Below, piece by piece: positions 1 to 64,000 of a DNA stretch of 64,000 bases. The stretch spans positions 1-64,000 of the forward strand of contig NZ_AFWT01000026.1 of NCBI RefSeq assembly GCF_000224065.1, in the 5' to 3' direction. The DNA comes from Thiorhodococcus drewsii AZ1 (GTDB lineage Bacteria > Pseudomonadota > Gammaproteobacteria > Chromatiales > Chromatiaceae). How positions within the stretch are numbered: position 1 is the stretch's first letter; every line of letters begins with the position of its first letter. The translations under genes and the position numbers were made by a program. A model generated the notes under the pieces. The model saw only the letters and a list, made by a program, of their open reading frames with translations. It was not told the DNA's origin and ran no database searches.

Positions 1-101
1 GGCCAGGCGCCGGTGGCGGGGAGCCGGAGGACGGCGCCGACCCGCGCGGCGATGGCGGCGTAGCGATCGGCCTCCGCCTGGCCGCCAATTGCCGCGCTCA
101 T
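1..101 (-). CDS. Partial CDS at left edge, coupled to the HTH gene
   Basis: The ATG at 101 overlaps the TGA stop of the upstream HTH gene as ATGA, and 33 codons stay open to the window edge (it begins MSAAIGGQAEADRYAAIAAR). A four-base overlap normally means translational coupling, so the two products probably act together. Only the N-terminus is visible and I recognise no family. Confidence 0.55.
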   Translation of the reverse strand, partial: MSAAIGGQAEADRYAAIAARVGAVLRLPATGAW

Positions 102-1645
102 GCCACTAGCCCCGGGATCTTGCCGAGCAGGTCAGTGGCCTTGGTGGCGAGTTCGACGACCTTGTCGGCGGCGGGCAGAGCACCGATCGCGCGCTGGAAC
201 AGGGACTTCGTGGCCTCTGAAATCGGCTGGTTCTCCTCCACCTCCCCTTGGGCGCTGCGGCACGCCTTGCGTAGATCGGCGTAGCGAGACTCCCCGGTGC
301 CGGTTTCTGCGAGCAAGCGCTCGAGCAGCGGCAGCAGCTCGGCCTGCGGGGTGGTCAGGTTGTGCTGATGGGCCTGCGCCGGCCCGGCGGCCATATTGGC
401 GGGACCATTGCCGGAGTGAATGTTGACGTTGAACTGGACGGGTGCGCCTTGGGACTCGGTCATGGTTGTCGACTCCGGTCTGGGGATTGATTGGGTGGAC
501 TGCGTTGCTTGCTCGGGAGTCGTCGCGAGGATTCGACGACGCCCGTCGACCGCCTGCAGATGCGCTGCGTACCAGGTCTCCAGCATTTCGCTATCGGCAC
601 GTAGCACGGTGCTGGCGCGCCTCGGATCGCCGCAATCGAACAAGACCAGGTTCGGCAACAGCCTCAACAGACCGTTTTTGACGTCTTCCGCCTCACAGGC
701 GCACTGCTCCCAGAGACCGAAGACGTGCGAGTGGCGGCTGTTGTGTCGGGACAGTTCTCTGTTGACTCTCTGGCGAAAGTCCTCGAAGGCACGACTGTCG
801 GTCAGCGCGGGTCTGTCCTGATCGACCGTGCCGAGCGTATCGGCGAATGCGCAGACGAGTTGATGCAGTCGCGCATCGACACTGAGCTGGGTGACGTTGC
901 CAGAACGCACCGCGCGGGTGGAACCCTGGCTGTCGTCGAGCCGTGCCTCGGCGGTGTCCGGGACCGCTCGCACCAGGCGCATGCCATCGAGCCGTCGCGC
1001 CCGATCGATCAGCGCCCGGAAGGGCCACGCCTTGGATTCACCGTGATGCTGGTGCCAACGACCGGGAGCAAGTCCGTCATCGGCAGCGGCACAGGCCAGG
1101 ATGATCGTCCGGAGAAACAGCCCCAGGGTATCCAGGTGATCGGCCGTCGCGGCGCGGGCGATGGTCTCGTCGAGCGGGATGTCGACCAGATTGTTGAAGT
1201 CAGCGAGTCTGCCCTCGTCCAGCAACCGGGCGATGTGCGCGGCCTGAGTCAGGGCATCAGGCAGACCCGACTCGCGCTCGGCGATGCGCTCGACGAGCCC
1301 AGTTGCATCGCAGGCAGCAAGCGCACGCCGAATCGGCGCCGGATCGATGGTCGGGAAATATTTGGCCCGACGCAGCCGGTCGGCCGCATCGCGGGCACGC
1401 TGGGCATGTGGGGACTGCCCGTTGGCGTCCAGGTCGCGGGCATGATTCTCGGTCAGCTGGATCGGGCAAACACCGACCTCTTTCGCCAGATCCTCGTAGC
1501 GCACCTGCTGCGGGGTGTCTGAACCACACCGCTCCAGCCGCTGGATCGTCTTGACGTTGACATTCAGCGCCGCAGCCAGCGCCTCTTGCGTGAGTCCATC
1601 GGGTTCGACGGCCTCTCGCGGCCCCCTCAACCAATTGCTGCCCAT
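98..1645 (-). CDS. HTH-domain protein with Gly/Asn linker and helical C-terminal domain, unknown role
   Basis: The protein has 515 residues. An XRE-like helix-turn-helix lies near residues 18-60 (motif LTQEALAAALNVNVKTIQRL). A long helical middle without a recognised fold follows. Near residues 400-430 there is a Gly/Asn/Ala-rich linker (VNIHSGNGPANMAAG), then a compact helical C-terminal domain. This HTH / large helical body / low-complexity linker / small tail layout resembles proteins that sense or recruit partners in bacterial conflict systems, but that is analogy and not a family assignment. I chose the ATG at 1645 because AAGGGAG precedes it; the open frame extends upstream to 1897 without a ribosome site. 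The stop overlaps the start of the next gene (ATGA), giving a two-gene operon that leaves the window. Confidence 0.7.
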   Translation of the reverse strand: MGSNWLRGPREAVEPDGLTQEALAAALNVNVKTIQRLERCGSDTPQQVRYEDLAKEVGVCPIQLTENHARDLDANGQSPHAQRARDAADRLRRAKYFPTIDPAPIRRALAACDATGLVERIAERESGLPDALTQAAHIARLLDEGRLADFNNLVDIPLDETIARAATADHLDTLGLFLRTIILACAAADDGLAPGRWHQHHGESKAWPFRALIDRARRLDGMRLVRAVPDTAEARLDDSQGSTRAVRSGNVTQLSVDARLHQLVCAFADTLGTVDQDRPALTDSRAFEDFRQRVNRELSRHNSRHSHVFGLWEQCACEAEDVKNGLLRLLPNLVLFDCGDPRRASTVLRADSEMLETWYAAHLQAVDGRRRILATTPEQATQSTQSIPRPESTTMTESQGAPVQFNVNIHSGNGPANMAAGPAQAHQHNLTTPQAELLPLLERLLAETGTGESRYADLRKACRSAQGEVEENQPISEATKSLFQRAIGALPAADKVVELATKATDLLGKIPGLVA

Positions 1646-1974
1646 GGTCCGGCTCCCTTCGATGGGATCGGCGACGGGCCGATCCTCGACACAAAATCTA
1701 GCCAGAATCGGTTGCCGGCGACAGGACAGACACCGGACAAGATTCAGCCGATAGAGGACATACGCTGGCTTTCGAGAACCAGCGGCTTGCCTGAAACGGC
1801 GAATTCGCCACGGCACCGACCGAAATCGACCCATTCGGAACACACCGAAAGGCGGATGTACCTTTCCGTCACTTTTCCGACCGAGCCTAACGGCCAAACG
1901 CGGGGCAATCCTCAGCGCAGACAGGCCGCCGCGCTGCGATCTGCCAAGGCCAAGGACGCTCGGGTCCCTGCTCC
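1646..1974. other. Intergenic region between the HTH gene and the anfA promoter
   Basis: The region must carry the promoter of the leftward HTH gene. I see no convincing -35/-10 pair, no NifA-type TGT-N10-ACA site and no hairpin. Open frames crossing it have no ribosome sites and look like chance. Confidence 0.4.
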
Positions 1975-1990
1975 TGGCACTCGACTTGCT
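1975..1990 (+). promoter_or_regulatory. Sigma-54 (-24/-12) promoter of anfA
   Basis: TGGCAC at 1975-1980, five bases, then TTGCT at 1986-1990 gives a full match to TGGCAC-N5-TTGC. The expected transcription start near 2000 leaves a leader of about 30 nt before the ATG at 2032. anfA itself would thus need an enhancer-binding activator (NtrC, NifA or AnfA itself). No upstream activator site was identified. Confidence 0.75.
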
Positions 1991-2031
1991 GTGCTAGGCA
2001 GATCGTACCCGCAGCATCCGCTCCGCCATTT

Positions 2032-3651
<1,620 letters not shown>

Positions 3652-3665
3652 CCCCTACGCTCCAC

Positions 3666-3685
3666 CGAAGGCTTATCCGCCTTCG
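3666..3685 (+). terminator. Hairpin after anfA
   Basis: CGAAGGC and GCCTTCG form a perfect 7-bp stem with a 6-nt loop, 14 bases after the anfA stop. A pyrimidine tract rather than a pure U run follows, so termination is plausible but not certain. Confidence 0.5.
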
Positions 3686-3722
3686 CCTCCCTTCCCTCCC
3701 TTCCCTCCCTTCCCTCCCTTCC
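3686..3722. repeat. Four tandem copies of a 9-bp polypyrimidine unit
   Basis: The unit CCTCCCTTC is repeated four times without interruption. The opposite strand carries regularly spaced GGG runs, so it could form a G-quadruplex or an H-DNA triplex. It sits just downstream of the anfA hairpin. Confidence 0.85.
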
Positions 3723-3770
3723 AGGTCCCCGGCTCCACCTCGGGGCATCCCCTGCTTCATGCGCTCACTG

Positions 3771-3795
3771 GCTGACCGATGCTCAATCGGTCAGC
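3771..3795. repeat. Perfect 10-bp inverted repeat
   Basis: GCTGACCGAT and ATCGGTCAGC are exact reverse complements separated by five bases. There is no T run on either side. It may be a weak terminator, a protein site, or the remnant of a mobile element. Confidence 0.6.
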
Positions 3796-4182
3796 GCCTT
3801 CCATCTTGAATCCGACGTTGAGCCTGCGTTGCCGCGCCGGGTTGCCACTCGGCCGCCGGTCTTGCTCCCAGGAAACGCCGCCGATCCAGCGAACCAGTTC
3901 AGACAGCTCCATCAGCAGCCGATCCGCATGACGAAACCCGAATTGACGTCTCGCGAACAATCCCACCGAAATTGCACCCGAGAGGTAACTCTTTCGAAAT
4001 GGCAGCTCCAAAAACCGAATGATATTTCGTTCATCCAGGAACAAAAAACGCCGAATAAATATTCCGAGTTGGCTTTAGCTTCATCAAAAAACAGCGCCAG
4101 CCATATCAAGTCATTTTATTTCAACGACTTCCACAAAACGCAGCGAGTGAGCGCACCAGCCACGGATCGGAAACTCAATTCC
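3796..4182. other. AT-rich region upstream of anfH with candidate activator and IHF sites
   Basis: From about 3930 the composition becomes clearly AT-rich compared with the flanking genes. A perfect dyad GAATAAATATTC lies at 4053-4064. TATCAAGTCATTT at 4104-4116 matches the IHF consensus with one mismatch, about 70 bp upstream of the -24 element. That is the usual layout of a sigma-54 promoter with a distant enhancer and a DNA bend. Which sequence AnfA binds cannot be decided from this window. I see no convincing gene here. Confidence 0.35.
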
Positions 4183-4198
4183 TGGCACACCCGTTGCA
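4183..4198 (+). promoter_or_regulatory. Sigma-54 (-24/-12) promoter of the anfH operon
   Basis: TGGCACACCCGTTGCA is a full match to TGGCAC-N5-TTGCA. The predicted start near 4209 leaves a leader of about 80 nt before anfH. This is the expected target of AnfA encoded just upstream. Confidence 0.88.
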
Positions 4199-4276
4199 AA
4201 TAGATTCATGCCGGGGCGATCTCCCAATCCGGCCGAATCTTCACTCACTCTCATTGATTCAATAAAGACCGAATAG

Positions 4277-5116
<840 letters not shown>

Positions 5117-5141
5117 TCGGCGAGAGACGGGAGTCAATGCA

Positions 5142-5459
5142 ATGAAAATGATTCGAGCGATCGTACGTCCGGACGCCGCAGACAGTGTCGCCGAGGCACT
5201 CGCCGATGCGGGCTTCTACTCCATGACTCAGGTCCACGCCTTCGGGCGCGGCAAGCAGAAAGGGATCTCGCTCGGCAGCATCCGTTATGACGAGCTGCCC
5301 AAGACCATGATCCTGATGGTGGCCGAGGACGATGACGTCGAGGAGATCGTCAAGCTGGTCAATTTCAAGGCCTACACCGGCAACTTCGGCGACGGCAAGG
5401 TCTTCGTCTCCCCGGTCGATGAAGCCTTCACGGTGCGTACCGGCCAACCCGGGCTCTGA
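5142..5459 (+). CDS. nifI1: NifI1, PII-like regulator of nitrogenase activity
   Basis: This 105-residue PII-superfamily protein lies between anfH and anfD, the hallmark position of nifI1. Family knowledge from methanogens: NifI1 and NifI2 form a hetero-oligomer that binds the dinitrogenase and blocks access of the Fe protein; 2-oxoglutarate releases it and glutamine-replete conditions favour inhibition. The T-loop region (FGRGKQKGISLGSIRYDELP) lacks the Tyr51 context of uridylylated GlnB, consistent with control by effector rather than by UMP. It is 25 bp after anfH and 14 bp before nifI2. Confidence 0.88.
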   Translation: MKMIRAIVRPDAADSVAEALADAGFYSMTQVHAFGRGKQKGISLGSIRYDELPKTMILMVAEDDDVEEIVKLVNFKAYTGNFGDGKVFVSPVDEAFTVRTGQPGL

Positions 5460-5473
5460 GGCCGGAGGATCCC

Positions 5474-7795
<2,322 letters not shown>

Positions 7796-7811
7796 CCGGG
7801 GATCGAACACC

Positions 7812-9209
7812 ATGCATTGCGAACTCAAAGAGAAAGACCGGATCGGGACCATCAACCCGATCTTCACCTGCCAGCCGGCCGGCGCCCAGTACGCCAGCAT
7901 CGGCATCAAGGAGTGCATCGGCATCGTCCATGGCGGCCAGGGCTGCGTCATGTTCGTGCGATTGCTGATCTCGCAGCACCTGAAGGAGAGCTTCGAGATC
8001 GCCTCCTCCTCGGTGCACGAGGACGGCGCGGTGTTCGGCGCGCTCGACCGCGTCGAGCAGGCAGTGGACGTGCTGCTGATGCGCTATCCGCACGTCAAGG
8101 TGGTGCCCATCATCAGCACCTGCTCGACCGAGGTCATCGGCGACGACATCGACGGCGTGGTGCGCAAGCTCAACGAGGGGCTGCTGCAGGAAAAGTACGC
8201 GGGACGCGAGGTCCACCTCATCCCCATCCACACCCCGAGCTTCGTCGGCAGCATGGTCAGCGGCTACGACGTCGCGGTGAGAGACTTCGTCAAGTACTTC
8301 GCCGAGCCCGGCGAGCCCGGCGAGCCCAACGGCAAGGTCAACCTGATCACCGGCTGGGTCAACCCCGGCGACGTCAAGGCGCTCAAACATCTGATGACCG
8401 AGATGGACATCCAGGCCAACGTGCTGTTCGAGATCGAGAGCTTCGATTCGCCGCTGATGCCCGACGGCAACTACGTCTCGCACGGCAGCACCACCATTGA
8501 GGATCTCAAGAGCACCGGCAGCGCCAGCGCCACCCTCGCGCTCAACCGCTATGAGGGGGGCCAGGCGGCCAAGTACCTGGAAAGCGAGTTCAACCAGCCG
8601 ACCATCGTCGGTCCGACCCCGATCGGCATCCGCAACACGGATACCTTCCTGGCCAACCTGAAGACGCTCACCGGCAAGCCGATCTCGCACTCGCTGGTAG
8701 TGGAACGGGGCATCGCCATCGATGCCCTGACCGACCTCACGCACATGTTCCTGGCCGACAAGCGGGTCGCCATCTACGGCAATCCGGACCTGGTGATCGG
8801 ACTCGCCGAGTTCTGTCTGGACCTGGAGATGAAGCCGGTCCTGCTGCTGCTCGGCGACGACAACGCCAATTACCCGGACGATCCGCGCATCCAGGCGATC
8901 CAGCAGAACGTCGACTACCCGATGGAGATCATCACCAACGCCGACCTGTGGGATCTGGAGAACCGGGTCAAGAACGAGGGGCTGGAGCTGGACCTGATCC
9001 TCGGGCACTCGAAGGGGCGCTTCGCGGCGATGGAATGCAACGTGCCGATGGTGCGGGTGGGCTTCCCGACCTACGACCGGGCCGGTCTCTACCGCTACCC
9101 GGTGGTCGGGTACGAGGGCGCGGCCTGGCTCGCCGAGCAGATGGCCAACACCCTCTTCACCGACATGGAATACAAAAAGAACAAGGAGTGGGTACTCAAC
9201 GTCTGGTAG
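7812..9209 (+). CDS. anfK: AnfK, beta subunit of the Fe-only dinitrogenase
   Basis: The 465-residue subunit supplies the other three P-cluster cysteines: Cys20 (NPIFTC), Cys45 (HGGQGC) and Cys104 (STCSTEVIGDD). It follows anfG by 16 bp. A local tandem of Gly-Glu-Pro codons (about 8304-8331, AEPGEPGEPNG) sits in a surface-loop region and looks like a small in-frame expansion. A GC-rich hairpin follows the stop. Confidence 0.95.
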   Translation: MHCELKEKDRIGTINPIFTCQPAGAQYASIGIKECIGIVHGGQGCVMFVRLLISQHLKESFEIASSSVHEDGAVFGALDRVEQAVDVLLMRYPHVKVVPIISTCSTEVIGDDIDGVVRKLNEGLLQEKYAGREVHLIPIHTPSFVGSMVSGYDVAVRDFVKYFAEPGEPGEPNGKVNLITGWVNPGDVKALKHLMTEMDIQANVLFEIESFDSPLMPDGNYVSHGSTTIEDLKSTGSASATLALNRYEGGQAAKYLESEFNQPTIVGPTPIGIRNTDTFLANLKTLTGKPISHSLVVERGIAIDALTDLTHMFLADKRVAIYGNPDLVIGLAEFCLDLEMKPVLLLLGDDNANYPDDPRIQAIQQNVDYPMEIITNADLWDLENRVKNEGLELDLILGHSKGRFAAMECNVPMVRVGFPTYDRAGLYRYPVVGYEGAAWLAEQMANTLFTDMEYKKNKEWVLNVW

Positions 9210-9243
9210 CCGCAACCGCGCCCCGTCACTGACACCGGCCCGA

Positions 9244-9264
9244 CCGCTCCCCGCACGGGAGCGG
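9244..9264 (+). terminator. GC hairpin between anfK and the accessory genes
   Basis: CCGCTCCC and GGGAGCGG form a perfect 8-bp stem with a 5-nt loop, 34 bases after anfK. There is no U run, so it may instead act as a 3' stabiliser or processing site that keeps structural-gene mRNA more abundant than the accessory genes. Confidence 0.5.
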
Positions 9265-9289
9265 CGCGCCCCAACCACCAGCAGGTTCG

Positions 9290-9727
9290 ATGATGTCACT
9301 CGTCCTCTTCGAAACGCACGAGAAGAAACTCCAGCGCTGCCTGACCGACGCCCGAGGCTATCACCAGCGCGCTGTGCAATTCGCCACCGACGGCGAGCGC
9401 GCGAGCCTCGTCTTCAACATCGCCGCCGTGGCGATCGAGGCCTATCTGATCGCGCTCTGTGCCCGTCACGAGATCCTGCCGTTCAATCACGACTACGGCA
9501 GTCTGGTGACAGTCGCCGAGGAAGCCGTGACGTTCACGCCCGAGCTGAAGACGGCCATCCTCTCGCTCGACACAATCTTCGGCATCTGCTCGCTCGAGAA
9601 CTACCACCACGGCACACCGATCCAGATCGACGCCGATCGCACCCTGACCATCTGCGACGCGCTGTCGCAGATGTTCGAGCCACCTCACACCGCCGACACG
9701 CCGTCACTGCGGGCCGGACAGGTCTAA
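9290..9727 (+). CDS. HEPN-like small helical protein in the anf operon
   Basis: The protein has 145 residues and is mostly helical. Its N-terminal half (SLVFNIAAVAIEAYLIALCA followed by FNHDYGSLV) has the rhythm of HEPN-fold proteins, with a polar helix, a hydrophobic helix with a buried Glu, then a His-Asp turn. The catalytic RX4-6H pattern of HEPN RNases is not clearly present, so it may be a non-catalytic binding version. It sits 80 bp after anfK and 13 bp before the next gene, all in the same direction, so co-expression with the nitrogenase is likely. Its biochemical role is unknown. Confidence 0.6.
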   Translation: MMSLVLFETHEKKLQRCLTDARGYHQRAVQFATDGERASLVFNIAAVAIEAYLIALCARHEILPFNHDYGSLVTVAEEAVTFTPELKTAILSLDTIFGICSLENYHHGTPIQIDADRTLTICDALSQMFEPPHTADTPSLRAGQV

Positions 9728-9740
9728 CGGAATCCAGAGC

Positions 9741-10247
9741 ATGACCACGAACCAACCCCAATCCGCGCGGCACCCGCACGCCGCCATGCGGCGCAGCGAC
9801 CGCGAGATCACCGAACGCGCCGAGATCGACGCCATCATCCAATCGACCCGGGTCATGAATCTGGCCCTATCGGACGCGAACGTCCCCTTCGTCGTCCCGG
9901 TCTTCTACGCCTACGACGGGCGCTCGCTCTTCATCCACTCGGCCAAGGGCGGCAGCAAGATCGGCATCATGCGTCGCAACGACAAGGTCTGCTTCGCCAT
10001 CTCGGTCGACCAAGGGGTCATCGAGAGCGACCAGGCATGCGACTTCGAGGCCAAACACCGCACCGTCATCGGCTTCGGCCGCGCCTGCTTCATCGAGGAC
10101 GAGGCCGAAAAGATCGCTGCGCTCGATCGCATCGTCGCCCGTTTCAGCGAGCACGCCTTCACCTATCCCAAGACCAATCTCGACGCTACCGCCGTGATCC
10201 GGATCGAGATCGAATCCATCAAGGGCAAGAGCCACGGCTTCGGCTAA
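9741..10247 (+). CDS. PNPOx-fold (split-barrel) flavin/haem-binding protein in the anf operon
   Basis: The 168-residue protein matches the pyridoxamine-5'-phosphate-oxidase-like split barrel: MRRSDREIT opening, strands around ALSDANVPFVVPVFYAYDG, LFIHSAKGGSKIGIMRRN for phosphate binding, then VCFAISVDQG. The anf clusters of Rhodobacter and Azotobacter carry a gene called anf3, whose product I recall as a low-potential haem/FAD oxidase linked to the Fe-only nitrogenase. This could be that protein or a relative; I cannot confirm it. A role in oxygen protection or electron transfer is inferred from position only. Confidence 0.7.
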   Translation: MTTNQPQSARHPHAAMRRSDREITERAEIDAIIQSTRVMNLALSDANVPFVVPVFYAYDGRSLFIHSAKGGSKIGIMRRNDKVCFAISVDQGVIESDQACDFEAKHRTVIGFGRACFIEDEAEKIAALDRIVARFSEHAFTYPKTNLDATAVIRIEIESIKGKSHGFG

Positions 10248-10319
10248 ACGCGCAACCGCCTCCACGCACGACCGGGAAATCGCCGTACCGACCGTCCACG
10301 TCCATCGGGAGAGTCAACG

Positions 10320-11030
10320 ATGAAGATTGCCGCCTGCATCGACAGCCAGGGCCAGCCCCTGTCGCCACAAGAGCCGGGCGTCCTGCGCCTCTTCGCGCAC
10401 CAGGACGGCACCTGGCAACAGCTATCGGATACCGCCTTCAAGGGCATCGGCGCGGGCTCGATCAGCGAGCTCACACAACGCACCGAACAGCTCGGCAGCC
10501 TGCTCGACGGCGCCGAGGCGCTGCTGGTGCGCGACGTCAAGGGCATCGCCGTCACCCTGCTGCAGAACCTGGGACTGCGTCTGTGGCGCCTCGACGGACC
10601 GCCCGAGGCCGCACTCGACGCGGTCCGGCATGAGATCGAACAGTCCGCAATCGAAATGCCGGACCCGGCCCGATTCTTCGAGTCAGGCGACAGCAAGGGC
10701 ACCTATCGAATCGACCTCGCCGCCGTGCTCGCCAGCGATTCCAGCCTCAACTCACAGATCGTCCTCATTCCATTCCTGGAGCAGACCGACTTCAGACGAC
10801 TAGAGGTCGTCTGCGACCACCCGCCGCGCTGGCTCGACAAACAGCTACCGGCGCTCGGCCTCGACTGGGAGCAGCAGGAGACCCAGGACAGCGCCTACCG
10901 GCTCCTCATTCGCCCAATCGGGGAGCGGACGATCACCTCACCGCCCCCAACGATTGGATGCGGCAACCACGGCAAAGCTCACGCCCCCGGGCGCACGGGC
11001 GGCGGTTGCCAGGGAGGCGGCTGCGCCTAG
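10320..11030 (+). CDS. anfO: AnfO, accessory protein of the Fe-only nitrogenase
   Basis: The 236-residue protein begins MKIAACIDSQGQPLSPQEPG, matching the AnfO family, which is specific to Fe-only nitrogenase loci and whose exact function is unsettled. The start is preceded by GGGAGAG. The last 24 residues are unusual: rich in Gly with three Cys and two His (GCGNHGKAH, then GGGCQGGGCA), which looks like a flexible metal-binding tail. As last gene of the anf run it is 72 bp after the PNPOx gene. Confidence 0.85.
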   Translation: MKIAACIDSQGQPLSPQEPGVLRLFAHQDGTWQQLSDTAFKGIGAGSISELTQRTEQLGSLLDGAEALLVRDVKGIAVTLLQNLGLRLWRLDGPPEAALDAVRHEIEQSAIEMPDPARFFESGDSKGTYRIDLAAVLASDSSLNSQIVLIPFLEQTDFRRLEVVCDHPPRWLDKQLPALGLDWEQQETQDSAYRLLIRPIGERTITSPPPTIGCGNHGKAHAPGRTGGGCQGGGCA

Positions 11031-11377
11031 CGAAAGCCCCAACGCAAACGTTGCACACCAAGGAGTGGTCGCAGCTCCAAGCAAAACCCCACCATCAGCA
11101 CGACGCGCGCTGTCGGCGTTCGCTACCTGCAGATTGGGCGAAATGTCTCAGGTGCGGACAAGCACGCCTTTTCCGTTGGAGGCAGCTGTCGACGGGACAG
11201 TTAGGTTCTGACCTCCCTGACGAGAACGAGGATTCGATCACCTCTTCGCAGTCGTCCAGCGTGGCCAAGATGTCGCCCGGTGACATGTCCATTCTCCAAA
11301 CGATGGGGGCTGTTTGTGGGGGCCGGGGCGGTTTTGTGCTCTTGTGAGTGATCGGTCGCCAGGCGTGGGTTGTGGTC
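11031..11377. other. Intergenic, no supported gene
   Basis: Convergent space between anfO and the SEFIR gene. Short frames exist on both strands, including a minus-strand stretch reading MSPGDILATLDDCEEV near 11,287, but none has a ribosome site or a recognisable family. No clear terminator was found. Confidence 0.4.
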
Positions 11378-13429
11378 TCAAAGGGTCTGCAAGAGCTGGC
11401 GGTATTGGTTTTCGTCGAGACCGGCTTCGGAGCCGAGGGAGTCGATGCGCTGCTGGGCTTCGGTCTCATCGAGTGACATTTCTTTGAGCAAGGTTCGGTA
11501 ATTTTGAAATGCCGCGCTCAGATGCGGATGAGCGTATCCATTCTGTCGGGTAAAGATCAGAAAGATGACGACATGTCGCCGCATCAGCGGTTCGGCCTCG
11601 CCCAGGCGGTTGGTGGCCTGAAGGAGGTGGGCCAGGTTGTTGAGGTCGACAGCGACATCAGGATGCTCGGGGCCGTAGCTCGCCTCGTCGATCGACAGCG
11701 CGCGGCGCATCAGCGGCTCGGCATCGCCCAGGCGGTTGGTGGCTTGAAGGAGCTGGGCCAGGTTGTTGAGCGCCGTGGCGACGTTGGGATGCTCAGGGCC
11801 GTAGCTCACCTCGAAGATGCCGACCACGCGCCGCATCAGCGGCTCGGCCTCGCCCAGGCGGTTGGTGTCCTGAAGGAGCTGGGCCAGGTTGTTGAGCCGG
11901 ATGGCCACCTTGGGATGCTCGGGGCCGTAGCTCGCCTCGTCGATCGACAGCGCTCGGCGCATCAGCGGCTCGGCATCGCCCAGGCGGTTGGTGGCCTTCA
12001 GGAGCTGGGCCAGGTTGTTGAGCCGGATGGCCACATTGGGATGCTCGGGGCCGTAGCTCGCCTCGTCGATCGACAGCGCTCGGCGCATCAGCGGCTCGGC
12101 CTCGCCCAGACGATTGGTGGCCTGAAGGAGCTGGGCCAGGTTGTTAATCACCGTCGCTTCGTCGGTCTTTTCGGTCACCAGCAGCCGAGCCTGCTGGAAG
12201 GATCGCTCCGCCTGCTTCCAATCGGCCTGATCGAGCGCCAGCATGCCAAGCCGGTTGTGCGGTTCCCACCAGCCGTGATCCAGTGCGATCGCCTGCTCGA
12301 TGGCAGCCCGCGCTTCCGTGCGTTCCAGCCGTGTCTCATGCAGATCCGCTTTGAACAGCGCCGCCTCGGCCAGCTCGCGGGCACGGGCTTTGTGGCGCTC
12401 GCCTGCCTCTTCGAGCCGCTGGGTGAGCAGTTCCAAGGCTGCCTCGACGCCGCGCTCCTGCGCCACCCGGGCGGCCTCGGCGGTGAGGGATTGGCGCTCG
12501 GTCTCCGAAATCCGCTGAACGAAGGCCACCGCCTGATCGAGCTGCCCCTCGGCCTCCTCACGCCAGCGGTAGAGCCCGTCGATCTGCGGTGCCCGAGCGC
12601 CCGTCTTCTTGAGCCTGGCGAGCTTGGCCTGGAAGGTCTCCTCGATCTGGGCTCCCATCCGGGCCTTGAGGGCCACCGGATCGAACAGGACGTGGCGCGT
12701 CTGCCATTGCTGCCAGCCCAAGCCTCCGACGGCGCCCAGCACCACCAGGATGAGCATGGCGAGCACCCAATGCCGCCACCGGGAGCGGCGCTCATGGGTG
12801 GTCTGGGCCTGCTGAATCTGCTCCAGGGCCTGGGTGATGTGCTCGGACGACGCCCATACAAGCCCGGTGGGGATGGTGGCGTCCCAGGGGACTGCTGGCG
12901 GGGCCTGGCTCGGCTCCGGGAGGGGCAAGGGTGGCCAGGATCGGCCCTGAGCGAGACGCTCGCGGAGGTCCAGATAGCCGGCGTCGGCCGGCACCGTCCC
13001 CGCGATCAGGTAGTGCGAGGCATCGCGCACCGTCTCCGGGATCTGATCGGTGTCCTCGGGGCGCAGGATGAGCGGGATGAAACCGGTGTTGACCTCGCGG
13101 TAGTAGAGGACGTTGTGGATGACCTTGGCCTCCCACTTGACCCCGCGTCCCTGGCCGTAGGTCTCCAGCCCGAGAAAGCGCTGGCGGTAGGTGGCGGTGC
13201 AGACCAGGAGGGTGAAGTCGGCGGCGAGGATCTGCTCGGCGCACCAGCGCGGCCAGCCCTGGGACGGTCCCTGGGGGGATTCGGTCTCAAAGCGGTCCAG
13301 CCGGGCATCGAGGCCGTCCCGGCGCAACTGCAGGGCCAGCTGCAGCACCCGTTCGGCATGCTCGGGGCTGTCGTGGCTGTAGCTGATGAAGATCCGTGGC
13401 GGTCTGGAGGATGTGTCACCGGTGCTCAT
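11378..13429 (-). CDS. SEFIR-transmembrane-TPR protein, candidate immune or signalling protein
   Basis: The protein has 683 residues. Residues 11-150 form a SEFIR domain (PPRIFISYSHDSPEHAERV; GWPRWCAEQI; DFTLLVCTATYRQRF), a TIR relative used for homotypic contacts. One transmembrane helix lies at about 220-240 (WVLAMLILVVLGAVGGLGW). A coiled-coil-like Ala/Glu/Arg region follows, then five 42-residue TPR units of kinesin-light-chain type (core LNNLAQLLQATNRLGEAEPL). The SEFIR end is therefore predicted on the opposite side of the membrane from the TPRs, or both dock at the inner face if the helix is monotopic. The start at 13,429 is set by AGGGAG. It lies 80 bp downstream of a small membrane-protein gene on the same strand. 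SEFIR-TPR proteins occur in bacterial defence islands; here that role is inference. Confidence 0.85.
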   Translation of the reverse strand: MSTGDTSSRPPRIFISYSHDSPEHAERVLQLALQLRRDGLDARLDRFETESPQGPSQGWPRWCAEQILAADFTLLVCTATYRQRFLGLETYGQGRGVKWEAKVIHNVLYYREVNTGFIPLILRPEDTDQIPETVRDASHYLIAGTVPADAGYLDLRERLAQGRSWPPLPLPEPSQAPPAVPWDATIPTGLVWASSEHITQALEQIQQAQTTHERRSRWRHWVLAMLILVVLGAVGGLGWQQWQTRHVLFDPVALKARMGAQIEETFQAKLARLKKTGARAPQIDGLYRWREEAEGQLDQAVAFVQRISETERQSLTAEAARVAQERGVEAALELLTQRLEEAGERHKARARELAEAALFKADLHETRLERTEARAAIEQAIALDHGWWEPHNRLGMLALDQADWKQAERSFQQARLLVTEKTDEATVINNLAQLLQATNRLGEAEPLMRRALSIDEASYGPEHPNVAIRLNNLAQLLKATNRLGDAEPLMRRALSIDEASYGPEHPKVAIRLNNLAQLLQDTNRLGEAEPLMRRVVGIFEVSYGPEHPNVATALNNLAQLLQATNRLGDAEPLMRRALSIDEASYGPEHPDVAVDLNNLAHLLQATNRLGEAEPLMRRHVVIFLIFTRQNGYAHPHLSAAFQNYRTLLKEMSLDETEAQQRIDSLGSEAGLDENQYRQLLQTL
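11580..12170 (-). repeat. 126-bp tandem repeats encoding the TPR units
   Basis: Five in-frame units of 126 bp; the ATG codon of the LMRR motif recurs at 11,582, 11,708, 11,834, 11,960 and 12,086. The copies are nearly identical at DNA level, including synonymous positions, which points to recent duplication or gene conversion and to a copy number that could change by recombination. Confidence 0.85.
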
Positions 13430-13509
13430 GGGGGCTCCCTGACGGCGTGTCTGGGGGCATGATAGCGGTGGACTCGAATGGCGTGTACCCCACGTCCTGG
13501 CGCGGAGGG

Positions 13510-13956
13510 TTATTGCCGGATGAGCCACCACCCAATGGCGACCAGGACGATCAGGAAGCCATAGAACCCCCATACCGAGAATGATTTGGCGGCCTCCTTA
13601 CGGTGCTGCCCTATGCGGCCTTCTGGAGCCACGGCGTAGAGGTCTTCCGGCTGTAACTGTCCGGTGTGCAGTTTCTCGAGGAAGGCGTTGTAGGAGGCTC
13701 GGAATGCCTTCTCCAGCGCTAGGTAGTAGGCATCCAGCACGAAGAACAGGATCGACGGGAACAGCGCGACCCAGACAAGCTCGGGTTTATCCTTGTCCGC
13801 CATCAAGACGAGAATCGCCGAGACAATGGTGATGCACCAGGTCTTGCAGGAACTGCTGTTCGCGGCCATGCGCTGAATCACACCTTGCATGATTTGCAGG
13901 TGCGATTGGACGGAGGCGGATTCGTCGGTCAAGCCTTGTCCAGTACTTCCACTCAT
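13510..13956 (-). CDS. Small three-helix membrane protein paired with the SEFIR gene
   Basis: The protein has 148 residues. After a polar N-terminal helix come transmembrane segments at about 38-53 (TWCITIVSAILVLMA), 59-80 (ELVWVALFPSILFFVLDAYYLA) and 127-146 (SVWGFYGFLIVLVAIGWWLI), with a soluble loop of about 45 residues between the second and third. AAGGTGA precedes the ATG. It is the upstream partner of the SEFIR gene, 80 bp away on the same strand. The size and helix layout recall small membrane effectors of nucleotide- or TIR-linked immune systems, but I cannot place it in a named family. An alternative is a membrane anchor or regulator for the SEFIR protein. Confidence 0.75.
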   Translation of the reverse strand: MSGSTGQGLTDESASVQSHLQIMQGVIQRMAANSSSCKTWCITIVSAILVLMADKDKPELVWVALFPSILFFVLDAYYLALEKAFRASYNAFLEKLHTGQLQPEDLYAVAPEGRIGQHRKEAAKSFSVWGFYGFLIVLVAIGWWLIRQ

Positions 13957-13984
13957 ACAGTCACCTTGATCGAATCATCGCTGA

Positions 13985-14205
13985 ATGTTTGATCGGTTTG
14001 TCTCCCGATCCACTGCAACCAGTTGGTCAACCCGTGAATCTGCTACTTGTCCAGCTCCGCTGGCCAGACCTTCGGGGCCTGTGGGTGGGCGAGTTCCGGC
14101 ACCCCGTGCCGTGGGCGCCGTCGTATTGGGCGTAGCTGATGAGCACCCTGGGCGGGTTGTCGGACCTGTCACCAGTGGTCTGGGGGGCATGATAGCGGTG
14201 AGGAT
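13985..14205 (-). pseudogene. Decayed second copy of a SEFIR gene 5' end
   Basis: Read leftward from 14,205, the sequence repeats the leader of the intact SEFIR gene (shared CACCGCTATCATGCCCCC), then encodes TGDRSDNPPRVLISYAQYDGAH, here split as TGDRSDNPPRVL plus ISYAQYDGAH, against TGDTSSRPPRIFISYSHDSPEH in the intact protein. The start ATG has been lost and the frame shifts further on; a shifted frame still reads ELAHPQAPKVWPAELDK, a stop, then NWLQWIGRQ, matching the later SEFIR motif. The fragment ends just before the small membrane-protein gene. Confidence 0.6.
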
Positions 14206-14262
14206 AGGTGCGGGGTAGACCTGCGGCGCATCAAGCCTGCCAGCCGTCAGCGGAGATAGCCC

Positions 14263-14638
14263 GCGTAGGGCGTAATAGCGATAGCGTATTACGCCGCATG
14301 GTTGGCAGGCGGCTCACCTCAAGACACAACAAACGCCGCATGTCCCTCGCACGTCGAATTGCGTCTTTGTGCCACCAATCCGATGAACCTGTGCCAATGT
14401 CCTTCCGGCGCAATACGCTGCGCTATTGCGCCCTACGAACCAGGCTGCGTAGGGCGTAATAGCGATAGCGTATTGCGCCGCATGGTTGGCAGGCAGCTCA
14501 CCTCAAGACGCAACAAACGCCGCATGTCCTTCGCACGTCGAATTGCGTCTTTGTGCCACCAATCCGATGGACCTGTGCCAATGTCCTTCCGGCGCAATAC
14601 GCTGCGCTATTGCGCCCTACGAACCAGGCTGCGTAGGC
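14263..14638. repeat. Two tandem 184-bp MITE-like repeats with palindromic ends
   Basis: Copy 1 is 14,263-14,446 and copy 2 is 14,447-14,630, with 5 differences in 184 bases; the first bases of a third copy follow. Each unit starts GCGTAGGGCGTAATAGCGAT and ends with GGCGCAATACGCTGCGC then TATTGCGCCCTACG, so the two ends are related inverted repeats. This GTAGGGCG / CGCCCTAC type of palindrome is a familiar dispersed element in gammaproteobacteria. No transposase is encoded. Confidence 0.85.
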
Positions 14639-14702
14639 ATCAATCGCGAATGCTCGACGGCTCGAGTCGGGCTGAGATAGCCCCGACCCGAGCCGTGTCT
14701 TC

Positions 14703-17510
<2,808 letters not shown>

Positions 17511-18395
17511 ATGAAAACGGGCATGACACTCGAACAATTGCGCATCTTCGTCGGCGTCGCCGAGCGCGAGCACATGACCAAGGCTGCGGAGTCACTCAAT
17601 GTCACGCAGTCAGCGGCGAGCGCCGCCATTGCGGCACTGGAATCGCGCTACGGCGTGGCGCTCTTCCATCGTGTCGGCCGAGGGATCGAGCTGACCGAAG
17701 CCGGGCGCGAGTTCCTCGAAGAGGCGCGCGGCGTGCTCGGATCCGTCGCCAGCGCCGAGCTGACCCTGAGCCAGCTCGGCGGCCTGACGCGCGGGACGCT
17801 ACGCCTGGTCGCGAGTCATACGATCGCGGGATATTGGCTGCCTCGCCACCTGGCGGCATTTCGCGAGCGTCACCCGCGACTCACCGTCGAGGTTGCCGTT
17901 GCGAACACCCAACAATCGGCGAAACGCGTGCTGAACGGCATGGCCGAGCTTGGCTTCGTCGAGGGTGCGGTCGAGCATCCGGCGCTCGAACGCTGGCCCC
18001 TCGCTCAGGATCGCATGGTCCTGGTGAGCCGGATTCCAGCCGAAGACCTCGGCGAGGACTGGCTCGGAAAGGCACGCTGGATCCTGCGCGAACCCGGATC
18101 GGGGACACGCTCGACCTTCGAGGAGATCCTGCGCCAGCGCGGAAAGCGCATCGAGGATCTCGATGTGGCGCTCACCCTGCCATCGAACGAATCGGTCCGT
18201 ACCGCTGTCGAGGCCGGAGCCGGCATCGCCGTCCTCCCCGAACTCGTCGTCGCGCGCGCCCTGAGCACCGGTGCATTGCACACCATTCCCCTTCCCCTCC
18301 CCGAGCGCACCTTCAGCGCCCTTCTGCATCGCGAGCGCCGCGTCAGCCAGGCGGCCAAGGCCCTGCTCGATCTCATCCAGGACAGTCATCCATGA
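17511..18395 (+). CDS. LysR-family regulator of the adjacent TDT transporter
   Basis: The protein has 294 residues, with an N-terminal winged HTH (TLEQLRIFVGVAEREHMTKA then AESLNVTQSAASAAIAALE) and a substrate-binding effector domain after residue 90. The N-terminus resembles CbbR/YeiE-like members that sense small anions or sulfur compounds. The track frame opens upstream at 17,316, but the HTH begins right after the ATGs at 17,511 and 17,523, so the start is one of these; neither has a good ribosome site. The stop overlaps the transporter start (ATGA), so regulator and exporter are made together. Confidence 0.82.
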   Translation: MKTGMTLEQLRIFVGVAEREHMTKAAESLNVTQSAASAAIAALESRYGVALFHRVGRGIELTEAGREFLEEARGVLGSVASAELTLSQLGGLTRGTLRLVASHTIAGYWLPRHLAAFRERHPRLTVEVAVANTQQSAKRVLNGMAELGFVEGAVEHPALERWPLAQDRMVLVSRIPAEDLGEDWLGKARWILREPGSGTRSTFEEILRQRGKRIEDLDVALTLPSNESVRTAVEAGAGIAVLPELVVARALSTGALHTIPLPLPERTFSALLHRERRVSQAAKALLDLIQDSHP

Positions 18396-19546
18396 CCACC
18401 GCCTCTTTCAATAACCGCGCGCAAGGATTCAAGCCCTTTCACCAGCTTGAACACCCGCGAGAGGTCATCCGGCAATTCACCCCGAACTGGTTCGCCGCCA
18501 CCATGGGGACCGGCATCCTGGCGCTCGCCTTACCGCAAGTGCCAGGGGCACCCGCGCTGTTCTCGCAGCTTGGCGCCGGACTCTGGCTGTTCAACATCGG
18601 CCTCTTCCTGCTGTTCACCCTGCTCTACACAGCGCGCTGGATCCTGTTCAGACGCGAGGCCAGCCGCATCTTCGGCCACAGTGTCGTGTCCATGTTCATC
18701 GGCACCATTCCAATGGGGCTCGCAACCATCATCAACGGCTTTCTCGTCTTCGGCATACCGCGCTGGGGCGACGACATGATCCTGGTCGCGCAAGGGCTTT
18801 GGTGGCTCGATGTTGCTCTATCGATCGGATGCGGCGTCCTCATCCCCTATCTGATGTTCACCCTCCAGGAGCATCGCATCGACCAGATGACCGCCGTCTG
18901 GCTGTTGCCCGTAGTCGCCGCAGAAGTCGCCGCCGCCAGCGGCGGGCTGCTCGCACCGCACCTGGCGGACGCAAGCGCCCAGTTCCAAACACTGATGGTC
19001 AGCTACGTGCTCTGGGCCTATTCCGTCCCGCTCGCCATGGGAATCCTGGTCATCCTGATTCTGCGCATGGCCCTGCATAAACTGCCACACGTCAACATGG
19101 CCGCATCCAGCTGGCTCGCGCTCGGCCCCATCGGCACCGGCGCGCTCGGCATGCTGCTGCTCGGCGCAAGCGCACCGGACATCTTCGCAGCCCAACAATT
19201 GCCCGAAATCGGCATCGCCGCAGCCAGCCTCGGCGCCTTGGTCGCCCTTCTGCTTTGGGGATTCGGATTCTGGTGGTTCCTGCTGGCCATTCTGGTGACG
19301 ATCCGTTACTTCCGCGCCGGCATTCCCTTCAACCTCGGATGGTGGGGCTATACCTTCCCGCTCGGGGTCTACACCCTCGCCACACTCAAGCTCGGCACGC
19401 TCTTCCAGGTCAGCTTCTTCTCGATCTTCGGCACCCTACTCGTCGTCGTACTGGCCTCGATGTGGCTGCTGGTCAGCGCGCGCACCCTGCAAGGCGGCTG
19501 GAAAGGCTCGCTCTTCGTCTCGCCATGCATCGCGGCGGTCAATTGA
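18392..19546 (+). CDS. TDT-family (TehA/SLAC1-type) anion transporter
   Basis: The 384-residue protein has about ten transmembrane helices. NWFAATMGTGILALAL is the opening motif of the tellurite-resistance/dicarboxylate (TDT) family, whose members export sulfite, carry C4-dicarboxylates, or act as anion channels. FNLGWWGYTFPLGVYTLATL is the conserved C-terminal motif. In a sulfur oxidiser, sulfite or another oxyanion is a plausible substrate, but this is inference. It is translationally coupled to the LysR gene. Confidence 0.85.
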   Translation: MTTASFNNRAQGFKPFHQLEHPREVIRQFTPNWFAATMGTGILALALPQVPGAPALFSQLGAGLWLFNIGLFLLFTLLYTARWILFRREASRIFGHSVVSMFIGTIPMGLATIINGFLVFGIPRWGDDMILVAQGLWWLDVALSIGCGVLIPYLMFTLQEHRIDQMTAVWLLPVVAAEVAAASGGLLAPHLADASAQFQTLMVSYVLWAYSVPLAMGILVILILRMALHKLPHVNMAASSWLALGPIGTGALGMLLLGASAPDIFAAQQLPEIGIAAASLGALVALLLWGFGFWWFLLAILVTIRYFRAGIPFNLGWWGYTFPLGVYTLATLKLGTLFQVSFFSIFGTLLVVVLASMWLLVSARTLQGGWKGSLFVSPCIAAVN

Positions 19547-19574
19547 GGCCAAACGCACCGAACGGCATCTCGAC

Positions 19575-19755
19575 GTGGGCATAACAAGGATTGCACATCC
19601 ACCGGAAAAACTCGGGCTAGGATTGCGGCCGAGGGACGGCTATTACATCGCCGAGTACGAGCTGAATGGCCAGGATCGCGCCGATTATGGCGACAAGCTC
19701 CTCGACCGGCTCGCGGCGGCGCTCGCGCCCCTCAAAAACCGCAAAGGGAGCGGAT

Positions 19756-19775
<20 letters not shown>
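19575..19775 (+). pseudogene. Remnant of a DUF1016 (YhcG-type nuclease) gene
   Basis: The 66-codon frame contains YYIAEYELNGQDRADYGDKL followed by LDRLAAAL and GSGFTRS. This resembles the DUF1016 N-terminal pattern (Tyr-Gly-x-x-Leu-(I/L)-(E/D)-x-Leu, then G-(R/S)-GFS). The rest of the gene is missing and the frame runs into the convergent acyltransferase gene. I read it as a short leftover of a PDDEXK-associated gene. Confidence 0.4.
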
Positions 19776-22560
<2,785 letters not shown>

Positions 22561-22761
22561 AGTCGATGATGTCAGGTAGCACGAGACGGGCCGAGTCTAG
22601 CACAGCCCTTGCCACCACCCAGCCGCTCCGCATCCACCCGACAGTCAGCGCAGGGCGGAAACCGGCGCGCGTCGGGTTCCGTGTGGATTCACGATTTCCG
22701 GTACAGATTACCCATTATGATTGAACCCAATGGCCCGCCAATCAGGAAGGGATTCAGTATC

Positions 22762-25242
22762 GTGGATAGCCTGGAACGCTCGGCCCGCCCATCTCTCGGA
22801 TGGCGAGCAAACTGGCTCGAAATTGCCTTCGTCGCGAGCGTGTCCCTCCTGTTCTCCCCTGAACCACGCGCCCTCGACGAGATCAAGCTACAGCTCAAAT
22901 GGCGGCATCAGTTCCAGTTTGCCGGTTATTACGTCGCACTGGATCAGGGCTATTACCGGGATGCGGGACTGGAGGTCACACTGATCGAGGCGCAACCCGA
23001 CACGGACATGGTCGACGAGGTGGTCTCGGGGCGAGCCGAGTTCGGCATTGGAACCAGTGAACTGCTGCTCGCACGCCAGACACAGCCAGTCGTCGCCCTC
23101 GCGCCCATCTATCAGCATTCGCCCTTCGCCCTGGCGGCACGCGCCGATCGCGCGTCCAACCTCCACGAACTGGTCGGCCAACCCATCATGCTGGAGCCCG
23201 GCGCCGCCGAGATCCTCGCCCTCTTCCAACAGGAAGGCGTGTCCATCGATCAGCTGGATATCCGACCTCACACCCAACGCATCGACGACCTCATCTCCGG
23301 GCGGGTCGCCGCCATGTCGGTCTATTCAACGACCGAGCCCTATCAGCTGCGACGCCTTGGATTCAACTACAACCTCTTCTCGGCCCGGACGAGCGGAATC
23401 GACTTCTACGGCGACATCCTCTTCACGACAGAAGATCAGATTCGTCGTCATCCCAAACGGGTCAAGGGCTTTCTCGATGCCAGCCTCGCTGGCTGGCGCG
23501 AGGCGATCACACACAGCGAGACGGCCATCGATCTCATCATGGAGCGCTACAACAGCCAGAAACGCGACCGCGATTCCTACCGTTTCGAGGCGAACGAGAG
23601 CCGCCGGCTGATACGTCCCGATCTGATCGATGTCGGACACACCAACCCAGGTCGATGGCGACACATCGCCGACACCTATGCCGACCTGGACATGCTGCCA
23701 AGGAACGTTTCACTCGATCGATTCCTCTATGCCCCGAACAGGCCGCTGGTCGATCCCCGACTCTTGACCGCGCTGGCCGGCAGCCTGGCGTTGCTGCTGC
23801 TTCTCTCGGCGCTAACCTGGAAGATCGCCCGTCTGAATCGACGTCTCACGCGCGAGATCGTCGAACGCGAACGGATCAACAGCCGCCTGCAGGAACACGA
23901 TGCGCTTTTCCGTCTGATCACGGAGAACAGCAGCGATGTCATCTGGATCCTGGACGTCGCACGCCGGCGGCTCGAATACGTCAGCCCCTCGGTGAAATCC
24001 ATGCGTGGATTCTCGCCCGAGGAGGTAATGGCACGCCCGATCGAGGACTCCATGACGGTCGAATCATGGAACCGGATCGCGCACCTGGTCGAGGCGATCG
24101 AGACACAGCAGCGAACCAGGATGAAGATCGATTTCGCGCCCCGAGTGACCGAGATCGAGCAGCCAGTCAAAATGGGCGGAACCGTGCAAACCGAGGTCGT
24201 GACGACCCCGGTGCTGGACGAGTCTGGGCATCCCGTGAAGCTGCTCGGAATCACCCGCGACACCACTCAACGCAAGGTGCTCGAGGCCGAATTACGGACC
24301 CGTATTGCCGCGATCGAGGCTGCCGGCGACGCGATCGCCATCACCGATGTCCAGGGATACCTGCTCTACGCCAATCCGGCCTTCGCCAAACAGACCGGAT
24401 ATGCATTGGAAGAACTCAAAGGGGCGCACACACGCACCTTCAAGAGCGGACGCCACGATGCGAGCCTCTACGCCGATCTGTGGCAAACCGTCCTTGGCGG
24501 TCGGATCTGGCGCGGCGAACTCATCAACAAACGCAAGGACGGCTCGCTCTACGAGGAGGAGATGACCATTGCGCCGGTCATAAGCGTCAAGGGGCAGGTC
24601 GACTGTTTCGTCGCCATCAAACGCGACGTCAGCGAGCGCCGCTCCATGGAGCGCGCACTCAAAGAGGCCAATCGCCAACTCAGCGAGAACCTGACGCGCA
24701 TTCGTCTGCTTCAGAAAGAACTCGCCGAGCAGACAATTCGCGACCCGCTGACCGGTCTGCACAACCGACGTTATCTCGACGAGACCCTACCGCGCGAGTT
24801 CGCGCGCGCCAGGCACGAAGGCTATACGCTCACCGCTGCGATGGTCGACGTCGACCATTTCAAGCGCATCAACGATACCTGGGGGCACCCGGCCGGAGAC
24901 TCGTTGCTGAAGTCGCTTGCCGCACTCCTCCAGGAACGCTTCCGTGAGGGCGACATCGTCTGTCGCTATGGCGGAGAGGAATTTCTCGTGCTTCTGCCGC
25001 ACACCTCGATCGAGATCTGTCTGCCCCGTGCCGATTGGTTGCGTCAGGCGTTCGGAAACTTTCGGATGAGCTATCAAGATGTCGAGATCCGGGCTACCCT
25101 GTCCATTGGTCTGGCCTCTTACCCCGAATGCGCCAACTCACCGCAAACGCTGATCCAGATGGCGGACGCCGCGCTCTACCAGGCCAAACACAAGGGTCGC
25201 AACCGTGTCGAGTTCATGCCCAGCGAGGCCCCCGAATCGTAA
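22762..25242 (+). CDS. Exported NMT1/THI5-like sensor with two PAS domains and a GGDEF diguanylate cyclase
   Basis: The protein has 826 residues from the GTG at 22,762, chosen because AGGAAGGG lies 11 bases upstream; ATG at 22,717 is an alternative in the same frame without a ribosome site. A signal anchor (WLEIAFVASVSLLF) is followed by an NMT1/THI5-like ligand-binding domain (LQLKWRHQFQFAGYYVALDQ), the fold that binds pyrimidine precursors of thiamine and some sulfonates. Next come a membrane helix (LLTALAGSLALLLLLSALTW), PAS 1, PAS 2 and a GGDEF domain. The active site is GGEEF, and RxxD (REGD) five residues upstream is a complete inhibitory I-site. It is predicted to convert an extracytoplasmic small-molecule signal into c-di-GMP. 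Confidence 0.9.
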   Translation: MDSLERSARPSLGWRANWLEIAFVASVSLLFSPEPRALDEIKLQLKWRHQFQFAGYYVALDQGYYRDAGLEVTLIEAQPDTDMVDEVVSGRAEFGIGTSELLLARQTQPVVALAPIYQHSPFALAARADRASNLHELVGQPIMLEPGAAEILALFQQEGVSIDQLDIRPHTQRIDDLISGRVAAMSVYSTTEPYQLRRLGFNYNLFSARTSGIDFYGDILFTTEDQIRRHPKRVKGFLDASLAGWREAITHSETAIDLIMERYNSQKRDRDSYRFEANESRRLIRPDLIDVGHTNPGRWRHIADTYADLDMLPRNVSLDRFLYAPNRPLVDPRLLTALAGSLALLLLLSALTWKIARLNRRLTREIVERERINSRLQEHDALFRLITENSSDVIWILDVARRRLEYVSPSVKSMRGFSPEEVMARPIEDSMTVESWNRIAHLVEAIETQQRTRMKIDFAPRVTEIEQPVKMGGTVQTEVVTTPVLDESGHPVKLLGITRDTTQRKVLEAELRTRIAAIEAAGDAIAITDVQGYLLYANPAFAKQTGYALEELKGAHTRTFKSGRHDASLYADLWQTVLGGRIWRGELINKRKDGSLYEEEMTIAPVISVKGQVDCFVAIKRDVSERRSMERALKEANRQLSENLTRIRLLQKELAEQTIRDPLTGLHNRRYLDETLPREFARARHEGYTLTAAMVDVDHFKRINDTWGHPAGDSLLKSLAALLQERFREGDIVCRYGGEEFLVLLPHTSIEICLPRADWLRQAFGNFRMSYQDVEIRATLSIGLASYPECANSPQTLIQMADAALYQAKHKGRNRVEFMPSEAPES

Positions 25243-25306
25243 ACCCACTTGAATTCGTGAGATGCCACAGCACCATGAATGACTTTGCGAACGGAGGGAA
25301 TGTGCG

Positions 25307-26683
25307 GTGACCCAAACCCTGGCGCGTTATTCCAAGGTGATGGAAATCGTCGGCGACATCCTTAAGGTCCGAGTGCCGCCCACCTCGGGCGATCAGGCTC
25401 GCGTCGCCTTCGACGACCTGGCACTCGTCGAGGATCCGGGCGGATTCAGCTCGCTCGCCCGCGCCATCCGTCTCGACGACGATCTGGTTTCGCTCCAGGT
25501 CTTCGTCGGCACCAAGGGACTCTCCACAGAGGCATCGGTCCGATTCCTCGGCCACCCGATGCGCGTGACCTATTCGGCCAACATCCTGGGTCGGGTCTTT
25601 CGCGGCGACGGCGAGCCCTTCGACGCCGGCCCCGATCTCTCGCAGGACCCCAAGCTCGCGATCGGCGGGCCCTCGGTGAATCCGGCGAAGCGACTGCTCG
25701 CCTCCAAAATGATCCGCACCGACGTCCCCATGATCGACGTCTTCAACTCGCTGGTCGAAAGCCAGAAAATCCCTATTTTTTCGGTCGCCGGCGAGCCCTA
25801 CAACCAGCTGTTGGCCCGCATCGGCATCCAGGCCGATGCGGACATCGTGGTCTTTGGCGGCCTGGGTCTCATCTTCGACGACTATCATTTCTTCCTGCGC
25901 CGCTTCGAGGACGCCGGGGTCTTCGCCCGCACCGTCATGTTCGTCAACCTCGCCTCGGACCCCGTGGTCGAGCGCCTCCTGGTCCCCGACATGGCGCTTG
26001 CGGTGGCCGAGAAGTTCGCGGTCGAGGAAGGCAAACGGGTGCTGGTGCTGCTCACCGACATGACCGCCTATGCCGACGCCATGAAGGAGGTCGGCATCGC
26101 CATGGAGGCCGTACCGTCCAACCGTGGCTATATGGGCGATCTCTACTCCCAGCTCGCGCGCCGCTACGAGAAGGCCGCCGACTACAAGGACGGCGGCTCG
26201 CTGACCATCCTGACCGTCACCACCATGCCGGGCGACGACGTCACCCACCCGGTGCCCGACAACACGGGCTACATCACCGAGGGTCAGTTCTATCTGCACG
26301 ACGGCATGCTGGACCCCTTCGGCTCCCTATCGCGACTCAAGCAGCACGTCATCGGCAAGGTCACGCGCGAGGATCACGGCCAGATCATGAACACCATGAT
26401 CCGCTTCTACTCCAATGCCCGCGAGGCCGAGCAAAAACAGGCCATGGCCTTCGAATTGAGTGAGCTCGATCAGCAACTGCTGCGCTTCGGGCAACTCTTC
26501 CGCGAGCGCTTCATGGCGATCGACGTCAGCCTACCGCTGGAGAAGGCACTCGACCTCTGCTGGCAGACCCTGGCCGAGTGCTTCGAGCCCGAGATGCTGC
26601 TGATGAAGTCCGCGCTGATCGACAAATATTACCCACGCAAAGCGCAGGTTGGGGCTGAAACAGCCGACCTGAACGCGGCTTAG
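25307..26683 (+). CDS. ntpB: V-type ATPase subunit B (regulatory nucleotide-binding subunit)
   Basis: The 458-residue non-catalytic subunit of the V1 head alternates with subunit A. It lacks a P-loop, as expected, and keeps PMIDVFNSLVESQKIPIFS and the conserved PSNRGYMGDLYSQL and TMPGDDVTHPVPDNTGYITE regions. It starts at GTG 25,307 after GGAGGG. The gene is separated from the other V-ATPase subunits by a 7.3-kb block of five unrelated genes. Confidence 0.93.
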   Translation: MTQTLARYSKVMEIVGDILKVRVPPTSGDQARVAFDDLALVEDPGGFSSLARAIRLDDDLVSLQVFVGTKGLSTEASVRFLGHPMRVTYSANILGRVFRGDGEPFDAGPDLSQDPKLAIGGPSVNPAKRLLASKMIRTDVPMIDVFNSLVESQKIPIFSVAGEPYNQLLARIGIQADADIVVFGGLGLIFDDYHFFLRRFEDAGVFARTVMFVNLASDPVVERLLVPDMALAVAEKFAVEEGKRVLVLLTDMTAYADAMKEVGIAMEAVPSNRGYMGDLYSQLARRYEKAADYKDGGSLTILTVTTMPGDDVTHPVPDNTGYITEGQFYLHDGMLDPFGSLSRLKQHVIGKVTREDHGQIMNTMIRFYSNAREAEQKQAMAFELSELDQQLLRFGQLFRERFMAIDVSLPLEKALDLCWQTLAECFEPEMLLMKSALIDKYYPRKAQVGAETADLNAA

Positions 26684-26932
26684 ACAGACGTCGTTCAACA
26701 GACACTGGTGCGATTGCTCCGCGATTGAGCCGCTTGTCTAATCGCGACGCGCTCCTCAAAGCACCGAGGAGAACGACACTGAGCCGTAAAATACTACGGC
26801 ACACATGACGCCCTCATGCTTTCCCCTTGCCTGGTAGTTGCCTGCCTGTTAGCCTTCAAAACGCTCGATTAATGGACACTTCGTTTACGCGTGCTCAACG
26901 CGTCCGACCGGACACGTCGCAGGAGGCCATAA

Positions 26933-29218
26933 ATGCCGCAGGTCGAGTTCAGGACCTCCCGCAGTTCGCTCGCGAGGGTCGACCTGATACCTGATATTGC
27001 GTATTCCATTGGAAGCGATGCAGGTAATTTGGTATCGATTGCAGGTTCCGGGGTACGACCGCTGCATGCGCATCTGTCGTTTCAAAATGGCGCAGCCTTG
27101 TTGGCACCACTCAAAGGCGCCCCGCTCTTCGTCAACGGCACGGCGATTTCCGCAGACACTACGCTATCAGACGGAGACTGGATCGCCTTCGGCGAAACTC
27201 TGATTCAGATCCGGCTTCCTGCTGTCGTCCCACACGGCGACAGCGATTCACAGGTAGTAGCCTCGCTAGGCGAGGATCAGTCCGGGAGCATTATCGTCGG
27301 TCGCGTGCCCGGCTGTGGATTGCCCATCCTTTCTCCACTGGTTTCGCGGGAGCACGCACGGCTCAGTCTCAGGCCAGACGGCGTCTTCGTGGAGGATCTG
27401 CGAAGCGTCAATGGCACCTGGGTCAATGGTGCACGTATCAAGACATTGACTCAGCTCACGCCAGGCGACCGAGTTGCATTCGCGAGCTTCGTGTTCGTTT
27501 TTACCGGCTCAGCCCTAGAGCCAGTGGACGCGAGCAATCGCATTCGGGTGATCGCGTCCGATCTCACCAAAACAGTAATCGACCGCACGACACGGCAACC
27601 CCGGCATCTGCTTAACGGCATTGGCCTGGTGATCGAGCCAGGCGAATTCGTCGTCATCTTTGGTACCAGCGGATCGGGTAAATCGACCCTATTGGATGCA
27701 CTGAACGGGCGTCGGCCGGCGTCCTCGGGCCAGGTACTCTACAACGACGTCGATCTCTATCGCTTCTTCGCTTTGTTTCGCTCGGGTATCGGCTATGTGC
27801 CGCAGCAAGACATTGTTCATCGCAAGATCAGTGTCCGCCGTGCGTTACGCTATACAGCACGCCTGAGATTGCCGCACGACACTTCGGCCCGAGAAATCGA
27901 CGCGATCATCGAGCAGGTACTGGAGCGAGTGGGGCTCAAAGAGAAGGCGGATCTCGCTGTGGATACGCCTGAGCCTCTGAGCGGAGGTCAGCTGAAGCGA
28001 GTCAGCTTGGCGGTCGAACTGGTTGCCAATCCGCATATCCTGTTCCTCGATGAGGCCACCAGCGGGTTGGATGCCGGTACCGACAAGCGGATGATGCGGC
28101 TGTTCGCCGACCTCGCAGGAGATGGTAAGACCGTCGCTTGCGTGACCCACAGCTTAGAGAACATCGACACCTGCCATCTCGTCGCCCTGCTGCATCGGGG
28201 GCAGCTGGTCTATTACGGACCGCCCGACGAGGCCGCGGCGCATTTCGGTGTGGGACGTCTTTCGGACGTTTACGAGGCCCTCGAGGGAACCGGGGGGCAG
28301 GACTGGCGGTCGCGCTTCGAGGGGTCGCCACAGCATCAGCGCTATGTCGAGCAGCGTCTCGAAAGCATTCCTTCGAAGCAGGCGCCCCATCATGCCGCTG
28401 GAGCCACGGGCGCTTCGTGGCGCCCCTGGAGGCTGCTAGATCTTCGTCAGATGGTGACCCTGACGCATCGCTACCTGGATCTGCTGCTCTCCGATCGCGT
28501 CAATCTCCTGGTTCTGCTCCTGCAGGCACCCCTCATCGCCCTGGTGGTCGGCTCGGTATTCCATACCGATGGCAGTCTGGCCGAGCGTGCCGCTGCTGAG
28601 AGCCAGATCGCCTTCGTGCTGGTCCTGTCCGCGATCTGGTTCGGCTGCATCAATTCCGCGCGCGAGATCGTCAAGGAATTGCCGGTGTATCTGCGCGAGC
28701 GTTCGGTCACCGTCACGCTTCCGGCCTACCTCTTAAGCAAGGTGCTGCCGCTATCCGTCCTCTGCCTGATCCAGGTGGCGAGCTTTCTGGCGATCGTCAC
28801 CTATATGCTGGATCTGAACGGATCCTTCCTCGATCGGCTGCTGACCCTCTTCCTGTCCGGATTCGCCGCCACGGCGATGGGACTGGCGGTCAGTTCCTTC
28901 GTCGACTCGAACGACAAGGCGATCGCGGCCCTGCCGCTCTTGCTGATCCCTCAGTTCATTCTCTCCAATTCGGTCGTCGCCCTGTCCGGAGCGACCGAGG
29001 ACTTGGCCAGGGTCGTCGTGATCGCCTATTGGGGCATCGACGCCATGCGTTCGACACTGGATCCGGAACTCTTGGCGCTTCGCGATTCCAACACCGGCAC
29101 GCCACTGATTCCGGTCGTTGGCGAATGGTCAAGGACCCTCTGGTATCTCCTTGCCCAGGCCGGTGGCTTCTTCGCTCTGACCCTGGTCGGCCTCAAGATC
29201 AAGGACCGGCGGGTGTAG
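26933..29218 (+). CDS. Double-FHA ABC transporter (ABCG-like half transporter)
   Basis: The protein has 761 residues. The first FHA-like domain (1-95) is degenerate and lacks the GR and SxxH pair. The second (about 108-195) is canonical: IIVGR, SREHARL, VNGTWVNG. An ABC ATPase follows (about 210-440) with Walker A GTSGSGKST, signature LSGGQLKR and Walker B ILFLDEATSGLD. Six C-terminal transmembrane helices form an ABC-2 permease. FHA domains bind phosphothreonine, and a Ser/Thr kinase gene follows 87 bp downstream, so kinase-controlled transport is the obvious model. The substrate is unknown; ABCG-like exporters of this shape handle lipids or other hydrophobic compounds. Confidence 0.9.
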   Translation: MPQVEFRTSRSSLARVDLIPDIAYSIGSDAGNLVSIAGSGVRPLHAHLSFQNGAALLAPLKGAPLFVNGTAISADTTLSDGDWIAFGETLIQIRLPAVVPHGDSDSQVVASLGEDQSGSIIVGRVPGCGLPILSPLVSREHARLSLRPDGVFVEDLRSVNGTWVNGARIKTLTQLTPGDRVAFASFVFVFTGSALEPVDASNRIRVIASDLTKTVIDRTTRQPRHLLNGIGLVIEPGEFVVIFGTSGSGKSTLLDALNGRRPASSGQVLYNDVDLYRFFALFRSGIGYVPQQDIVHRKISVRRALRYTARLRLPHDTSAREIDAIIEQVLERVGLKEKADLAVDTPEPLSGGQLKRVSLAVELVANPHILFLDEATSGLDAGTDKRMMRLFADLAGDGKTVACVTHSLENIDTCHLVALLHRGQLVYYGPPDEAAAHFGVGRLSDVYEALEGTGGQDWRSRFEGSPQHQRYVEQRLESIPSKQAPHHAAGATGASWRPWRLLDLRQMVTLTHRYLDLLLSDRVNLLVLLLQAPLIALVVGSVFHTDGSLAERAAAESQIAFVLVLSAIWFGCINSAREIVKELPVYLRERSVTVTLPAYLLSKVLPLSVLCLIQVASFLAIVTYMLDLNGSFLDRLLTLFLSGFAATAMGLAVSSFVDSNDKAIAALPLLLIPQFILSNSVVALSGATEDLARVVVIAYWGIDAMRSTLDPELLALRDSNTGTPLIPVVGEWSRTLWYLLAQAGGFFALTLVGLKIKDRRV

Positions 29219-29305
29219 CATGATTCCTGAACCTTTCATCGCCATCGGAGCCAGAGGCCGGAATTCCTCGGCCCCTCGTCGGGGTCCTCGGCGAGAAATG
29301 CCCTC

Positions 29306-31186
29306 ATGAGCGATTCTACCGAGACCAAACGGTGCCCCAAATGCGGGGCGACAAATCTGACCGAAGAACTGGCTAAGCGGGAATATCGTTGCGGTGACTG
29401 CGGCCTTGAACTCGCCCATCTAGATACCCTGTCGAATGGTGTCGTGCGAGGCGTGCTCGGCTGGTTGTTGGACATCGGCACCCTGGTAAACGACCGCTAC
29501 CGTGTCTCGGCCGTGCTGGGTAAGGGTGGCTTCGGCGTCACCTATCTGGTCGACGATCTGCGTCTGCATGGAAAACGCCGGGCGCTGAAGGAGGTCCCCG
29601 AGCTCTATTTCGACGAATACGAGACACGTCTGCTCGGCCGTCTGACGCACCCAGCCATTCCCGACATCACCGACCGCTTCAGCGCCGATGGCATGGTCTA
29701 TCAGGTGCTGGAGTTTGGCGGGGATCGTACGCTGCGAACCGAGCAGGAGCGTCGCGGTGGCCGCATCCCGCTGTTTGTACTGATGCCTTGGGTTCAGCAG
29801 TTATGCGAGGCCCTGCAGTACCTTCATGTCCAAGATCCGCCGGTGGTACACCGGGATCTCAAGCCGGACAACGTGCTGTTGGACGAGCATGAACGGGTGA
29901 TGCTGATCGACTTCGGCATCGCCAAAGAGGCGGCTACGGACACCATGACGCGGACCATCGGTCGCGCCGTGACCCAGGGGTTTAGCCCTCCGGAACAGGT
30001 ACTCGGCACCGGGACCGATGCCCGATCGGATGTCTATGCCCTAGGGGCCATCCTCTATTTCTGTCTCACGGGGCAGATGCCGCCCGCCGCCCATGAGCGT
30101 GTTACGGGCCGAGCCATTGAGCCGCTCTCGAACTTCCTGCCCGATATCCCGCCGCTCGTGGAATCGACGGTGATGCAGGCACTCGAGCTCAACATCAATC
30201 TTCGCCAGCAATCCATTCTCGAACTGGCTTCGGTATTCGCACTGATTCAATCCGGATCCGGCAGCGCGCAGACCGTTCTGGCCCCGGCAGGCGCAGAGCC
30301 CTCTGTCGATACGGGCGGCTATGCGTTGCCAAGCGTGCAGTTGCCTTCGGTTCGTACCGGAGCAGCTCCGACCGCGAACATCCAGGTCGGCCAACCATCG
30401 GTGGTCGAGTCCAGGCCGCGCCGGAGCGGTGCCCTGATTCTGGCCTCCATGCTGTTTCTGGGAGCGGCGGCAGCCGGTGGCTACTGGCTCTGGGGCGGGC
30501 ACACCCGCTCGTCTGAGCCCGAGGTTTCCAGTGGCGACTCAAAGCCCGGGTCGGACGCGGTCTCCGGAGGAGACGATACGGAAAGCGTGCCGGTGTCGCC
30601 AGCGCCTGCGACCCAGGCGCCGCCCCAGTCCCCGAGGCCGTCTGGAAAGACGACCGCCGATGCGTCGACGGAAAATTCGAAGACAGCACAGGTCTCTGCC
30701 GGGACGCCTCCGGCGGCCTCATCTCTGCCATCCGTTTTTTCCGACGAGGAGCCCCAGGCGGATCAGCGCTCTGCCGAGGCCACCAAGCCTAAGCAGAGCC
30801 TGATGGAGCTATTCGAAACCCTGCGCAGCGCCTCGACGCCTCCGGCTACGGACAGTCCCGACCAGTTGCCCGCCCTAATTCCAGCGGTTGCGCCATCCAA
30901 ATCCAAGACTGGGTTGCTCCCAGACGCCGCTCCAAAGACCGCCAATGAGCCCGACGCCGTAGCTGACCCCAAGGTGACCACGGCGCCCACGCCCAAGGCA
31001 ACCACCACGCCGAAAGCGACCACCAAGTCAACCATAAAAACCACACCCAAGACGGTGACAAGATCCAAGCCGACACCCAAGAAGGTGACGAGATACAAGC
31101 CGAAGCCGAAACCGCGTCCGAAGCCGAAGACTAGCCGCTCGAGCGATTGGGGCTTCCAGTACAAAGGTGCCAGAAAGACCGATTGA
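29306..31186 (+). CDS. Zinc-ribbon Ser/Thr protein kinase with one membrane helix and polybasic tail
   Basis: The protein has 626 residues. Cys10-X2-Cys13 and Cys29-X2-Cys32 form an N-terminal zinc ribbon. A Hanks-type kinase spans about 64-325: glycine loop GKGGFG, Lys in RALKEV, HRDLKPDN (His182) and DFGIAKE. A membrane helix (ALILASMLFLGAAAAGGYWL) near 380-400 leads to a Pro/Ser/Thr-rich extracytoplasmic region, ending in Lys/Thr/Pro repeats (KATTTPKATTKS; KPKPKPRPKPK) that could grip anionic envelope polymers. It is the fourth-from-last gene of the block and the likely phosphodonor for the FHA proteins at 26,933 and 40,430. Confidence 0.9.
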   Translation: MSDSTETKRCPKCGATNLTEELAKREYRCGDCGLELAHLDTLSNGVVRGVLGWLLDIGTLVNDRYRVSAVLGKGGFGVTYLVDDLRLHGKRRALKEVPELYFDEYETRLLGRLTHPAIPDITDRFSADGMVYQVLEFGGDRTLRTEQERRGGRIPLFVLMPWVQQLCEALQYLHVQDPPVVHRDLKPDNVLLDEHERVMLIDFGIAKEAATDTMTRTIGRAVTQGFSPPEQVLGTGTDARSDVYALGAILYFCLTGQMPPAAHERVTGRAIEPLSNFLPDIPPLVESTVMQALELNINLRQQSILELASVFALIQSGSGSAQTVLAPAGAEPSVDTGGYALPSVQLPSVRTGAAPTANIQVGQPSVVESRPRRSGALILASMLFLGAAAAGGYWLWGGHTRSSEPEVSSGDSKPGSDAVSGGDDTESVPVSPAPATQAPPQSPRPSGKTTADASTENSKTAQVSAGTPPAASSLPSVFSDEEPQADQRSAEATKPKQSLMELFETLRSASTPPATDSPDQLPALIPAVAPSKSKTGLLPDAAPKTANEPDAVADPKVTTAPTPKATTTPKATTKSTIKTTPKTVTRSKPTPKKVTRYKPKPKPRPKPKTSRSSDWGFQYKGARKTD

Positions 31187-31223
31187 GGGTCAACGACCCT
31201 GGATTCACACAGGAGACACAGCG

Positions 31224-32384
31224 ATGAAAAACCGTTTGTCACGATACAAGGGTAGGTCCGGTCCCCAGTTGTTAGCCGTGTTGCTGGCTGCCGCCTCCAT
31301 ATTTCTCAGCACCTCAGTCGGTGCCCAGGGTTACGGCTTTGCCGCCCCAGGCAACTACGGGGTGAAGATCTACAAAACCGACTACACGCTCTATCCCTTC
31401 GTGCAGGTTTATCTGCGTACCTTCGATTCGCAGATGCAGCCCCTGGTCAATCTCAATGAGATGAATGTAGGTCTGATGGTCAAAGGGCGGCCCTATGATC
31501 CCTTGAAGCGTCAGTTCGGAATTCAATCGATCCGCAAACGCGAGGAGGCGACGCGCTCGGTGATCGTGGTGGATGCGAGCAAATCCATGGCTGGTAAGCC
31601 CTTCGATGATTCGCGGAGAGCGGCGGTGCGCTTCATCGAGAGCAAGAGACCGCAGGATGAGGTCGCCATCTTGGCCATCCGCGATACCAAGAACGGCTTC
31701 GATCTGGTTTCGGAATTCGAGCGCGACGGTACCGCACTCGTGCGGCGTCTCAATGACATCAAGCCTGACGGACTGAAGACGCGGCTTTTCGACACCATTG
31801 GTGCGGCGATGCAGATGTGTGCCATGAGCGGCCAGGGATCCGTACGCACGGGCCACTACATCGTATCATGCTCGATCTTGGTCATGTCCGACGGCAAGGA
31901 TGAAGAGAGTTCCATCCGCCGCGACGAGCTCATGACGCGAATCTCCAATCTCGAGATCCCCATTCCAATTTATTCACTGGCCTATTCCAAGATCGATCAG
32001 AGCCATTTCAAAAATCTGGAGGCGCTTTCGAAGAATTCGTTCGGAATCTATTATGTGGTCGGAGAGACCACCGAGCGAATGCAGCGAATCGTCGAGCAGG
32101 TGCAGAACATCATTCAGAGCGACTATGTCATCACCTTTCGCTCCTATATCGAGCCGGATGGCGAACGCCACAATCTGAAGGTCGGTATCGAATTCCCGAG
32201 TGGCAGTGGCAAGTACATGAGTGACGACACCTATTTCGAGGCCATCCAGCCGCCGCCGATCGCACCCATCCAGAAAGCCCTCAAGGCACTGAATCAGAAG
32301 ATTCCTCCAGTCCCGAGCGGAAATCCTTATTGGGAGACTTCCGACTCCGCAATGTCGATACCAACGGGTACCCCTGCCCAATGA
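31224..32384 (+). CDS. Exported von Willebrand factor A domain protein
   Basis: The 386-residue protein starts at the ATG following AGGAGACACAGCG; the frame opens upstream at 31,167 inside the kinase stop region. A signal peptide (LLAVLLAAASIFLSTSVGAQ) precedes a vWA domain from about residue 105, with MIDAS motif DASKS in VIVVDASKSMAG and a later MSDGKDE. Metal-dependent protein binding in the periplasm is predicted. It lies 37 bp after the kinase gene. Confidence 0.87.
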   Translation: MKNRLSRYKGRSGPQLLAVLLAAASIFLSTSVGAQGYGFAAPGNYGVKIYKTDYTLYPFVQVYLRTFDSQMQPLVNLNEMNVGLMVKGRPYDPLKRQFGIQSIRKREEATRSVIVVDASKSMAGKPFDDSRRAAVRFIESKRPQDEVAILAIRDTKNGFDLVSEFERDGTALVRRLNDIKPDGLKTRLFDTIGAAMQMCAMSGQGSVRTGHYIVSCSILVMSDGKDEESSIRRDELMTRISNLEIPIPIYSLAYSKIDQSHFKNLEALSKNSFGIYYVVGETTERMQRIVEQVQNIIQSDYVITFRSYIEPDGERHNLKVGIEFPSGSGKYMSDDTYFEAIQPPPIAPIQKALKALNQKIPPVPSGNPYWETSDSAMSIPTGTPAQ

Positions 32385-32475
32385 CCCGGCCTCTGCGCTG
32401 GAGCAATGAGCCGGATGGCTTCAATGGGAGCAATGGATCGAGAAACAGCATGGTCGAATCGTCAGGAGCATGGAA

Positions 32476-33102
32476 ATGAAGGGGATGCAGAGAATCGGGT
32501 TGGCCACTGCATTGGCTGCGGGAACGGTGATCGCGTCAGGATGCAGTTCGACGGGGAGTATGCAGGACCAAGCGATAGGCACCACGATCGGTGCAGCCCT
32601 AGGCTGCGGGGTCGGAGCCTTGATTTCGGGAGACGCCAAAGGCTGTGCCGCCGGCGCTGCCGTAGGCGCCGTGGTGGGCTTTGGGAGCGTCGTCATTTCA
32701 CAATACAACGCCCGCCAAGTCCGTTCGGCCTCAAAGGATGCCAGGGTCTACGGCCTGAGTACCGCGCCGTCCAGCCCCCAGGTCAAGATACGGAAAGGGA
32801 AATCTTCGCCACGGACCGTCAGGCACGGTGATCCGGTGAACATCAGCACGGACTATTCCCTGACCTTGCCGAAGGGGGTAAGCAAAGCGCGGGTCACCGA
32901 AAGCTGGGTTCTGAAAAAAGACGGAAAGAAGGTCGCGAAGCTGCCGTCTAAATCCGCCTCGAGGGCACCCGGAGGCTGGGTGGCCGATGCCGAGATCAGC
33001 ATTCCTTCCGATGTGCCGACGGGCACTTATCTAATCGAGCACCGTGTCCAAGTGGGCAGCAGCTATGATGTCGACGAGTCGACCTTCGTCGTTCGGAGCT
33101 GA
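32476..33102 (+). CDS. Glycine-zipper lipoprotein
   Basis: The 208-residue protein starts at ATG 32,476, seven bases after AGGAG; ATG 32,470 lies too close to it. A lipoprotein signal ends at ASGC (TVIASGCSSTGS). A glycine-zipper membrane segment (IGTTIGAALGCGVGALISG; AAGAAVGAVVGFG) is followed by a beta-rich C-terminal domain ending THE-like in DVPTGTYLIEHRVQ. Such proteins insert into or tether the outer membrane. It is the fourth gene of the kinase block. Confidence 0.83.
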   Translation: MKGMQRIGLATALAAGTVIASGCSSTGSMQDQAIGTTIGAALGCGVGALISGDAKGCAAGAAVGAVVGFGSVVISQYNARQVRSASKDARVYGLSTAPSSPQVKIRKGKSSPRTVRHGDPVNISTDYSLTLPKGVSKARVTESWVLKKDGKKVAKLPSKSASRAPGGWVADAEISIPSDVPTGTYLIEHRVQVGSSYDVDESTFVVRS

Positions 33103-33146
33103 AGCGTGCCCATTCCCTCCACTCGGGTGACGGCCGGGGACTGACC

Positions 33147-33845
33147 GTGAGTCTGTCCCTGGCTGGTTTATGGCTACTTGGTGGGCTTCTGGGCGGTGGC
33201 GACGAGACCGGAGATTGCAGCGCATCCGCGCAAGCAGGCGCACGCACCATGCAGCGGATCGCCGAATCATGGCCGCTTCGGTTTGCAGGCGATCCGGTCA
33301 GACGTTATGTTCTGCGCCTGGGGCAGAAGATCGTGGCGCAGGTCGATCCGCATCATGTCGACGATTGGCGTTTCTTCGTTGTTCGTAATTTGGAGCCTAC
33401 AGCCTTTGCCGTCGGTGGCAACCGGTTCGTCGTTAGCGACGGACTCATCGCTTTCGTGAGAAACGAAAGCGATCTCGTCGCTGTTCTGGCTCATGAGATC
33501 GCCCATCAACGCCTGAGACATTTCTGCGACCAAGCCCCAACCGATGCCAAACGGATCCGTTACGGTTCCATTGTGCAACACTTCGATCTTGATACAGAAC
33601 GCGCGGCAGATGCGGAGGCCGTCCGTCTACTTGAATTAGCGGGCTACGATTCCTGCTCCATGTACGAGGTTCTGCGATGCCTTTCGGAACGACCTGGAGC
33701 ACCGGTATCGCAGCTACAAGCGCGCATGCGCTCGCTCAAGTCTTCGTGCACCAATCGTGCAAATATGCCCCATATTGGGGAGTTAGAGGAGATCCGCAGT
33801 CATATTCTTGACGAGTCGGGAACCCCTATACAACGCTGTCGATAA
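33147..33845 (+). CDS. M48-family metallopeptidase
   Basis: The 232-residue protein starts at GTG 33,147 after a GGGGA site. HEIAHQRLRHF contains the HExxH zinc motif, and the third ligand is the Glu of DTERAADAEAV (ExxAD), as in M48 enzymes such as BepA/YcaL, which act on misassembled outer-membrane proteins. The N-terminus is hydrophobic and may be a signal sequence; Cys24 in GDCSAS is not a good lipobox. It closes the block and is followed by a strong hairpin. Confidence 0.87.
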   Translation: MSLSLAGLWLLGGLLGGGDETGDCSASAQAGARTMQRIAESWPLRFAGDPVRRYVLRLGQKIVAQVDPHHVDDWRFFVVRNLEPTAFAVGGNRFVVSDGLIAFVRNESDLVAVLAHEIAHQRLRHFCDQAPTDAKRIRYGSIVQHFDLDTERAADAEAVRLLELAGYDSCSMYEVLRCLSERPGAPVSQLQARMRSLKSSCTNRANMPHIGELEEIRSHILDESGTPIQRCR

Positions 33846-33859
33846 GTCAAGGATCGAAC

Positions 33860-33892
33860 AATCATCCCCTGGCAGAACGCCAGGGGATGATT
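33860..33892. terminator. Perfect 14-bp hairpin closing the kinase block
   Basis: AATCATCCCCTGGC and GCCAGGGGATGATT pair perfectly around a 5-nt loop, 15 bases after the protease stop. The flanks are AT-rich but lack a long U run. It separates the inserted block from the V-ATPase D-I-K-E-X-A genes. Confidence 0.75.
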
Positions 33893-33966
33893 ACTTGAGC
33901 GTTACCCTGAAATCCCGGAGACCCAGCGCCAAGAAACTTTTCTAAACCGATTCAAATAGTTGAACA

Positions 33967-33979
33967 ACGGCAATGCCGT
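33967..33979. promoter_or_regulatory. Small palindrome in the leader of the V-ATPase D operon
   Basis: ACGGCA-A-TGCCGT is a perfect palindrome 26 bp before the ATG of subunit D, overlapping a weak TTGAAC-N17-TACATC promoter-like pair. It could be an operator or a small hairpin. Confidence 0.3.
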
Positions 33980-34005
33980 AAATACATCCTTTATCAGGAA
34001 AACCC

Positions 34006-34611
34006 ATGGCCCGGCTGAGCCTGAGCAAATCCTCGCTGACCAAACAGACTCGCCAGCTCCAGACCTTCGAGCGCTTTCTGCCCGCGCTCGACCTCAAACG
34101 CAAGCAACTGATGACCGAGCGCGCCAAGGCGCTGCAAGCCCGCGAGGACACTCTGGCCGCCATCGCCGCGCTGCGCGAGGAGGTCCGGGAACGCCTGCCG
34201 ATGCTCGCCCATCGCGAGATCCCGCTCGACGATCTGGTCCATCTCAAGGGTGTGCGTCTCGGCGAGGAGAACCGCATGGGCACCAAGCTGCCGGTGCTGC
34301 TCGGCGTGGATCTGGAAACGACCGATTACGGTCTCATGGTCCAGCCGCACTGGGTCGAACCGCTGGTCGAGGCCATCGGGCGCATGCTGGAACTGCGGGT
34401 CCGTCTGGCGCTGGACGAACAACGTGTCGCGCTTCTGGAAACGGCGGTACGCAAGGTCACTCAGCGGGTGAATCTGTTCGATAAGGTGCTGATCCCACGC
34501 ACTCAGCAGAACATCAAGACCATCCGTATCTATCTCTCGGATGCCGAGCGCGCGGCCGTGGTGCGCTCCAAGATCGCCAAGGCCAAGCGCCATCGCGAGA
34601 CGACGGCATGA
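34006..34611 (+). CDS. ntpD: V-type ATPase subunit D (central rotor shaft)
   Basis: The 201-residue coiled-coil protein has long N- and C-terminal helices (LSKSSLTKQTRQLQTFERFL; VNLFDKVLIPRTQQNIKTIR) that form the rotating stalk inside the A3B3 head. The motif VNLFDKVLIP is diagnostic. AGGA precedes the start. The stop overlaps the start of subunit I (ATGA). Confidence 0.92.
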   Translation: MARLSLSKSSLTKQTRQLQTFERFLPALDLKRKQLMTERAKALQAREDTLAAIAALREEVRERLPMLAHREIPLDDLVHLKGVRLGEENRMGTKLPVLLGVDLETTDYGLMVQPHWVEPLVEAIGRMLELRVRLALDEQRVALLETAVRKVTQRVNLFDKVLIPRTQQNIKTIRIYLSDAERAAVVRSKIAKAKRHRETTA

Positions 34612-36413
34612 GCATTCTCCCACTCGCTCGACTGACCCTTGCCGGGCTGACCCAAGAGAAGCACACCGTGCTCGAACGGCTGCAGACACTCGGCTGTCTG
34701 CACCTGTTGCCATTGAGCCCCGCGCCCAAGGAGGCCGAACGCGCCCCGCCGGCGCACGCGGTGGAAACACGCAAGGCGCTACGCTATCTGAGCGACCTGC
34801 CGGACAAGCGTCGCCAGGTCCGCCTGGCGCCGGACTTCGACATCGCCCGCACGACCCGTACGGTGCTCGACAATCAGCAGCGTCTGCGCGAACTGACCGA
34901 CCGACTCGACGGACTGCGGCAACGTCTGAGCGAACTCGAACCCTGGGGCGATTTCAGTCTGCCCGCCGAGGACGCACTCGCCGGACGCAAGCTCTGGTTC
35001 TACATCGTGCCCGAGCGTCAGATACCCGCGCTCCAGTCCCTCGACCTGCCCTGGCAACTGGTGCATCGCGATCAGCGCCACGCCTGGGTGGTGGTAATCC
35101 ATCCCGAGGAGCCACCGCACGACGCCTTGCCGGTTGCACGCACCCATACGGGCGCCCTGTCACTCTCGGCGATTCGCCGTCAAGCCGAGGAAGCCGAACT
35201 CGCACTGGAGGAGGTTCAAGCGGAGCGCCATGCGCTCACGCGCTGGATCTATCTGATGTCGAGCCATCTGGCACAGGCCGAGGACCAGGCGAGGCTGAGA
35301 TTCGCCGAGACTCAGACCCTGGACGACGCATCGGTCTTCCTGGTGCAGGGTTGGGTAGCCGAGCGCGACATCCCCAAGGTACGCGCGCTCGCCGAGACCC
35401 TCGGGCTCGCGCTGATCCTGGACCCGCCCGGCCCCGACGATGCACCCCCGACCCTGCTCGACAACCCGCCCGCCATTGCTGCGGGACAGGATCTGGTCGG
35501 CTTCTACCAGATGCCGGCCTATCGCGCCTGGGATCCCTCGCGGGTGCTCTTCTTCTCGTTCACCCTCTTCTTCGCCCTCATCCTGTCGGACGCGGGCTAT
35601 GCTGCGGTCCTGGGGCTGCTACTCGCCGCCTATTGGCGTCGGCTTGGACGCAGCGATTTGGGACAGCGGATGCGCTTGATGGCTTTGGCACTGACCTCGA
35701 CATCGTTCGTCTGGGGCGTGCTGCTCGGCAGCTACTTCGGCCTCTCGCCGCCGGCCGACAGTCTTCCAGGACAACTCAAGCTGTTCGAGATCCAGGACTT
35801 CGACAGCATGATGAAACTCTCAGTGGGCATCGGGGTGCTGCATCTGGTGCTCGCCAATGCCGAGATGGCCCTGATCCATCGCGGACGCGCCACCGGCCGC
35901 GTCGCCCTGTGTTGGATCGCGGCCCTGGTCGGCGGCTTCGCCCTCTGGCTCGGCAGCGACCGGCCATCGGGACACTGGCTGTCCATGCTGGGTCAGGTGC
36001 TTGGCATCGGTGGTCTGATCGGCGTCTTCCTGCTCGGTAGCGACCGCCGCGTCGAGGATATCCGCTCGTTCGCGCTGCGCGTCCTGGACGGACTGGCACA
36101 GCTGGTCAAGGTTACCCAGGTGTTCGGCGACGTGCTGTCCTATCTGCGACTGTTCGCGCTCGGACTCGCCTCGGCCTCGCTGGCCATCACCTTCAACGAC
36201 CTCGCCCGCCAGGTGGCCGCGAGCCATCCCGGCGTAGGGCTGCTCATGGCCCTGCTCATCCTCCTCGTCGGCCACCTGCTGAACCTGGCGCTCAGCCTCA
36301 TGAGCGGCGTGGTGCACGGACTGCGTCTGAACTTCATCGAGTTCTACAACTGGGCGCTATCCGGCGAGGGTTATCCATTCAAGCCATTCAAGAAAGCGGA
36401 GCTAGGCGAATGA
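34608..36413 (+). CDS. ntpI: V-type ATPase subunit I (membrane stator, a-subunit)
   Basis: The 601-residue protein has a soluble N-terminal half with coiled coil and seven to eight C-terminal transmembrane helices that form the ion half-channels. The Arg of FGDVLSYLRLFALGLASASL is the conserved residue facing the proteolipid carboxylate. At 601 residues it is slightly shorter than the archaeal and enterococcal forms. It overlaps both D and K by ATGA. Confidence 0.92.
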   Translation: MSILPLARLTLAGLTQEKHTVLERLQTLGCLHLLPLSPAPKEAERAPPAHAVETRKALRYLSDLPDKRRQVRLAPDFDIARTTRTVLDNQQRLRELTDRLDGLRQRLSELEPWGDFSLPAEDALAGRKLWFYIVPERQIPALQSLDLPWQLVHRDQRHAWVVVIHPEEPPHDALPVARTHTGALSLSAIRRQAEEAELALEEVQAERHALTRWIYLMSSHLAQAEDQARLRFAETQTLDDASVFLVQGWVAERDIPKVRALAETLGLALILDPPGPDDAPPTLLDNPPAIAAGQDLVGFYQMPAYRAWDPSRVLFFSFTLFFALILSDAGYAAVLGLLLAAYWRRLGRSDLGQRMRLMALALTSTSFVWGVLLGSYFGLSPPADSLPGQLKLFEIQDFDSMMKLSVGIGVLHLVLANAEMALIHRGRATGRVALCWIAALVGGFALWLGSDRPSGHWLSMLGQVLGIGGLIGVFLLGSDRRVEDIRSFALRVLDGLAQLVKVTQVFGDVLSYLRLFALGLASASLAITFNDLARQVAASHPGVGLLMALLILLVGHLLNLALSLMSGVVHGLRLNFIEFYNWALSGEGYPFKPFKKAELGE

Positions 36414-36856
36414 ACGAATTCGTGATCGCCCTGGGTTGGGCGGGCCTCTATGGGGTCATGGCGCTCTCGGCCATCGGCAGCATCATAGGCTGCGCGGTCG
36501 CGGGCCAGGCGGCGATCGGGGCCATGGTGGATACCGAATCGGGCTACGGCCGCTATATCGGCATCTCGGTGATGCCCTCCTCTCAGGTCATCTATGGCAT
36601 CGTGGTGATGTTCACCCTGCAGCGCCCGGTCACGCCGGAGACCGGACCGGCGCTGTTCGGCATCGGACTGTTCGCCGGTCTGGCGCTCATGATGTCGGCG
36701 GTGCGCCAGGGCCAGGCCTGCGCCTCGGCGATTCACGCGAGCAAGACCAAGCCCGAGATCTTCGGTCTCTCGCTGGCGCCGGCCGCCATCGTCGAGGGCT
36801 TCGCCGTCTTCGCCTTCGTCTTCGCCCTGGTCATGGCCGGCGGCATCCCCGGCTGA
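36410..36856 (+). CDS. ntpK: V-type ATPase subunit K (proteolipid ring)
   Basis: The 148-residue protein has four transmembrane helices, that is two c-type hairpins. The ion carboxylate is Glu129 (AAIVEGFAV). By alignment to Enterococcus hirae NtpK from memory, the Na+ site residues Thr64, Gln65, Gln110 and Glu139 correspond to Ser58, Gln59, Gln100 and Glu129, and the gating Tyr68 to Tyr62. Only the backbone ligand Leu61 differs (Met55). A Na+-binding ring is therefore predicted, though not proven. It overlaps the subunit I stop by ATGA. Confidence 0.92.
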   Translation: MNEFVIALGWAGLYGVMALSAIGSIIGCAVAGQAAIGAMVDTESGYGRYIGISVMPSSQVIYGIVVMFTLQRPVTPETGPALFGIGLFAGLALMMSAVRQGQACASAIHASKTKPEIFGLSLAPAAIVEGFAVFAFVFALVMAGGIPG

Positions 36857-36879
36857 CACCATCGCGGAGGAATAGCGAC

Positions 36880-37581
36880 ATGGCGGCAAGCACACAGAAA
36901 AGCACTCAGGATCTGGCCTCATCCGGCGTCGAGGCCCTGATCGAACGGCTGCGCGACGAGGGCGTCGCGAGCGGACGCGCCCAGGCCGAGCAGATCGCGG
37001 CCGAGGCCAGGAAACAGTCCGACCAACTGATCCAGGAGGCGGAAGCACGCGCACGCACGATCCTTGAGTCGGCACGCCTAGAGGCCGAATCGCTCAAAAA
37101 GGGTGGCGAGGAGGCCCTGCGCATCGCCATGCGCGACACCGTGCTGCGACTCAAGGCCGAGCTCTCCGACCGCTTCAGCGACGAGGTGAAACGGCTCATC
37201 GCGGCCGAGATGGAACAGGAGACCTTCATCGAGCGGCTGATCCTGGAGGTCGCCGGCCGCGCCCGCCAGGAAACGGGCATCGATTCGGGCCAAGCGGTCG
37301 AGATCCAATTGCCCAAGGCCCTGGTCGGACCCGAGGAACTGCGGCGCAATCCGCTGGAGCTGCGCGAGGGATCGCTCTCGCACTTTGTGCTCTCCCTGGC
37401 CGGCAACGTCCTCGCGGAGGGCGTCACCTTCTCGGTCGACAAGACGGACGCGCGCGGAATCCGGCTCTATCTCAGAGACAAGGACGTGCATATCGATCTG
37501 ACCGACGACAAGGTGGCCGCGATCCTGCTCGCGCATCTGCAGCCCAGGTTCCGCGCCATCCTCGAAGGCACCGTCAAATAG
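36880..37581 (+). CDS. ntpE: V-type ATPase subunit E (peripheral stalk)
   Basis: The 233-residue protein has a long Ala/Glu/Arg-rich N-terminal helix (EQIAAEARKQSDQLIQEAEA) and a mixed C-terminal head, typical of the E stator subunit. The start at 36,880 follows GGAGG; the same frame is open upstream inside subunit K. It is longer than the approximately 200 residues usual for E. Confidence 0.85.
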   Translation: MAASTQKSTQDLASSGVEALIERLRDEGVASGRAQAEQIAAEARKQSDQLIQEAEARARTILESARLEAESLKKGGEEALRIAMRDTVLRLKAELSDRFSDEVKRLIAAEMEQETFIERLILEVAGRARQETGIDSGQAVEIQLPKALVGPEELRRNPLELREGSLSHFVLSLAGNVLAEGVTFSVDKTDARGIRLYLRDKDVHIDLTDDKVAAILLAHLQPRFRAILEGTVK

Positions 37582-37593
37582 GATCCAGACACC

Positions 37594-38295
37594 GTGCCGG
37601 ACTCCCATCGCTATGCCATGCTGCTGAACGCCCTGCCCTATCACGGGCCGCTGTTCGGCGCCAAGCAAACGCCCTTGTCGCGCTTTCGACTGCACCAGCG
37701 ACTGGTCCAGCTTGAGCCGGCCGATGCCTCCGATATCGCCATCCTCGGCCAGCTCCTCGACTGGACCCATCAGGACACGAGCCGCTCCGACGAGCAGGCT
37801 ATGTCCGAGGCGAAGCGCCAGGTCGCCGAGATCGCCAACCCCTTCGCGCACGATCTGGCCGTTTGGAGACTGGAACTGCGGACCCTGATCGCCGCGCTGC
37901 GTCGACGTCGGCGCGGCGACCTAGCGCCAGAGAATAACCGTTGGGGCTATGGCCGCTGGACCGACAAGATCCGACGCAACTGGACCGAGAGCGCCTTCGG
38001 ACTGCAAGGCGTCTTCCCCTGGCTACCCGAGGCCGCCCGAATGATCGCGCTCGGTGACGCGCTCGGTCTGGAGCGACTGCTGCTTCAAACCGTCTGGAAT
38101 CACCTGGAAGGCATCAGCGGGGGACATCATTTCGATTTCGAGGCGGTCGTCGTCTATGTGACACGCTGGGATCTGATCGCGCGCTGGACCAGCTATCAAG
38201 ACGAGGGCGGGCTTGAGCGCTTCGATACGCTGGTCGCGCACGCCATGGCCGATGTCGATCTGGGGCGCATGATCGAGACCGAAATCGCTTCATGA
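37594..38295 (+). CDS. DUF2764 protein, V-ATPase-associated (putative C-like subunit)
   Basis: The 233-residue helical protein starts at GTG 37,594. DUF2764 proteins occupy the slot between E and A in chlamydial, spirochaetal and Bacteroidetes V-ATPase operons and are thought to replace the C subunit. The C-terminal stretch FDFEAVVVYVTRWDLIARW is characteristic of the family. No separate subunit C, F or G gene is visible here. Confidence 0.78.
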   Translation: MPDSHRYAMLLNALPYHGPLFGAKQTPLSRFRLHQRLVQLEPADASDIAILGQLLDWTHQDTSRSDEQAMSEAKRQVAEIANPFAHDLAVWRLELRTLIAALRRRRRGDLAPENNRWGYGRWTDKIRRNWTESAFGLQGVFPWLPEAARMIALGDALGLERLLLQTVWNHLEGISGGHHFDFEAVVVYVTRWDLIARWTSYQDEGGLERFDTLVAHAMADVDLGRMIETEIAS

Positions 38296-38427
38296 GCCAG
38301 AGCCTCGGTCGACATAGAACGCCAACCGAACCGGGATCGACAGAATGACGCGGGATGAGCCGAATCCGAAGTCGCCTTTGGACATCCCCTGCATGCACGA
38401 TCAACGACGAACGATTGCGGAAACACC

Positions 38428-40287
38428 ATGAGCATCCAAGCCCCAGACACTCACCGACCCGATAGCCCCGCCCGGGTCATCTCCGTCCAGGAGAGCCTGG
38501 CGACCATTGAGGCCGGCTGGAAGGATGGAGCGCGCCTGGCGCTGAAGAAAAACGAGGTGGTCTTCATCGAACCCGACCGCCCAAGCGCGGACGGGCGTCA
38601 GGAGCAGCTCAAATCCGAGGTGCTGCGGATACGCGGCGATCTGGCCGACATCCAGGTTTTCGAGGACACCCGCGGCGTCTCCATCGGCGATCCGGTCACC
38701 CAGACTGGCGAGATGCTGTCGGTGGAACTCGGACCCGGTCTGCTGGGCGAGATCTACGACGGGCTACAGAACCCGCTCGAAACGCTCGCCATCCAACACG
38801 GCGTTTTCCTGCCGCGCGGGGTCGATCTGGAGGCGCTCGATCGCAACCGCAAATGGTCCTTCGTCCCCAGCGTCCAGCACGGCGCCAAGCTCCAAGCCGG
38901 CGGCGTGCTCGGCACCGTCCAGGAAGGCATCTACACCCACAAGATCATGGTGCCCTTCGACGAGCCAGGCGAGGTTGAGGTCACATGGATCCAGGAAGGC
39001 AGCGTGACCGTGGACACCCCGGTCGCGCGCATCCGCAATCACCAAGGCCATGAGCGCTCGCTCGACCTGACGCGGCGCTGGCCGGTGCGCCGTGCCCTGA
39101 CCGAAACCATGCTGCGCGCGCGAACCGTCGAGCGACTCTATCCCGACGCGCCCCTGACCACGACCATCCGGCTGATCGACACCTTCTTCCCGATCGCGCG
39201 CGGCGGAACCGGCTGCATCCCCGGACCCTTCGGAGCGGGCAAAACGGTGCTTCAACACCTACTGGCGAAGCATTCCGGGGTCGACATCGTCATCGTCGTC
39301 GCCTGTGGCGAGCGGGCCGGCGAGGTGGTCGAGACCATCGCCGAATTCCCCCAGATCCGCGATCCAAAAACCGGCGGATCGCTCATGGACCGCACCATCA
39401 TCATCTGCAATACCTCGTCCATGCCGGTCGCCTCGCGCGAGGCATCCATCTACACCGGCCTGACGCTCGGCGAGTACTACCGCCAGATGGGCTATCAGGT
39501 GCTGCTGCTGGCGGACTCCACCTCGCGCTGGGCGCAGGCGATGCGCGAGACCTCGGGGCGTCTGGAGGAGATCCCTGGCGAGGAGGCCTTCCCCGCCTAT
39601 CTGGATTCGGCCATCCGAGGTCTCTACGAGCGTGCCGGCGTCGTCCGCAGCACCGATGGCTCGACCGGCAGCCTGACACTGATCGGCACCGTCTCGCCGG
39701 CCGGCGGTAACTTCGAGGAGCCGGTCACCCAGTCGACGCTGGGGACGGTCAAGTGCTTTCTGGGGCTCTCCTACGACCGCGCCTACAAGCGCTTCTACCC
39801 GGCCATCGACCCGCTCATCTCCTGGTCGCGTTATCTGAAGCAACTCGCCTCCTGGTACGCCGAAAATCTGGACCCGACCTGGAACGAGCGGGTCGAGTCC
39901 ATGCAATCGCTGCTCGAACGCGGCGATGCGGTCCAGCAGATGATGCAGGTCACCGGCGAGGAAGGCATCACCACCGAGGACTATGTCGAACTCCAAAAGG
40001 CCCAACTGCTCGACATGGTCTATCTCCAGCAGGATGCCTTCGACGCAGTCGACGCCTCGGTGCCTCTGGAACGCCAGCGCCTGACCTTCGACCTGCTTTG
40101 CGCCCTGATCGAGCGCGATGAGCGGTTCGTGGACAAGAACGCCGCACGCCAGCACTTCACACGGCTCACCAATCTGTTCAAGAATCTCAACTACGCGGCG
40201 ACGGACACACCCGACTTCGAGCGTCTGCTGCAAGAGATTCGCGCGATGGTGACCGGCAATGAACCGCACGCAGACATCGACCGCTGA
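38428..40287 (+). CDS. ntpA: V-type ATPase catalytic subunit A
   Basis: The 619-residue catalytic subunit has P-loop GPFGAGKTV, the catalytic Glu region ACGERAGEV and LLADSTSRWAQAMRE. The roughly 90-residue non-homologous insertion (VEVTWIQEGSVTVDTPVARI region) separates it from F-ATPase beta subunits. It is preceded by a 132-bp gap after DUF2764 and is the last subunit gene of this run; the gene expected next (B) lies at 25,307. Confidence 0.95.
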   Translation: MSIQAPDTHRPDSPARVISVQESLATIEAGWKDGARLALKKNEVVFIEPDRPSADGRQEQLKSEVLRIRGDLADIQVFEDTRGVSIGDPVTQTGEMLSVELGPGLLGEIYDGLQNPLETLAIQHGVFLPRGVDLEALDRNRKWSFVPSVQHGAKLQAGGVLGTVQEGIYTHKIMVPFDEPGEVEVTWIQEGSVTVDTPVARIRNHQGHERSLDLTRRWPVRRALTETMLRARTVERLYPDAPLTTTIRLIDTFFPIARGGTGCIPGPFGAGKTVLQHLLAKHSGVDIVIVVACGERAGEVVETIAEFPQIRDPKTGGSLMDRTIIICNTSSMPVASREASIYTGLTLGEYYRQMGYQVLLLADSTSRWAQAMRETSGRLEEIPGEEAFPAYLDSAIRGLYERAGVVRSTDGSTGSLTLIGTVSPAGGNFEEPVTQSTLGTVKCFLGLSYDRAYKRFYPAIDPLISWSRYLKQLASWYAENLDPTWNERVESMQSLLERGDAVQQMMQVTGEEGITTEDYVELQKAQLLDMVYLQQDAFDAVDASVPLERQRLTFDLLCALIERDERFVDKNAARQHFTRLTNLFKNLNYAATDTPDFERLLQEIRAMVTGNEPHADIDR

Positions 40288-40429
40288 TGCCGTCGCCCGG
40301 TCTGCACGATATCGATCAACGCGTGTAAGATTCATTGACTGCGGGAAATCCCGAACCGCCAGCTCACGCCCGTTTGAACGGCTGTTACAATCCGTTATCT
40401 GAACCGATTTCGAGGCACATCCGAAACAG

Positions 40430-41650
40430 ATGACATCTGCAACGTCCAATACCGAGCTATCGGCACAGTCACGCATCGCCTCGATCGGCAAGCTCAACTA
40501 TCTGGACTTCTTCGGACTCGCTGAGCCCCCTTTCCGCAATGCCTCCGACATCGCCAAACTCTTTCTCAACGGCCCCCTGACCGAAGCGCAGGCGCAATTC
40601 GATACCGCGCTGGACAGTCGGGAGGGCGGCATTCTGGTCGTGAATGGCGCACCGGGCTCGGGCAAGACCACCCTGGCCAATCGGATCGCCGACCGGCGCA
40701 GCGAGACCAATCGGGTCGCCAAAATCAATCGCACCCAGCTGTCGGAAGACGAATTCCTGCAAACACTGCTGCAAACCTTCGGATTGCAGTCGGCAGGACT
40801 CACGCCGGCCCAGTCGTTGAATCGGTTCAGCGATTTCCTGCATAAGCAGGAGAAGGCCGGCAAGGGCGCGATCCTGGTCCTCGACGAGGCACAGAACCTC
40901 AAGCCCGGGGTGCTGGAACTGCTGCCGAGCCTGCTGCGGCCTCACGACGAGATACGTCCGGGGTTCTTCATCATCCTGATCGGCCAGGACGGTTTTGAAC
41001 AGTCGCTGGTCATGCACGGAAGCAGACAGCTGAAGGAAATGATCCTCTTTCAGATCTATCTGTCCAAGTTGGGCACCACCGATACGGCCGCCTACATCCG
41101 ATATCAACTGACCGCGGCCGGCCTGAAACGGAGGATACCGTTCTCCGATGGAGCCATGTTGCGCATCCATCAGCTCACCGGCGGCAGCATGCGATTGATC
41201 AACACCCTGTGTGATTTCGTGCTGTTCAACGCCAGCATGGGCCAGATACACCACATCACACCGGACCTGGTACAGACCACCTTCAACGCCCTGCAATGGG
41301 ACCCGTCGAGGGATACGGCCGTAGAAGCGGCCGCCGCCAAGCCGAGCGCCAATGGAAGCATACCGACGCTCATCCTCGAATTCCGCGAGGACAGCGCCTT
41401 CCAGCTCGATCAGGAAACCGTCACCATCGGGCGTGCCACCGACAACGACATCTGCATCCGCGACCTACGCATCAGTCGCTATCACGCGAAACTCACCACC
41501 AGCCGCAAGGGAATCTCGATCGAGGATCTCGGCAGCACCAACGGGGTGTATGTCAACAAGGAGCGCGTCAAGGTCCGGTTGCTCCAAGACGGCGATCTGA
41601 TCGGCATCGACGAACACCGGATACGCTTCGAAAACCGCCATCCGGCTTGA
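40430..41650 (+). CDS. ExeA-like AAA ATPase with C-terminal FHA domain
   Basis: The protein has 406 residues. The N-terminal part is an ExeA/TniB-type AAA ATPase (YLDFFGLAEPPFRNASD; Walker A NGAPGSGKTTLANR; Walker B ILVLDEAQNL). Residues about 310-405 are a canonical FHA domain (TIGRATDNDICIRD; ISRYHAKL; LGSTNGVYVNK). The FHA end would read phosphothreonine made by a kinase such as the one at 29,306. ExeA relatives help assemble envelope secretion machines or act in transposition; no such machine or transposase is nearby. It follows the subunit A gene by 142 bp. Confidence 0.88.
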   Translation: MTSATSNTELSAQSRIASIGKLNYLDFFGLAEPPFRNASDIAKLFLNGPLTEAQAQFDTALDSREGGILVVNGAPGSGKTTLANRIADRRSETNRVAKINRTQLSEDEFLQTLLQTFGLQSAGLTPAQSLNRFSDFLHKQEKAGKGAILVLDEAQNLKPGVLELLPSLLRPHDEIRPGFFIILIGQDGFEQSLVMHGSRQLKEMILFQIYLSKLGTTDTAAYIRYQLTAAGLKRRIPFSDGAMLRIHQLTGGSMRLINTLCDFVLFNASMGQIHHITPDLVQTTFNALQWDPSRDTAVEAAAAKPSANGSIPTLILEFREDSAFQLDQETVTIGRATDNDICIRDLRISRYHAKLTTSRKGISIEDLGSTNGVYVNKERVKVRLLQDGDLIGIDEHRIRFENRHPA

Positions 41651-41783
41651 GTGGACATCCCGACAAGGAAACCCGCATCGAAACGCTGAAAGAGATAGGG
41701 TCAAAGGCATCCCTTCGAGATACGCCAGATCCCCCGCAATGGATCTTCCCTCAATCATCAACGGACGAAAGCGAGATTAGGCG

Positions 41784-42440
41784 ATGACAAACGACACCAA
41801 CGTAACCTGGCATGAGCATCAGGTTGCACGCTCCGACCGCGAGGCAATGAAGGGCCACAAGGGCTGCGTCGTCTGGTTCACGGGACTCAGCGGCTCGGGT
41901 AAGAGCACGCTTGCGAACACGCTCGACCATCGACTGCATGGCCATCGCCTGCATAGCGCCGTGCTCGACGGCGACAATGTTCGCCATGCGCTCAACGCCA
42001 GCCCCAGCATGCTGCGCAGCGTTCATGGAGACGACTTCGCCGAACGCTTCGGATTGGGCTTCTCGGCCATCGATCGCGAGGAAAACATCCGCAGAATCGG
42101 GGCCGTTGCACAGCTTTTCTCGCAGGCCGGAATCATCGCGCTGACGGCCTTCATCAGCCCCTACCGCCAAGACCGCGACCGTGTCCGGGCCACCATGGCA
42201 CCGGGCGAATTCATCGAGGTCTTCGTCGACACGCCGATCGAGATCTGCGAGCAACGCGATCCCAAGGGGCTTTACAAGAAGGCGCGCGCGGGAGAGATCA
42301 AGGGTTTCACCGGAATCGACGACCCCTACGAACAACCCCTTTCACCGGAATTGACCCTCTACGCGGGCCAGAAGTCGCCCGGCGAACTGGTCGATGAGGT
42401 GATCCAGTATCTCCAGGAACGAGAGATCGTCCGTCTATAG
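41784..42440 (+). CDS. cysC: Adenylylsulfate (APS) kinase
   Basis: The 218-residue protein phosphorylates APS to PAPS. It has P-loop TGLSGSGKST, DGDNVRHALN, the mobile lid region (FGLGFSAIDREENIRRIGAV) and the active-site ISPYRQDRD. The GDDFAERFG insertion relative to E. coli CysC is a few residues long. No sulfurylase gene is adjacent. Confidence 0.92.
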   Translation: MTNDTNVTWHEHQVARSDREAMKGHKGCVVWFTGLSGSGKSTLANTLDHRLHGHRLHSAVLDGDNVRHALNASPSMLRSVHGDDFAERFGLGFSAIDREENIRRIGAVAQLFSQAGIIALTAFISPYRQDRDRVRATMAPGEFIEVFVDTPIEICEQRDPKGLYKKARAGEIKGFTGIDDPYEQPLSPELTLYAGQKSPGELVDEVIQYLQEREIVRL

Positions 42441-42532
42441 ACTGGATGAAGAGACCGGCCGCCAGCGCACCGATCCATCCCTCTTACCGGAATGGACCAG
42501 CACGCTGGCAGCTGGTGACTGACAGCTGAAAA

Positions 42533-43606
42533 TTATCCTTGCTGCAACAGCTTACGCAGATCGATGACTGCGGCATTGGCCCGCGAGATGTAAGAAGCCA
42601 TCACCAGCGAGTGGTTGGCCATAGGGCCGAAACCGGTCCCGTTGAGAATCAGAGGACTCCAAATGGGGTTCTGAGTATCGTACAGCTTGCGGATGATCTG
42701 CTTCAGAGACACCATGGCATTCTTGTCCTGCAAAACGCTCTCGAAGTCGATTTCCATGGCCTGGAGAGTGTGGATCAACGCCCAGGTGTAGCCACGCGCC
42801 TCGAAGAAGATGTCGTCGATTTCTGACCAGGGCGTCTTGTTGACAGACTCTGCGGGAGCGGGCGTCGACTGACGCGCACTGGGATCGCCGGACAGACTGG
42901 TGTTCAGATCCGACTGACCGACCGCATAGGACAGCCGCAGGGCCAGATTCCCCAGACGCTTCTCGACCAATTGCAGATAGGCGGACAGATTGTCGGCCCG
43001 GGCGAAGAATTGTCCATCGGTCGCACGATCGTCCGATAGACGTACCAGATAGCGCTCGAGCGCGGTCAGCCCCTTCTGGTACTCGGACTCGCTTGAGGGA
43101 AGAATCCATGAGTTCGAGTCGTAATTGAACTGAGGCTGCGCGATCTGAAGATCCTTGTCTTCGAGCGACTGAGACTGTGACCGACTGAAATCGTTGCGCA
43201 AGGCATCGGAAAGGTCGCGCAGCTCGGTCAGAACGCCGAATTCCCAGTTCGGGATATTGTCCAGATAGACGCCCGGCGGTGTCATGTCGTTGGTCAGATA
43301 GCCGCCCGGCTTATGCAGCAGGGTGTTGCCGATCTGGATCGCCGTGGCAGTGGTATAGGTTCCGGTGACCAGCTTGCTCTGATCGCCACCGACCATTTCG
43401 AGCGCGTTTTCCTTGACGTCGAAGGTTGCCGGGGAGCGCGACCAGACGATACCCAGGATGAGCACCACGACGACATAGGTGACGAGGAAAAGCCCGGCCG
43501 TCCACCAGAGGCCTTTCTCCTTCCATATACGCGGATCGTAGAGCGCGATGAGGCGCTTGATCCGTGTCTTCATATTCGGTCTTTCCAAGGATAGGTTTGG
43601 ACTCAT
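42533..43606 (-). CDS. DUF2333 membrane-anchored protein
   Basis: The 357-residue protein has one N-terminal transmembrane helix (GLWWTAGLFLVTYVVVVLIL) and a large helical extracytoplasmic part, matching gammaproteobacterial DUF2333 proteins of unknown function. AAGGAG six bases upstream supports ATG 43,606; MKTRIKR at 43,573 is an alternative. It is convergent with cysC and follows the GH57 pair on the same strand by 122 bp. Confidence 0.8.
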   Translation of the reverse strand: MSPNLSLERPNMKTRIKRLIALYDPRIWKEKGLWWTAGLFLVTYVVVVLILGIVWSRSPATFDVKENALEMVGGDQSKLVTGTYTTATAIQIGNTLLHKPGGYLTNDMTPPGVYLDNIPNWEFGVLTELRDLSDALRNDFSRSQSQSLEDKDLQIAQPQFNYDSNSWILPSSESEYQKGLTALERYLVRLSDDRATDGQFFARADNLSAYLQLVEKRLGNLALRLSYAVGQSDLNTSLSGDPSARQSTPAPAESVNKTPWSEIDDIFFEARGYTWALIHTLQAMEIDFESVLQDKNAMVSLKQIIRKLYDTQNPIWSPLILNGTGFGPMANHSLVMASYISRANAAVIDLRKLLQQG

Positions 43607-43728
43607 AAAAACTCCTTCATGTTGTTCTTGGGTATCCGCAATCCGGGGAGGAGACTTCCAAGATCTCGCTCCCCAATAACCACGATCTCAACTTGGAATA
43701 TAGGGGGGCACCCGCCCGATTCCCAGCC

Positions 43729-45195
43729 TCAGGCGAAGTCGTGCCGGACGATATCCTCGACTCTGCGGCAAATCTCGCGCCCGTATTCGGTCCAGAGCCC
43801 CTGCCCCCAATAGCGGTAGCAACTGGTTTGAGAGGCCATCAGATGGAAGAGCGCATTGCGATAGCGCTCGTCGCTGGTCTCCGTACCCGGTTGCAAGACC
43901 TTCTCGCTGAAGAGCGCGCTCGCCGCCTCCATCGGACCAAGGACGTTGTCGTACCCCTTGACCCAGGAGAGATCGCTGGTCCAGCTACCGCCCTCCATGT
44001 GGAAACGACCATCCTCGCGCTTGAGATCCTCGATGGCCTTGGCCAGCTTCTCCGGTCCGTCGCCAGGCTGAATTCTCGACCAGATACGATCGTGGAACAG
44101 CGGCTGGACCTCGGGCAGATCCGCGACTTCGACACCCATCGCGAACAGGTGTTCCAGATATTCGCTGACATTCATCAGGGGTGTATCCGAGTGACTGGAG
44201 GAGGCGACCACCTCCATGTACTTGCCCGGGAACTCGTTCATCATGACCCCACCGTTCTCGCCATCGGCGATCTGGGTCACCAGCGGCGGGACGGACTTGC
44301 CGCCGAGCTCGACCCGCTCAAGCCCCTGGGCCTCGTACCAAGGCTGCATCTGGGCGACGAGCTTGGTGTCCGACCCCTGGGTCTTGACGATGGCGATGAT
44401 GCTGGTCGTCTCGCCGTGGGAGTTGGTGCAGACCAGCCGGTGCGGGATATGCGGACGCTCCGGATGCCGCCCGTTGTCTATCTGCTGCACCGTGTGCTCT
44501 TGAACCAGAACCCACTGATAGCCGCAGTCGACCAGCGTCTTGACGAATTCGTAGGCCACGTCCGGATGGTTGGGCAGGGCCATCTCGGAGGGCGAGAAGC
44601 CCCTGACCCGCTCCAGCGCCTCCCAGCCGAAGAGGGCGGCGAAATGTTGCTGGAAGGCGCGCACGTGCAGCCGATAGTCCTGCACCGGCGTCGAGGGCGC
44701 AACCGCGTGCCCCCAAGGCATGCCGAGCCATTCGACCGCCCAGTTGTAGTCGGGATTGCAGGTGATGGTCTTGAGGGCGTCGATGACGTGATCCTCGCCC
44801 ATCTTGCGCAATCCGTGCAGCAGGGTGCCGGAATATTCCAGCATGCAGCGCGGCGACTTGCCCTCCCCGACCAGCTGCGGGATGAACTCGCCCATGCGCT
44901 TGTAACACCAGACGAAGGCCGGGGCGTTGTAGTTATCCCCGATATGCTGGTTGTGCATCATGTACTGCAGATTGCTGATCAGCGCGGCGGTGCGCAGATC
45001 CTCGCCACCGGCCGGAATCAGCGGCTGATGCTGGTGCAGGGCGATCGCGCTCGCCGCCCGGATGGCACCGAAGTCGATGCCGCCGCGCTCGGTGAATAGC
45101 GTTCGGGAACGTCCCGCCGAAAGGACTGCCTCCACCTCCGACTCCCGCCCTGAGACATTGGGGACATCGCCGATATACTCGGGTAGTTGGTTCAC
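43729..45195 (-). CDS. Glycoside hydrolase family 57 protein 1
   Basis: The 488-residue GH57-type (beta/alpha)7 protein includes the N-terminal HQHQPL motif, SEMALPNHPDVAYEF (catalytic Glu region) and QIADGENGGVMMNEF. GH57 enzymes include alpha-amylases, 4-alpha-glucanotransferases and glycogen-branching enzymes. The substrate specificity here is not clear. The position of a second, distantly related GH57 gene 62 bp upstream on the same strand suggests joint work on storage glucan. Confidence 0.82.
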   Translation of the reverse strand: MNQLPEYIGDVPNVSGRESEVEAVLSAGRSRTLFTERGGIDFGAIRAASAIALHQHQPLIPAGGEDLRTAALISNLQYMMHNQHIGDNYNAPAFVWCYKRMGEFIPQLVGEGKSPRCMLEYSGTLLHGLRKMGEDHVIDALKTITCNPDYNWAVEWLGMPWGHAVAPSTPVQDYRLHVRAFQQHFAALFGWEALERVRGFSPSEMALPNHPDVAYEFVKTLVDCGYQWVLVQEHTVQQIDNGRHPERPHIPHRLVCTNSHGETTSIIAIVKTQGSDTKLVAQMQPWYEAQGLERVELGGKSVPPLVTQIADGENGGVMMNEFPGKYMEVVASSSHSDTPLMNVSEYLEHLFAMGVEVADLPEVQPLFHDRIWSRIQPGDGPEKLAKAIEDLKREDGRFHMEGGSWTSDLSWVKGYDNVLGPMEAASALFSEKVLQPGTETSDERYRNALFHLMASQTSCYRYWGQGLWTEYGREICRRVEDIVRHDFA

Positions 45196-45257
45196 GCTCA
45201 GCTCCTATCGATTCGTTCGATCTGGTCGTTTGCTGGAAGTGGCAAGAGTGGAGCGGA

Positions 45258-46565
45258 CTAGCGCCCCGTTGAATTCGAATCGTCCTCGATCACCTGATCC
45301 GACACTGGAGCGGCCGATTCCTCCGTTCCCGAAGCCACCTCGTCTTCCACGCCAGACTCCAGAGTCGGCATGGACGCCTCGGCGATCGGAACCTCGATTC
45401 CGACCTCGGACAGGACTGCGCGGCTGGCGTCGAGATCGGATTCGGCGCGCGGCACCCAATCCTCACCCCAATAGAGATTACAACTGGTCTCGGCGCGCAA
45501 CAGATGCCACAAGGCCCGATCGATGGCCTCGACCCGAGGTCCCTCGTGGATCCCGCGCTCGCCCGCGAACCAACGCGCATCATGGATCGCGCGACTGAGA
45601 GGCTCGAAGTCGGCCGCCGCTCGGCGCTGACGGTCCGACCCCATCCATTGAGTGAAATCCTTACCGCTGTGCCAGCCGGTATTCCAGGCCCCGGTGCGTA
45701 CCCGCACCTCGCCATGAACGCCATGGGTGTCGAGATAGGTGCTGATGAAGGTTGGCGCCACGTTCGAGTCGCCCGCCGACAAACGCTCCAGAAGCGGCAG
45801 ATAGAAGACACTCCAGAAATTCGCCCCTTCGGTGACATTGCGGAACCAGCCACCGTTTTCGCCGTCGGTGCAAGTCGTCACCAAGGGCTCGAAGTCGCAC
45901 CATTTGGTCCGCTCGGCGACCTCGCCGAGGAACCAGTCCAAATCCATCCCAGACTCTTGTGCGTCCGAAAGCTCCCGATCGCGCACCACGACGATGATCT
46001 CGTCATCCCCATAACGGGCGATGTGCGGACGATAGCGCAGTTCCTGCCAACTCATCTCGGTCACCGGCTCGACATGCTCGCTGTCGACCATGACGTATCG
46101 GTAACCAAACGACCGCAGCAAAGGGATCAGTTCCATCGAGAACCCCATCTCCGGCGGCCAGAACCCCTGAAACCGGGGACGCCACAAGAGATGGTGAGCG
46201 ATACCCAGCCAGCGGCGCAGATGCTCCCGTCGATCCGCCTCGGGAATCAGCGGCAACACCGGGTGGTAGTAACCGGTCCCGATCACCTCGAACAGCGACT
46301 GGTTCTGGAGGTGCCACAACAGCGAGCCGCAATCGACGATGCCGTAGACCTGCTGCTGAAAGGCCGGATCGGAGAGCGTCTCCAACAGGGTGCCAGACAG
46401 GGACAGATGCACGCGGGCACGGTCCTCATGACCCCATAGACTTCGAGGAATGCGGTCGAGCGCGAACAGGATCTCCTTGGCCTCCCAGGTTTGATGCTCA
46501 AGCAGATCCTGGAGATTGCCGGAGGGTTGGTGGAGATTGAGCACGAGCGCGTGATGAATCATCAT
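45258..46565 (-). CDS. Glycoside hydrolase family 57 protein 2
   Basis: The 435-residue protein starts MMIHHALVLNLHQPSGNL. ATG 46,565 is preceded by AGGATC; the frame opens further upstream at 46,634 without support. Residues include HQPS, GFWPPEMGFS (nucleophile Glu) and TCTDGENGGWF (acid/base Asp region). The last 50 residues are Glu/Ser/Ala-rich and probably disordered. It is transcribed first in the GH57-GH57-DUF2333 run. Confidence 0.84.
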   Translation of the reverse strand: MMIHHALVLNLHQPSGNLQDLLEHQTWEAKEILFALDRIPRSLWGHEDRARVHLSLSGTLLETLSDPAFQQQVYGIVDCGSLLWHLQNQSLFEVIGTGYYHPVLPLIPEADRREHLRRWLGIAHHLLWRPRFQGFWPPEMGFSMELIPLLRSFGYRYVMVDSEHVEPVTEMSWQELRYRPHIARYGDDEIIVVVRDRELSDAQESGMDLDWFLGEVAERTKWCDFEPLVTTCTDGENGGWFRNVTEGANFWSVFYLPLLERLSAGDSNVAPTFISTYLDTHGVHGEVRVRTGAWNTGWHSGKDFTQWMGSDRQRRAAADFEPLSRAIHDARWFAGERGIHEGPRVEAIDRALWHLLRAETSCNLYWGEDWVPRAESDLDASRAVLSEVGIEVPIAEASMPTLESGVEDEVASGTEESAAPVSDQVIEDDSNSTGR

Positions 46566-46963
46566 CGTTGTAAGATCCTGGCTGCAATGCTTACGGAGAA
46601 GCATATCAAAGGCCGCACGGTAGACCCACCACAACCGGATGAAACCGGTTTACCGAACGGCGACCAATGGTGTCGGAAATTGGCGATATGGGCACTTCGA
46701 TGTTATACCCTCGAAGCAACGCCGGACGGAGTGCATCTGGCCGGCTCGCAAGACTGCACCCGAAGCGATTCGGCACTATCATTGATCCAGACGGAATCGG
46801 TCGAAGCCTGATCGATCATCACAGAGACCGCACGGAATCGCGTGTATTCCAGACCGCCCTAAGCGCACCGCAGACAAGCTTTTCGCGCGGTCGCTCACAC
46901 CATTAGGGTACGACCGGCTGAGGCCGAGGGCGAAATCCAGAACTCAAGAGGCAAGCGAGTGAC
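46566..46963. other. Divergent intergenic region GH57 / DUF2934
   Basis: The region holds the promoters of two divergent units. No clear promoter pair, RNA gene or hairpin could be picked out. Confidence 0.35.
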
Positions 46964-47416
46964 ATGGCCGACGAGAAGATCGTAACCAAGAAGACGGCGG
47001 CGAAGAAGCCGGCTCCGAAAAAGACGGCAGCCAAAAAGGTAGCCGTCAGCCAAAAAGGCACCGCCTCGGCGGCGGCCAAAACAAAAGCCGTACCCAGCAA
47101 GCCAACCGCAACCAAGCCTGCAGAGCCAAAAGCCAAGAAGGCTTCGGTCAGCGCCGCTGCGAAAAAGACGACCGTCAAGAAAACCGCCGTCGCGGCCAGG
47201 ACCAAGAGCGCAAGCGTTGCGGATAACACTCAGGGGCATCTCAAGCTACTGGCCAACCCCTCCGAACAACAGCGTCTGGCCATGGTTCAGGAGGCCGCCT
47301 ACTACAAGGCCGAGAAACGTAATTTCGGGCCGGGTCACGAGACCGAGGATTGGGCCGAGGCAGAGCGGGAGATCGACGAACTGATCAATCGTGCAAAGAC
47401 GATGACGGGGTCCTGA
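46964..47416 (+). CDS. Histone-H1-like Lys/Ala-rich protein with DUF2934 domain
   Basis: The protein has 150 residues. Residues 1-90 are a Lys/Ala/Pro/Thr repeat region (TKKTAAKKPAPKKTAAKK; KKTTVKKTAVAARTK) like histone H1 tails, predicted to bind DNA without order. Residues about 100-140 are a DUF2934 domain (MVQEAAYYKAEKRNFGPGHE followed by TEDWAEAEREI). The combination suggests a small nucleoid-associated protein. The ribosome site before the ATG is weak (AAGCGAG). Confidence 0.8.
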   Translation: MADEKIVTKKTAAKKPAPKKTAAKKVAVSQKGTASAAAKTKAVPSKPTATKPAEPKAKKASVSAAAKKTTVKKTAVAARTKSASVADNTQGHLKLLANPSEQQRLAMVQEAAYYKAEKRNFGPGHETEDWAEAEREIDELINRAKTMTGS

Positions 47417-47420
47417 GATC

Positions 47421-47450
47421 CAGGGTTACGTGGGATCGGAGACATAACCC
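47421..47450. terminator. Weak hairpin between convergent genes
   Basis: AGGGTTA and TAACCCT (7 bp) bracket a 16-nt loop between the convergent DUF2934 and DUF3334 genes. It may serve as a shared terminator, but it is weak. Confidence 0.3.
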
Positions 47451-47528
47451 TCTAGGCGGAGGCGCCGCTGCAACCCATGCAGCGCGCCTCGTTCGCGGAC
47501 AGTCGAACGCAGGAACGACGACTCTCGC

Positions 47529-48206
47529 TCAAAGACCCAATTCGTCGAGAAGATCCTGATCGACCTGCGCTTGAGCCTTGGCGGAATCCGCAGCCGGCTG
47601 ACGAGGCGTGCGCTGCTCCTCCATGATGCGATCGGGATCCGACTCCATACTCTCGAAGTCATGCAGCTTGATGAAGTCGGTCTTGTCCATCGCCAACTCC
47701 ATGTAGAAGACGTTGCGTCGCTCGGTCGTGAACGCGACACGGCGGGCCTGGGCACGATCGAGATTGGTATCGATACTGACCATCACTTCCTTGTTGATGG
47801 TCAGCATCTTCGGCTGATTCTGATTGATGGAAACCCGCAACTGATGCCCAACGTTGCCGGTGAAATCGCCCACGATCTGGTTCATCAACTCACCGAGCAT
47901 ATTCCCGACCTCGTCCGAGGTATGCAACGTCGCCAGTTCGGACTCGGGCATGCCCATGTTCATCATGTAGGCCCGATAGAGCTCCATGGCCGATTGGGAG
48001 GAGAAATTCATGATGACCAGGCCGGAAAAGCTGCCATCGAAGAGCACGAAGCAACCGATATCTGGCCGCAGACAGGTACGGGTAATCCGCTGCACCATCG
48101 GGGAGTAAACGATCTCCGTTCCCGTGGCGGTGGTCAGCACCTTTTTGACGGACCCGCACAGCATCAACAGGACGTCGTCCGTCGAGAGCGTATTTGTTTT
48201 TGCCAC
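47529..48206 (-). CDS. DUF3334 protein, CheX-like fold
   Basis: The 225-residue protein is typical of gammaproteobacterial DUF3334: MVQRITRTCLRPDIGCFVLF, then HTSDEVGNMLGELMNQIVGD, which resembles the E-x2-N helix of CheC/CheX phosphatases. The acidic, Gln-rich C-terminus is flexible. A role in chemotaxis-type dephosphorylation or cell-surface signalling is inferred only. Confidence 0.8.
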   Translation of the reverse strand: MAKTNTLSTDDVLLMLCGSVKKVLTTATGTEIVYSPMVQRITRTCLRPDIGCFVLFDGSFSGLVIMNFSSQSAMELYRAYMMNMGMPESELATLHTSDEVGNMLGELMNQIVGDFTGNVGHQLRVSINQNQPKMLTINKEVMVSIDTNLDRAQARRVAFTTERRNVFYMELAMDKTDFIKLHDFESMESDPDRIMEEQRTPRQPAADSAKAQAQVDQDLLDELGL

Positions 48207-49008
48207 CTGTATCCTTCTCTTCTACAGAATGTAATTCTGGATGGGTGCCACGCCGTTCACATCCGCAAATGACGCAGGCGAAGTCCCGGAGCAATCCAGG
48301 GCGGTCGATTCTAGACGCCGCCGGAATGCGCCAGCTCATATATAGATCCTTTCCAGTTCGCCCTTAGAGCTTCGCTTCTTTGACAAAAGACGAACAGTCC
48401 CTGAATCGGACCAGGTCCCGCGACCGGGAGCACTCCTAGCCGCATCGAGCGCCCTCGATCATACCTGCTCTCGCCATAACGACTCGCAACCCTTTCGCGT
48501 CATCCGATCATGGCTGCGCTGGTCGCATCGACACCTGCCGCGTGTCCGATGGTCTGCTCTCGAAAGGCGCAAAACGGACCTGATCGTCGAAGATGGATAC
48601 CACCTTTCCGCTTCTCAAGCCAGGCTCTGCTCCAGTTTAAGCCATCGTCACGTCCACGCCGGCCCAATTGTTGTAACGGATTTCGACCCGTGACGCTGTG
48701 ATGACATCCACATCGCGATCCAGCATCGAGTCCCGCGTCGGAATACAAAGAGAGCACAGGATTGCGCCGCGCCACACAGCGGACAAACTATTGTTTTAAT
48801 TATCACAAAATGCATCTTTGCGGCTCAATCCGCCGGATCCGGGTACAATCTTCGACCTTTCCGAGCACTGCCGCCCGACGTATCCGACGAGAGGAACACC
48901 ATCGCGTCGAATCGCGGGCATCACGTCAGGATGGAGAGGAAAGTACAGCGCCTCCTTGCCTGTGCGACGGAGGCGCCAATCAGATCGTCGAAACGGAGAC
49001 AGATGCTC
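48207..49008. other. Large intergenic region before the thiolase gene
   Basis: About 800 bp without a supported gene. It must carry the leftward DUF3334 promoter and the rightward thiolase promoter. TACAAT at 48,844-48,849 is a good -10 candidate, but the nearest -35 (TTGCGG at 48,818) is 20 bp away. An AT-rich patch lies at 48,785-48,815. I see no tRNA-like or other folded RNA that I would call. Confidence 0.35.
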
Positions 49009-50193
49009 ATGCCAACACCTAATGTCGTCATCCTCAGCGCGGTGCGTTCACCCATCGGAACCTTCGGCGGCTCATTGAGCGGGATGGAACCCACCGAACT
49101 CGCCGGGATCGTCATGAAAGAGGCCGTCGCGCGCTCGGGTGCCGACCCTCAGCAACTGCAATACGTCACGGTCGGAAACTGCATCCCCACCGAGGCACGC
49201 TATCCCTACGTCGCCCGCGTCGCCTCGATCCAGGCCGGTCTGCCGATGGAATCGGTGGCCATGGCGGTCAACCGGCTGTGCGGCTCGGGTATGCAGGGAA
49301 TCCTCGGCACCGCGCAGGCGATCATGACGGGCGAGTGTGAATTCGGGGTCGGCGGCGGTGTCGAGGTGATGTCGCGCGGCGCCTATCTCTCACCTTCAAT
49401 GCGGTCGGGCGCGCGCATGGGCGATACCCAGATGATCGACGCCATGGTCGCCACCCTGACCGACCCTTTCGGTGTCGGCCACATGGGCGTCACCGCCGAA
49501 AACCTGGCCGAGAAATGGGGCATCGAGCGCGAGGAGCAGGATCGGTACGCGCTGGAGTCGCAGCGACGCGCCTGTGCGGCCATCGCCGAGGGACGCTTCT
49601 CCAAGCAGATCGTTCCTATCGAGGTGGAATCGCGCAAGGGCGTCATGGTCTTCGACACCGACGAACATCCACGAGCGAACGTCACCATCGAGGCGCTGGC
49701 CAAGATGCGTCCCATATTCAAAAAGGGCGGAACCGTGACCGCCGGCAACGCCTCCGGTATCAACGACGGCGCCGCCTTCCTGGTGCTGGCCGAGGCCGAG
49801 GCGGCCGAACGTGCGGGTTATCGTCCGATCGCCCGTCTGGTGTCGAGCGCCGTAGCCGGCGTACCGAACCACATCATGGGCGAGGGACCGATTCCGGCCA
49901 GCAAGAAGGCGCTGGAGCGCGCCGGGCTTTCGCTCGACCAGATGGACATCGTGGAGTCCAACGAGGCGTTCGCGGCACAGGCGATCACAGTCGCCCGAGG
50001 GCTCGAACTGGATCCAGCCAAGACCAACCCGAACGGTGGGGCCATCGCCTTGGGTCACCCGGTTGGCTGCACCGGGGCCTTCCTGGCGACCAAGGCGATC
50101 CATGAACTGGAGCGTGTCGGCGGTCGCTATGCCCTGGTCACCATGTGCATCGGCGGCGGCCAGGGGATCGCCGCCATCTTCGAACGACCCTGA
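49009..50193 (+). CDS. Acetyl-CoA C-acyltransferase (thiolase)
   Basis: The protein has 394 residues, a standard thiolase length from ATG 49,009; an ATG at 49,003 in the same frame is closer to GGAGA. The nucleophile Cys is in NRLCGSGMQGI, the catalytic His in GGAIALGHPVGCTGA and the second Cys in MCIGGGQGIA. It is either biosynthetic (PhaA/AtoB) or degradative; the neighbouring acyl-CoA degradation genes favour beta-oxidation. It is followed by a GC hairpin and the tetR gene. Confidence 0.9.
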   Translation: MPTPNVVILSAVRSPIGTFGGSLSGMEPTELAGIVMKEAVARSGADPQQLQYVTVGNCIPTEARYPYVARVASIQAGLPMESVAMAVNRLCGSGMQGILGTAQAIMTGECEFGVGGGVEVMSRGAYLSPSMRSGARMGDTQMIDAMVATLTDPFGVGHMGVTAENLAEKWGIEREEQDRYALESQRRACAAIAEGRFSKQIVPIEVESRKGVMVFDTDEHPRANVTIEALAKMRPIFKKGGTVTAGNASGINDGAAFLVLAEAEAAERAGYRPIARLVSSAVAGVPNHIMGEGPIPASKKALERAGLSLDQMDIVESNEAFAAQAITVARGLELDPAKTNPNGGAIALGHPVGCTGAFLATKAIHELERVGGRYALVTMCIGGGQGIAAIFERP

Positions 50194-50222
50194 CCCCATC
50201 GTCATATAGAGGTCTTCAGGCA

Positions 50223-50245
50223 CCCGTCCCATTCCGGCGGACGGG
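50223..50245 (+). terminator. GC hairpin after the thiolase gene
   Basis: CCCGTCC and GGACGGG pair around a 9-nt loop about 30 bases after the stop; there is no U run. Confidence 0.4.
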
Positions 50246-50265
50246 CGCCGGGCGGCGATACCGAC

Positions 50266-50299
50266 AAACTAGCTTGTCAAACGATAGAATAAGTAGTTT
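50266..50299 (+). promoter_or_regulatory. 34-bp TetR operator overlapping the tetR promoter
   Basis: The ends are AAACTA and TAGTTT, with core CTTGTCAAACG at offset 7. The same arrangement and length recur at 59,365-59,398 (27 of 34 positions equal). A promoter TTGTCA (50,275) - 17 bp - TTTTAT lies across it, so binding would block tetR transcription 51 bp before the ATG, i.e. autorepression. Confidence 0.7.
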
Positions 50300-50349
50300 T
50301 ATGCTCTAGGGTCGGTATTCGCCGCCACTCACCCGGAAAACGAGTAGAC

Positions 50350-51252
50350 ATGAAACAGGCACGCAGACGCCCCTGCGCATCGTCCGAGACCAGCGTCATC
50401 GAGACCGAAATCTTGCGGCTCGCACGCGAGCGGCCAGAGCTCGGACAGGCCGGCGTCGCCAAAACGCTGCGTGGCCGCAACCTGGAGGTCTCGCCCTCCG
50501 GGGTACGCTACATCCTCCAGCGCCACGGACTGGAAACCACGTTCAAGCGGCTCCAGGCACTCGCCGAACAGTCGAGCGACGGCATCGAAGCGCTGACCGA
50601 ACAGCAACGCCAATACCTCGCTCGCGGCGCACTCACCCAAAGCTTGAGCCGCCCGTCACCCTCCCAACCTCAAGACGGCGAGAGCGATGAGCCCATCGAC
50701 CGCCGTCAGATCGTCCTCAACGCCGCCGCCCAGCTCTTCTCGGAGAAGGGCTACGAAGGCACCTCGATTCGCGACATCGCCGCACGCGCCGGCCTGCTGC
50801 CCGGCTCGGTCTATCACTATTACGCCTCCAAGGAAGAACTCTTCATCGAGGTCCATCGCGAGGGCATCGCCCAGGTCAAGGCGCGCATCGAGAGCGCCAT
50901 CGCCCAGTCGGCCGATCCCTGGGAGCGACTGCGCATCGCCTGCGAGGTGCATTTCGCCGGCATCCTCGAAGGCGCACCGATCGACCGTATCGCCGGACGC
51001 AACCTGGCCCTCACCGGCAAGGTCGATCTGCTCAAGCGCACCACGCCCTATCGCAACGACTACGAAAACGTCTTCCGCGACCTCATCGACGCACTGCCCG
51101 CCGCGCCCGGCACGGATCGCTCGCTGTTGCGCCTATTCCTGCTCGGCGGCATGAACTGGGCCTGTCTCTGGTATCGCCCCGGCGGCATCCGCAGCCCGGA
51201 GGAAATCGCCCGCGTCATGTTCGACATGGTGCGTCACGGGGTGCAGGAATAG
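50350..51252 (+). CDS. TetR-family regulator with an extra N-terminal HTH domain
   Basis: The protein has 300 residues. Residues 1-110 hold an unusual winged-helix segment (AGVAKTLRGRNLEVSPSGVR then YILQRHG), like those in IS-type integrases. Residues about 117-165 are the canonical TetR HTH (RRQIVLNAAAQLFSEKGYEG; GSVYHYYASKEELF), followed by the ligand domain. TetR regulators of this kind in acyl-CoA clusters respond to acyl-CoA thioesters (FadR/PsrA-like). The presence of the same operator before this gene and before the ligase operon supports control of both. Confidence 0.87.
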   Translation: MKQARRRPCASSETSVIETEILRLARERPELGQAGVAKTLRGRNLEVSPSGVRYILQRHGLETTFKRLQALAEQSSDGIEALTEQQRQYLARGALTQSLSRPSPSQPQDGESDEPIDRRQIVLNAAAQLFSEKGYEGTSIRDIAARAGLLPGSVYHYYASKEELFIEVHREGIAQVKARIESAIAQSADPWERLRIACEVHFAGILEGAPIDRIAGRNLALTGKVDLLKRTTPYRNDYENVFRDLIDALPAAPGTDRSLLRLFLLGGMNWACLWYRPGGIRSPEEIARVMFDMVRHGVQE

Positions 51253-51353
51253 CCTCCTGCTCCGACGAACGGATCCGCTCCCTGTGGTTCTTTCATCCAT
51301 CCGAGTCACGCCAACAGATGGGCGAACGGCTCACCAATCAAGACCCTTGCACC

Positions 51354-51761
51354 ATGATCTTCAGAGTCAGCAAAAACGTCCGCTTCTCCCACTGCGATCC
51401 CGCCGGAATCGTCTTCTATCCGCGCTATGCCGAGCTCTGCAACGAGGTCGTCGAGGACTGGTTTCGCGACGCGCTGGGCATTAGCTTCCGCGCGCTACAG
51501 GAAGAACATCGACTCACCATCCCAGCGGTGAAACTTGAGATCGAGTATCTGGTTCCGAGCGTCTATGGAGACATGCTGGAATTCACCCTGTCCGTCGAGG
51601 CCATGGGCAACAGCTCGGTTCAGCTCGCGGTCAGCGCCTGGAACGGCGAAGAGGAGCGGGTGCGGATCCGACTCAAGATCGTCATGGTATCGCTGGAGAA
51701 CCTGCGACCGATCCGCATCGACGAGGAATGGCGGGAGCGTTTCTCCCAATTCATGCGTTAG
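51354..51761 (+). CDS. 4-hydroxybenzoyl-CoA-type thioesterase (hot-dog fold)
   Basis: The 135-residue protein contains VRFSHCDPAGIVFYPRY with the catalytic Asp of the 4HBT family. The start MIFRVSKN at 51,354 fits the family; an ATG at 51,318 would add 12 residues and has no ribosome site. It would release free acid from acyl-CoA. It follows tetR by about 100 bp and converges on the hydratase gene. Confidence 0.82.
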   Translation: MIFRVSKNVRFSHCDPAGIVFYPRYAELCNEVVEDWFRDALGISFRALQEEHRLTIPAVKLEIEYLVPSVYGDMLEFTLSVEAMGNSSVQLAVSAWNGEEERVRIRLKIVMVSLENLRPIRIDEEWRERFSQFMR

Positions 51762-51765
51762 AACC

Positions 51766-51797
51766 CCATCGATCGGGACCCTGTTCCCGATCGATGG
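51766..51797. terminator. Bidirectional terminator, perfect 13-bp stem
   Basis: CCATCGATCGGGA and TCCCGATCGATGG pair perfectly with a 6-nt loop in the 54 bp between the convergent thioesterase and hydratase genes, so it can serve both. Confidence 0.75.
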
Positions 51798-51815
51798 CGA
51801 TGTCGGCGACCCGAC

Positions 51816-52241
51816 TCAGGCGCTCGCCGCCTCCTTCAGCCAAGGCACATACATCACCGCCTCGCCCGTGATTAGGGTCTTGCCCTCGGCGTCGACACAT
51901 TGGGTGCTGAGGGTGACGATGGGCTTGCGCTCGTGGATGGAGGTGATCTCGACGCTCGCGATCACCTCCATGTCCAGAAAGACGGGCGCCTTGAACTGCA
52001 GGGTCTGCCCCATGTAGATGCCACCGTTTCCCGGCAAATGCTCGCCGAGCAGGGCCGAAAAGAGGCTGCCGACCAGCGCGCCATGGACGATCCGCTGCTT
52101 GAACTGGGTCTCGGCGGCGTAGTCGGGATCCAGATGGATGGGATTGTGGTCGGTCGACAGTTCGGCAAACTGACGCACGTCGGCATCGCTGAAGCGCCGT
52201 GTGATGGTCGCCTTGTCGCCGATCTTGAGCTCACGAGCCAT
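51816..52241 (-). CDS. MaoC-like (R)-specific enoyl-CoA hydratase
   Basis: The 141-residue hot-dog protein has the catalytic Asp-His pair in STDHNPIHLDPDYA and downstream Ser/Gly region VHGALVGSLFSALLGE. It hydrates enoyl-CoA to (R)-3-hydroxyacyl-CoA, giving a link to PHA synthesis (PhaJ type). It is the last gene of the ligase operon, 9 bp after ETF-QO. Confidence 0.85.
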   Translation of the reverse strand: MARELKIGDKATITRRFSDADVRQFAELSTDHNPIHLDPDYAAETQFKQRIVHGALVGSLFSALLGEHLPGNGGIYMGQTLQFKAPVFLDMEVIASVEITSIHERKPIVTLSTQCVDAEGKTLITGEAVMYVPWLKEAASA

Positions 52242-52250
52242 GTTCGTTCC

Positions 52251-53903
52251 TCACATGTTTGGATAGTTGGGACCGCCGCCGCCCTCGGGCGCGACCCAGG
52301 TGATGTTCTGTGCCGGATCCTTGATGTCGCAGGTCTTGCAGTGGACGCAGTTCTGGGCGTTGATCTGCAAACGCGGCCCTGCCCCATCGTCGACGATCTC
52401 ATAGACCCCGGCCGGGCAATAGCGCTGCGCCGGCTCGGCGAACTCCGGCAGATTGCGTTCGACCGGAATACTCGGATCGGCCAGATGCAGATGACAGGGC
52501 TGATCCTCTTCGTGGTTGGTGTTCGACAGGAACACCGAGCTCAGTTTATCGAAACTCAGCACTCCATCCGGCTTGGGATAGTCGATCGGCGAACAGGCAC
52601 TGGCCGGACGCAGCCGTGCGTCGTCCGGGGTGCGGTCGTGCAGCGTAAAGGGCAGCTTGCCGCCCACCAGATTCTGATCCAGATAGTTGAGCGCGCCACC
52701 GCCCAGGATCCCCAGGCGATGCAGCGCCGGGGCGAAGTTGCGGGTGGCGTACAACTCCTCATGGACCCAGGATCCGCGCAGACGTGCGTCGAACCCGGCC
52801 AGATCCGAACCGCCCTGGTCGCCCGCACCGATCGCCTCGACGATCTCTTCCGCTGCCAGCATGCCGGTCTTGAGCCCCGTATGCGTGCCCTTGAGCTTGG
52901 CGACGTTGAGCGTGCCGGCATCGCAGCCGACCAGCAGACCGCCGGGGAAATGCATGCGCGGCAGCGCGTTGAAGCCGCCCTTGGCGAGCGCGCGCGCGCC
53001 GTAGGCGACACGCTTGCCGCCCTTGAGATAACGCGCGATCACCGGATGCTGCTTCACACGCTGGAATTCGTCGTAGGGGCTGAGCCAGGGGTTGTCGTAG
53101 TCGAGGTCGACGATCAGGCCCACGGCGACCTGGTTGTTCTCCTGGTGATAGAGGAAGAATCCACCGTTGGTCCCGTTCTGAAGCGGCCACCCTGCTCCAT
53201 GGACCACCAGTCCAGGTTCATGCAGGGCCGGATCCACATCCCACAGCTCCTTGAGCCCGATCCCGTAATGCTGCGGGTCCACCCCGGCCGCCAGGTCGTA
53301 GCGCTGCTGCAGCACCTTGCCGAGCTGACCGCGGCAGCCCTCGGCAAACACCGTGTAGCGCGCCAGCAGCTCCATGCCAGGGGTATAGCTGTCCTTGGGC
53401 TCGCCGTCGGCACCGACGCCCATGTCGCCGGTAGCGATGCCGATCACCTGCCCCTGGTCGCCGAACAGCACCTCGGTCGCGGCGAATCCGGGAAAGATCT
53501 CGACACCCAACTCCTCGGCCTGGGCCGCCAGCCAGCGACAGAGATTGCCGAGGCTGGCGATGTAGTTGCCCTCATTGTGCAGGGTGCGCGGAACCAATGC
53601 CGACGGAAGGCTCCAGGCATTCTGGTCGTCGCGCAGCAGATAGACCTGATCGCGCGTGACCGGCGTGACCAGCGGCGCGTCCCGCTCCTTCCAGTCGGGA
53701 AAGAGTTCATCGAGCGCCCGCGTCTCGATCACGGCGCCGGAGAGGATGTGCGCCCCGACCTCGGAGCCCTTCTCCACCACGCAGATGCTGAGGTCGAGCT
53801 GCCGATCGCTGGAGAGTTGCGCCAGTCGGCACGCCGTCGCCAGACCGGACGGACCGGCACCGACGATGACGACATCGAACTCCATGGATTCGCGTTCGCT
53901 CAT
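52251..53903 (-). CDS. Electron-transfer-flavoprotein:ubiquinone oxidoreductase
   Basis: The 550-residue membrane-associated enzyme passes electrons from ETF to quinone. It has the FAD motif VIVGAGPSGLATACRLAQL, and a C-terminal [4Fe-4S] domain (RYCPAGVYEI; NCVHCKTCDIKDPAQNI). AGGAG lies seven bases before the ATG. It sits in the same run as EtfA/EtfB and the dehydrogenase, giving a complete electron path from acyl-CoA to quinone. Confidence 0.93.
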   Translation of the reverse strand: MSERESMEFDVVIVGAGPSGLATACRLAQLSSDRQLDLSICVVEKGSEVGAHILSGAVIETRALDELFPDWKERDAPLVTPVTRDQVYLLRDDQNAWSLPSALVPRTLHNEGNYIASLGNLCRWLAAQAEELGVEIFPGFAATEVLFGDQGQVIGIATGDMGVGADGEPKDSYTPGMELLARYTVFAEGCRGQLGKVLQQRYDLAAGVDPQHYGIGLKELWDVDPALHEPGLVVHGAGWPLQNGTNGGFFLYHQENNQVAVGLIVDLDYDNPWLSPYDEFQRVKQHPVIARYLKGGKRVAYGARALAKGGFNALPRMHFPGGLLVGCDAGTLNVAKLKGTHTGLKTGMLAAEEIVEAIGAGDQGGSDLAGFDARLRGSWVHEELYATRNFAPALHRLGILGGGALNYLDQNLVGGKLPFTLHDRTPDDARLRPASACSPIDYPKPDGVLSFDKLSSVFLSNTNHEEDQPCHLHLADPSIPVERNLPEFAEPAQRYCPAGVYEIVDDGAGPRLQINAQNCVHCKTCDIKDPAQNITWVAPEGGGGPNYPNM

Positions 53904-53912
53904 GATGAACTC

Positions 53913-55682
53913 CTAGAACTGGTCGACCGTCAGGGCCATGATGCTGTCGCTGCCAGCCAGCACCGCCGCCAGGTAGGACTGGGTGCGCGGCAGCAGATGC
54001 TCGCAGTAGAAGCGCGCGGTGGTCATCTTGGCCTCAAGGAAGGAAGGATCGCCCTCGCCCGCCTCGCTCAGCGCACGCGCCTGCAGCGCCTCGCGCGCCA
54101 TCAGCCAGCCGCCGCACAGATAGCCGAACAGCATCAGGAAATTGAAGCTCGCACTGCCCGCCAGATCGCGGTCGGACGCGGCCTGCTCCAGAATCCAGGC
54201 CCGCGCCTTCACGCCGTGCTCCAGGGACTGGTCCAAGGCCGCAACCAGGCTCGCATCCGGATAGCCGCTGGAACGCAGCGCCTCGGCGGTCGACTGCATC
54301 TCGTCGAGCAGCAGCTGCAGCGCCTCGCCGTTGTTGGACAGTGTCTTGCGGCCGATGAAGTCCAGCGCCTGGATGCCGGTCGTACCCTCGTAGATGGTCA
54401 GGATGCGCGCGTCCCGATAGTGCTGAGCCGCGCCGGTCTCCTCCACGTAACCCATGCCGCCGTAGACCTGGATGCCCAGCGAGGTCAGCTCCTGAGACAT
54501 CTCGGTCAGCCAGCCCTTAACGATAGGCGTGAAGAGTTCCAGACGCGCAAAATGGCTCGCCTTCTCGGCCGGATCGCTCGCATAGCGGAAACGGTCGACC
54601 TCGGCGCTGGCCACCATCGCCAGTGCACGCATGGCCTCGGTCGCGCTCTTCATCGTCATCAGCATGCGGCGCACGTCCGGATACTCGATGATGGCGACGC
54701 GCGAACCGTCGCGCCGGGTGCCCTGCAAACGCTCCTGGGCGTACTGGAGGGCGCCCTGATAGGCGCGCTCGGAGATGGAAAGCCCCTGCAGACCCACCGC
54801 CTGGCGGGCATGGTTCATCATGGTGAACATGTAGGCCAGGCCCTTATTGGGCTCGCCGACCAGATAGCCGATGGCCGCGTCGAACTCCATGACGCAGGTC
54901 GGGCTGCCGTGGATGCCGAGCTTGTGCTCCAGCGACAGACAGCGCACCTGGTTGGGCGCACCGAGGTCGCCGTTCTCCTCGACCAACACCTTGGGCACGA
55001 TGAAGAGCGAAATGCCCTTCACGCCAGGAGGCGCATCGGGCAGGCGCGCCAGCACCAGATGCACGATGTTCTCGGTCATCCGGTGATCACCCCAGGTGAT
55101 GAAGATCTTCTGACCGCTGATACGGTAGTGATCGCCGTCCGGGATCGCCTTGCACTTGATGGCCGCGAGATCCGAACCGGCATCCGGCTCGGTCAGATTC
55201 ATGGTTCCGGTCCATTCGCCGGTCGCCAGACGGGGCAGATAGAGCGCCTGGAGCGTCTCGTCGGCATGGTGGGCGATCGACTCCATCGCCCCCTGACTCA
55301 GCATGGGACAGAGCGCGAAGGCCATGTTGGCCGAATGCCAGATCTCGTTGACGGCGGTATTGAGAGCGTTGGGCAGATTCTGACCACCAACCTCCTCGGC
55401 CGCCGACAGCGAGAGCCAGCCGCTTTCGGCGAACTGACCGTAGGCCTCCTTGAACCCAGGCGTCTCCTCGACGCCCTGAGCGTCCATCCGGGCGCCCTCC
55501 TGGTCCCCTACCCGATTCAGCGGCGCCAGCACCTCCGAGCCGAGCTTGGCTGCTTCCTCAAGGATGGCGACGGCCAGATCGGCATTGACCTCGTCGAGTC
55601 CGGCAGTGGCGCAGAGCGCATCGAAATCGACCAGATGACGCAGGACGAACTCCGCGTCCCGGTAGGGGTGGACATAGCTCAT
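53913..55682 (-). CDS. Acyl-CoA dehydrogenase (long, DmdC/FadE-like)
   Basis: The 589-residue flavoprotein has an N-terminal cap and a C-terminal extension, typical of the approximately 600-residue class. MNLTEPDAGSDLAAIK is the FAD-binding signature. The C-terminal signature IYEGTTGIQALDFIGRK contains the catalytic Glu region. It reduces acyl-CoA to enoyl-CoA and hands electrons to ETF. Chain specificity is not readable from the sequence. Confidence 0.92.
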   Translation of the reverse strand: MSYVHPYRDAEFVLRHLVDFDALCATAGLDEVNADLAVAILEEAAKLGSEVLAPLNRVGDQEGARMDAQGVEETPGFKEAYGQFAESGWLSLSAAEEVGGQNLPNALNTAVNEIWHSANMAFALCPMLSQGAMESIAHHADETLQALYLPRLATGEWTGTMNLTEPDAGSDLAAIKCKAIPDGDHYRISGQKIFITWGDHRMTENIVHLVLARLPDAPPGVKGISLFIVPKVLVEENGDLGAPNQVRCLSLEHKLGIHGSPTCVMEFDAAIGYLVGEPNKGLAYMFTMMNHARQAVGLQGLSISERAYQGALQYAQERLQGTRRDGSRVAIIEYPDVRRMLMTMKSATEAMRALAMVASAEVDRFRYASDPAEKASHFARLELFTPIVKGWLTEMSQELTSLGIQVYGGMGYVEETGAAQHYRDARILTIYEGTTGIQALDFIGRKTLSNNGEALQLLLDEMQSTAEALRSSGYPDASLVAALDQSLEHGVKARAWILEQAASDRDLAGSASFNFLMLFGYLCGGWLMAREALQARALSEAGEGDPSFLEAKMTTARFYCEHLLPRTQSYLAAVLAGSDSIMALTVDQF

Positions 55683-55695
55683 TTTGGATTACCTG

Positions 55696-56625
55696 CTAGA
55701 GACTTTCGATCAGTTCGGGCAACGCGGTGAAGAGGTCCGCGACCAACCCGTAATCCGCGACCTGGAAGATGGGCGCATCGGGATCGTTGTTGATGGCGAC
55801 GATCACCTTGGATTCCTTCATGCCGGCCAGATGCTGGATGGCCCCCGAGATGCCCACGGCGATGTAGAGCTCTGGCGCAACCACCTTGCCGGTCTGTCCC
55901 ACCTGCATGTCGTTGGGGACATAGCCCGCATCGACCGCCGCGCGCGAGGCACCAACCGCCGCGCCAAGCTTGTCGGCGAGCTCGTACAGGTGCGCGAAGT
56001 TGTCCGCCGAGCCCAGACCGCGACCTCCGGAAATCACGACGCGGGCCGAGGTCAACTCAGGACGATCGGACTGCACCAACGCCTCGGAGACGAAACGGGT
56101 TCCGCTCGCCTCGAAGACCTGGGACAGGGACTCGATGGTGGCACTGCCGCCCGAGGTCTCGACCGCCTCGAAGGAGGTGGTGCGCACCGTCATCACCTTG
56201 ATCGGATCCGAGGACTGGACGGTGGCGATGGCGTTGCCGGCATAGATGGGACGGCGGAAGGTGTCGGGGCCGACCACGGCCATAACGTCCGAGATCTGCT
56301 CGACCACCAGATGCGCCGCCACGCGCGGCATAAAATCCTTGCCCGTGGTGGTGGACGGGGTCAGCAGATAGCCGTAGCCCTCGGCCAGATCCGCGACCAG
56401 CCGGGAGACGTTCTCGGCCAGATGATGACCGTAGGCCGGCGCGTCCGCGACCAGAACCTTGCGCACGCCAGGGATAGCCGCCGCTTCGGCTGCGACCGAC
56501 TGACAGTCGCTGCCGGCGACCAGCAGGTCGACGTCCCCACCGATCTGAGTGGCTGCCGCGAGGGCATGGAGTGTCGCGGATTTGAGCGTTTGGTTGTCGT
56601 GCTCAGCGATGACGAGAATGCTCAT
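55696..56625 (-). CDS. etfA: Electron transfer flavoprotein alpha subunit
   Basis: The 309-residue protein has the FAD-binding C-terminus ([37 protein letters not shown]). The start MSILVIAEH at 56,625 follows AGGGGATC; the frame continues five residues upstream. It lies 11 bp after etfB and 13 bp before the dehydrogenase gene. Confidence 0.94.
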
Positions 56626-56636
56626 GTTCGATCCCC

Positions 56637-57395
56637 TCACAGCACTCGGGCTTGGTTCTTCAAGGCGTCGACCAGCGCCGCCACCGACTCGACCATGACA
56701 CCGCCCTGGCGCTCGGCCGGCGGCTCGACCGACAGCAGTTTCAGACCGGCCGACGGCGTGACGCCGAGCGTCTCGGGACTGGTCTGGGCCAGCGGCTTGC
56801 GCTTGGCCTTCATGATGTCGGGCAGCTTGATGTAGCGCGGCTCGTTGAGCCGCAGGTCGGTGGTGACCACCGCCGGCAGTTTGAGCGCGAGGGTCTGCAG
56901 ACCGCCGTCGATCTCGCGCGTCACTTCGGCCTCGTCGCCCGTAACCGTCAGCTTGGAGGCGAAGGTCGCCTGGGGATAGTCCAGCATGGCCGCCAGCATC
57001 TGACCGGTCTGATTGTTGTCGGAGTCGATCGACTGCTTGCCGAGCAGGACCAGACCGGGCTGCTCGTCGCGCACCACCTGGGCCAGCAGACGGGCGATGC
57101 TGAGCGCGCCGAGATCGGTCTCGGCGGTCTCGATCCAGATACCACGATCGGCACCCATCGCCATGGCTGCGCGGATCTGGTCCTGCACCGACTTGGGTCC
57201 GATGGAGACCACCACCACCTCGCTCGCCGCACCGGATTCCTTCAGCCGAACGGCCTCTTCGACCGCGATCTCGCAGAAGGGGTTGATGGACATCTTGACG
57301 TTGGCCAGATCCACATTGCTGTGATCCGGCTTGACGCGCACCTTGACGTTGTAGTCGATGACGCGCTTGACCGCGACCAGTACCTTCATTGTCAT
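56637..57395 (-). CDS. etfB: Electron transfer flavoprotein beta subunit
   Basis: The 252-residue protein starts MTMKVLVAVKRVIDYNVKVR, with the AMP-binding region MGADRGIWIE and ETF-beta signature VTREIDGGLQTLALKLPAVV. ATG 57,395 overlaps the ligase stop as ATGA and follows AGAGGAA. Confidence 0.94.
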   Translation of the reverse strand: MTMKVLVAVKRVIDYNVKVRVKPDHSNVDLANVKMSINPFCEIAVEEAVRLKESGAASEVVVVSIGPKSVQDQIRAAMAMGADRGIWIETAETDLGALSIARLLAQVVRDEQPGLVLLGKQSIDSDNNQTGQMLAAMLDYPQATFASKLTVTGDEAEVTREIDGGLQTLALKLPAVVTTDLRLNEPRYIKLPDIMKAKRKPLAQTSPETLGVTPSAGLKLLSVEPPAERQGGVMVESVAALVDALKNQARVL

Positions 57396-59026
57396 GATTC
57401 CTCTTTCGCCCACTGGCGCAGGATGAATTTCTGAACCTTACCCGTCGAGGTTCGCGGCAGATCCTTGAAGACGATCTTCTTCGGCACCTTGAAATGGGCC
57501 ATGTTCTCGCGGCAATAACGGACGACCTCTTCCTCGGTCATCTGCGCATCCGGAATCAGGGAGATGAAGGCGCAGGGCACCTCGCCCCACTTCTCGTCGC
57601 TCATGGCGACGACCGCCACGTCCTGAATCGACGGGTGCCGGAACAGCGTCTCCTCGACCTCGATGCTGGAGATGTTCTCGCCGCCGGAGATGATGATGTC
57701 CTTGGAACGGTCCTTGATCTCGATATAGCCGTCCGGATGACACACCGCCAGGTCGCCCGAATGGAACCAGCCGCCCTGGAAGGACGCGCGGGTGGTCTTG
57801 GGATTCTTCAGATAGCCCTTCATGACCACGTTGCCGCGCATGAAGATCTCACCGATCGTCTCGCCATCGCGCGGAACCGGCTTGAGGGTCACAGGATCGC
57901 CCACCATGAGCCCCTCCTGCATCGGCACCCTCACGCCCTGGCGCGCCTTGAGCCGAGAGCGTTCCTGCATCGACTTGTCGTCCCAGTCGTCGTTCCAGGC
58001 ACAGACCACGCAGGGACCGTAGGTCTCGGTGAGGCCATAGACATGGGTCACATCGAAGCCCATCTCCTCCATGCCCTGGATCACGGACGCCGGCGGCGGC
58101 GCCCCGGCGGTCATGACCTTGACGGTGTGATTCAGCCCTTCCTTCAGCTCGGCCGGCACGCCGACCAGCATGCTGAGCACGATGGGCGCGCCGCACAGAT
58201 GATCGACCTTTTCCTGCTTGATCAATTCCATCAGATGCACCGCGCGCACGTGACGCACACAGACGCTGACGCCCGAGACCGCCGCAACCGTCCAGGGGAA
58301 GCACCAGCCGTTGCAATGGAACATCGGCAGCGTCCAGAGATAGACGGCCCGATTGGGCATCCCCCAGGACAGCGCGTTGCTCACCGCGTTGAGATAGGCG
58401 CCGCGATGATGATAGACCACGCCCTTGGGATCCCCGGTGGTTCCGGAGGTGTAGTTGAGACTGATGGCATTCCACTCGTCGTCCGGCCCCTTCCAGTCGA
58501 AGTCCGAGTCGCCTTCAGCGAGGAACTGCTCGTAGGTCATCTCGCCCAGCAGTTCGCCGCCCTCGAAGCTCGGATCGTCGATGTCGATGACGATCGGCCG
58601 GGTCTTCATCTGCGCCAACGCCTTGCTCACCACCGACGACATCTCGCGGTCGGTGATCAGCACATTGGATTCGGCATGTTCAAGAATGAAGGCGACGGAG
58701 GAGGCGTCGAGACGGGTGTTGATGGAGTTGAGCACCGCGCCCGACATGGGGACGCCGAAATGCGCCTCGAAATGTTCCGGCAGATTCGGGCTCATGATGG
58801 AGACGGTGTCGCCAGCCCTGACCCCGCGCCGCACCAATGCGCTGGCGAGCAGGCGAGAGCGCCGATAGGTCTCGCCCCAGGAGCGCCGCACCTCGCCGTA
58901 GACGACGGCGGTCTTGTCTGGATAGATGGATGCTGCCCGCTCGATGAACGTCAGAGGGCTTAAGGGTTCGTAGTTAGCGGCAACCTGATTCAGGTCCTGC
59001 CCGTAAATATTGTCTGACGCAGACAT
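57392..59026 (-). CDS. Acyl-CoA ligase (AMP-forming)
   Basis: The 544-residue ANL enzyme has P-loop YTSGTTGDPKGVVYHHRG, A5 motif YGLTETYGP and the C-terminal catalytic Lys in RTSTGKVQKFILR. It activates a medium- or long-chain carboxylic acid and is the first gene of the operon; the operator and promoter lie 340 bp upstream at 59,353-59,398. It is coupled to etfB by ATGA. Confidence 0.9.
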   Translation of the reverse strand: MSASDNIYGQDLNQVAANYEPLSPLTFIERAASIYPDKTAVVYGEVRRSWGETYRRSRLLASALVRRGVRAGDTVSIMSPNLPEHFEAHFGVPMSGAVLNSINTRLDASSVAFILEHAESNVLITDREMSSVVSKALAQMKTRPIVIDIDDPSFEGGELLGEMTYEQFLAEGDSDFDWKGPDDEWNAISLNYTSGTTGDPKGVVYHHRGAYLNAVSNALSWGMPNRAVYLWTLPMFHCNGWCFPWTVAAVSGVSVCVRHVRAVHLMELIKQEKVDHLCGAPIVLSMLVGVPAELKEGLNHTVKVMTAGAPPPASVIQGMEEMGFDVTHVYGLTETYGPCVVCAWNDDWDDKSMQERSRLKARQGVRVPMQEGLMVGDPVTLKPVPRDGETIGEIFMRGNVVMKGYLKNPKTTRASFQGGWFHSGDLAVCHPDGYIEIKDRSKDIIISGGENISSIEVEETLFRHPSIQDVAVVAMSDEKWGEVPCAFISLIPDAQMTEEEVVRYCRENMAHFKVPKKIVFKDLPRTSTGKVQKFILRQWAKEES

Positions 59027-59352
59027 TGTTTAATTGAGCTCCAAATGACATGAGGGGATTGCCGTCCCTGCGGTACATCGAGACGGTTCCGGTTCTTCTT
59101 TGCATTCGAACAGCAACCTGATCGCGATCCAGCGGTGACGGATCGCGAGCCGCTTGCGTTAGGCCAGCATCCTCATGGCCTAGAAGTCGCCTCTGCAGAG
59201 GCAGCATCATCCAAGAGACCGCATGAATCGGCCTCTCCTCCTGCTCGTTTCGTCACCTGAGAAAACACGAGAATCCTTGTCGATCGGTACCTGCACGCGC
59301 CGACGCACGCCCTCATCGCTCGTATGGATCTGCTGGGGACCTATTTCAGCAA

Positions 59353-59398
59353 ATTATCACCGAAGAACTATCTTGTCAAACGCTTGACCAACTAGTTT
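59353..59398 (-). promoter_or_regulatory. Promoter and 34-bp TetR operator of the acyl-CoA ligase operon
   Basis: The operator (59,365-59,398) has ends GAACTA and TAGTTT and core CTTGTCAAACG, at the same spacing as the site before tetR; 12 of its 16 base pairs are dyad-symmetric. On the minus strand it contains a perfect -35 TTGACA (59,379-59,374), with GATAAT 15 bp or TAATTT 17 bp further on as -10. Repressor binding would cover the -35. Confidence 0.7.
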
Positions 59399-59497
59399 AA
59401 GTCCTCGAATCAGCGCCTGCTGTCACCATCGCGGACAGCAACTCGAGCGCAGGGCGGCCCCACCAATCGCCGGGACCCCAAATATTCGCTTGTCGAT
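59399..59497. other. Intergenic before the arsenic operon
   Basis: Together with 59,027-59,352 this makes a roughly 500-bp non-coding region between the divergent ligase and ars operons. Apart from the operators and promoter listed I see no gene; the long leader (about 320 nt) of the ligase mRNA has no recognisable riboswitch. Confidence 0.4.
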
Positions 59498-59517
59498 ATA
59501 TATCAACACCGATATAT
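59498..59517 (+). promoter_or_regulatory. ArsR operator
   Basis: ATATATC - 6 bp - GATATAT is a perfect inverted repeat ending eight bases before the arsR ATG. An AT-rich dyad of this size in this position is typical of ArsR/SmtB autoregulation. Confidence 0.65.
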
Positions 59518-59525
59518 TTACACCC

Positions 59526-59879
59526 ATGGACACCAAGCCACATCAGCTCTTCGCCGCCCTCGGCAACGAAACCCGACTGCGCTGTCTGATGCTGCTGGCG
59601 GCCCAGGGCGAGCTCTGCGTCTGCGAACTGACCCACGCCATCGGCACCGCCCAGCCGCACATATCCCGCCATCTGGCACAGCTGCGCGAGCTCGGGCTGG
59701 TGTTGGACCGCCGTGAGGGACTCTGGATCTACTACCGGATTCGCCCGGACCTGCCGAGCTGGGTGTCGAGCATCCTGCGGGAGACACAGAATGGGTTTGG
59801 CGAAGCCCACCCCTTCGCCGAGGACGCGCACCGCCTCGCCATGATGCCGAACCGACCATCCGCGCCGCGCTGCGCCTGA
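59526..59879 (+). CDS. arsR: ArsR-family arsenite-responsive repressor
   Basis: The 117-residue winged-helix protein carries the metal site ELCVCELTHA (CxC), as in arsenite sensors, and recognition region TAQPHISRHLAQLRELGLV. I chose ATG 59,526 (MDTKPHQLFAALGNETRLR); the frame opens 12 residues upstream, inside the operator. It is first in the ars operon. Confidence 0.9.
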   Translation: MDTKPHQLFAALGNETRLRCLMLLAAQGELCVCELTHAIGTAQPHISRHLAQLRELGLVLDRREGLWIYYRIRPDLPSWVSSILRETQNGFGEAHPFAEDAHRLAMMPNRPSAPRCA

Positions 59880-59918
59880 AACGCCAGCGATACACCAGCA
59901 AGCGCTCGGGGAACACGC

Positions 59919-60353
59919 ATGCCTACAGCAACCAAAACCGTCCTGGTCCTCTGCACCGGCAACGCCTGCCGCTCGCAAATGGCCGAGGTCATCCTCAATC
60001 ACGACCTAGTGGGCCAGGTCCACGCCCTCTCGGCCGGAACCCGTCCCCAGCCCAAGGTCGCGGACGGCGCCATCGCGGCGCTGGCGGATGCGGGACTGCC
60101 GACCGAAGGGCTCCATCCGAAAGACATTGATGCCGTTCTCGACGCGCCGATCGATCTGGTCGTCACCGTCTGCGACAAGGCCAACGAGAGCTGCCCCCTC
60201 TTTCCGCGCCCTGCCCCGCGCATCCATCTGCCCTTCCACGATCCGCACGGCGAGTCGCTGGACTCCTTCATCGAAGTGCGCGACGCCATCCGCGCCCGAC
60301 TGGTCCCGGCCGTGATCGAGGCGCTGGGTCTCAACTCGACCGAGTCGGAGTAG
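59919..60353 (+). CDS. arsC: Arsenate reductase, thioredoxin-coupled low-Mr phosphatase type
   Basis: The 144-residue protein has the CX5R loop CTGNACRSQ and the redox pair Cys in TVCDKANESCPLF, as in the Bacillus/Staphylococcus ArsC class. It reduces arsenate to arsenite for export. It lies 39 bp after arsR and 3 bp before acr3. Confidence 0.9.
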   Translation: MPTATKTVLVLCTGNACRSQMAEVILNHDLVGQVHALSAGTRPQPKVADGAIAALADAGLPTEGLHPKDIDAVLDAPIDLVVTVCDKANESCPLFPRPAPRIHLPFHDPHGESLDSFIEVRDAIRARLVPAVIEALGLNSTESE

Positions 60354-60356
60354 CGC

Positions 60357-61445
60357 ATGTCCGTTCAGTGCGACATCTCTACCAAACGCGCATCCGGTGC
60401 GCCCATGAGCGTCTTCGAGCGCTGGCTGACCCTCTGGGTCGGGCTCTGCATCCTGGTCGGCATCGGATTGGGACAATGGATACCGACACCGTTCCAGTTT
60501 CTCGGACGACTGGAGATCGCCCAGGTCAACCTCCCCGTGGGCCTGCTCATCTGGGTGATGATCATCCCCATGCTGATGAAGGTCGACTTCGGCGCACTGC
60601 ATCAGGTCCGCTCGCACTGGAAGGGCATCGGCGTCACCCTTTTCGTCAACTGGGCGGTCAAGCCCTTCTCGATGGCCCTGCTGGCCTGGATCTTCATCCG
60701 AGGACTCTTCGCGCCCTGGCTGCCAGCCGAACAGCTCGATCCCTACGTCGCCGGTCTCATCCTGCTCGCCGCCGCGCCCTGCACGGCGATGGTCTTCGTC
60801 TGGAGCCGGCTCACCGGCGGCGATCCCTATTTCACCCTGTCGCAGGTCGCGCTCAACGACACCATCATGGTGTTCGCCTTCGCACCCATCGTCGGGCTGC
60901 TGCTCGGACTGTCCGCGATCGTCGTACCCTGGAACACCCTGCTGACCTCGGTCGTGCTCTATATCCTCATCCCGGTGATCCTGGCCCAGATCTGGCGCCA
61001 TCGGCTACTCGCCCAGGGCCAGGCGCGCTTCGACGCCACCCTCGATCGCCTCGGCCATGCCTCGATCCTCGCCTTGCTCGCGACCCTGGTGCTGCTGTTC
61101 GCCTTCCAAGGCGAGGCCATCATCGAGCAACCCCTGATCATCCTGCTGCTGGCCGTGCCCATCCTGATCCAGGTCTTCTTCAACTCGACCCTGGCCTACT
61201 GGCTCAACCGCGCCGTCGGCGAGCAGCACAGCGTCGCCTGTCCCTCAGCCCTCATCGGGGCCTCCAACTTCTTCGAGCTGGCGGTCGCGGCGGCCATCTC
61301 GCTGTTCGGCTTCGAGTCCGGTGCGGCACTCGCGACCGTGGTCGGCGTCCTGATAGAGGTACCGGTGATGCTGCTGGTGGTGCGGCTGGTCAACCGAACC
61401 CAGGGCTGGTACGAACAGGGTCGCGCGGTGTCCGGCCATGTTTGA
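60357..61445 (+). CDS. acr3: Arsenite efflux permease Acr3
   Basis: The 362-residue protein has ten transmembrane helices. The conserved Cys is in LLAAAPCTAMVFVWSRLTGG, and the motif GASNFFELAVAAAISLFG is diagnostic. ATG 60,357 has GGAG upstream; ATG 60,405 would remove 16 polar residues. It overlaps the permease start by eight bases. Confidence 0.92.
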   Translation: MSVQCDISTKRASGAPMSVFERWLTLWVGLCILVGIGLGQWIPTPFQFLGRLEIAQVNLPVGLLIWVMIIPMLMKVDFGALHQVRSHWKGIGVTLFVNWAVKPFSMALLAWIFIRGLFAPWLPAEQLDPYVAGLILLAAAPCTAMVFVWSRLTGGDPYFTLSQVALNDTIMVFAFAPIVGLLLGLSAIVVPWNTLLTSVVLYILIPVILAQIWRHRLLAQGQARFDATLDRLGHASILALLATLVLLFAFQGEAIIEQPLIILLLAVPILIQVFFNSTLAYWLNRAVGEQHSVACPSALIGASNFFELAVAAAISLFGFESGAALATVVGVLIEVPVMLLVVRLVNRTQGWYEQGRAVSGHV

Positions 61446-62391
61446 GTCCCTCGGAAATCTGATCGCCTTCCAGCTGCTGCGACTCGGCCCCGAGTCGCAC
61501 CTGGGTGCAGCCGTCCAGTTCTTCGTCATGGACCTGACCAAGATCTTCGCCCTGCTGGTCATCGTCATCTATGTCATGGGGCTACTGCGCGCCATGCTCT
61601 CGCCCGAACGGGTGCGCGCCTTCGTGCGCGGCCGACCCGACTGGCAGGCGCGCGGGATGGCGGTCACGCTCGGCGCAGTCACGCCCTTCTGCTCCTGCTC
61701 CTCGGTGCCGCTCTTCATCGGCTTCGTCGAGGCCGGCATCCCGCTCGGCGTGACCTTCTCCTTCCTGATCGCCAGCCCGATGATCAACGAGGTCGCCGCC
61801 GTGATTCTGGTCGGCGTGCTCGGCTGGAAGCTGGCGGCGCTCTACGTCCTGGCCGGACTGCTGGTCGCCTGGTTCGGCGGCATCGCCATGCAGGCGTTCC
61901 ACCCCGAACGCTGGGTCGAGGACTATGTCTGGAAGATCCGAATGGGCGAGACTGGAGCGATCGAAACCGACCGCAGCCTGCTCGGTCGCCATCGCTATGC
62001 GCTCGGTGAGGTTCGGGAGATCGTCGGACGCATCTGGATCTGGGTGCTGATCGGTATCGCGGTCGGCGCACTCTTCCACGGCTTTGTCCCCGCCGACTGG
62101 GTGACGACCCATCTAGGCGGTGACGATTGGTACAGCGTTCCGCTGGCCGTGCTGCTGGGCGTACCGCTCTATTCCAACGCCACCGGCATCATCCCGGTGG
62201 CCGAGGCGATGCTGACCAAAGGGGTCGCGATCGGCACAACCCTAGCCCTGATGATGAGCGTCGCCGCGCTCTCGCTCCCCGAGATGCTGATTCTGCGCAA
62301 GGTCATCCGCTGGCCGGCACTCGCCCTGTTCGCCGGCGTGCTGGCCGTCGCCTTCACGCTCGTCGGCTGGACATTCAATCTGATCGCTTGA
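61438..62391 (+). CDS. YraQ/ArsP-type permease with CxC motif
   Basis: The 317-residue protein has eight or so transmembrane helices. TPFCSCSSVPLF carries the two Cys of the DUF318 permease family, of which ArsP exports trivalent organoarsenicals. The position after acr3 supports arsenic export. It overlaps the acr3 end by eight bases and lies 10 bp before the thioredoxin gene. Confidence 0.86.
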   Translation: MFESLGNLIAFQLLRLGPESHLGAAVQFFVMDLTKIFALLVIVIYVMGLLRAMLSPERVRAFVRGRPDWQARGMAVTLGAVTPFCSCSSVPLFIGFVEAGIPLGVTFSFLIASPMINEVAAVILVGVLGWKLAALYVLAGLLVAWFGGIAMQAFHPERWVEDYVWKIRMGETGAIETDRSLLGRHRYALGEVREIVGRIWIWVLIGIAVGALFHGFVPADWVTTHLGGDDWYSVPLAVLLGVPLYSNATGIIPVAEAMLTKGVAIGTTLALMMSVAALSLPEMLILRKVIRWPALALFAGVLAVAFTLVGWTFNLIA

Positions 62392-62401
62392 GGTATCGAA
62401 C

Positions 62402-62638
62402 ATGAAGACATTCAAGGTGTTGGGCGGCGGCTGCCGCAACTGTGAGGTCACCGCCGACCTCATCTCTCAGGCAGCCAAGGAGGCCGGCGTCGAGATCCAG
62501 CTCGACAAGGTCACGGATATGGCCGAGATCCTCGGCCATGGCGTCATGTCCACGCCCGGCGTGGTGCTGGACGGCAAGGTCGTGCACGCCGGCGGCATCC
62601 CTGGACCGGATCAGGTGCGGGAGTGGGTCAAGGGCTGA
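62402..62638 (+). CDS. Small redox-active thioredoxin-like protein
   Basis: The 78-residue protein has active site CRNC near the N-terminus (GGGCRNCEVTADL) and STPGVVLDGKVVHAGG with the cis-Pro. This MTH895-like mini-thioredoxin family commonly follows CxC permeases. It may hand electrons to ArsC or to the permease cysteines. Confidence 0.87.
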   Translation: MKTFKVLGGGCRNCEVTADLISQAAKEAGVEIQLDKVTDMAEILGHGVMSTPGVVLDGKVVHAGGIPGPDQVREWVKG

Positions 62639-62794
62639 GCATCCCACCGAGCCCGTCGCGCACGGAATGCGCGGGCCCGATGGCGCGGAGACCGCCCCCT
62701 AGCCCCGGCCGGTGACAAGCGCCGCCGCTCGCGATAGATTCGAATCGATCGACAACACCAATCCCGATCGAAGAGGCGCGAGCAACCGGCCAAG

Positions 62795-64000
62795 ATGAAG
62801 ATCCTCCATGCATTCTGGCTCCCGGAGCCAAACGAGACCTTTATACAGGACGGCGCCCTGTGGCTGTGGACGGAGACCCTGCCGCAAGGCCGCTCCGCTC
62901 GCGCCCGAGACCAATCCACCCACCCCTTTCAATTGCCGGACGCCGCCTGGCCAGGTCTGCTGGACGAGCTGGGCCTGGCGCCCAAGTCGACACGCGGCGC
63001 GCCTGCGCTGACCTCCCACAGCCTTTGGCTGCCGAGCACGGCGGATAGCCCGCTGCCCTCACCCCAGCTCGCCAAGTCCTGGCCGGAAGCGATCGAGACC
63101 GACTCGGCCGATCTGAGGCCGTGGAAGGTCGACGCCTTTCGCCTCGACCAACCCATCAAGCAGCTTTCCGACATCCATTTCCTCGCCTTCTATCAGGCCA
63201 AGGGGCTCGAACCGGGAAGCGATTTCCTCTTCTGGTATTGGCTGACCCAGAACCTCAAGCGTCTGCTGATGCGCGACCAGTATCTGCCGGCGCTCGTCTA
63301 TCACCAGCCGCCGACGCCCAAAGGCAAGCGCAAGACACCGCCCTACGAGATTCATGGCGCCTGGGAGTGGGCCTCGGGCGACTACGAACGACTCATCGCC
63401 GATGCCGCCGAGCGCATGCCAGCAGCCTGCGCCGCAGGCATGGAAGGATTAGCCGAGCCCGAGTCGCTGCTGCGCCATGTCAGCGAGGTGCTGCTCGATC
63501 GCGTGCTGCGCGGTATCCCGATCCCCGCGAGCGTCTCCAAGCGGTTCCAAGGCACGCTGCTGGACGCCTGTCTTACGCGGGTGCCGACGGCGAACCCCTG
63601 GCACACGCCAGGCACCGGACTGGACCGCTACCAGCAATGGCGCCAGTGGCGCCAACGCATCCTGGGCAACGGGCGCGATGCCGCCTTCACCCTCGGCTTC
63701 CGGCTGGTCGAGCCGCTGGGCGCGTCGGAGGACGACTGGACGCTCGAATTCGTCGCCGTGCCCAAGGACGACCCCTCGCAACGCCTGCCGCTCGCCGACT
63801 ATTGGTCGCTCTCCGCCGCCGAGCGCACATCCGCCCGCCGCCAGCTCGGCGCCGACTTCGAAACGCAGGCGTTACTCGATCTGGGACTCGCCGCCCGCAT
63901 GCTGCCCAGTCTCTGGGAGGGATTGGACACCGCGACGCCGCAGTCCGTGACGCTCGACCTGGACGCCGCCTTCCGTTTCCTCAAGGAGGATGCCTGGATC
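62795..64000 (+). CDS. SNF2-family helicase, N-terminal part (runs off the right edge)
   Basis: The frame is open from ATG 62,795 to the window end, 402 codons without a stop. It begins MKILHAFWLPEPNETFIQDG, with LWLWTETLP following, the signature of large bacterial SNF2/HepA-like helicases whose N-terminal half binds nucleic acid. VDAFRLDQPIKQLSDIHFLA fits the same family. The ATPase domain is outside the window. The ribosome site is weak. Confidence 0.75.
   Translation, partial: MKILHAFWLPEPNETFIQDGALWLWTETLPQGRSARARDQSTHPFQLPDAAWPGLLDELGLAPKSTRGAPALTSHSLWLPSTADSPLPSPQLAKSWPEAIETDSADLRPWKVDAFRLDQPIKQLSDIHFLAFYQAKGLEPGSDFLFWYWLTQNLKRLLMRDQYLPALVYHQPPTPKGKRKTPPYEIHGAWEWASGDYERLIADAAERMPAACAAGMEGLAEPESLLRHVSEVLLDRVLRGIPIPASVSKRFQGTLLDACLTRVPTANPWHTPGTGLDRYQQWRQWRQRILGNGRDAAFTLGFRLVEPLGASEDDWTLEFVAVPKDDPSQRLPLADYWSLSAAERTSARRQLGADFETQALLDLGLAARMLPSLWEGLDTATPQSVTLDLDAAFRFLKEDAWI

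Follow-up and report, generated by a model that had tools for sequence, protein, structure and literature searches.

Do the five co-directional genes at positions 26933-33845 of the window (the whole 64,000-nucleotide stretch of Thiorhodococcus drewsii AZ1 that we analysed) form a single system and, if they do, what is it for? The genes encode an FHA-FHA-ABC exporter (FHA-ABC), a zinc-ribbon Ser/Thr kinase, a periplasmic vWA protein, a glycine-zipper lipoprotein (Gzip), and an M48 protease (Table 1). An initial annotation, made from the DNA alone, had read them as one signalling chain from the cytoplasm to the outer membrane, had known of no named system with this exact gene set, and had guessed at a kinase-gated envelope device. 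The coordinates, strand, and domains that it gave for the five ORFs agree with the ORF list and with Pfam/NCBIfam, and we found no paper with the five-gene set in open-licence PMC full text. The inverted repeat that follows the M48 gene is a possible transcript end for the module.

Table 1. Features of the five-gene module, in window coordinates.
Feature	Position	Strand	Basis
FHA-FHA-ABC exporter, 761 aa	26933..29218	+	FHA, FHA, ABC_tran, ABC2_membrane (Pfam)
Zinc-ribbon Ser/Thr kinase, 626 aa, one TM helix, long low-complexity outer tail	29306..31186	+	
Kinase TM helix, aa 377-395	30434..30490	+	hydropathy
Kinase tip DWGFQYKGA, aa 614-622, candidate docking motif	31145..31171	+	conservation
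T323-V-L 3' of kinase domain, candidate autophosphorylation/FHA2 ligand site	30272..30280	+	inferred, motif recurrence
Secreted vWA protein with MIDAS residues, 386 aa	31224..32384	+	Pfam, signal peptide
Gzip lipoprotein, 210 aa; lipobox Cys25, zipper ~aa 36-70, C-terminal Ig-like domain ~aa 104-209	32470..33102	+	
M48 metalloprotease, 232 aa, HEIAH, four invariant Cys	33147..33845	+	
Inverted repeat directly 3' of M48, no T run	33849..33903	+	

The complete arrangement is present in 12 genomes, the window genome included (G000, G121, G035, G037, G101, G012, G088, G102, G938, G394, G237, and G319). Nine of these belong to the window genome's own GTDB family and three to other gammaproteobacterial families. 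(In the G319 assembly, the vWA gene falls into two frames.) Two more genomes, G022 and G486, are consistent with the module order, with both copies cut by contig ends. Across the fetched loci, FHA-ABC, kinase, vWA, Gzip, and M48 follow each other in identical order and strand, and the flanks differ between genera. When we searched genomes of the same taxonomic order with the vWA protein, 11 of 147 gave matches; with the kinase, 17 of 210 had such a kinase, and this search added G938 with all five genes. Among 368 other genomes of the class, four had such loci; they come from four further GTDB families, keep the order up to the contig ends, and have M48 proteins with only ~29-34% identity. A related-locus search with the kinase as query returned only Imhoffiella purpurea, and in the phylum samples (398 genomes, with few candidates scored per genome) an FHA-ABC or vWA protein of the module type was found only in the window's own genome.

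Because the same order is kept in several families, with M48 identity down to ~29% and with unrelated flanks, it goes beyond chance. The pairwise divergences of the five proteins also correlate strongly (r 0.82-0.99, from pairs that are not independent). The co-occurrence of the five families that the initial annotation proposed to look for is therefore that of an ordered block and not of routinely scattered genes; the exceptions are a reduced form (two genomes, genus g34) and a variant (two genomes, genus g12). The module is real, block-conserved, and rare, and the proposed layout from cytoplasm to outer membrane is supported. A search for upstream motifs as exact 12-base words found none common to the genera (only the window and L007, from Imhoffiella purpurea, have a common upstream stretch), and no palindromes were found in the window.

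A rare kinase system with so patchy a distribution in the order and class might also be a competition or anti-phage defence module, triggered by envelope attack. Generic PADLOC matches exist for the kinase and ABC domains, but such matches are expected of any domain of these kinds, and nothing in PADLOC-DB 2.0.0 matches vWA, Gzip, or M48. Relatives of the vWA protein were not found in viral contigs, and in plasmids there were weak matches only. We consider a defence function improbable.

In the window, the module interrupts a V/A-type ATPase operon (25307-26683 and 34006-40287; B-D-I-K-E-DUF2764-A) and separates subunit B, which ends at 26683, from subunit D, which starts at 34006. In four loci from relatives (L055, L057, L058, and L059), the operon B-D-I-K-E-C(DUF2764)-A is uninterrupted and has no module, and in L055 (genome G915) it continues with genes for AAA-FHA, cysC, and DUF2333, in exactly the order of the window. 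It follows that the window carries a five-gene insertion between B and D. The sister genome, I. purpurea (G121; loci L007 and L060), has the module, AAA-FHA, cysC, DUF2333, and a GGDEF gene on one contig, and only distant homologues of ATPase subunit A (~41-44% identity) were found in it. No direct repeats were found within either insertion junction taken by itself. As the genome is a draft, an assembly error at the insertion point is conceivable; the ~100 bases upstream of the module that are common to the window and L007 speak against it.

This comparison also removes a gene from the system. At 40430-41650, the window encodes an XrtA-associated-ATPase-like AAA ATPase that carries an FHA domain at its C-terminus; the initial annotation had noted it downstream as a sixth FHA protein, and we considered it as a possible sixth member. 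In relatives (L055 and L056) this gene adjoins ATPase subunit A, so it belongs to the ATPase/cysC neighbourhood. Could the module, placed between subunits B and D, be a regulator of its host ATPase operon? Relatives carry the operon without the module, and the fetched flanks of the other module genomes are without V-ATPase genes, so this is refuted as a general function. A private effect in the window strain is possible, and to the reading as a whole we give almost no credence.

The initial annotation had described the transporter as reading phosphothreonine, which fits one of its two FHA domains. FHA2 (aa 120-183) is canonical and retains GR, SRxH, and NGT. In seven aligned homologues, FHA1 has GS or GC in place of GR and no SRxH, and because these binding residues are missing, it is unlikely to read phosphothreonine. 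The ABC ATPase (aa 227-377) is closest to the ABCG/pigment-permease group, and the ABC2 membrane domain occupies aa 506-707.

The kinase has a zinc ribbon (CPKC...CGDC) and a Pkinase domain with intact catalytic motifs, and a T-[VIM]-x motif recurs at the position of T323 in the compared kinases. Beyond the membrane helix, the tail is Pro/Ala-rich and often Lys-rich, with 133-245 residues across homologues (~230 in the window kinase). Between genera, its main stretches are 10-14% identical, and aa 473-506, in mid-tail, form a weaker motif. The tip at its end is 85% identical over ten kinases (consensus WGF[QKE]Y[KR]GA); outside the home family, only one Trp near the kinase end is conserved. 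Downstream of its module, G319 encodes another zinc-ribbon kinase from this subfamily (L040 270-1433).

Genomes that depart from the standard arrangement bear on what the tail and its tip might do. G054 and G108 have the FHA-ABC and kinase pair and then small lipoproteins (one or two) that belong to an unnamed family, and the vWA search of the order found no vWA protein of the module type in them. Their kinases share a different C-terminal tip, Y[TN]xxQ[IL]RA[IL]K[DR]FNxM. In G054 the kinase tail carries PG_binding_1, and for this reason we think that the tail is probably extracytoplasmic. (The variant loci lie at L085 7041-10388 and L086 8804-11450; the kinase tail with the peptidoglycan-binding domain is the one in L085.) In G089 and G091, the module locus is reduced to FHA-ABC and vWA. 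Gzip is absent from these two genomes, M48 has only weak generic matches and none of the module type, and the kinase, located elsewhere in the genome, ends without the tip. The two remaining genes are under purifying selection (dN 0.10 and dS 1.42 for FHA-ABC; dN 0.12 and dS near saturation for vWA), and this pattern suggests that they are a separable sub-unit.

The joint loss of the tip with Gzip and M48, and the swap of the tip where other lipoproteins are encoded, suggest Gzip and/or M48, and not vWA, as the docking partner of the tip. This is a lead and not a proof, as there were about two independent losses or swaps. One locus counts against the association: a 4.2-kb contig of G895 (L082 379-4161) has a module-type kinase that keeps its tip, as WGFQYKGS, and whose gene is directly followed by an unrelated gene for a molybdopterin oxidoreductase. 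More broadly, the partner of the tip could be M48, Gzip, vWA, or peptidoglycan.

The reduced locus can be taken another way. FHA-ABC and vWA persist as a pair, with purifying selection on both, in loci that have lost the other genes, as would be expected if an export route across the envelope, for one of its lipids or polymers, were built or maintained by FHA-ABC, vWA, Gzip, and M48. In that case the kinase would only tune the exporter, and its tail would be a structural tether rather than a sensor. The grouping of the ABC domain with ABCG/pigment permeases agrees with this, as does the precedent of Rv1747, a proposed glycolipid exporter (PMC5549992). However, an exporter-centred reading alone leaves unexplained the sharp conservation of the tip and its loss alongside Gzip and M48. 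We regard it as unlikely, although far from negligible.

The vWA gene probably starts at the ATG at 31224 and not at the GTG at 31167, because homologues begin at the signal peptide conserved there. Its MIDAS residues are DxSx[ST], T186 (nearly invariant), and D223. No sequence relatives were found in the PDB at E 0.01, and AlphaFold2 with two sequences gave no usable model (pLDDT 30). The closest NCBIfam model, TIGR03436, describes acidobacterial VWFA-type proteins that are likewise secreted, but the module protein scores 34 bits against a cut-off of 81 and is encoded in a kinase operon. Another known association, the TerY-P triad, consists of a vWA protein, a PP2C phosphatase, and a kinase; the TerY-type vWA is cytoplasmic, whereas the module vWA has a signal peptide. 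We saw a PP2C gene adjoining the module only in L037 (the Pfam scan covered few of the other flanking genes), where it follows a distant module copy (L037 6084-8339 and 15576-18261) with two flanking SPFH/Band-7 genes and a zinc-ribbon protein. G022 has a second vWA paralogue (L029 9529-10686), with no FHA-ABC or kinase upstream and with the contig ending downstream; before it comes an ORF of 569 aa that matches no Pfam family and has a weak codon signal.

Gzip has a lipobox with an invariant Cys, and its glycine-zipper matches are weak, all under the Pfam cut-off. As a general rule of the Lol system, lipoproteins without Asp at +2 are sorted to the outer membrane. Gzip has no Asp at this position and so is expected to go there. 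Its sequence relatives in the PDB are only weak glycine-rich matches. AlphaFold2 with two sequences predicts the C-terminal domain as an Ig-like sandwich (block pLDDT 81-91 over aa 121-210), and a fold search returned many unrelated Ig-like domains (Z ~10-11), which is generic and gives no functional lead.

The M48 protein has, besides HEIAH, an invariant Glu downstream, and it is probably periplasmic, given that distant homologues have ordinary signal peptides. BepA-type periplasmic proteases, its best NCBIfam match, also have an M48 domain with HExxH. The module protein scores 59 bits against a cut-off of 570 and consists of the M48 domain only, without the C-terminal TPR domain of BepA; it also has the four invariant Cys and is encoded within the module. 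By both the equivalog score and the missing TPR domain, it does not qualify as BepA.

Our preferred reading, which we put forward tentatively and as somewhat short of probable, is an ABC exporter that stands alone, is gated by a kinase, and has an arm for sensing the envelope. What we observed is the gene set, its order and co-inheritance, the catalytic motifs, the lipoprotein and secretion signals, the conservation of the tip, and its association with the Gzip/M48 cassette; from these we infer the contacts, the signalling direction, and what the module does. The kinase would sit in the inner membrane, with its Pro/Ala-rich tail spanning the periplasm and its tip docked on Gzip and/or M48 at the outer membrane, where it would report the state of the outer envelope. 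A change in docking would lead the kinase to autophosphorylate, with T323 in the TVL motif as the candidate site. FHA2 of the transporter would bind the resulting phosphothreonine, and the ABC exporter would be switched. The MIDAS-bearing vWA protein would be the transporter's periplasmic partner (a substrate acceptor or a gate), and M48 may trigger or reset the signal by turning over the lipoprotein or the tail. The original guess of a kinase-gated envelope device is thus the best inference, not a result.

A broader proposal, which is doubtful, is that FHA-ABC and the kinase are the core of a plug-and-socket platform. The short docking motif at the end of the tail would be interchangeable: whenever the envelope cassette changed (vWA-Gzip-M48 or other lipoproteins), the motif would change with it, and a single core could read different states of the outer envelope.

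If the kinase-gated exporter is real, it would give Gram-negative bacteria a Ser/Thr kinase pathway that leads from the outer envelope into the cytoplasm, is independent of the type VI secretion system (T6SS), is complete in five genes, and has an FHA-gated ABC exporter as its direct output. The conserved tip makes an otherwise featureless tail a one-step test of envelope sensing by such kinases.

Two known systems are close in design. The first is the TagQRST-PpkA-Fha pathway of the Pseudomonas aeruginosa H1-T6SS, which has an outer-membrane lipoprotein, a periplasmic protein, an ABC transporter, a kinase, and an FHA reader and which senses outer-membrane damage (PMC11881912). TagQRST-PpkA-Fha-PppA and the module have similar parts and a common logic, from outer-membrane lipoprotein to kinase to FHA domain. 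The initial annotation had suggested a comparison with T6SS PpkA/Fha loci, and the resemblance in working principle stands, but membership does not. VipB (PF05943) is present in 4 of 15 module genomes and absent from the other 11, and no T6SS genes were recognised adjoining the module. That the module is a threonine-phosphorylation pathway of this type, controlling T6SS firing, is largely refuted, and we give it hardly any weight. It also differs in that the FHA domains are fused to the transporter, the vWA domain is a separate protein, and an M48 protease is added. For PppA, the PP2C phosphatase of the pathway, the one counterpart seen beside the module, among the flanking genes scanned with Pfam, is the PP2C gene of L037.

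The second is Rv1747-PknF of Mycobacterium tuberculosis, the precedent for an FHA-ABC exporter modulated by the kinase encoded in its operon (PMC3908365). Both exporters have two N-terminal FHA domains, an ABC ATPase, and an ABC2 membrane domain in one chain, and both are encoded beside a membrane Ser/Thr kinase that presumably sets the exporter through FHA. FHA I of Rv1747 binds pT237 of Rv2623 (PMC5549992), whereas FHA1 of the module lacks the residues for binding phosphothreonine. With GS or GC in FHA1 and no SRxH, we do not class the module transporter as a strict orthologue of Rv1747, and only the architecture is in common. The module also belongs to a Gram-negative envelope, with three added envelope genes and a zinc-ribbon kinase that has a conserved tip. 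By analogy with both systems, its design would join a core of the Rv1747/PknF type to a sensing arm like that of TagQRST-PpkA.
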